From assembly GCA_902728285.1 (NCBI GenBank), contig CACVBU010000532.1, positions 584,059 to 648,058 of the forward strand: a stretch of DNA of 64,000 bases. The letters run 5' to 3'. The stretch's first letter is position 1, and every line of letters begins with the position of its first letter. Source of the stretch: Clytia hemisphaerica. Lineage: Eukaryota > Cnidaria > Hydrozoa > Leptothecata > Clytiidae. Of this stretch, positions 1-64,000 are shown piece by piece. Under the pieces are notes generated by a model, which was not told where the DNA came from, ran no database searches, and saw nothing but the letters and a program-made list of their open reading frames with translations. Both the position numbers and the translations under genes were made by a program.

Positions 1-179
1 AATTATGGGAGTTGGATGTTGCCAGTTGTGTGTAAAAGAACTGAGATTTTTATAGAAAGGAAACTTTACTTTACTACTAATGAATTTGGTGGTTTATGAT
101 AAGGTATATTGTACGGAGATTTGGTAATGAAGATTTAGAATAGAGATTTTGTTTTGTCGAAAATAGAACTGAAGCAACA
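1..179 (+). promoter_or_regulatory. 5' leader/upstream region of the Src-like gene
   Basis: This AT-rich stretch lies before the Src ATG and probably includes 5' UTR. No clear TATA box, upstream exon or open frame was recognised. A reverse-strand open frame across 94-371 is the antisense of the SH3 exon. Confidence 0.3.
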
Positions 180-7851
<7,672 letters not shown>

Positions 7852-8698
7852 ATACTATTGAATGTTTAGAAAGATATGATGATGAAAAATGAAATGTTTT
7901 AGGAGCAAAGGCTTGCTTACTAAATGAAATATTTTGGACGATTAAACGAAGATTAATGGGGTATTTTAATAATGCCTAGATTTAAATTTCATTACTATTT
8001 TTCTATTTGTGATTTTCTATATTTTTTATTGCTGGTTATTTTTATTGGGAAGAAGGTCAATAGAGCTTTGATTGATATGTCGTTTGTTACTCAAAATGCA
8101 ACCTGAATTAAAATAAAAGAGCTACAAGGATTCCACGATAAGAATATTTTAGTCTTGGCGGTGTAGATAACGGTTTGAAAAGATTGAGATTTGCTTTATA
8201 ATACAGCGGAAAAAAAAATTGGAAATACCTTCTTTTAATTCTTATCCTTTCAATTTTTTTCATTTTTAGTATTAATAAACTAATAATTATAATTGCATAG
8301 GAATCCTAAAAATCTGTAAATTTTACCTTCTATCATTGATATGTGTTTGTATAATAAAATACTCTAATCTAGCATCTTGTATTTTATTTTCTAAGCAATT
8401 TTGATAATTTTGAACTCTGTAACACATACCTTTAGAAGTTTTTTATTTGTTTGATATAAATTAGAGGAGTTTTATCAAGAAGGCTGTTCTTTGTAGGGGA
8501 TTTTTTAAAACGTTTTGTCATCATGCTCAAGCTTCCTCATTTCTTCTCTCAGTGTTTTTGCCATAATTTTCATTTCATTTGAGTGAACCCATTCATTTTC
8601 AAAGTTGTTTTTATTCTATTGAACTATTCAAGGAAATTCCAGCTTCTACTGAGTTGCTTTTTTGTACAGACATGATGATTTTATGAAATTGTTCTTTT
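7852..8698. other. 3' flank of the Src-like gene
   Basis: AT-rich DNA with possible AATAAA-type polyadenylation signals (for example AATAAAAT at about 8353). No gene or repeat family was recognised. Confidence 0.5.
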
Positions 8699-9366
8699 AT
8701 TAACCCTTTCAGTCCCACGCGACCGCACTGCGGTCCCTTTGGACCCGTCGTTTTTTCCCAGAGGATTGCATAGCGGTCCCTGATTTATTTTTTAAATTGT
8801 GATGTTTTGGCGGGAAATAAAGAGATGTCTTAAGACAGCTTTCAAAGAAGATAGGATAGCGCGTCGTGTGCAAAAGACCGCGTAAAAAAAGCTTGTTCGA
8901 GTAAAAAGTTTTGTTTTCAAAAGTATTTACAAAAATTTGTGCAAGCAAAATCTGTAAGGCCGAAAATGGGATTTTTTACAACTTCTATCAATCATTATGA
9001 TTTTTCTATGAGGGATAATCAAACAATTCTTTTTTCAGTTAGTAGATACTGTTGTGCTAAACATTTATCAGAAGAATAAATGGGTTTAAATCATTTTTTC
9101 ATAAAAAAAATTACGATTGAATGGCAAAAAATTGCTGTTTTCAAATTTTTTTTTGCTTTTCTCTGGTCACGTGTCACGCTGATGACGTCATTTTGCAAAT
9201 TTTTTTCTATCAAAATGATCCTCATACTATAAGTGAAAAAGGGTGAAAACTTGAGAGGACTAGGTCTAGTGATTCCAGAGATATTGAAGCATGAGTAAAT
9301 GCATTCAAAAACTCGTTTTACGGCTCTGGGAAAGTAGCTGTGAAAACTCTGGGACTGAAAGGGTTA
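8699..9366. mobile_element. piggyBac-like MITE with TTAA target site
   Basis: The outermost bases TTAA are followed by CCCTTTCAGTCCCA at the left, mirrored by TGGGACTGAAAGGG then TTAA at the right. A TTAA target and CCC-starting ends are the usual signature of piggyBac-type elements. Internal short frames (8709-8948) show no transposase. Confidence 0.65.
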
Positions 9367-9586
9367 ATAAATAAAGAGATGTAATTGTATATGAAATTAC
9401 ATAGAATGGCACTTGTTACTTTTATTAGTAAGAATATTATTTTACTTTTTCTAATGATTCGTTCTTTCCAACTTTTTTCCTTACTGACTAGGGCCAGCCT
9501 AAACAGTTACTTCAGTTAAAATTCTACTTTCCACTGACTTAAGTGGTATTAATAAAATGATTATTTACAATACGTTTGAATTACTA

Positions 9587-9860
9587 CTATAACATTTTCC
9601 AAGAGTTGAAACTTCTTTTCTTTTTTGGTGGTACCAGTTTCTTGTGGCATTGTCTCAAACATCCATTGAATTCTGGCCAGCAGTCTTTAAATTCATCAAT
9701 TGATCTCGAGCCTCCTAGACAATTTATCTTTTCTGATTTACAATTTGTTTCGCAAGCTTGGAATTGATCATAAGTGTAGTAAGTTTTACAGTTTATTTGT
9801 GCCACCAATAATACCATCACCATACTACACAGTAACAATAAGAAGTTCTGCATGGTGTTC
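9587..9860 (-). CDS. Small secreted cysteine-frame protein 1, 88 aa
   Basis: The coding part is 9587-9853. It has a hydrophobic signal peptide (MQNFLLLLCSMVMVLLVAQ), then one C-x3-C-x6-C-x12-C-x6-C-x3-C frame (ACETNC ... GCLRQC), then a basic Lys-rich tail. A strong acceptor, TTTTTTCTTTAG, ends just 7 nt before the ATG, so a non-coding first exon probably lies upstream. The mature frame predicts two helices joined by three nested disulfides, as in helical hairpins. No known family name is assigned. It is one of four such genes in 9 kb and the only one with a long basic tail. Function is unknown; a secreted peptide is inferred from the signal sequence. Confidence 0.75.
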
Positions 9861-12322
9861 CTAAAGAAAAAACTTAATTATATTGAAATTTGCTTTTATT
9901 TTTCTACAGAGTTAAAAATGAAAATAATACAGCTTGTAATAACCAAGAAGAAGTGTGAAAGATAAAGCCAAGTCATAGAAAGTAAGTATATACCTTTAAG
10001 TTGGTTTTGAAATTGTTTGTCTTTCCCTCCTGGTATTTCGCTTTGTGTTTTGATTTGATTTCGTTTTTCACACATTTTAGGCTATATATTCGTTCAAAAT
10101 ATTATACATTATTTAATTTCTAGCAGTTTTTTATTGTGTGTGGGTTCTCTTAGTCTTAGTGGGAAGTCTTTGTACCTTTGTTGTGAGCTTTACTAAAGTA
10201 AAAAATCCTTTTTGAAAGTGTAAATTTTCCCATTTTTGGAGCCTATTTTCCGAGATTGGGAATTTAATTTGTATATTTTATGAAGACATTTTTCGTGACG
10301 TCATTATGGAGTAATCTCCGGTTTTCAAAACACGTTTTCCTTAGGGATATAAATAGGTGAGACGGTTGTTTATTAATCAGGGAAACTTGTAAAATCTTCC
10401 ATATCTACTAAGAAACATTTTCATGGATAAAAAAAAGCCGGTTAAAAAATTAGAAAGAACGTGAATTTCCGAAAACTCTTCCGCTATCGTTACGACGCGT
10501 GACTTCGGATGAACCTTATCAGTTTTGAGATTATCCCTCTAATAATACTCGAGGCTTGAGGTCGTAAGCCTTAGCCTTTTCAATCGCTTCTATTTCTTCC
10601 GTGACTGAGTTTATTCGCTGTTATAGTTCTTATTCCTACAAGATTACAATATTTATGAAGTAATGCAAGGGAATTTCAAAGTATTCAAAAGGATTTAAAA
10701 ACTTTAGAGAAAATCTTAATACTTGTGCACTTCAAAACTGCTTTATGGTTCGAATGGAAAAAATGAAGATTTTCACCGCCTGATTTACCAACATGTTTCC
10801 TGTGTGTGATATTTTTTTAGCATGGTGTCTTGGGGATCTGCTGCCCTCTTGAGATTTTGAAAACATTTCGCACCTTCATTCCCCTCCACAAAGCATACGA
10901 AATGCCATATTTTACCAGACTGCCTGCTTACCAAAGAATCTTTAAAAATGAGCCCTCCAACCTTGAAAAATATGATTTTGATACAACATTTATCTTGTTC
11001 CTACTACTTAAAATTCGTAAAGCTCTTGCTTGGAGTGAGTGCAACAAGCTGCACAAAATATGGTCTTCAAAACTTCTTGACTCTACAATCATCAAAGTCA
11101 AGTTTTTGATCTGCCGCTGAACCTATTCTCCTTTACGATTCAGAGACCTGATCATTGACAAAACTATTATATTATAAAAACAACTTGATGGAACTTATAC
11201 CAGACTTTTAAGAAGAGTTAAAATCTATATCTGCGTGACCATCCTACGAAAGCTTTGATATGTGATTCCTTGAAATTGATCTCTCTGGTTTTGCAAGCTA
11301 GGCGCGTTAAATTCGCCGGGTACTGTTTCGAGATCACATCGTTCTAGAAAACTTACTTTTTCGGACTCATTGAGGGACACCGGACTCAAAATAAGTGATC
11401 CGCCATGAGAAACTGTGACAGACAGACAAAATCACACCCTTGCAATCACTTTCCAATCTAAAACTTCAAAAAAGTCTTATGCATATCGCATAAGGTTGTT
11501 TATCCGACCATTTTGTATTCCCACTATATGGTAAAAATTTAGCTTTAAAATGTTTGGTGGGGTTTTCAAGCAGTAAGTTCCCTACATCGAAGAGAGCAGT
11601 GAAAAAGGCCTAGGCATTTTTTTAAAAGATAGGGATAAATTGGGAGTGTTTTAATAAACATCGGTAAATTGGAATTTTGAAAATTCTCTGAGTTAAGAAA
11701 AATAAGAACCTAAGACCACACCTACCTAACGACTTAATTTCCATTAAATGAAGATAATTTGGAGCTGTGCCACGTAATATATGAAAAAATTGTTTTACCT
11801 TGACTCCTGAAAAACTTTTTGTTTCAAATTAAGCAACCTGGTCCCAGTCTCTCAAAATCTTTAAAATTGGCACAACCAGACCAGACCATCGTAGAATGAA
11901 AAGTGACCCCCTTTTTCTAACGCAGTACATATTCCATTTTCTTTGCGTCTAAACCAAAATCAAAATGTAATTTTTCAACAAAAATTACAAAAAAGAGACT
12001 GGGTGCGATTTTCAGAAAATAAGCTGTTAGCCCTAAAATCTTTTTTCCTGGCTTAAACCAAATTTTTGCCCTTTGATTTTCAAAATTGATCTTTCCGCCC
12101 TTCGCCCTTTAAATTTAGAAGCTACCTTCTCATAGTTTGGATCAGGCCCAGTAGGTAGAAGTATCAGGCCAAGTAGGTAGAAGAATCAGTTAACGTCAGT
12201 TTCTAATTGGTCTTTCCTAACAAAGTATCACAATAAAAGTATTAAAAAATTACAATAAAATATTCCGAAACGCAAAAAGTAATATACACTGAAAAAATGC
12301 CTATCAAAATAGTCTGCTAACG
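9861..12322. other. Intergenic, no gene recognised
   Basis: This probably holds the 5' non-coding exon of the minus-strand gene ending at 9587. A short direct repeat around CAGGCCNAGTAGGTAGAAG lies at 12145-12183. A 96-codon frame at 10830 starts at TTG and shows no family features. Confidence 0.4.
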
Positions 12323-12620
12323 TCATTGGAAGTAGTAATCTTCATAATTTGTATGCTGTCGGTAAAGTTCATCTTTCATTGTCCGTTTTCCGAGATGTTT
12401 GTCTTTGCAATCTTGGTGACATATCAGGCCAGCATTACGACAGAATTTGAATTCGCTCTTGGTGTATGACGTTGATAGGCATATGAAATGATCTGACGCA
12501 CACTTCATGTTGCATCGTCTTAGCTCGACATTTTTCTCTGCTTGTGTGCCGTTTATTACCATGACCACTAGTAGAAGTGTTGCCAACATCTTCAGTATGG
12601 TTCGCGTAGATGAAGGTAGG
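12323..12620 (-). CDS. Small secreted cysteine-frame protein 2, 88 aa
   Basis: The coding part is 12323-12589. A short signal peptide (MLATLLLVVMVINGTQA) is followed by the same C-x3-C-x6-C-x12-C-x6-C-x3-C frame (RCNMKC ... ICHQDC). The tail is charged and ends in a Tyr-rich stretch (YEDYYFQ). A TTCTCTCCAG acceptor at 12621-12622 (plus coordinates) would start the exon 31 nt before the ATG, the same gene design as its relatives. Outside the cysteines the sequence shares little with the other members, which suggests old duplication or fast change. Confidence 0.75.
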
Positions 12621-12622
12621 CT

Positions 12623-13657
12623 GGAGAGAAGAGGTTATGTTAGAGAGTATTGCTGAGAATAGTTGATATCCGTCACACGTCCCAAGTTAAATAGGAGCGA
12701 CCTGTCTGAGAGGAGATTACCTTGTTTTGTAAACAGAGAAATTTTTGGATTACTGGCTTCTCCTCTTCAAAAACTTATCCAAAAACTACTGAATAACAAG
12801 CAAGTCGCGAATCCTTCGAAATGGATTTAGGACGATTACCTGTAGCTCTAATCAGGCCTTGTTGCGAAAAGTGTATGATAAAGATTACACTGTTTAAGCT
12901 ACGCTTCACAATTTCTAAAATTCCGTCAGCGTTAATCACATGAAATTATCACGTAAAGATTGAATAAATCATGATCGAAAATATTGGATTAAGATCACCT
13001 TACCTTCGAAATATTTCCATTGTATTTTCCGGTGATTGATGGTTCCCTCTAATTCAGTGATGTGTTCTCTTTGGTTTCTTAACTTTAACTGACTTCTCCC
13101 CTATATTTATGCTAATCAATCTTGTATGAAGGGGTCCCAAAAAAAGCTTTATGTTCATGTTTTATTATTTTATTATATTTGTATTGTTTTCATTTTTTTC
13201 ATCAAAAGTTCTTCCTCTTCGCAATCTGCTTTTAATAAATAACGCGGTGAAGACGTCGAACAAAGCATTGGCATTATAACATCTTACATCTTTCTTATCG
13301 TATACGAATCGAACCCTATTGAGGCAAGGAAAATATGTTAAATTTTAATCAACATTTTTTGATTTGGTCTCCATTTTATGAATCGAAACAAGATAGTACG
13401 AAATGACTAAGAAGAACCCCACTTGAAACACCCCGATCTTGATCTCCGTCCAATATACGCCTGTTACGTCATATTACGAATAGACAGATTTTTCTGAATG
13501 GAAGAAAGAGGAGAAAGAATTTTCTAGAAAGGGGCGTTATTTTGAGGGTATCTTTTCAATCAATCTCGTTTCATCCTGTGGAAGTGTCTACTTATTCACT
13601 CTCGTGACCCAATTATCGATTAGAAACGAGAAAAATGTCACACTCTTGTGAAAGTAA
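12623..13657. other. Intergenic, no gene recognised
   Basis: AT-rich. It probably includes the promoter and first exon of the 12323 gene. No repeat or open frame of note was seen. Confidence 0.4.
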
Positions 13658-13834
13658 CTACCCCTGACATTCGGGCTCATAGCTAGTTATCAATTAACCG
13701 TTTGACTTAGTGTGAACTACCCCTGACATTCGGGCTCATAGCTAGTTATCAATTAACCGTTTGACTTAGTGTGAACTCCCCCTGACATTCGGGCTCATAG
13801 CTAGTTATCAACTAACCGTTTGACTTAGTGTGAA
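13658..13834. repeat. Three tandem copies of a 59-bp unit
   Basis: Units start at 13658, 13717 and 13776 and are nearly identical; differences include ACCCC/CCCCC and AATTAAC/AACTAAC. A truncated fourth start (AACTCCCCCTG) follows. Each unit contains GACATTCGGGCTCATAG. Confidence 0.9.
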
Positions 13835-14676
13835 GAACTCCCCCTGTTACTAAAGATCTTCTGCATCGGTACTTTTTAACCAGACTTATAAAAAATTCGA
13901 TTTGAATAGTCTAATGTTTGTTACAAAGCGCCATTTCTTTCAAAATAAAATTAAATTAACAAAGCGCTGCTTCTTCGAAAACGGACATACACAGCGACAT
14001 GCCAATGAAAGGCCATGCTGGGCCAACAACTTAAAAACAAGCTACCATGTATGTTTTCTCTTACCTAACCCGAGTTTTAGCTTCTCTTTGTTAGCATAAG
14101 AGGCGCACACTTGCATGTACATCTTGTAATAAAACTGTGTTATGTTATGAAAGATGGCAGCCACGAATAAAATAAATATTTAGAGATTTGAACAAAGTTT
14201 CAAAAAGAAACTGAAATGAATAGTATAGTCTGCAGTATTCAATTTTGAAAAATGCAGGAATTAATGGACTCCAGAGCCTCTATCAGATCAGCTAGGTACC
14301 CCGAAAAATTTTTAACTCTTAATTAAGCACTAGGTCTAGCTCCCCGTTTGAAATCTGGGAAGCTGGAACCCTGATAACGAACAGATTATGCCATAATTAT
14401 GAGAAAAACAGTGAAAAGGATATGAGATATGAAGAGCTGTCCTTTAAATATCGATTATTAGTAAATCATCACAATTCTGTTAAAGTCACTTTTATGCTCA
14501 GCTCTTTCAAGAGTCACAATATGTGTTCAAAGGATGTTCTACTAAAAATTTTACAAGGACAAAAATTTTCACAGTAACATTCACCGAAATTTAGTTAACA
14601 GTTATGTTAATTAATAGCAAAATTTCATTTGTTAAAAACTCGTTTCAATGTTTTCAAAAAGTACTGCTACATGCCG
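13835..14676. other. Intergenic, no gene recognised
   Basis: A 65-codon frame at 13902 shows no features of a real protein. The rest is AT-rich and unremarkable. Confidence 0.4.
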
Positions 14677-15080
14677 GCCGGGGGGGGGCTCATAGGGTCC
14701 GACCCGCGGCACGTGCCACCCTTAAAGGGTAGGTTTTTTGAGAATCTCAGAATGCACTATTGATAAAGCGCACTACAAGGGTCTTCTTTTAGTTGAATGC
14801 ACTGTAAGAGTTTGTTTAGGGACTGCTGTATTCCAAGGTTGTCAGTAAAAATCTGATGTATAGTCTTTATAGTTTTGACTTGCACCCATTTTGATTAACT
14901 TTGCACATTGTGTCGACATCTCAGGCTCATTTTCATGTGGTTTCAGCAAAATAAGATATGAAATCAAACTACACTGTAAGGGTCAGAAACGTTCGGTAAA
15001 ATGAACTGTAAAGGTACCTTTACACTGCTCAAGGGCTGTACTGTAAGGGTCCGATTTTGAAAGCAATTTTTTTTGGCGGC
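14677..15080. mobile_element. Possible diverged member of the G-run/AGGGTC element family
   Basis: It starts GCCGGGGGGGGG and contains GCACGTGCCACCCTTAAAGGGTA, close to the subterminal part of the copies at 17407 and 22671. It carries spaced CACTGTAAGGGTC-type motifs (about 14766, 14970, 15040) and ends GGCGGC. Flanking CATGCCG (14670-14676 and 15082-15088) may be the target duplication. The right end lacks the C-run, so membership is tentative. Confidence 0.4.
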
Positions 15081-16246
15081 GCATGCCGTCGATTAGAAAT
15101 CGATTGCCCATTCCCCAATTGAAGAGGTTAACCACAACAGATTTTTGACAAATTTTTGAGATATCCATAGACTGGGAATCCAGTCGTTCACAACGTTTTT
15201 GTTGAAAGCGGGAAATTTTTATGTCGGGATATGGTATATTGGGATATTGATGCTCCTGTCAAGTTTTCTACTTCCTATTTTTTACTGAGTTAAGTCGTCT
15301 AGCATGCTAGACTAAGATATCCATGGAACTTCGTCTAAGCTTCGGAGCCCTTAATGTTTACAGGTTTTTTAGCGTTCCTTGCTGGACGGAAAATATAACC
15401 ACCTCAACATGGGCAACATGGGAGGTGGGAGGCATGCTGGAAAAGCCTATTGGAGTTTGAACTTTTTCTGAGAAAGAGGTCAGAGAATTCTTAGTTTGAG
15501 AGTTGGGACGGTTTTAAGAATATTATCTCTAGGAGCTATACATGATGAAAGAAAGTTGGCCGACATATTTGAATACCGGACTTCATTTTATTTCGTTTTG
15601 TTTATTTGGAACACAATCACTGATTTTTAAAGTATTTTGCTAAGTGAGGGATGAATGTCGGCAAATTTAACTGAGTTACGAATCATTTGAAGCTTTCAAA
15701 TAAATCTTTGATTAAATTGGAGACATAAAAAGATTTTTTAAATCTATAAAAATCTAAGTTGAACATGTGGGTGTACATAGAAGGAGGAAGAAAAGGGAAA
15801 AGGGGCAAAGTTGACCATTTGTTAAGCACCCTTCTGTTTTCCCATACCCAGGCCTTTCCTATCTCTTTCAATAACATTCCTCTGATGTTTTATCAGTTTG
15901 AAAGTTTCTTTTTTAGCCATGATAAAGATATAGATATATGCAATTTATCTTTAAAATTTATTTTAATCTCTTCCCTCTTCTTTGAACTGATCGATTTATC
16001 TTTATGATAAGGAAAAACTTTAGCTTTCGGATATCTAGAATTCACGTTTTTAAAACTTCAATTTATTGTTCAAAAATACCAAAAAAAATAGGGATGCAAG
16101 CATTTTATCAGTAAATCAGTAAGTCAGTTTTTGTATTTATACAAGATATTTGTGACAAGCAACTTTAAATTTTAATCAAATAATTTCTAAAGATGAAAAG
16201 CGAGTATAAACAGAATTTGATCAGGAAGGCATCATCGTCATCATCA
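15081..16246. other. Intergenic, no gene recognised
   Basis: It contains AGTCGTCTAGCATGCTAGACTAA (about 15294), a palindromic motif found again at about 56082. A-rich and T-rich runs dominate the rest. Confidence 0.4.
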
Positions 16247-16495
16247 TCACCAGAGTTGTTCGATGTCGTTGTTGTCTCCATCAGCGACTTGGTATCTCCT
16301 GCGACATTCTTTCATACAGCCACGCTGCTTTTCACTGCACCCCATCCATTGTTGGAGATTGTCAACACTGTGTCTGCACACTTCGTTGATCTCATTACAC
16401 ATCAAGCCACAATTATTCATACCAGCTCTTGTGGAGGTGATCAGCAAAAAGACGGTGAAAATGACTGCTAAAAAGGTTTCTTGACGCTGCATCAT
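16247..16495 (-). CDS. Small secreted cysteine-frame protein 3, 82 aa
   Basis: The signal peptide (MMQRQETFLAVIFTVFLLITSTRA) is followed by the same C-x3-C-x6-C-x12-C-x6-C-x3-C frame (NCGLMC ... GCMKEC) and an acidic tail (DGDNNDIEQLW). The acceptor CTTTTCTAG abuts the ATG, so translation starts at the first base of the exon. It is oriented like members 1 and 2. The acidic end contrasts with the basic end of member 1, which suggests different targets or partners. Open frames on the other strand (16193-16484) are shadows of this gene. Confidence 0.75.
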   Translation of the reverse strand: MMQRQETFLAVIFTVFLLITSTRAGMNNCGLMCNEINEVCRHSVDNLQQWMGCSEKQRGCMKECRRRYQVADGDNNDIEQLW

Positions 16496-17364
16496 CTAGA
16501 AAAGTAAAAGGATGATTATAATTCGGTATTTGTACCTTTCTAGTGAGTGAGAGAGGTTAGAAGAGTTTATTGGTTAAATCTTTAAATTTTCTTTGAACTT
16601 GATTTGTTCCTGGAATTTCATTGAGTTAGTCTTACCTTTGATTCTCGGGTTTGATAAAGATGTTGGCTTTGATTTGAGATGGTATAAGATGATATGATCT
16701 GATCTTTATAACCAACACACTGTCTACTGAACTTTCCTTGTTAACACCTTATCTGTTCATATGTCCATATGTCCTCTGGACTAAATAACTATAAAACTCT
16801 CATTTCTTTTTTCATATCGAAATTGATAATATATTACCCGTTGTCTGTTTCCTTTTGTATTAATAATAACCGTCCAATCAGATGACTGCTCGTAAGTTAT
16901 TATTGCATCCTACAACCAGTTTTATTTTCGTTCCAAAAAGTAAATTTATTCTAGTCCAAGATAAACTATTATTTGTTTCATTTTCTACTCAACGCCTTTT
17001 TCTCAATTTTCACAACAAACTGTATTGTTAAAGGCGTTTTAAAGCACCAGCTTAAATTAAGGTTGATGAAATAGGTCTGATAGCTAATCTACCAAGATTT
17101 CTACCAGCTTTCTTGTTTGGTTTCTTTTGGCTTGAAAGAAAAGAAAACATTAGCTACCTCTTTTTCATGTGATGTAATCTTTGTTTTTGATCAATGAAAC
17201 TTAAATGTTGCCGATATCTTTTCATTTGCAATAAGTTCTTTTTGTTTTTTGATATCAAGAATTATGTTCCGATTACATAACTTACAGGTGACTTTTTATG
17301 GGAAGGGCCCAGGACCAGGTTAAAGGATATCAAATACTACACACACCCCTGTCTCATTCCAAGG
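16496..17364. other. Intergenic, no gene recognised
   Basis: The promoter and non-coding exon of the 16247 gene are expected here. No repeat family was recognised. Confidence 0.35.
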
Positions 17365-17800
17365 TAGGGAGGTACTAGGGTTGTGAGATGACGGGTTTGC
17401 GCCGCCCCAGGGGGGGGGTACTTAGGCAAATGAAGGGTACGGTATGTGCCGCCCTTAAGGGTACCTTTTTTGGACATCCAAAGTCCCGCTAAGGGTCGGA
17501 AAAATCAGAAAATCAAATTTCAGTCCCACTAAGGGTTGGAAAAATAGGAAAATTTCAACTTTTTACCCCCTGAAAGATCGAAATTTGGTCAAGATTGGTC
17601 AAATTTGTCCCGCTAAGGGTCGTAAAATTCCCATAATTTTCCTTTGTTTTCTCCTTTTTAGTCCGGTAAGGGTCCAAAGTTTGAAAGTCGGGCGGCACCC
17701 CCCCCCCATCAGCTCGCAACCCTAGTACCCCCCGGGGCGCCGCCGGGCCTTCAACCCTGTGACCCTTAGCGAAACTAAAAAGGAAGTAAAGAAAAAATTT
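17365..17800. mobile_element. Older G-run element remnant split by a second insertion
   Basis: The segment 17365-17406 (GGGAGGTACTAGGGTTGTG...) matches the inverted right end of the copy at 22671. After the insert, 17745 onward continues with CCCTTAGCG, an inverted AGGGTC unit. This is what remains of an older copy in reverse orientation, interrupted by the element at 17407-17736. Confidence 0.55.
17407..17736. mobile_element. G-run/AGGGTC element, copy C (330 bp)
   Basis: It starts CCAGGGGGGGGGTACTTAGGC and ends CTAGTACCCCCCGGG. It is flanked by exact 8-bp direct repeats GCGCCGCC (17399-17406 and 17737-17744). Inside are four units of the form GTCCCGCTAAGGGTC. It is non-coding. An 8-bp duplication is typical of hAT-like and some other DNA transposons. 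Confidence 0.75.
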
Positions 17801-18467
17801 AGTGATTTTTACGACATGTAATTACTGTCACTTTGTTATCATTTGAAAACTACCATAAGCACCAAAATGGAGATTTCCTGCAAAGTTTTGATATAATCTT
17901 TCACTAAAGTCGAGGCTCAGAGCTAACATAAAAAGCAGACTTTTAATGTTTGAATTTTTTTCTATTCGTTGTTTATTTTACCGAAAGCTCAATTTTATAA
18001 GCGGAAAAAACCTCTTCACACAATGTACCAGATGATGTCATACGCAGTGTTACTGTCAGCCTTTTCATGTGTTTGTTCCTGCTGTTCTCTGAAATCTCTT
18101 TCAAAGGGTGTTGATTATGATGGGTGCCTTTTGAGATAAAAAGTAGAGGTTTTATTCATCTGCAAAAGCTGCGCGACCCGAACTACTTTTCACCACATGA
18201 TAAAGAGGGTTATTTGATTGACTCTTTCTGAGTAAATATAAAGAGAGAACATGTTATTGCCACTAATCCTGCTCTATTGTGCTCTAATTGGATGCATTTG
18301 ATCACGTGGTCAAGGAAGGATAATTGTCTCATCTATAATCGATGATTAAAGAACGGTTAGCCAGCCTGCTTTGTAAATAGTTGACATTATGTTTTACGAA
18401 AGTGCAGACAACTAAGCAGGGAAATTGAAAGTTTTGTTTTCGGTCGGAAGATATTTTTATTGGACAG
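17801..18467. other. Upstream region of secreted protein gene 4
   Basis: It probably holds the promoter and a non-coding first exon. No other feature was recognised. Confidence 0.35.
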
Positions 18468-18814
18468 AAATGTTGCAACAGACCTTTCTAGTTTTGTTTG
18501 TCCTGTTTTTCAAAGAGACTTCTACCAAACCTTTGGCTGTATGTCACACAAAATGTCGTATGATTTTTGAACATTGCAATTTTTCGAGTACGGAGGTGCG
18601 AAGTTTTCGGACGTGTCACGTGAGCAAAGAAGAATGTATACAAGCATGTAGTTACACTTACACCAAGAAAGAGAGGAGTAAATGTCGCAAAAAGATTGAC
18701 CATTGCTTTGCAAAATATGATTCTTTCCCTAAACTCAGTAATTGTGTGAGGACGGCCAGTTTCTCATGTCGGATGTTCGTTCTACGGAAAAAGAAGAAAC
18801 CCAATGATGGTTGA
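18468..18814 (+). CDS. Secreted cysteine-frame protein 4 with a second half-repeat, 114 aa
   Basis: The ATG at 18470 follows an acceptor (TTATTGGACAG) by 2 nt; the longer frame from 18425 starts at TTG and includes intron. After the signal peptide (MLQQTFLVLFVLFF) comes the exact family frame C-x3-C-x6-C-x12-C-x6-C-x3-C (VCHTKC ... ECIQAC). A second, partial frame follows: C-x6-C-x12-C-x7-C, without the outer Cys pair. The tail is basic (RKKKKPNDG). It is the only member on the plus strand and the only one with a duplicated unit, so internal duplication after family birth is likely. Confidence 0.75.
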
Positions 18815-19271
18815 CCTCGTCATTTTTTTGTAGATTTTTATTTTGAAATATTTATTTGCAGGTTTTACGTTTTTTATATTTCCAAATTTTTATCTTATTT
18901 TTTTTACGAACTGAATACTTTTTGAGAAAAAAATAACACTGGGTCACCAGACAGAATGCGAAGAGAGAAATTAAGAACTACATTCGACTTTATCCTTAAT
19001 AATCCTCATTATTTTATTTGTGCTTTAAGTTTTGATGCAACTTCCTCGTGTCGCAATGGTCTAACTTTCTTCTGAAATTAGAATAATCGGCAAAAACTAT
19101 TGTCGTTTCCAATCTTGAAATGCGATGAAAAATGGGTTGTTCACTTAACATAACACAAACAAAGAATTTTTCTTTTCTCTCTTGTAATATTTCATAAAAT
19201 TAGTGCATCTGTTACATTCATTTACAGGAGAAATATACGAACTTCTGAAGGTCTCCCTCAATAGAGTAAAA
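18815..19271. other. 3' flank, no gene recognised
   Basis: AT-rich DNA after the secreted protein 4 gene; nothing further was seen. Confidence 0.35.
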
Positions 19272-19532
19272 GCTCGAAGGGCTAGAAGGGAATCTCCTAC
19301 GTAGGATTTGGAACTGCTAAATCCTACCTAAGTTGCGCGGCCTTGATTGGCCCGTGCGGTTTTTTCCAGATATAAAGTAAAATTCTTCGCTAGATTTAAA
19401 AAAATACCACTCAAAAATATAGAAACCACTAAATTCAATCCGTCGTCAAAAATATGACGTATATTCTAAGGCTTCACTTTTTCTTGCCTGAGAAAGGATA
19501 AAGATTCGCTTATAGCCCTTCGGGCTTTTTAC
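19272..19532. repeat. MITE, CGAAGGGCTAGA family, copy 1
   Basis: The ends are CTCGAAGGGCTAGAAGG and TATAGCCCTTCGGG. The interior (CTACCTAAGTTGCGCGGCC, TTCAATCCGTCGTCAAAAAT) matches the better-kept copy at 46164-46445. No ORF is present. Confidence 0.6.
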
Positions 19533-20072
19533 TTCATTGGTGTCCCTCCCTTCAATAAAAACTCTTCCTAATGAATGACTTGGGAAACAGGTACTATTTT
19601 CTTTTGTTGCTGTTTTGTTAAGATGTATCTTTCAATTTGCAAAACAGTGACGCGTAGAAATAAACCATGTACTGAAAACACGGATTCTATGAAGTAGGCT
19701 TATCTCACGAGGAAAACGATTCTCGTATTCTAGTATTTTACAACAAACAAATCATTCGTATGTCTTAAGGAAGATCATATTTTTGCATTTCTAAAGAAAA
19801 TATTATTATCCCTTTTCCCTTCAAAATGATTTTGGTAGAAATTCTGCTTTCCATGTTAAGCCTATTACGATATTAGATTCAGCCAATCGGAAGTAAACCT
19901 TGTGAAGTTTTTTCCACTCCGATATACCTCAATCAAAATTTTTGAGCTTTTTCATGATCGCCCAATTTCGAGAGAATTTAAGTATCATTAATTTTAACTA
20001 CAGTTCTTTGCGGTGTTTTAATGATTCCCGGTGACAGATGTCCTTGAGTAAAACCGTTTCCTTTATGTATAT
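19533..20072. other. Intergenic, no gene recognised
   Basis: AT-rich stretch between two MITEs; no feature beyond the 8-bp duplication at 20065-20072. Confidence 0.35.
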
Positions 20073-20327
20073 CCGGGGGGGGTACTAGGGCAAAATGGGT
20101 TACGGGGATGCGCCGCTGTTCAAGGTACCCTTTTTAACCCAGGCAGGGTCGCAAAAACACCAAAATAGAAAAATCAGTCTTTCGTAGGGTGGCTTTTTTG
20201 GAAAATTTGGGGAAAAAGTAGATAAATAGGCAAAATCTTTGAAAAAACGAGTCCCACGTAGGGTCCATTTTTCGAACATCAGCGGAGCACCCCCGTCGAT
20301 CGGCAACGGTAGTACCCTACCCCCCGG
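20073..20327. mobile_element. G-run/AGGGTC element, copy A (255 bp)
   Basis: The ends are CCGGGGGGGGTACTAGGGC and the inverted GTAGTACCCTACCCCCCGG. It is flanked by exact 8-bp direct repeats ATGTATAT (20065-20072 and 20328-20335). The inverted ends extend imperfectly for about 48 bp. Inside are GTCCCACGTAGGGTC and a related unit. Open frames across it are not genes. Confidence 0.75.
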
Positions 20328-20335
20328 ATGTATAT

Positions 20336-21424
20336 GTGCAGGTAAATACCTGGAGGAGCGTACGTACCCGTAAAACCAATTTTGCAGAGAGTGCAATCAT
20401 TTGCGTGGGACTACTTCTACCTCTTGTTTTTCGAAACGGAAGTTTTACGTGCTCTTGCAAAGGACCAATGCTGAGGCTTTCAAAAGCATTCATTAATTTA
20501 TTGTCTTGCTATCTCGTCATCAATCCTTTAGACCGTTGACCCTTTCAAAATATATGCTTGCTTTTTAAACCAAACCATATGATATTATTTTGCATTTTGC
20601 ACATAAGAAAAAACTCCCCATGATGCAATAAATTCAAATAATCAAATAATTCGTTACGATATCTAAAGCGCTTCCGAATTATATTTTATTTGCAGTAATG
20701 CCGATATCAAGACATTATGTTTCGATTACATAACTATGCCTTGTTTATACATAGGTTTTTTTTTTATCAAATAAAAAATCCGTTATCACTAACGTATACA
20801 CTTTCAGAATGGGAAAATAGGTTTCACTAGTTAGGGAAACTAACTACTTTCCCAAACTTAGAAATCCATACCAATGTAATCGAATGATAAATCCACATCT
20901 GAAAATCCACAAACTCTAGGCTAGAGAATCAACAATTTTTTCTGTTTCATCCATGGATGTGGTATATCAGGGTATTTGTTTATTCGAGGATAACAGATTA
21001 AATTATGAAGCTGTTCTTTGAAAACCTCCCAAACAAACATCTACTTTAACTAATTGATAGGAAGATGAAATTCTAACCGTTTCTATTTTCGATTACAAAT
21101 CACCACAAGTCGATTACTTTCATATCATTCGGTCATTAAATCAGTTTATTTGGATATTAACCCGTTAATCTAGTCCAATATACAAATTCAAAATGTGGAT
21201 TGTGAAATCCGTTCACATAGTCATAGGAATCGAAAAGTCCTTTTTTTTGACATTGGTATTACAAAGACGGAATGAACTAAGAAGCGAAGTTGTTTCTAAT
21301 TCCTTGGTCCTGTTCAGATATGGCATAGGTTATAGCCTCTCCCCTAGTCTGAATCGCAGACATCTATAGATATACCTCCTATAAGAAACTTTTTTCGCTA
21401 GAGGATGAGCAGAAGCCACGAAAA
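20336..21424. other. Intergenic, no gene recognised
   Basis: A 67-codon frame at 20336 lacks family features. The rest is AT-rich, with short inverted motifs such as TAGGGAAACTAACTA. Confidence 0.35.
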
Positions 21425-21722
21425 AGTCCGGTGCCAAATGTCCGGTGTCAAGATCGAATACTTTTGAGCACCGGATAATGTGCGCACCGGACATCTAAAA
21501 GTCCGGTGCGTCCGGTACGCATTTGTACAAGGTTAGGGCGTCTTAGTAAAGTTACCACCCTTTCTCCTAGGCGGTAATTTTTCGACACCGGACATAATAG
21601 CGAAACGGCAAAAATGACAACACCTCATCAGATCGTATATCTCACACTGGAAAATAATGTCCGGTGCATTTACAGAATACTTTTCTCCACCGGACAAAAT
21701 ACCGGACAGTCCGGTGCGTCGC
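21425..21722. repeat. Cluster of TCCGGTGC/GCACCGGA motifs
   Basis: About eleven copies of the TCCGGTG core in both orientations lie within 300 bp. A longer direct repeat, GAATACTTTTnnnnCACCGGA, occurs at about 21457 and 21676. No terminal repeat pair is obvious and no ORF is credible. Confidence 0.7.
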
Positions 21723-22662
21723 CAGGGTCGTTTACCTACTTTAAGCTTGTACATTTTCAACTAGCAGAATTTGTAAACTACTGTAGATTATTTTATGAAC
21801 CTCCTGATGATGGTATCATAAAGGTATGAAGCCCGGAAAAATAAAAATATCCAATATGACATGGCACACTTTGACACATTGTGCCAACGCGTATTTATGT
21901 TAACGCTCACTGCAATCTTCTTATTGACGCCTGCTTCTTTGATCATTTTCTTGAAATTCTAAGCCAGTCAAATACCCCTGTCACAATAAAATCCAACAGC
22001 GGGGGCTATAAAGTAAAATCTCAACGGGCCTGATTCGAGGTCTCAAAACCTCACTGGGTAAGAATTTTATCCTCGATTTTCGCCGGGGTAAGAAAAATGA
22101 GATTTTTTAATTGAGGGTTAAACTCATCAGTGCTTGAGTGTTCGAGTGTGAGTTACATTTGACTCAAAACAAAACAACAACGGTAATTCGAAATCGATTG
22201 GGGAATCTTTTTTGTTCGAATTTTTTGTTCAGAGAGATTCGAACTATAAAAATTATTTTAAGAGGGTTTCTTCTTGACGGGTACTGGAAACAAGTCTCTT
22301 TTCTTAAGGCAGAGCTTCTTCTTTACAGACCGATTCCTTTGTGATTGTGAAGTCATTTTCACCCACAATCTACCAATTTTATCGAGTAATAGCATAAAAG
22401 ATATGCACAGACGGATTTAGTTTACACCTTGCTTGGTCAAGGTTATGAAATATTTCCCGTCAGACCCGTTGTACCTGTTGTACTAAATAGTTTTCTCAAA
22501 AATGCTTTAATTTTAACATGATGATTATAATTTTTTTTTAAGTTTCTAAAGTATCCCTGGTTTTCTTGTTTGTTTCTTGGACCGTGAAATTATTATGTCA
22601 GTTAAGTATTTGCAGCTTTGGTTTTGGTTAAAGGTTGTTTCCAATACAACAGGATTTTGTGG
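21723..22662. other. Intergenic, no gene recognised
   Basis: Short frames at 21614-21829 and 22138-22344 show no features of real proteins. Confidence 0.35.
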
Positions 22663-22670
22663 AATAGGCT

Positions 22671-22996
22671 CCCGGGGGGGGGGGGGTACTTAGGCAAAAT
22701 GGGTGCCGGGTATGTGCGAGCCATAAGGGTACCTTTTCTCATTCCTCAAAAGTTTCTCAAAGGGGTACAATTTCAAAAGTAAGTCTCTGAAAGGGTCCCA
22801 AAATCACGAAAATCAAAAATTTCTCTCTCAAAGTGTCACGATTTCCAAAAATTTTGACCAAAATTTGGTGACAATCAAACCAAAATTTAGAAAAAATGGA
22901 CCAAAATCTAGGAAAAAGTCTCTCAAAGGGTCTATTTTCGATTTTCGGCTCGGACATACCCGTCACCTCGCAAACCTAGTACCCCCCCCTCCCGGG
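22671..22996. mobile_element. G-run/AGGGTC element, copy B (326 bp)
   Basis: It starts CCCGGGG, with a run of more than ten G then TACTTAGGC, and ends CCTAGTACCCCCCCCTCCCGGG. It is flanked by exact 8-bp direct repeats AATAGGCT (22663-22670 and 22997-23004). Inside are GTCTCTGAAAGGGTC and GTCTCTCAAAGGGTC units. It is non-coding. Confidence 0.8.
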
Positions 22997-23219
22997 AATA
23001 GGCTTGAATAGGTCTAGTAAAATAAAAGAGGAGGATTCGGAGTTGGGGCGGACAGTGGTGGTGGCTGCTCGATGTTGACCGAGAAGGCGTTGGCGTTTTA
23101 CAATCGTTCTTCGTGCTGAACAGCTTTTTCAAAATTACCCGATTTCCCCGAAAATATGTTGACGGGCAACGTGGATACAAGACAACAACAACAAAAAAGA
23201 AGAAAGGAAGATTTTTTCA

Positions 23220-23614
23220 AAATGGAAGGTTGACGGTTGACGGTTTTCAAGATGGCGGCAAATTTTTAGTTTTTCATTTTAAATTTTAAATTGTTGGTCA
23301 TAAGAAGATCATAAGAAGATTTCGGTGGAGGATTTTCACCAGAGAGGAGAATACGGTGGAGGATTTTCACCAGAGAGGAGAATACGGTGGAGGATTTTGA
23401 CAAGAGGGGAGATTTCGGTGGAGGATTTTCTACAAAGTAAAGAACCATCAAACCCATCCTTGAACCAACAACACTCAGCAAACAAATCCTGTTTTTCTTG
23501 TTTCAAAAATTTTAATAGGGTCAAGAGTGCGTGACCTACAAATTACGTAGTTTTTTAGAACCTATGAAATTTACTGAACAGACAAAAGAAAAGGCAAGAA
23601 TATATAGATAAAAA
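23220..23614 (+). promoter_or_regulatory. LINE 5' UTR with a YY1-like site and 31-bp tandem repeats
   Basis: CAAGATGGCGGC at 23248-23259 is a YY1-type core, the kind of site that sets transcription starts in mammalian L1. Four 31-bp units (GGTGGAGGATTTTCACCAGA...) start at 23324, 23355, 23386 and 23417. Tandem units upstream of ORF1 recall promoter monomers of some L1 families. The 5' end of the element is not fixed; near 23220 is a guess. Confidence 0.55.
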
Positions 23615-25426
23615 ATGGGGGAGAGATCAACAACAAAAGCAACAAAAGTCTATGCGGTTAAAACAGGCAGAAAGAAAGGACTGTTCGAGACATGGGAAGA
23701 GTGCTCAGAACAAGTAAATGGATATAAAGGGGCAGAATATAAAGGTTTTAAGACTAAAGAAGAGGCAGAAAAATATTTTCAAGGGATAACCGCTTTCGAG
23801 AAAGAAAACAGAGATACACCGAAAGGAGAGGAAGTAAAACATAGTGCTTTAATAAATCCTGAACTGGAAGAAAAAAGTACTCAGGGAGAAGAAGATGATC
23901 TGGAAGAGGAAGAATTTTATGATATCCCAGTAGGAGAGAGTGAGGAAGATGATTTAAGCCAACCTGTGGTGACTCTAAATAAAGAGTCACACTCGAAACC
24001 AAACAGCAACGAGATGGAAGAAAAAGACAAGGATGAGGCAGGACTAGGAGAGTTTGAGAAAGGCAGAGATGAAAACAACAGATGCGGATATTGTAAAAAA
24101 ATGATATCCAAATCAACCATCAAAGCAATAGAGTGTGACCTATGCTCTAAATGGTTCCACAGCAACAAACAGTGTGGAAGTGAGTTAGTGCAGGTGTACA
24201 ACCAAATTATATTACTAGGTGACAGCCCTCTTCTAAAGTGGTACTGTAAGACGTGTGAAAGTGAAATAGAGAACCATCAACAGAAAATAGCAGTCAATGT
24301 AATGGCCCTAAAAGCGGCAGAAGAAAAAGTAGAAGAAAAGAGTGACACCATAGCAAAACTTAAGGCAGAGGCAAAGCTGATGAAAGATAATCTAAAGATT
24401 GAGGAAGAAAAACACCAGATGGCATTAGTACAGATAAATGGAAAAGAAAGATGGATATCAGAAGTCGCAAGAGCAATAGGCATACACCCAAAGCAGAATG
24501 AAGAAGGACAAGAAACAAATGGAAAGGAAGTGCTCCAGTGCTTAAAAAGAAAATGGGATGAAAGCAAAAAACGGGAAAAAGGACTTAGAGACGAGATAAA
24601 ACAATACAAGAAAAACATAGAGGAGACTATAGTGGAGAAAAGAGAAATAGAAAAAATGCTACAAGAAATGATAGAGAACGCTGAACAAGAGAAGGAAAGT
24701 AGGCAGGAGAAAGAAATTACGATTCCAGACAGAAGAGCAGAAGCTGAGGAAACAGAAATCACCAGGAAAGAGAAGAAGATAGAGGAAAAAGTCCAGGGAG
24801 AAGCAGAACCAGCAGTGACAAAGAATAAACAGCAGAACCACAAAGGAAAATGGGAAGAAAGGCAGAGAGTAAGACCAGGAAAGCCAACCCAATGGGAAAA
24901 CCAGGTGGAAAAAGACCAAGAAACCAGAAGGCAAAATAATGAAGCGGGAAAGAAACTTTGTATATGGCATAATAAAAAAGGATGTAGATTTCAGAACCAC
25001 TGCAAGTTTGAACACAAGAAACTATGTCAAAACATCAGAGAGGAAAAGGAATGTAAGAAAGCCAACTGTACACAAAGCCATGATACATCAATTGTATGTA
25101 GATATAACAAAGATTGCAATAAACCAAACTGCAAATTTATCCATACACAAGACAGAGAGCAGGGAAAAGAAGAGAACCAGAGAGAGAGGAATCAGTTAAC
25201 AGACGAAGGAAGGGGACAAAAAAGAAGGCAACATGAACAGATCAGCAGAATCAAGCAATTTGAAAATGAAAGTGAAACTGATACAAGAGAACAACAACTG
25301 TTGGAGAGACTGACTCAAATGATGGGGAAAATGATAAAGGAAAGCGTAAAGCAGACCCTACAACAAATAGGAGAAGAAAATGGAAACTCGCCTTTTTTAG
25401 GAGAGAGAGGGACTCCCCCTCAATAA
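23615..25426 (+). CDS. LINE ORF1: hybrid-binding domain, PHD-like finger, coiled coil, three CCCH fingers
   Basis: The ORF encodes 603 aa. Residues 11-57 (VYAVKTGRKKGLFETWEEC, then QVNGYKGAEYKGF) are a clear RNase H1 N-terminal/viroplasmin-type fold that binds RNA-DNA hybrids. An acidic linker follows. A PHD-like finger spans about 157-218 (CGYC, CDLCSKWFH, WYCKTC). A long Lys/Glu coiled coil covers about 220-375. Three CCCH fingers lie at 449-510 with spacings C-x7-C-x5-C-x3-H, C-x8-C-x4-C-x3-H and C-x6-C-x4-C-x3-H. A short Gln-rich helix ends the protein. The likely role is to bind element RNA, and perhaps the hybrid made during target-primed reverse transcription. The last codons carry the T-TTT-TTA heptamer. 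Intact frames suggest a young copy. Confidence 0.85.
   Translation: MGERSTTKATKVYAVKTGRKKGLFETWEECSEQVNGYKGAEYKGFKTKEEAEKYFQGITAFEKENRDTPKGEEVKHSALINPELEEKSTQGEEDDLEEEEFYDIPVGESEEDDLSQPVVTLNKESHSKPNSNEMEEKDKDEAGLGEFEKGRDENNRCGYCKKMISKSTIKAIECDLCSKWFHSNKQCGSELVQVYNQIILLGDSPLLKWYCKTCESEIENHQQKIAVNVMALKAAEEKVEEKSDTIAKLKAEAKLMKDNLKIEEEKHQMALVQINGKERWISEVARAIGIHPKQNEEGQETNGKEVLQCLKRKWDESKKREKGLRDEIKQYKKNIEETIVEKREIEKMLQEMIENAEQEKESRQEKEITIPDRRAEAEETEITRKEKKIEEKVQGEAEPAVTKNKQQNHKGKWEERQRVRPGKPTQWENQVEKDQETRRQNNEAGKKLCIWHNKKGCRFQNHCKFEHKKLCQNIREEKECKKANCTQSHDTSIVCRYNKDCNKPNCKFIHTQDREQGKEENQRERNQLTDEGRGQKRRQHEQISRIKQFENESETDTREQQLLERLTQMMGKMIKESVKQTLQQIGEENGNSPFLGERGTPPQ
25393..25421 (+). promoter_or_regulatory. 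Predicted -1 ribosomal frameshift site
   Basis: In the ORF1 frame the codons CCT-TTT-TTA contain T-TTT-TTA (25393-25399), the X-XXY-YYZ pattern for -1 slippage. After a 7-nt spacer, GAGGG (25407-25411) can pair with CCCTC (25417-25421) to form a short GC-rich stem. ORF2 lies exactly in the -1 frame, open from 25282 on, and ORF1 stops at 25424. The hairpin is small; a pseudoknot was not found by eye. Confidence 0.6.
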
Positions 25427-28400
25427 ATAAAGGAATAACAATAACAGAACAGGACAAGGAGAAAGACAAACTAGGAAATTTTTCGAGGCAACCAAAAAAT
25501 GAAAGGAAAAAGACTAGAAGAGGAGGAAAGAAGGTCAAGAACACTTTGAAGAATTTCGAAATTTATTACAACAACATCAGAGGGATCAAATCAAAGATGT
25601 CGAGCGTGTTGAGCATTGTAGATGAAAGGAGGCCAGATATGATCATCCTTATTGAAACATGGCTAGATGAGAGTGAAAAATTTGAAATCAAGGGGTACAA
25701 GCCTTATCGAAACGATAGAACATCAAATGGAGGTGGGGTCCTGATAGCAGTAAAGGAGCATTTAGAGCCAATCACAAAGAAGGTTTCAATGACAAAAGGG
25801 AACCTCGAAAGCCTATGGATTACTTTAAATAACAAAAGACACAAAATCAAGATTGGAGCAGTCTACATCCCAAAAGAAAACATAGGAAGAAACAAACTAC
25901 AAGAGGCCTTCAAGGAAATAGAGAAAGAAGTAGAACTTGGGATCATAGGAGACTTCCAAACCATGGTAGTAGGAGATACAAACTCGAAAATCGAAAGCGA
26001 GGGTGAAAGTGTAGGAGGAAAGATACAAAAAGAGATGGTTGAGAGACTAAATTTCACAATAACCAACGAAACAGACAAATGCCAGGGCAAGTGGACAAGG
26101 ATTGAAGGAGAATGTAAATCAAGACTTGACTATGTTATGACATGCGAAAGAGCAGAAAACAGCATAATATCAATGCAAATAGACGAAGCTAAGATATGGA
26201 CACCCTGCAGACTGAAGAAACAAAACGGAGAAATAAGACAGATATATAGCGACCATACTGCCATTATGGTGGAATGCAATTGGACCATTGGCGAATGTGG
26301 CAAAAAGAAACAGCAATACACACGTCATGGGCCAGCAGAAATGAAGAGATTTGAAGAAATGCTGAAAGACAAAAAATTCAAAGAGGTACTCAATAACGCT
26401 AAGGAAGGAATGAGTAGGCGATATGAGCAATGGTCAGAAATGGTTGCGCAGGCATATGAAAATGCAGGAAAAAAAGTATCACCTCGGAATGGCCAGTCAA
26501 AGGAGGAGCGGCTGCTAAACCAAAAATACAAAAATCTGAGAAAGATACAACAGGGAGAAGATAAAAACCTAACAGAAGAAATACAGAAAGTTAAGGAGGA
26601 GATTCTAGAAGCGGAAGGAAGAAGGATCAACAACACAGTAGTAAGAGCTGTGCAAGAAATGAAAAAGAAGAATGGCGGTATTGACCAAGCAAAATTTTGG
26701 GAGATACATAAAAAGATCACCCAAAGAAGGAGAGAACCACAAACAACATCAATCAAAGACAAAGAGGGAAACCGTAAAGACGATAAGCAAGAAGTTTTGA
26801 AAGTGTACAAAGAGTTTTATGAGGAACTGCTAACACCAAAGGAATACACCACAGAGAGGGGAAAACAGCAGGAAAGGTTAATTGCAGAAGATTTTGAGGA
26901 AATCATAAAAACGGCAACAAAGCAGAAACCAATGGAAATCACCACAATGACCATAAATAGAATAATCGAAAAGCTGAAAAAAAGAAAAGCACCAGATAGA
27001 GAACAGTGGAGAAACGAAATGCTCATAGGAGGGGGAACTGAAATCGAAGAGCACCTCAGGATCATTTTTAACCAAATATCAAATGGAGAGGAGATACCCC
27101 AAGCGTGGCAACGAGTCAAAATAAAGAGCATCCACAAGAAAGGATCCACACTGGAAATGAACAATAGGAGAGGAATCTTCATTACAAACGTGGTCAGTAA
27201 AGTATGGGAAAAAGTGCTCCTAGAAAGAATGAACCAAACAATGAAAATTGACATAAACCAGAACGGTGGGCAGAAGGGAAGAGGAACCTTGGACAACTTG
27301 ATGGCCATACTGAGCATACAGCAGATGGCAAAGCATAGAGAAACGTACATTGTCTTTGCAGACGCAAAGAAGTGTTTCGACCGACTTTGGCTCAAAGACT
27401 GCATCAAGGACTTGAAAGATGCAGGAGTGAGAGAAGCTGAAGCCAGACAAGTGTTCAAACTTAACAAGAAATGCCAAATCATCATTGACACCCCAGTGGG
27501 TTCCACTCAGGAGATAGAGATAGGGGAGATCGTGAAGCAAGGAACAGTTTTGGGGCCACAACTGTGCTGTGCATCAACAATGATGGTGAACAAAGTTGGT
27601 CCCGGTATAGTAACATCAATGGCACCAGGTCTACAAGTAAATGCGCTAGCTTATGTAGATGACATTGCTGGGGCAGGCTCAAAACTGGCAGCAGAGAACA
27701 CTTTAAAAGCACTCAAGGAGATGGAGGAGACAAAAAAATTCACCTTCTCAACCTCAAAGACGAAAATACTCCACATAGGGAAGAAAAAGAATGAAGAAGA
27801 GCTGTCTTTTGAACTGAGAGAAGGGATGGTGAGGGAATGTCAAGAATACAAATATCTGGGAACCTGGCTGAATCAAAGAGGCAACTTCTCGAGACAACTC
27901 CAGGAAATAGAACAGAGAGCAGGAAAGATAGCAGGAGTCATAAACTGCCACGGCCAAAAAGCAATCTCAATGGAATTGGCAACAAAGTTGTTCCTGTATA
28001 CGGAAACAGGAACAAACTCAATCTTCGGAGACGTAGAGCTATGGCCAGCACTCACAAAGACAGACTGGGAGAGTCTTGAGTCCATACACACCTCCAACAT
28101 CAAAAAGTTTCTTGGACTCCCAGTTACAACACCCAGCTGGGGAGTTCTAGCAGAGACAGGTATCTGGCCAATAAAGGCCACGATAAATTACAAGAGGCTA
28201 ATGGTTCTTCACAACATAGTGAACGGCAAAGAACGCTTGGCAAAGACTATTGTTGAAAGCCAAATGACAAGAAAGTATGATGATGAAAGCTGGTACAGTG
28301 CAACATGGAGGATAGCTGAGAAACTAAAGATACCAGGGGAGCTGAGAGGATTGCCCAAATCAAATTGGAAAAGACAAGTAAAGGAGGCAACAAGAAAGGA

Positions 28401-28779
28401 GATTCAAGAAGAAGTGAGAAGAGAAATAAAGACGAAAAAGAAATTGAGATTCCTGACAAACTTTGAGGAGAAGACCTATCTCAACGTCAACACTCAAGCA
28501 GATGCCAATCTACTCCTGAGAGTACGCTTGAATATGATCAAGGCAAAAGCAAATTATGGAGACAAAGGGACTTGTAGATTTTGCAGTAAGAAGGAAGAAA
28601 GTACAGAGCATCTAGGAGAGTGTGAGGAGATTGATGCTGGAAAAGTAACAGTGGATGAAATCAAATCAGGCAACCAAGAAAGCTTAAAGAAAGTTGTCAG
28701 GAGATACAGAATGGTTGAAAAGATGCTCCAGGTAGAGGAAAAAGGTGGCGATGCCATCTACGGAAAATCACGGAACTAA
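25399..28779 (+). CDS. LINE ORF2: AP endonuclease and reverse transcriptase
   Basis: The frame is open from 25282 to 28779 with no ATG until 25597, which lies after the first endonuclease strand (YYNNIRGIKSK). Start by -1 frameshift from ORF1 is therefore favoured. The N-terminal 245 aa from 25546 carry ETWLDE, GDTNSK, SRLDYVM and SDHTAI, an APE-type nickase. The reverse transcriptase has FADAKKCFD (motif A), KQGTVLGPQL (motif B) and YVDD (motif C, about residue 703 counted from 25546). Near the end a CRFC-x7-H-x3-C knuckle follows. No RNase H domain is seen. It would nick target DNA and copy its RNA there. The endonuclease looks CR1/Jockey-like (YNNIRG); the clade is not settled. Confidence 0.9.
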   Translation, partial: RRERDSPSINKGITITEQDKEKDKLGNFSRQPKNERKKTRRGGKKVKNTLKNFEIYYNNIRGIKSKMSSVLSIVDERRPDMIILIETWLDESEKFEIKGYKPYRNDRTSNGGGVLIAVKEHLEPITKKVSMTKGNLESLWITLNNKRHKIKIGAVYIPKENIGRNKLQEAFKEIEKEVELGIIGDFQTMVVGDTNSKIESEGESVGGKIQKEMVERLNFTITNETDKCQGKWTRIEGECKSRLDYVMTCERAENSIISMQIDEAKIWTPCRLKKQNGEIRQIYSDHTAIMVECNWTIGECGKKKQQYTRHGPAEMKRFEEMLKDKKFKEVLNNAKEGMSRRYEQWSEMVAQAYENAGKKVSPRNGQSKEERLLNQKYKNLRKIQQGEDKNLTEEIQKVKEEILEAEGRRINNTVVRAVQEMKKKNGGIDQAKFWEIHKKITQRRREPQTTSIKDKEGNRKDDKQEVLKVYKEFYEELLTPKEYTTERGKQQERLIAEDFEEIIKTATKQKPMEITTMTINRIIEKLKKRKAPDREQWRNEMLIGGGTEIEEHLRIIFNQISNGEEIPQAWQRVKIKSIHKKGSTLEMNNRRGIFITNVVSKVWEKVLLERMNQTMKIDINQNGGQKGRGTLDNLMAILSIQQMAKHRETYIVFADAKKCFDRLWLKDCIKDLKDAGVREAEARQVFKLNKKCQIIIDTPVGSTQEIEIGEIVKQGTVLGPQLCCASTMMVNKVGPGIVTSMAPGLQVNALAYVDDIAGAGSKLAAENTLKALKEMEETKKFTFSTSKTKILHIGKKKNEEELSFELREGMVRECQEYKYLGTWLNQRGNFSRQLQEIEQRAGKIAGVINCHGQKAISMELATKLFLYTETGTNSIFGDVELWPALTKTDWESLESIHTSNIKKFLGLPVTTPSWGVLAETGIWPIKATINYKRLMVLHNIVNGKERLAKTIVESQMTRKYDDESWYSATWRIAEKLKIPGELRGLPKSNWKRQVKEATRKEIQEEVRREIKTKKKLRFLTNFEEKTYLNVNTQADANLLLRVRLNMIKAKANYGDKGTCRFCSKKEESTEHLGECEEIDAGKVTVDEIKSGNQESLKKVVRRYRMVEKMLQVEEKGGDAIYGKSRN

Positions 28780-28883
28780 AATACGACGTATTTATAGGTC
28801 TCGCACTCTTTTATTAACAATATAGAAGTGCCTATCAAAACAAAAGATAGAGAGGACCACGCAGAATCGCAGAATCGCAGATG
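28780..28883 (+). other. LINE 3' UTR with short terminal repeat
   Basis: The stop is followed by about 80 bp and then GCAGAATCGCAGAATCGCAG (about 28862-28881), two and a half copies of an 8-bp unit. Such short repeats in place of poly(A) end CR1/L2-type LINEs. The true 3' end is inferred. Confidence 0.45.
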
Positions 28884-29330
28884 AGTACTTTTGACCCAAA
28901 TTTTTCGCTTTATTTTATGGCTTTCTCAACCCACCTTTCGAGCAGATTTATGGTATAGATTTAAGTATTTTCTTTATCATTACTCTAACATTCAAGTAAA
29001 CTTATTGGCCTGATGCCGATAAAAAATAAAAAATTTCTGTGAAGCCTTGCCTTTTTCTCAAGAATTTCTGCATGCTGGTTTTTTATCTCTTATAGCGCCT
29101 CTAATTTTCATGCCTCTAATAGGATATTTGCGCTCCCTCTCATTTTCACAGATTATGAAATTTTTGGCATATTTTCTGAGTGTTTTTTATGATGATTATA
29201 GGTAAAGAAGGGCAAAAAACACATTTAATCAGAAGTTTAACTCAATCACTTTACTTTACGTGTGCCATCACCATCAGGTGCCATTTAAGCTAAAAATTTT
29301 ACATCCCAGACAGTCAGTCAGGAGTTTTTG
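28884..29330. other. Intergenic, no gene recognised
   Basis: AT-rich stretch after the LINE; no repeat or frame recognised. Confidence 0.35.
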
Positions 29331-32075
29331 CCTAATTAGGAAAGTATAGACCTTTTTTCAAAGAGGCCACCCTGTTGAATGAATAATTATGTAGTACAGC
29401 AGAAAAACAGTGATACACCCATGCATAATTATTACAATATGCACGAAACAGTAATACACCGTTTAGGAGTATCGACTGCGCACGCGTCAATCCAATTTTC
29501 CATTGTTTGAATTTTAGCGATCACAGAAAATTCACTCTCCTCCGTAAAAAAACAGTAGGTAAACATCTGGTTCTCATAAGGAAACATAGCAGAAAAATGG
29601 TAGGGAAAGAACTCCCTTTAATCATAACTTCTTTTCCTCTTGATGAATTTTTGTGAAATTTTCAGGAGAGACTTATAAAATTATCATTGATATCATGTTC
29701 AAATATCTAAATCATTCTCTTTAAAGTAGAGAAAAAAATTCACAATGTTTACATTCCTCTAACCTTTCACAGTACTAAAGTGCGCATTTTTACCTACCAT
29801 TTTTACCGGACCTCTGCAATGGAGTACCGTGAAATAGCGAGACTCCTAAACGGTGTATTATGCATTGCTGTATCATTGTTTGTATGGCTGGCCGTTAGTC
29901 AAACTAGCGTCCCGCGAATGCGCTATATCTTTTATTACTTGACTCTCAGCAAAAAAATGCACCGCAAAACTTCTAAAGGGATTCATGAAAAAATAACCTA
30001 GCGCTTTTTAATGAAATTAGCAGTCCATCACAAACTGCCATATAAACAAAGCTCAACATTCTCACAAAAGTTGTCTTTTTGATTTCCCAAATTTCGTCGT
30101 AAGCATTCACTTTCACAATAATAACAATCCGGGGGTAAGTGGCGAAGCAACACATCAGATTAATCCAGTCTGGGAAATCCTCTCAATTGCACGCTTATGT
30201 TCCGAGGGCGTAAGCGCGTAATTGCATGGTTATAATTTACGCCCGCTCCCGCCCCGGTTGAAATTGCTTAGGGATTTCAAGGGGTTCAGAATTCTCTAAT
30301 TCGGGCGAAGGCATGGTTTAACGGGCAATCCATTTTTACGGAATCTTCTTCTACGATAAATTTTGAGTAAAACTGCCCTAGGCTTTTGAAATTCAACAGA
30401 GCTTTCGGAAGGAATTACGTGTCAAAAATATAGGAAATTTTAAAGCATGCAATTACACGCTTACCGCAAAAGCCGTCACCCGTCAATCTTGCTTAACGCT
30501 TACCGCCCGTTTCAGAACAATTTCGATAAGCGTGTAATTACACGCTTAAAAATTCTGCCATTTTGATAACCGTACAATTGCGCGCTTACGGCCTCGGAAC
30601 ATAAGCGTGCAATTGAGAGGATTTCCCAGACTGTAATCGTAAAGTAAAGAAATATCTTTTGACATTGACAATCGAATATAATATATTACATATATTTCCT
30701 TTAATTCAAAAATTAAAAATTCATTTTGCATTCATTCGCGAAAAAAGAAAATAATGATAATGAATTAATATTACATACTAAGACGCCCCCGTCTTTTACT
30801 CTGGCCTAATTTCCGATCTCGGAACGTGAAAAACGCCCATCCGCCCAATATCTACCTAATCAGCTTAAATTTACTTTAATTGTCCTTTGACTTTCAAAAA
30901 ATAGTATTTAAAAATTATGAATTTATAATAATTACAAAAAACAAAAAGTCAGATACTTCATTAGTGAAATATTCAATAAATTCCTAGTTTCAATTTTCAC
31001 TGGGCGTTTTTCTAGGGCTTCGTTTATCGCCCAATTTCTGCGTCACACAAACTTTCTAGGCCGCTCGTAATAATTATGCATTGCCAAATTTGGTTCACCA
31101 TTGTCAAGACAGGATTGATGGTGACGTCACCTAAGCATAAAAAAGAAAGGATTCCGTCAGGTTTATGCATATATTAATTTGCGAGATATTCTATTCGCCG
31201 CGTGAGCGCATTTTTCGTAGACTAGTCGGAATACTTTCTTTTACTCGCGGGATTGATGGTAACTTTTCATCTTCGTTTTTTTTTAAATGAAGCACAACCG
31301 AAAAAAAAAAAATTCAAAAAGTTGCGTATTTCCAGTGAGTAAATGATTCTGAGAATTAACAAAATTGATGATGATGATTTTTTTTCGGTCAGGCAAATGT
31401 CTCGTATTGGGGGTTCTAGTCTTGACCCCTAAGCCTACGCGAGATTGAAGCGTTTGGGACAAAACTCCAAAAAAGCTGGTGTTTTGAAGCGCTTCCGTGC
31501 GATCGAAATATCGCTGTTTGTGACGGACTGATTAGCATTTTCAAAAACTTTGAGAAATTACCTAAAATTTGAGCCATAGATGAAAAAATTTGAGCCAAGC
31601 CAACCTTGAAAACTAATTTGAAGATCAACTTCACAAGAAAAAGATCTACGGGGGAGGCGGAACCCACCTAGATCCGCGCACCACCGGATAGGCTATTTCC
31701 CGGAAATTTTGCCGGACCTCAGACAATGACCCATTTACATGTGCAGAATTATTTTTACTTTAGCGTATAAACAAGGCCTTAAAAATCGAAGCACTGTCTC
31801 GGGAATTGAATGACAAAATTTGGTTGGTTGATATTTGGCTGCTGCACGTTTTATTTTGTTTCAAACTTTCAAGTTTTAATTAATTGTCTTGCGAACTTGA
31901 TTCAGGTAACTCTCATCCTTGTTGTGCAAATACATCCTGTAGATGACTGATGTTGTTTTTTCTGAAAGCTAGATTTCCTAGTGTGACTAACTGGCTGGAC
32001 TACATAATTATTCAACAGGGTTGCCTCTTTGAAAAAAGGTCTATTTTATGATTTTCCTGACTTTTCTAATCAGGA
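29331..32075. mobile_element. 2.7-kb region bounded by an inverted repeat
   Basis: ATAGACCTTTTTTCAAAGAGG at 29346 and its continuation for about 45 bp recur inverted at 31999-32045. Outer CCTAATTAGGAAAGT matches an inverted CTTTTCTAATCAGG at the right. No transposase-like frame lies between. It may be a non-autonomous transposon with a MITE nested at 30166. The remaining interior, including short frames at 29780 and 31416, is not credibly coding. Confidence 0.5.
30166..30633. mobile_element. Foldback MITE with CAGTCTGGG ends (468 bp)
   Basis: The terminal inverted repeats run about 65 bp, starting CAGTCTGGGAAATCCTCTC and mirrored at the right end. They are flanked by TAATC direct repeats (30161-30165 and 30634-30638). 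Inside are further copies of the motif GCAATTACACGCTTA. It is non-coding. Confidence 0.75.
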
Positions 32076-32560
32076 CACAGGAGAGCCTTTCCTAATAGAT
32101 GTTTTTGCTAACGCGACAGTTATTTGAATAACTAATTACTCCACAGCAGTTAGGCGGCAATCAAAAATATGTTGCGTTCAGGTCGTCCAACCGACTGTTT
32201 ATTTACAAGAAAACCCGATTCGGAAAGTCGGTAAAATCGTCGGTTTTTTTTGGCGCTGTTTGCAGGTTCGGATCTTTCCCATAATGGCGGGCACAGACGA
32301 ACGGAGCATCTCTTTGAATCATTATTTTTTGTTTACTTAACCCACATTGAGTCCCGTTCAAGTTTTTTCATGTACCCTTATTGAAATTTTCATGTCAAAA
32401 TTCAGCAATGCGGTAGGGCCAATACCGTGGGGGCCGAAAATAAGGGCTGCTTTAAGGTTAACGCATGCGTGCGCACATTTAGTTTGGCAAATTAAAGATG
32501 GCGGCATAAGATTCTATTGTTATTGATTGCCGACTTGATTCATCGGGATTTACTAGATCT
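32076..32560. other. Intergenic, no gene recognised
   Basis: It contains AAAGATGGCGGCATAAG (about 32496), a second YY1-like core outside the LINE. No gene seen. Confidence 0.35.
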
Positions 32561-33056
32561 TAAAAATCGGAACGTAATCGAATCACAATCAAACGGCTGA
32601 TTCCTGGGTAATATTCGATTGTGTTCGAGTAAGGTTAGATTGGTTCAATTTATAATATAGTGATGAAGTTTCAGCTTTTGCTGAGATTATGTTGAGGGTA
32701 GTGTTTTGATCCATGAGAGATTTTCAAACTTTTCTTAGATATAATTGACTATGTTTTATTGGTTCGATTGATTGTCAATTACATTCAATTAATCTTCGAT
32801 TTTGTTTGATTACGATTATGTTCAATGAGTTTGATTGCAATTAAATTAAATTGGATCACTCCATTAGAGCTTTTTAGCCTGGGCGGTCGAGCGCTTAAGT
32901 ACCGTACAAAAGCGAATAAAATCTAATACAATTGAATCAATTGAACGTAATCGAACATAATCGAATACAATTGAACATAATTGAAGCAATCGAATTGACT
33001 CAATTGCATTCAATTGATTTGGCATTCGATTCGTTCGATTGACACCGTCGTCTGGC
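32561..33056. repeat. TTCGATTG/CAATCGAA repeat, copy 1
   Basis: Dense copies of ATTCGATTG-like words surround a central block (GGGCGGTCGAGCGCTTAAGTACC). The same order of segments occurs at 45371-45941. The right end CACCGTCGTCTGG matches that copy's CACCGTCTGG; the left end is lost. Confidence 0.65.
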
Positions 33057-36000
33057 CATTACTTTTAGTAAGTCAAAATTGATCTATGTGAAGAAATGTT
33101 TAAAAAAATATGAAATCAAATGGGCGGAGCATTGAGATACCATTGGATACCCCTTTAAAAAACCTGCTACAAAAAAAGGTACCCCCTATATCCTGATAGA
33201 GAAAACAGTAAGGGCTGAAACTTTTTCTGGTGAGTCTAGGCTATCTATGAATTTCTTCCCTGGGTATGGTATTTTATAAAAGCTGCTAAGAAAATTTTTA
33301 TTGCTTGGTGAAAAAATGCAATTTTAGCGATTTACCCCTTAACACCTACAAAATGGTTTTCTTGAATAAATTTTTATAAAATAATCCTTTTGGTCTCAAA
33401 TTTTAAACATGGATTCACTGCAAAGTTACTAATGCTACAATTAGATCATTGGTACCTAAATATTTTCAAAACTGTACGTTAAAATCAAATTACATGGTGA
33501 ATTGCAGAAAAATAGTACAATGTCCCGTCTGCATCAGTCACTTTTTGAGGACCCATAACTCAACTTTGGCAAATGCAATTTCTAAGAACTTCACATTTTT
33601 GTGAACTCTACTAAATAGCCTTCCTTGGATTGTTATAGAATTTTTTTGTTACAGCCCCAATCTTGAGAAAAATGTTGCTGACGGGACAATTTGTTGCAGA
33701 CAGGACAAAAAGTTTTTCACTCATAGCTAGTACATGTAAAGTCAAGAAAAATGATACTGCTGCAAAAAGCATGTGGTTCTCTATAGTTCATTGGCTTGAT
33801 ACAGTTAGAACATTAAAGTTGTCTCAAAAAAAGAGAAATTAAGACTTTTGTGCCGTTGCGAACGGGACAAATTTTTGGACCGTATTAGTTTTTACCAGTT
33901 AAAAAATTCAAAATAGATTATTTAAAGGCAATAAATGTCTGTAACGCAAGAAACCATTTAATATGCCACAACAAAACAAAAAATGGGGGTCCTCTAGTTC
34001 CCAGATCAACAAGTAAGACTGTTAGTGTACACTATTATAGAGATATTGGACAGTCTAAAAGCTAATCACGACACTTGGACTTAGAAATTTTGCGGTAAAG
34101 CGCAAATTATTGTCAAAGTAGGATTTCTGAATGAGTCTAAAAAGTTTTTGAATAGGAATTAAGTACTGTTAAACCCATTTAGTTGAAGTAGCCTGCTTAT
34201 ATTTAAGATTATTATTCACCAAACTGTGAAAGGTTGAGGCGTTTCCTGGAAATATGGGCTCTGGAATGGTAGGAAAGGCCAGATGCCAGTCTCATTTTTT
34301 TACATATTCTGTACTTAGAAATAAAGAAACAGTCATAAAATGTCATCTGTTGATGGAAATGACCTGAAATCTTTTTCAGTTGATCCCCTAATGCCAATGA
34401 TTAGTTGGCTAGAGAAGATCAACCAATATTTTGACAAAAATTATCCTGTTAGAGCCCTTAAGTGGGCCTGATTTAGCATTTTACGAGGGAGAAAACAACG
34501 AAGTTAAGCAAATTTTCAATCGATCATATCTTTAAGAGACTTCAAAAGCCCATTGAGATTTTTTTGAGGCTATAAACTAGACCTACTAAGGAAGCCTTGC
34601 TGAAAATTTCAAAAAAATTTGGTGTTGCCTTAAAAAGATACGCCATCTTGAATTTTGCTCCAGGTCTGCCAAAATAGCAATTTTTTCGGCCATTTTTGAC
34701 GGTTACGCAAAGATGGAAATCCTGAAAATGTTATTTTTGTGGCCAAAACCCACCAGTAAACCACTCCAGGTCAAAAGTTTACTTCAAAAAAGTCCCAAGG
34801 ACCATCAGCAGCCAGCTAAAAGTGCTTCCAAACCCAGATTACGCAAAGTTTGAAGCCCTCTACAGGAGGTGCTAGAGATTTTCGGGGAAAATTTTGGAGA
34901 CTCAATTTGATTTTTTCTGATTCCCTACAAAAAGCTCTTGAAATCCACTGTAAATCAGCTTTCTAATGTACTTGAATAAAAATTCATTGGCTTTCAAAAT
35001 CTGCTCCCCACCAGAGTTCATGATTTTTAGGGGTCAATTTTGTCTTAGTAGCCTATCTTTGAGACACTGTATCTTCAAAACTACTTGAGATATCAAGGTG
35101 AAATTTTCAGGGTCTTATTTTCTTGTGTGATAGATCATTTGGTCTAAATTTCAGCAAAATCCAAGAGGGTGAGGTATCACACCCTGAAGACTCTTAAAAA
35201 AAATGGCTCTTAATGGGGAAAAATGCACAAATCTGTATAAATTTCCCTTCAAGAAAGACATAGAAAAAAATTGTTTTTTTGACATTATTCAATTGACTCG
35301 GGAATTCAAGAACTCTTTTTCATTGTTTTTGCTTTGTCCCAATAGAAATATTGACATGTTAAAATACTTTTATTTTTGGCTGTTTTTTTGTGTAAATCTC
35401 TCAACAGTTTGGACAGGTGGGGTGTAGCCAACTTTTTCAAGCCACTCAGTGATTTTTAACTTAAAAAAGTCCCAAACTGGCCCAGGCATGTTCAGACCAG
35501 GTTTTCAACGAAGAAAAGCAAAAATTTCAGGGTAGCTATGTAGGGGCCATGCCATGGGTCGTGTGTAGGACATCAACTATAATCATGGATGTATATATGA
35601 TGACACTTGCCCCAAAGTTAGCAAGGACAGGGGAAAATTTTTAATTAAAATGGTGCGTAGAATAGATCTTTATCAGCTAAACTACCCAATTTGATGATTA
35701 CCTTATTGCTAAATTTTGATTGGGTAGTAGATAAGTATTCCAGCTAGACCGTAAGATTTCCAGGGGGTTCGATTTACTTTTTCTTGAGTTGATTTTTACT
35801 TTAGATTTTTATAAGAATGAATTTATGAAATAAATCTGCATTTTTTAAAGGACATTTTCTCTCTACTATTCTTAAAAAACCATTTTATAATTGCCCTGAG
35901 GATATAAGATGATTTATAAGATACTATAAGGGAATAATTTATTGGGAAAAAAGTGTTGACAAACAGTGCTTGATATCAAGAGGAGTACATGGAGGAACTG

Positions 36001-36196
36001 ATTTTGGCTGAAATTTCTTAAAATTGGAAAAAAAGGTAGATGCTAAAAGGGTTAAAAGAGTGCTATATTTTCATTTAAATATCTTGAAATAAATCTTCAA
36101 TATTTTTACTACTTAGACTACACTGGAACTAATTTTACACCTCAAATTATCAATGTCCTTTCCTTACTGATAAATATTCTTATCATTTTGATTAGA
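33057..36196. other. 3.1 kb without a recognised gene
   Basis: AT-rich sequence upstream of RAB28. Frames at 34212 and 35203 lack family features. No terminal repeats were found by eye. The promoter and a 5' UTR exon of RAB28 are expected at the right end. Confidence 0.4.
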
Positions 36197-36884
36197 TAAA
36201 AGAAAAATGTCGAGCTCTGAAGATGAAGATATAAATGAACAGCAACTGAAAATCACATTGGTTGGAGATGGTACGGCTGGTAAAACTTCTCTTTGTACGC
36301 GGCTTGCTCAAGAAAATTTTGACAAACAATACAAACAGACTATGGGTTTGGACTTCTTCATGAAACGCTTTTCTTTACCTGGAAATACAAATGTCACTTT
36401 ACAAGTTTGGGACATTGGGGGACAGCAGATTGGTGGTAAAATGTTAGATACATATCTGTATGGGGCCAATGGAATTCTGTTGGTCTATGATGTCACTAAT
36501 CATAATAGTTTTGAAAATTTACAAGACTGGTTAGAGGTCATTAAACAAACTTATGCCAAAAGTGAAAAGAAACCATACCTTGGTTTGATTGGAAATAAAA
36601 AAGACTTGGAGCATTTGCGCACAGTTAAAAGAGAAAAACATGTTGAATTTGCCCAAGAAAATGGGATGGCAAACTTCTTTTTATCTGCAAAATCAGGTGA
36701 TCAAGTGAATTTTTGTTTTCAAAAAATTGCAGCTGATATATTGGGGATCAGATTGTCAAAACAAGAGGTTGAGCAATCTAATCGGGTGATTAAAGCAGAC
36801 ATTGTAAATTACAAAGAGATGGCCACACCTGCACTGCACACTGGATCGAGTCATACCAAGAGCTCACTTTGTTCTATTCAATGA
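36197..36884 (+). CDS. RAB28: RAB28 small GTPase, one coding exon
   Basis: The coding part is 36207-36884, 225 aa, close to the 221 aa of vertebrate RAB28. P-loop GDGTAGKTS; effector region [22 protein letters not shown] (RAB28 keeps this in place of the WDTAGQ of most Rabs); NKKD; SAKSG. The C-terminus CSIQ is a CaaX box for farnesylation, as in RAB28 (CAVQ), not the double-Cys of other Rabs. RAB28 acts in cilium/extracellular vesicle and retromer-linked traffic. The acceptor TTTTGATTAG ends at 36196, so a non-coding first exon is likely. The absence of coding introns is notable beside the 21 exons of its neighbour and could reflect an old retrocopy. Confidence 0.97.
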
Positions 36885-37245
36885 ATTTTTATTACTTCAA
36901 AAAACTAAAAACTATATATCAGAGTGTGTTTAAATTTTAATCTTTTTTAACTCAAGCACATCTTAATTTATTGATTTTAGCATTTTATTTCTTCTAGAAA
37001 TGACAAATATTTATTTATTTTCAACCAGATTGATTAAAAGACACATATTCGCTTCAAACATTTTTAGAACTTTTATTTTAAATTTGATATTAATTTTATC
37101 AAATTTTTGGTATCTTTTCATATTTTCGCTTTGTTTTAGATAATGAGTCTCAATATTTGAGCATAAAAATCTCCACTTTTGCTTATATTTGAATCGTTTT
37201 TTTTCACCAGAACAAAATAAATTATAACAAAAATAATAATACATA

Positions 37246-40200
37246 ATGGCACCAAAAAATAAGAATGATGGTGGATCAACTTCCTGGAGATCTGAAGACG
37301 AAAAAGAGAAGGTGCAGGCAGTGGTGATTGCTGATTCATTTAACAGAAAATTTACACCAATCACACAAGAAACACCAAGGGTATTATATTACATTTATTT
37401 TGTACTGTGTTAAAGAGTATCCCTGAAATTCAACTAAATTTAATGAAATTATAATTAAGAATTTTGGTTAATTTTTTTGTGTAAAAAGTCTATTTTCTGT
37501 CTCTAAGAAGAAAAATTGCCTTGACTGTTGCTTATATTTTAGTAATATTATTTTGAAACTTTTTTGTCCGTTCTAGGCATTGTTGCCACTAGGGAATAAA
37601 GTGCTGATAGATTATACAATTGAGTACCTGATGAATGCTGGAGTCAATGAAATTATTGTGTTCTGTTGTGCTTTTGGTGAAAGAATTCGAAAATATGTTA
37701 AGTATGTTTACCTTGTGTATGTTTACCTTGTACTAAAATGCCAAAGTGCTTCAGAATGCTGACAAACCTTCAGAGTGTTTACTCTTGCTTACCTCCTAAA
37801 CCTGCTTATTCTATCCATCATAGCTGTCATGAGGTCTTCTGGGAGCAAGCCAGTGTCAAAAACTGCTTACTTAAAAAAAAATTAGGGTAGGATTTAAAGA
37901 ACATTATTTTTTCATTCCAGTAATAATTGGAAACCTGACAAGAATCTCACTATCAACTGTGTGTTATCTTCTGTAACAGAGTGCATTTCTCTTGGGGACG
38001 CTTTACGCGAAATTGATAGAGAGGTAATTCTATTCTTATCTTTTTAAACCCTTTCCGTGCCGATGTCGGCATATGCCAACATGTGAGATTTCGACCTATT
38101 TGCCAGAAATTTATCATTTTTTACAAGATTTTTCCATCTGATGGATTGAAATGAAAAAAATGAATATTTGGAAACTTTTCGATATTGAAAAATAACTACT
38201 CTACAATTTTTAACTCAAAATCAAAGTCTTTGGCTGATACTTCTTAATATCTTACTCAGAAAATGAAGTGAAAATCGCTACGTTTTGCCAATATCGGCAT
38301 ATGCCGACATCCGGCAAATAGCTCGAGGGTGTAAAAAAAGGCACGGCAGTTAAAGGGTTAATGTCTCGCATTTTGTAATCAGCTGCATTTCTGAAAATCT
38401 AGTTTCATTAAAAAAGTGTCTCCAAAGGCTTTTGATCTTTTCATTCATCTCTTTGCATTACTATTTACTGTAATTTCAGGGCTTGATTCGTTCAGACTTC
38501 TTACTGGTTCCTGGTGACTTGATGTGTAACATTCAAATAGAAAACATCCTTGAACACCACAAGTAAGTATGAATCTGGAAAAGCCATTAATTACGAGACT
38601 TTGCACAGACAAGTGAGTAATGGAAAAAAATCAATTTCCACCCATTGATCGGTTTCATTTTAGGGTTCAACGAAAGAAAGAGAAGAATCTGGTGATGACC
38701 ATGTTATATCGTGAGTTAGCTCCTGGTCATTTCAGTAGGTGAGTTGCAAATGACTTTTTCTTTCTTTAAATACTGGTAGCACAATAAAAGGAGGGAGTCA
38801 CTACCAACGTTTCTTGTTATGATGATATTCTTTACAATACATTCAGGTGCAAAGAAGAAGATGCATTCATCGCAATGGATTCTGACACACATCAAATTGT
38901 CCAATATCAAAAATCTCATGCATGCACATCATTTGATCTTTCAAATGTAAGTTGATACTCTTTCCCAGTCTCTATGAACATTTTCCACATATTCACTTTG
39001 TTTTGGTAGTGAGTATGATTTGTGCATTACAAAATGACGAATTTTCTTTCTTCTCTTAGAATGTTTGGATGAATGGTCGGGACGTTGATATTCATTACAA
39101 CCTCAGTTTCACACATGTCGCTCTCTGTTCACCTCAGGTATAGTTTATGTTTGTAAACGTTCTTGTGCTTAAGCGGTTGTAATTATTTTCACCGTGGAAA
39201 CGCTACCATTTTAATATAAAAACCTTGTTGAAATCAGATATCATAAGAACATATCAACATTGTTTTTCTTTTCTGTACTTGATAGTGAAAATGATGGATT
39301 TCTTCTTTGTTCACAGGTGGCACCTTTGTTTACAGATAATTTTGATTACCAAACACTGGATGATTTCGTCAAAGGTGTTCTCATCAACGAAGATGTAAGA
39401 TTAATATTGAAACTAAATTATGATTACATTTTGTTAGTCTATATCTGTTATATTCTTTACTCATCAGAAAGTCTTTAGACTGCATGCTTTGTATTAGCCC
39501 AATTGCAATAATTTTGACTGCAAATGCGTTTTTGCAAGATAAATACATAATTTTAATGACATTTTAGATTATGGGTGACAAAATCAATGGAGCCGTCATT
39601 AGGGAGGGATATTCATGTCGTGTCAATGATCTGCACACGTATAATGCTATCAGGTAATGAGAGAGACTGAGAGAAGCTTGAAATATCACTTGTAATATAC
39701 ATGTCTAATCTATTGACTTCATCAATCTTTCTTCCATCGGTCGCTTCTCTTATTGTCCCTATAATGCTTTGTCTACTTTCAGTTTGGACTTATTGGGCAG
39801 ATGGACTTATCCGATTACAGTGGATAATACATCCTGTCCTTTGGGAAGAAATAATGTTTATATTCATAATGACGTCATCGTTGAAAAGTAAGCCTCTAAA
39901 ATGTTGATATTAAAATGAGTTTTAATTTCGCTTAGTATTACGTAGTTACTTGTTACGCAATAAACACTTAGAGAAAATTTCAAGAATTTCTTTATTTGAT
40001 TCTCTTGGTTGAATGTGCCCATAGCGTTCTGAAATACAGTATATAACATGTATGTGTTTAATTTATTCGCTTTATTATTTGTTTAAATTTTTGACTAACT
40101 TGATTGTACATGTGCTTAAACTCTCTAGAGATTGTACGTTGAAGACAAAAGTGTTGGTGGGTAAAGGAACCATCATTGGAGAAAAAACTCATATCACACA

Positions 40201-43200
40201 AAGTACTATAGGAGCTAATTGTAAAATAGGTATGTCCGCAATATTATAGTTGTCGTTGTTTTTTGTTCAGCACTAAAGATTTTATTCATTTGCTCAGGTT
40301 ACATATGAGTGGGCTGAGTGCAACTTGAGAATAGTTATGTATAAAAAAGTTCATTATTTTTATAAGAGTCAGGGGCCTCGTCTTCAAAGTGTTTGCTTCA
40401 AAATAATTCTGCGCCATTAGACATACTAAGTTTTTGTAAAAAGTCTTTAGGCTAGTTATCCAGTTTTCTCTTGATTTCAGGAAAAAATGTGACGATAAAA
40501 AATTCGTATATTTGGGATAACACTGTGATAGGAGATGATTGTTACATTGTCCAATCAATCATTTGTGAAAACTGTCAAATCAATAGGTTGGTATACATTG
40601 TTTAACCCATTAAATGCCATCAATTCAGATTTTCAAGTATTCGAGGTCAAATGCGCGTACAGATTCTTGACTTAGTTTTGTGCTCGGGTAGGGTCAAAAA
40701 TGGGGTGGCTTGGGTTGCAGTGCTAAGGTACAGATCCGAAAAACTGAACGATCTCATTATGAAGCCAGTGACACTGAATGTTTTAATCCTACCTTCTTTT
40801 TGCGATAGCCTACGTCATAAGGACGTAACAAACAAAATTAGCCTACGTCATAAGGACTTAACAAACAAAATTACAAACGATGCTTTCTCAACGAAATGAA
40901 ATTCTTAAAACTCTTCATTCTAGAAATGTAAAAATGGTTGATGCAATGATATCTTATAACGTGAGTAAAATTTTTCTCAATCAACAATATTAAGTTTTGA
41001 ATTGAACGATAGAATTCATGGTAAAAACTATACTTTACTTGTTAAATAAACCAACAAATCTTGCATTAAAGTGATTCTTCTGCTCCTTTAAGTGTAGTCA
41101 AATTTGTGTCATTCTTGCACAGGTTTGCATTGATGAAGGAATGGAATTGAAACCATGCACGCGACTTTCACTGAAGAAGCCAGATTCCGATGGTTTCGGT
41201 GATGACGATGATGATGACAGTGACATCGATGAAAATATGAAAAAATTGAAAATCCAAGATAAAAAAGGTCTGCTCAATCTCTTAATATTTTGTTGGTTGA
41301 TATTTTCTAATAATACTAGTCTCCAAATTACTAGTTATCTGCTTTGTTTGGTCTTGGTCAAGTTAATTTCCTCAAATTTGTTTTTCCTGTAGCTTTCAAG
41401 AATTAAGGATAGAACATAACAAACTATATTATACTATTGTATGATTTCAGATTACGATATTGAGATAGTGGGTGCAAACGGCAAAGGGTTTTTATGGCCT
41501 TATGATATGGAAGAAGAGGGAAATATTCCAAGTCTTACAGGTACAAGAACTAATTTGTTAGTTGAATCATACTCTCTTTCCTTGTCCCAACAGTTCACAA
41601 TTTTGTAATATAAACGATTTTCTAAATGCTGAAACAAATTTTCACACGCCATATGAACCGTTTTTAAGTACCCCTTTTCGAAAGATTCGCCTGGTCTGCG
41701 AAAAAGTGTGGTAGTCATGAAGATTTGAACTTGGTAAAGGATTGTAAGTGATCGCTGCACATGAAAAGCATTAAACAAACCAACCATGCTGACGTTTCAG
41801 GGAACGACTACGAGACATCAGATGGAGAGAGCAACAGTGAAGATGAAGATGAAGATTCAACACCAAACTCTCCACAACCTGAACTCTCCAATTGTATGCA
41901 TACTCTTATTTGGGGCAATCTCCTCATCGACTTCGCTAACCTTTCCCTTCAGCTTGTTAATTTTTAAGAAAATTCTTTTCAAAGTTTTGCCATTCTTTTT
42001 ATGAGCCTTTTCAGCATTCTTTTAATTCAGAACGGACATTCTTATTCGACCCCCCCCCCCCCCACCCTTAGTTAGAAGTGTTTTACATATTTTCTTTTCG
42101 TTTACATAATATGCACTTTCTTCGCAAGATTGCAAGAGAGACAGAAGCGGTCATTTAACGCTCCGTCTGTAAGAGAATCTTCAAATATCTTTCTCCTTCA
42201 ATTTCACTTCACTTGCTCTTTAGTGCACCAATTCTATATAGAGGTCGTGGAGAATTTGAAGAGCGGCTACCTCGAGAAAATTGCTGCTGATAATATCGCC
42301 TTAGAAATCAATGCATCGAAGTAAGTCCCACAAATTTATTCGCGATCAATTTCATTTGATAAGCAAAATCTTTGTTTTAACTCCTTGAGTACCTTTTCAC
42401 AAAAAACTGACAGGTTTGGCACGCTATATACGTGGGACCTTAAAAATTTCGTTGAAAAAGTCGTTGGTGGTGAATTTGATTGGCTTCCACGATACCAAAA
42501 ACGAATGAAAAATTCGTTTTTACATGAAGCCTGACAAAGACTGTCAATATAATCTGTAGTAGAAACAAAAATAGCTATAACTTTTGATAGAATTTAAATT
42601 GGAAAGTGGTTTTGTGTTCGTCGAAAAGATAGTCAGGAGTGGAATGTTATCACATATAATAAACCCTCTTATATTTTATGATTTTTCGATCACTTTTAAA
42701 GATTTTATGAGGTGTGGGATTTTTCGTCCACCCTCTCCCAAGATTATTTTTCCCAAAAAACCTGGGCTCTATTGTTCGTAAAGTTAGAATATATCTGCTT
42801 ATTATTTTTCTATAGATTCAAGTTCAACATCAGTATACCAGAGCTTTGTCAGACGGTAGCAAAAGCATTGCTAGAAATGTGTTTGAAACACGATGATACT
42901 CCAAAAACTGAACAAGTCAAAGAGTTTGGAAAGGTAAGAAAATATACCTGTAAAATGCTATTCATAGAATACCTCTAGGGTGATTTTGACTGAAAATGAG
43001 TGTTAGCTGTTGGAGTTTTTTTTATATAGAAATCATTCCTTTTTCAGATCACCAAAGGTTTGCATCCACTGTTATTGAAATATTTCAACACTGCAGAAAC
43101 ACAAACATACGCTATAAACTCCATAGAGGTATAACCACAAACTTCAAATCTCTGCTAGATTCAATCTTTACATATCTACAGTTGGTTGTTCATAAGATAC

Positions 43201-43665
43201 CATGCAATAAATAATATTCCTATTCCAAGGGCATTGGATGACTATTAAATTTGATATTTTGTAGGAGCACTTCTTGACGTCTATCGAGGAAGTAGCGTAT
43301 TATGTTTTACCATCCATCCTCCACAAACTATATGATGCTGATGTATTGGATGAAGCTGTCATATTGAGGTGGTATGCTTGCCCTCATGAAATCAGTGAAG
43401 ACCATATCATCATCCGTGAAGAAAACAGGACTCTGCTACGAAAAACACCTGTAAGTAAAGTGATTTCTAAGAACACTCGCCTCGGTTTTATACTTTATTT
43501 TGTTGTAAAATCTTATGAAATTGTAAGTGCACCATGTTGTAATTTTGTACGATGTTAATTTACACCGTTCTCTCTTACCTTCACCATCAGAATTTGTTGA
43601 AATTCGTGAATTGGTTACAAGAAGCTGAAGAAGAGGACGACAGTGATGAAGAAGAAGATGAATGA
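37246..43665 (+). CDS. EIF2B5: eIF2B epsilon subunit, 21 coding exons
   Basis: Exons: 37246-37380, 37577-37701, 37921-38023, 38480-38562, 38664-38738, 38847-38946, 39060-39137, 39317-39394, 39568-39653, 39783-39887, 40129-40229, 40481-40586, 40924-40960, 41123-41267, 41451-41540, 41801-41893, 42224-42320, 42816-42933, 43048-43128, 43265-43450, 43591-43665. All phases join, giving 698 aa (human 721). The N-terminal nucleotidyltransferase-like part ([33 protein letters not shown]) is followed by hexapeptide repeats ([15 protein letters not shown]), an acidic Ser/Asp/Glu linker, and the C-terminal W2 HEAT domain that catalyses GDP release from eIF2. The acidic [12 protein letters not shown] end is typical. 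The donor after 40586 is GTTGGT, slightly weak. It is the rate-limiting exchange factor of translation initiation and the target of stress control. Confidence 0.96.
38043..38361. mobile_element. TTAA-flanked MITE in an EIF2B5 intron
   Basis: TTTAAACCCTTTCCGTGCCG at the left faces GGCACGGCAGTTAAAGGGTTAA at the right. Inside, GTCGGCATATGCCAACAT and GGCATATGCCGACATCC form a second inverted pair. TTAA with CCCTTT ends suggests a piggyBac-like origin, as for the element at 8699, but the interiors differ. Confidence 0.55.
40808..40873. repeat. Two tandem 33-bp units in an EIF2B5 intron
   Basis: GCCTACGTCATAAGGAC, then RTAACAAACAAAATTA, is repeated twice with one difference (GACGTAAC/GACTTAAC). Confidence 0.8.
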
Positions 43666-43805
43666 GAATCTATTTTTTGAGTAAATCGTATTTTTTATGT
43701 CTAGATTTTTATTTAAGATGAATTTTCAAAATAGAAATAGTTAAATAACAAATTGAATCATTTCGCATGTTGTCTTTTGTTGTCAGTAAACTTATCCATG
43801 GTTCG

Positions 43806-44078
43806 TCAGCCATCAACATCAAAGTATATGTCTAAAACTCTGGGAATATACTCTTTGATTTGAATACTTCCTTTTCTTTTGCATGTTGGAGAAACTAACT
43901 GACAAGTGAATTTTTTCTCTGGAAACTTTGACTTCTTTACGTTGAAATGTCCGATTTTGAATGACATTACTTGCTTGATCGGGGTAAATATAAGGCTTAA
44001 GTAAGGGAACGTTTTTGTCCCTGAAAAATTTTTTTTCTTTCTTGGTTGTTGAAATAGGCCGTGATGTTCTAATTTCAT
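43806..44078 (-). CDS. Possible small hypothetical protein, 90 aa
   Basis: An ATG-started frame (MKLEHHGLFQQPRKKKNFSG) has a mixed, non-repetitive composition and ends YIPRVLDIYFDVDG. No family, signal peptide or domain is recognised. It lies antisense to the expected EIF2B5 3' UTR and could be a last exon of a minus-strand gene or chance. A polypyrimidine tract or acceptor upstream is not convincing. Confidence 0.25.
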   Translation of the reverse strand: MKLEHHGLFQQPRKKKNFSGTKTFPYLSLIFTPIKQVMSFKIGHFNVKKSKFPEKKFTCQLVSPTCKRKGSIQIKEYIPRVLDIYFDVDG

Positions 44079-45164
44079 CTCATGCGCAAAAATATTTCAT
44101 TCGGAACTGTCAATTTTTTTTAATATTTTGTGTCTGTCACGCTAAAATGGTAGGCCAATTGCAATAATTAAATATTAAATTATAACGTTACAATTACAAT
44201 ATTTTAAAGTGCTTAAAACATATAGACAGAGCTAGGAAATACAAGTCAAAATTAAAAAACTTGAATCAGGACACAAATAAATATAATGAAATTGAATCGA
44301 AATCCTGTCGAAATAGCACAACCTAACGAGGGATAGGATTCAGGTTGCCTGTACCAGACGTCCACGGCTTTTTTTGCGTTTCTGTAGTAACTTATCCTAA
44401 ATTAAATCAAATATCCTCCCAAGGGGTAGCCAATACTAGACATCACCTGCGTTTTTTCTACGCAATTAAAGAGAGATGAAAAATTCCCGGTTTTTAGTGA
44501 GGTGCTCGATACCCAAGGGGTGATTTAGGATCTGCTTATCTGATATTCCAATGGCGGATTGGCGGCCGGCCACGCTAAAGAAAGAAGCGGCCAATTTCCC
44601 ATCGGAGAGGAATGATAGTCGGCTTTTGATGTGCCGCATCTCCAGTCGGGCTCAATCACCCTTTGTACAAAGCCGAAAATATTTCGGTTGGACCCGCCAA
44701 TCCCTGAAAACGAGGGCTGGGTTGCCAGACCTCTGGCCTACCTCTATCCCAACAAGCGATTTTTTTATTACTCACGGTGTCGAGGAAAAAGCCGTGGTCG
44801 TCTGGTACAGGCAACCAGACCTTTCGCTGCAAAATCCTCTTTACGGTTGACGTGGTTTTTTTGCAAAGTTCCGTCGTAATCAAAACCTTTCAGATGTCGA
44901 AAAATTTTCCCGACCTTTAGAGCTTTAAGGCTTGGGGACACGAGAAGTTTTTTTCGCGTTGGTGCAATGCAACATGCTCCATCCCACCCAAGAAAAAAGT
45001 GTGTGTCTCATGGTTTCCTTTTGTTGTTTCATGGGACAAAAAGTGAGGGAAATACGGGTGCCAGATAAAGGATCCGCCCGCCGCCCGCCTAAATCGCGGG
45101 CGGATTGATACTTCCTTGATTTCATGATTTCATCACTTTTTTTACACGAATCCAGAAAAACAAA
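44079..45164. other. EIF2B5-HARS intergenic region with HARS promoter
   Basis: It contains a relatively GC-rich stretch at 44540-44900 with several overlapping frames on both strands, none with protein-like features. CGGGCGGATTG-like direct repeats (CCGCCCGCCGCCCGCC at about 45073) lie about 90 bp before the HARS ATG and may be promoter sites. Confidence 0.4.
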
Positions 45165-57834
<12,670 letters not shown>

Positions 57835-58256
57835 ATCAACCAAAATTGAAATTAGATTTTTTTATGCAGTTTTTTTAAATGAAAAAATATTTATTTAGAT
57901 ATGATTTAATTAGTTCTTCTTCGTTAATCCCTGATTTAGCATAATCCTCTACTGCAAGTGTAAAATAATTTCTCATTCCAGAAACTAGTTAGGCTTCTGC
58001 CTTCTCATAGGAAGTATACCTATAGAGGTCAGACTAGAAACTAGTAGCCTTATTCTCAGGTGCCCACTATGTTAATTATTCGATTTTTTAGATAACTATC
58101 TAAAATAGTTTCAATAGTTATGATCAATTTGCTTTGGGGGTATTCAGAAATACAAATTGGCTTTGTAAAGAATTACCAAAATTTAAGGCCACTCAGGGCC
58201 ACTTATTATGAGTACATTACTGTAATGTGATACATTTTCGCGGATGGCACTTTAGA
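57835..58256. other. HARS 3' flank
   Basis: AT-rich. ACTAGTTAGGCTTCTGCC and ACTAGTAGCC form a loose local repeat. Nothing else was recognised. Confidence 0.35.
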
Positions 58257-58961
58257 CACAGGAAAAAATCATCAAATCACACGCGTGTGAAATTCAATAA
58301 TCACAAAATGTGAAATTGCTATTTCCCACGCGAATCACACGCGTGTGATTTTGTAAACTTTCACACGAGTGGGAAATACTAAAAACCCAAACGTATTTTT
58401 TGAACTGTGAAATTGGATATCACATGCGTGAAATCAAGTATCCAAAAAATTTAGATTAACCACACAAGCGTGTGTTTTGCTATTTCACAAATGTGAAATC
58501 GAGTATGTGTGTTTTGCTATTTCACAAATGTGAAATCGAATATCCCAAAAGATTTTGGACAAACGCACACGCGTGTGTTTTGCTTATTTTTAAAACACAT
58601 GCGTGCTCTTCATTTCGAGGTTAAATGAGTTTGACTTAGTCGTCGTGTGATTTTGAAAAAACCACGCGTGTGTTAATTTGTCTGTTACTTGGAGAAAAGA
58701 CATTCGTTATTTTTGAAAACACATGCGTGTTCTTCATTTCGAGGTTAAATGAATTTGACTTAATCGTCGTGTGATTTTGGAAAAACCACGCGTGTGTTTA
58801 TCCATACCGAAATTCCCAAATGTGAAAGACTTATATCCCAAGACCTCAAAGCTCTGAAAAATATCACAAACTGAAAATTTTAAAAATCACACGCCGACAG
58901 AAAATTTCTGTGCAGTAATGTTGGTTTTCACACGCGTGTGATTTATTGATTTTTTCCTGTG
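58257..58961. mobile_element. CACAG-ended TIR element full of CACACGCGTGTG palindromes
   Basis: CACAGGAAAAAATCATCAAA at the left is mirrored at the right (TTTATTGATTTTTTCCTGTG). The bases AGA flank both ends, a 3-bp duplication as in CACTA/EnSpm elements. More than a dozen ACACGCGTGTGA-like palindromes lie inside. An 80-bp internal segment (about 58598-58678) is repeated at about 58719-58800. No ORF. Confidence 0.7.
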
Positions 58962-60201
58962 AGATAGAGAGAACAATTTTTTGCCATCAGGTAGTATACT
59001 ACTTTAAAAGTCGGCTTTGGTTCAAACATACACATTTTAAGACTCAGTGCCTCAGTTAGCTTTTTTTAACCCTGTTCAAAATTACATCCCTAGCTCAGTG
59101 CCTCAATTTACTTTTTCATAACACTGTTTATAAATACAATCAACTCGGAGCGTTGATAAGGCACCAAATGATAAATCTATGCCAAAATGAGAACCCATCA
59201 ACCTAGAGGAACAAACAGATAATGTTTTGTAAGTTTTCAACATTTTTTTTAGATTTGTTTTTTTTCAACATACAAAATGTTTTGAGAGAGAATTCCGATA
59301 CTATATCTAAAACTCTATCTTTAAAAAAATTAAATTACTGACAAACCATGATTGTCTGCCATTCACAAATTTAAGTCAAGTTTCTTTTAGCCGTGGCATT
59401 CTAGTTTCGAATTTGAGAATTTTCGACTTGATTTCACAACGAAAAAAATTGACTCGAGCAAACAGCAAACTTATTTGAATACTCTACCTAATGACATTCA
59501 CTGCGGAAAATTGACTATTTTTCAGTTTCATAAACTAAAGGTTTCTGTGATGCAAAAATAAACACTGTACATTTGGATATTTAATAGAAAAATTAAGTAT
59601 TTAGTAAAAATCAGAGAATTGGTAAAAATACTGAAAAAAGTATTGCAACACTCCTTGAAGGAGAGATGTGTTGTCCCTGCCCGGCATGATGTGAAAACAC
59701 CGGAACTAACAGAATTTGAACATGTAAAAGCCCAATTAAAGATGATGAATATTTTCCGGTCGCAGTCAGTATAGAGAAAAAACCTTCTTACGAACTGGGT
59801 ACTATTTTCCCAATTTTCGAAAAAAAATCTTAAGAGTCAACAACAAAGTATGAAAAAGAAAATAAAACTCAACAAAAAATTGAACAAACAAAAATAACAG
59901 AATTAAAAAAGCTTATCAAATTCGAATATAAACACGAAATTCCAACGAAAAAAGAACTAAAAATTGTTGTTTGAAGTTCCATACGAAAAATATAAATATG
60001 GTTGACGACTGATGTTCATATATGAAAACTCCATTTGTTTAAATAACCTATCTAAAACGCGAAAGCCCACTTCGAAAAGTGCTGCCTGTCCTTGAATTGC
60101 AGCGAAGCGAGCGGCGTTCCTCATCTCACTTTCCACCAACATTTCTCTCCCTACTTCCAGTATAGTTCAAATGCCACTGAATGCATAACCTTATCCATGT
60201 C
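58962..60201. other. Intergenic between converging HARS and dystroglycan
   Basis: It probably includes the dystroglycan 3' UTR (minus strand). AACTCAGTGCCTCAGTTAGC-like words at 59040 and 59095 form a short direct repeat. No gene recognised. Confidence 0.4.
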
Positions 60202-63200
60202 TTAACGAGCGGAGTATGGTGGCGGTGCGTTGTATCCGCCGCGCGTTTCTTTGGGAGATTTTGGAGCGAGTGGCGCGTTTTCGTCATCCTCGGTGGATGG
60301 TGCAGTTGATGATTCTGGCCCATCAGGCGAACCATCGCGAGGTCCATAGCCTTGCACTGGTGGCTTTTCATTAGGTAAAATCAAAGGTTTCAATGAAACA
60401 AAGTCTGGTTTTTCTTCGTACTCTTCTAAGAAAATGACGGGTTTCTTTTGATTCATGTAAGACTCATCTTTATCGGATTGCGTTTCGTACTTCTTCTTGC
60501 GTCGGTAAACACAGCACAGAATGAGCGCGATGATGAGCAGGATGATAACGATGACGATGACGGGAATCAAGATGCGTTGCCACAAACTCTCCTCTTCTTC
60601 TGGATCGTTCACTAAGGGTATCAATCCGATTTCACACTCGTCCGAAACTGACGTCACTCCCGATGACAAAATGGTATACGGAAGCAACTTTTCGTTCAAA
60701 CTAGAAGTATCACCAAGTCTTCGTGCCAGTGAACCTAGCTCAGCATTATTGCAGTCAGAAGCATTTTTCAAGAGTTCGTCACTCCAAATGACAACAACAG
60801 ATCCTTTTCTGAATTCGACATTCTTGATACGATTCAAATTAGAATATCCAAGAGCTTTAGCGATCTTATGAATGATTTCGACTTTCTTGATGGGGTCATT
60901 TTGAATGGAGTCGAATTCAATTTCCAAGGTCATGTTAAACTTGAAGTTGTACACAAATTGGTCTTTAGAGACAATAACTTTGAAGTTGTAAACAGCTGAA
61001 AGTCCTTTATCGTCTTTGGCTTTCAAAGCGAAATCATGTGAACCGGCATCTTTGGATTCTGGTAGAAGGTAAATTTTTCGTTCTTCTCTGTAGGCGATCC
61101 ATGAAGGAACATTAGTTGACCAACTGGCATCTTTGTTCATGTAGAGAAGGTCAATGGTCAAAGGATCATCATCTCTGAATAATCCAATAGGAACTGAAAA
61201 GATCTTTGGTGTCTGTTCTTGCACTTTTATCTCACCAAATTTGTGTTCATCTACAACTTCAGGAGCTTGATTGACAGTTGGTTGGATGGTGGTGGGCGGT
61301 TGAGTGGTGGGTGGTTCGGTGGTCGTGGTCGTTGTCGTTGTGGTGGTAGTAGGGGCGGTCGTTTCTTCTTTTGTTGTCGGTGGGGCAGTTGTGTCTGGTT
61401 GTGTTGTTGGAATAACAGACGTTTGAATCATGGGTGGTAACGATTTGGTGGGCGTGATTTGAATGGAAGAAACGGAAGGTCTAACATCAATACTTGCTGA
61501 TGGGATTACTGTTGGCGTGCCTTGAATAGAGGGCGTTGCTCCGGGTGTAGCACCAGCGCCAAGGGCACGACGGTTGCGTTTGGTTCTTGAGGAAGTAACA
61601 AACCATCCCAAAACGGGATAATGGAAGTCAGAAAAATCTTCGCGTTGGGTGTAAGTTCGTAACACGCTCACATCTTGGTGTCCTATGTATCAAAAGAAAA
61701 GAAAGAAGAGAAATGATTAACTTTTTACATCCCATAAGTGTAAAAGCAGATGAACGTCTTAGCTGACTTTAAGCGGATTGCCAAGTCGTTAAGTTATGGT
61801 AAACCAGCTTTTAAGCCACTTAAGCATTTCTGTACAAACCCTTTATAAAAAAAGTCAAGATAAGCTCGAATATTTTCTCCACTTTCAAAAACAAAGAGAC
61901 GTCTACTAAAAACATCTAGCAACAAACCTTCAATATTAGACCCACATGCAAGCTTCCATGAAACAGTGAATCCGGGTTCTTCTCCAACAATTTTTCGTGG
62001 ATGATCACCAGGGCCGGCCATTCGGAGATTGGAAGACAACATTTCATTGCCGTCCATACGGTTTCCATATTCAAGTTTCAAATCACCAATAGCTGCATCG
62101 AAACGATGTGAAAATTCCCTCAGAAATTTGACTCGATCATGCCCAGTGATTTTCTCGATATTCGCGTGAAAGATGACTGAGGCGAGTGTAGTAGCAGCGT
62201 CTTTGCACCCGTGATTATTTTTACCTTTAGTGACAGTCAAAGTGAGTTTTCTGGTAACTTCGTTCCTGTTCTTCGGCTTGAATATAATACGTAGTCCTTT
62301 TCGAATGTCTTTTTCTAAGGGAACTCCGTGAAGTTTATTTCTTTCGGTATCAAAAGATAGCCAGCTTGGTAGGGCGTTGCTTCCTTCTTCTACAACCTAC
62401 AAAAAAGGGGGGAAATAAATTACTTTGACATGACCTTTATATTCGCAGACTAACAAAATTTGCTCAATTATACTTCCTCTCGGGAACATAATCTAAAGGC
62501 TGCTATGGGGTTCCATTTTACTCGTTTACATTTCAGAGCGGAGTAAATATTTTACAGAAGAATTAGAAGTTGGTTTACAAAAAGAAGGTGTTTGATTACA
62601 CAAGGGAAAGGTTTATAGAGAAAATAGAAGTTAAGCAACAAAATCTTTGTGTGACTTTTTCACCGCATCTTGTAATTCGAACTGAAAGAAAACACTCCAT
62701 CTTTTTTTCCTTTTGGATGACTAAACTGAATGCTATGTGAGAAGTTCTACCTATCCACTGTTTTGAAGGGTCCTTCAGAAATGCAGGCCTGGTTGTTAGT
62801 AAACATCACCGAAAGTTTTGAAGTTCGAAATGCAAAACGTAGATCAAAATTATCTCTTTTTTGAAGAAATTTGACAAGTTAGAAAAAGAATGATAGAATA
62901 TCTTCATTTCTCAATTCACATGTACAGGCTAGCGCCATGAAGGGTCAATTTTCAATTAGGGGACGGCCTCTAATAACAGATTCTTTAAATCATGATAAAA
63001 TGTAATGGGAAAAGGATCAAATTCGGCAAACAATTTTGTGTTTCTATCTTTAGAAGCCGTTTTTATATAAAAAATGGAGTCAAAACAAAAACAGTTCCCT
63101 CACTGTTCAGAATGAAATTAAAGAATTTTTTATTAGCTCCAACAGAAGGAGGCAAAATGAAATGATTATTAAAATTAGGTCTAATATATGGAAATGGGAC

Positions 63201-63759
63201 CAACATAATGAAATTTTGATTCTGAAAAGAACTGTTCATTTCATTTCTTTTTTTCTCCCCAATTAGTTTCTGTATTTGCCCATTTCTACTTGCTGATAGC
63301 AAATAATTTTGAATGATTTTCGCCCGAGAATTTCCTTTTGAGTGAAAAGAGTTTTGTTTAGTGCTTTAATGAAGCAAAGAAGAAAGAATCTATCAAACAT
63401 TGATGAGGAAAGATCATCAATAATTGAAAAGATAACATTGAAACGTTTGGGATCATACTGGGTTCATTTTCATTAAACATTCAATGGATATCTATTCAAG
63501 AATAGTAAATTACTTCACTTGCAAAAAAAAGAACAAGAAAGTTTGTTCGTACCTGATATTCTCCACTATCCAGTGACGTCACAAAGTATTTGAAATATTT
63601 TCCTACTTCAACAGTTTTTTTAACAAAATCATGATCACGCTCATAAATCTCCTCTAATTTTCGATGCAGGTTATTCCGTACTTGATCCCAATTCGTTATC
63701 TCCATGCCATAGCTACAGGCTGCCAAACAAACCAAAATTGTTAAAAAGTTCAAATTCAT
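60202..63759 (-). CDS. DAG1: Dystroglycan, 3 coding exons
   Basis: Exons (minus): 63759-63553, 62396-61928, 61682-60202; phases join, giving 718 aa (human 895). Signal peptide MNLNFLTILVCLAACSYG; alpha N-terminal cadherin-like domain (ALPSWLSFDTERNKLHGVPL) and second domain (MAGPGDHPRKIV, SWKLACG); a furin-like RTKRNRR site; a short Thr/Pro mucin stretch with about 12 Thr in a row; a second cadherin-like domain (PSWIAYREERKIYLLPE); the SEA-like fold with GS in RKGSVVVIW, matching the alpha/beta self-cleavage site; one membrane helix (about residues 594-617); a basic stop CCVYRRKKK; and a tail ending APPPYSAR, a PPxY motif for dystrophin/WW binding. It links laminin-type matrix to the cytoskeleton. 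The mucin part is much shorter than in vertebrates. Confidence 0.96.
62397..63552 (-). other. Dystroglycan intron 1
   Basis: A GTACGA donor and TTTTTTGTAG acceptor bound 1.16 kb of AT-rich DNA. The frame at 63063-63302 lies inside it and shows no protein features. Confidence 0.6.
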
Positions 63760-64000
63760 GTCTAAGTATTATCTGTTAAAAGTCTTTAATATAATTTTCC
63801 AGTGAAATTGACAGTAAGCCACTACAAGTCCAACATAACCACTCAATATAATGATGTTATCAGTTTTTGTGTTGAGCGTCTAGAAAGATATTTACAAAGC
63901 TAAAATGAAAGAACAAAAACAAGATAAGAAATGGAACCAGCCTTCAGATTTAATGACAGTTGCAATCTTTTAATACTCAAACGATGATATGTTTTTGTAG

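What the first reader, a model, noticed from the sequence alone, without database searches (positions are those of the whole stretch)
25282..25597. LINE ORF2 is probably made by -1 ribosomal frameshifting at T-TTT-TTA
The heptamer at 25393-25399 is in the correct phase in ORF1, 25 nt before its stop. ORF2 is in the -1 frame, open from 25282, and has no ATG until 25597, beyond the first endonuclease strand. A 5-bp GC stem begins 7 nt after the heptamer. This would yield an ORF1-ORF2 fusion. Most LINEs described use stop-reinitiation or internal entry for ORF2; no TAATG-type stop-start overlap is present here.
Basis: partly seen in the sequence, partly recalled or inferred. Interest (0 to 1): 0.85.

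Follow-up and report, generated by a model that had tools for sequence, protein, structure and literature searches.

The report
Jumping gene using HIV-style frameshift
A young LINE-type jumping gene in an animal-like genome appears to make its copying enzyme by letting ribosomes slip back one base at the same seven-letter sequence that HIV uses, and distant relatives in the same genome carry that sequence too.

Summary
T-TTT-TTA lies at 25393-25399 in ORF1 phase, ORF2 is in the -1 frame with no ATG before 25597, and there is no stop-start overlap. Comparison supports the -1 frameshift reading. Four deep lineages of this LINE clade in the same 417-Mb genome (ORF2 about a third identical) carry T-TTT-TTA in ORF1 phase at the junction. 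In each of five elements tested, TTTTTT occurs once in the sense stretch held; expectation for TTTTTTA is 0.03-0.10. In two lineages the -1 frame stays open for 52 and 113 codons from slip site to ORF1 stop, which synonymous shuffling rarely gives. A fifth lineage lacks the site and has an ATGA stop-start overlap. The 5-bp stem exists but is neither significant nor shared. One of 8 copies found spanning the site has five T; it is broken elsewhere too. Precedent: a review says Dictyostelium TRE5-A and TRE3-A need a -1 frameshift for ORF2, so the principle is not new. An animal LINE with this conserved heptamer did not turn up in our searches. No expression data were available.

The parts
23615..25426 (+). 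ORF1, 603 aa: RNase H1 N-terminal (Cauli_VI) domain, weak PHD-finger match, coiled coil by eye, C-terminal C/H-rich fingers by eye
   Evidence: Pfam Cauli_VI E 2.8e-18, PHD E 0.01 below cut-off
25282..28779 (+). ORF2 open frame (-1 relative to ORF1), 1165 codons: AP-type endonuclease and reverse transcriptase
   Evidence: Pfam RVT_1 E 3.3e-20, Exo_endo_phos E 2.9e-6
25393..25399 (+). slip site T-TTT-TTA in ORF1 phase; the only TTTTTT in the coding sense strand
25282..25423 (+). ORF1/ORF2 overlap, 142 nt, open in both frames
25407..25421 (+). 5-bp hairpin GAGGG/CCCTC, 7 nt after the slip site; not significant, not shared by other lineages
25424..25426 (+). ORF1 stop TAA; no overlapping start codon
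25564..25584 (+). YYNNIRG, start of the conserved endonuclease core, upstream of the first ORF2 ATG
25597..25599 (+). first ATG in the ORF2 frame, inside the endonuclease domain
28780..28881 (+). short 3' region after the ORF2 stop, ending in tandem CAGAATCG-type units that vary in number between copies (3' end shared by copies)

Best explanation
This is a young, two-ORF, endonuclease-bearing LINE whose ORF2 is made by programmed -1 ribosomal frameshifting. Most ribosomes read ORF1 to its stop and make ORF1p. A minority slip back one base on U-UUU-UUA at 25393-25399 and continue at AGG (25399) into ORF2. The product would be a fusion of 595 ORF1 codons and 1,126 ORF2 codons (counted from the coordinates), a Gag-Pol-like logic. 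Shown here: the sequence arrangement, its recurrence in four deep lineages, and the openness of the -1 frame. Inferred: that slippage happens, its efficiency, and that the fusion is the active enzyme.
For: (1) Four deep lineages (window family; C34; C680/C775/C261; C128:230 kb) have T-TTT-TTA in ORF1 phase where the -1 frame is open. The endonuclease tree shows long branches between them (C261 not in the tree). (2) TTTTTT occurs exactly once in the sense stretch held of each of five T6A elements examined, at the junction; first-order Markov expectation of TTTTTTA is 0.027-0.096 per stretch. (3) From slip site to ORF1 stop the -1 frame is open for 113 codons in C34 (17 of 5,000 synonymous shuffles) and 52 codons in C680 and C775 (154 and 180 of 5,000), while the +1 frame is closed. 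(4) In the window, C133 and C34 copies the first ORF2-frame ATG lies inside the endonuclease. (5) The lineage without the slip site (C417, C355, C366) has an ATGA stop-start overlap instead. (6) Of 8 copies found that span the site in T6A lineages, 7 keep T6A: window, C133, C680, C775, C261, C34, C128. (7) Weak control: in 0 of 15 loci of other LINE clades did the script list T-TTT-TTA in phase in an overlap (L062-L076). (8) U_UUU_UUA is the HIV shift site (PMC5009743, passage read).
Against: No expression data. No significant or conserved downstream structure: z between -0.94 and +1.25 over six sites, two lengths each. The C49 copy has five T, although it is broken elsewhere. The C128 copy is degenerate: a stop in the -1 frame after the slip site and a frame change before the endonuclease, so one search lists its endonuclease frame as +1 of ORF1. 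The C680 family has an ORF2-frame ATG inside the overlap, 73 nt before the ORF1 stop, so a start codon cannot be excluded there. C34 and the C680 family hold a second in-phase heptamer nearer the stop (CCCAAAC, AAACCCA). In the window itself the openness test has no power: 8 codons, 4,717 of 5,000 shuffles open. In three of four lineages the site sits in a shared Pro-Phe-Leu peptide, so part of the recurrence could reflect protein homology. All lineages come from one genome.
Confidence: 0.85

Rival explanations
1. ORF2 is translated by termination-reinitiation or internal entry, with a non-AUG or downstream start, as proposed for other LINEs; T6A is incidental.
For: A sister lineage (C417, C355, C366) has an ATGA overlap. 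Near-cognate codons exist in the ORF2 frame after the ORF1 stop, e.g. TTG 25546 and ATT 25561. A review states that SART1 and L1 ORF2 translation depends on ORF1 translation and may involve reinitiation (PMC2881922, passages).
Against: Window, C133 and C34 have no ATG before the endonuclease core and no stop-start overlap. It does not explain a unique in-phase T6A in four lineages or the 52- and 113-codon open -1 stretches inside ORF1.
Confidence: 0.1
2. Polymerase slippage on the T6 run makes a fraction of mRNAs with an extra U, fusing the frames.
For: T6 is a homopolymer. One copy (C49) shows a length change there.
Against: In the 7 T6A copies the run is exactly six T followed by A and in the phase of a tandem-slip heptamer; polymerase slippage needs no phase and would favour longer runs (general knowledge).
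Confidence: 0.03
3. The T6A is a by-product of a conserved Pro-Phe-Leu peptide at the ORF1 C terminus.
For: Window, C680 family and C128 share PFL at the site.
Against: C34 has SFL, aligned at a different point of ORF1 (an uncertain alignment). Synonymous shuffles keeping the protein reach TTTTTTA in the overlap in only 1355, 383, 871 and 401 of 20,000 for window, C34, C680 and C775.
Confidence: 0.02

Closest known systems
HIV-1 gag-pol -1 frameshift (U UUU UUA)
   Same: Identical heptamer (PMC5009743 passage) in the 0-frame phase; would yield an upstream-downstream fusion in the -1 frame.
   Different: Here a LINE with an AP-type endonuclease, no Pfam protease match, and no significant downstream stem.
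Dictyostelium TRE5-A (DRE) and TRE3-A
   Same: LINEs described in a review as requiring a -1 frameshift for ORF2 (PMC5911963, figure-legend passage; the primary papers were not read).
   Different: Dictyostelium host and tRNA-gene targeting. Their slip site and its conservation were not seen by us. Homology to this element was not tested.
SART1 and L1 (reinitiation-type LINEs)
   Same: Bicistronic LINE RNA with ORF2 output dependent on ORF1 translation (PMC2881922 passages); the C417 lineage ATGA overlap resembles this type.
   Different: The window element has no stop-start overlap and no ATG ahead of the endonuclease.
Paramecium LINE groups 1-3
   Same: LINEs whose ORF2 was inferred to need recoding or reinitiation (PMC5405496, passages).
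   Different: There +1 frameshift or reinitiation, or stop readthrough, not a -1 tandem slip.

Membership tests
Non-LTR (LINE) retrotransposon, AP-endonuclease type | reverse transcriptase plus AP-type endonuclease in ORF2 | tested here: met
   RVT_1 E 3.3e-20 and Exo_endo_phos E 2.9e-6; R2 retrotransposon chains match the RT by sequence
Non-LTR (LINE) retrotransposon, AP-endonuclease type | 5'-truncated copies sharing one 3' end | tested here: met
   Copies start at different points and reach the same 3' tail
Named LINE clade (CR1, L2, RTE and others) | placement in a reference RT phylogeny | not tested
   No reference set of eukaryotic LINEs was at hand
Canonical -1 programmed ribosomal frameshift site | X-XXY-YYZ heptamer in 0-frame phase within an overlap with a -1 ORF | tested here: met
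Canonical -1 programmed ribosomal frameshift site | stimulatory stem or pseudoknot 5-9 nt downstream | tested here: inconclusive
   Weak 5-bp hairpin at 7 nt, z -0.43; not shared by other lineages; pseudoknots not modelled
Canonical -1 programmed ribosomal frameshift site | measured frameshift product | not testable with these tools
   no expression data
Stop-start (UAAUG/AUGA) reinitiation LINE | start codon overlapping the ORF1 stop | tested here: not met
   absent in the window element; present in the C417, C355 and C366 copies

The most novel reading that the evidence does not exclude
An old animal LINE clade uses a retrovirus-like -1 frameshift at U-UUU-UUA to make a Gag-Pol-style ORF1-ORF2 fusion, kept across lineages whose ORF2 proteins share only about a third of residues. 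One lineage carries AUGA stop-start coupling in its place, with ORF2 in the same relative frame, so two decoding devices have interconverted within one clade; which came first is unresolved.
Probability: 0.65. Interest if true: 0.75.

Novelty: new variant of a known kind. Interest (0 to 1): 0.66.

Why it matters
How LINEs translate ORF2 is known for only a few elements. A compact, conserved slip site would make ORF1:ORF2 stoichiometry in an animal LINE directly testable with an about 100-nt reporter. It would imply an ORF1-ORF2 fusion enzyme without the protease that retroviruses use, and the sister lineage with ATGA offers a natural comparison of frameshifting with reinitiation at a homologous junction.

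Tried and rejected
Relatives outside the genome: viral contigs with the ORF2 protein and with a 3-row ORF2 alignment, and genome contigs with the alignment, gave no relative; genome contigs holds prokaryotes. A conserved stem: rejected. Rfam in 25200-25700: one sub-threshold plastid match, E 0.036, taken as chance. A generic heptamer as evidence: rejected, since 50-81% of synonymous shuffles have one in the four elements tested. A-AAT-TTT in the C417 lineage as a slip site: doubtful, because the C366 copy reads GAAAAATTTCG while keeping ATGA; C366 is itself a broken copy with two stops.

Rows dropped: L038 (C128:1.07 Mb) was shown as a junction, but its tblastn hits place that frame change between endonuclease and RT, so it is not an ORF1/ORF2 junction and is not counted. 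L055 (C366) was listed with its endonuclease frame +1 of the upstream frame; I count it as ATGA. L058, L059 and L060 show no junction that I could read (L060), and L061 aligns to C34 only from downstream of the slip site. No DNA search for further copies of the C128:230 kb or C417 families was made, and the tool says its repeat counts are lower bounds.

Literature: 10 searches used. On -1 or translational frameshifting in LINEs; on LINE ORF1 domains; on sponge LINEs. The library holds open-licence papers only; Kojima 2005 was not held. Ten papers were seen as find-passages only, none whole: PMC5009743 (12 of 16 places shown; first 300,000 of 475,107 characters held), PMC4120745, PMC5405496, PMC7175516, PMC5911963, PMC2881922, PMC1965478, PMC5006619, PMC4700185, PMC1925062.

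Full report
What is there. The window lies in contig C373 of a 417-Mb assembly; neighbouring ORFs match SH3, SH2 and tyrosine-kinase domains, a Ras-family GTPase and dystroglycan, so the host looks like an animal. The element has ORF1 at 23615-25426, with an RNase H1 N-terminal domain (E 2.8e-18) and a sub-threshold PHD match, and ORF2 open 25282-28779, with an AP-type endonuclease and reverse transcriptase. Other copies start at different points and share a 3' end of CAGAATCG-type tandem units. For the 901-nt junction query three other places match: C133 and C49 at full length, and C338 from query position 555 on, downstream of the slip site (4 of 4 candidates scored, counts are lower bounds). 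Of the three copies that span the site, the window copy is the only one with both ORFs open: C133 has ORF1 split in coordinates by about 1.15 kb, and C49 has several frame breaks and stops.

The junction. T-TTT-TTA at 25393-25399 is in ORF1 phase (CCT TTT TTA), 24 nt before the ORF1 stop; ORF2 is in the -1 frame. The first ATG in the ORF2 frame, 25597, lies behind YYNNIRG, the conserved start of the endonuclease. So a plain ATG start would remove the start of the endonuclease core. No stop-start overlap exists.

Comparison. An endonuclease search of the genome returned 150 matches (434 candidates, 150 scored) and 30 loci, all examined. I take the first fifteen (L047-L061, E 2.4e-16 or better) as the window's clade by score; eight clade members were placed in a tree. 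Of these 15, six have T-TTT-TTA in ORF1 phase at the junction: window, C133, C34, C775, C680 and C128:230 kb. Three (C417, C355, C366) have an ATGA stop-start overlap instead; C355 has only a short open ORF1 remnant, and C366 is broken. One (C49) has five T. The other five (L050, L058, L059, L060, L061) are truncated or have no junction that I could read. A third copy of the C680 family, C261, also keeps T6A. Thus 7 of 8 copies found that span the site in the T6A lineages keep it. The lineages are deep: ORF2 identity to the window is 35% for C417 and C34, and the endonuclease tree puts window, C34, C128, C775/C680 and the ATGA group on separate branches whose order is unresolved. It therefore does not say which device came first.

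Is it more than chance? Generic X-XXY-YYZ heptamers are common in such overlaps by chance, so only the specific facts count. TTTTTT is present once in each of five T6A elements on the sense strand (5,165, 3,857, 1,331, 1,709 and 1,033 nt held), in each at the junction and in phase, with first-order Markov expectations for TTTTTTA of 0.095, 0.096, 0.075, 0.027 and 0.056 for the whole stretches; C417 has none. With the protein held fixed, shuffles give TTTTTTA in the overlap in 1355, 383, 871 and 401 of 20,000 for window, C34, C680 and C775. From slip site to ORF1 stop the -1 frame is open over 113 codons in C34 (17 of 5,000 shuffles) and 52 codons in C680 (154 of 5,000) and C775 (180 of 5,000), the +1 frame being closed. 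In the window (8 codons, 4,717 of 5,000) and C417 (11 codons, 1,529 of 5,000) this test has little power. C680 and C775 are near-copies and not independent. The slip site lies 111, 21, 12 and 30 nt after the opening of the -1 frame in window, C34, C680 and C128 (read), while its distance to the ORF1 stop varies (24, 339, 156 and 114 nt).

Against. Pseudoknots were not modelled. The C680 family has an ORF2-frame ATG within the overlap, and C34 and C680 hold a second in-phase heptamer nearer the ORF1 stop. The C128 copy is decayed. All evidence is from one genome: no relatives were found in two viral scans and one prokaryote-genome scan.

Mechanism. Most likely -1 programmed frameshifting giving a fusion of 595 ORF1 codons and 1,126 ORF2 codons; the slip itself and its rate are inferred. 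The ATGA group suggests that the clade keeps ORF2 in the -1 frame while the decoding device changes; A-AAT-TTT upstream in C417 and C355 is not kept in C366, so stop-start coupling is the likelier device there.

Prior art. A 2016 frameshifting review (PMC5009743; passages only) mentions no LINE ORF2 made by -1 frameshifting in the passages seen; it does say that the gag gene of the Drosophila telomeric element HeT-A needs a frameshift. A 2018 review states that TRE5-A and TRE3-A of Dictyostelium require a -1 frameshift for ORF2 (PMC5911963), and Paramecium LINEs were inferred to use +1 frameshift or reinitiation, or readthrough (PMC5405496). In searches (listings, with passages from ten papers) I found no animal LINE with a conserved U-UUU-UUA site. 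Hence new variant of a known kind.

Control in other clades. In one search none of the 15 loci L062-L076 is listed with T-TTT-TTA in phase in an overlap. The control is weak, because many have no clear ORF1. TTTTTTC or TTTTTTT is listed in short upstream frames of 69-127 aa in L062, L063 and L068. Three related loci (L073, L075, L076) have ORF2 in the -1 frame with GGGAAAC and AAAAAAC in phase, but their ORF2 frame opens with its own ATG.

Noticed in passing
L073, L075, L076 (rc coordinates 1174-1249): Another LINE clade in the same genome also has ORF2 in the -1 frame, with GGGAAAC and AAAAAAC nine nt apart in ORF1 phase in a 76-nt overlap, but ORF2 opens with its own ATG.
   Followed up: partly
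23523-23558 and 28776-28810: A 36-bp, 86% inverted repeat links the 5' region and the 3' region of the element (E 7e-5 in self-comparison); the 5' arm is also found in C133.
   Followed up: partly
23615-25426: ORF1 begins with an RNase H1 N-terminal (Cauli_VI) domain, which I do not recall as typical of LINE ORF1s; one literature search gave no LINE example in its five listed papers.
   Followed up: partly
4337-4511: Perfect 86-nt inverted repeat with a 3-nt spacer.
   Followed up: no
C133:421618-422769 of the own genome: ORF1 of the C133 copy is split by about 1.15 kb, probably a nested insertion (coordinates).
   Followed up: no
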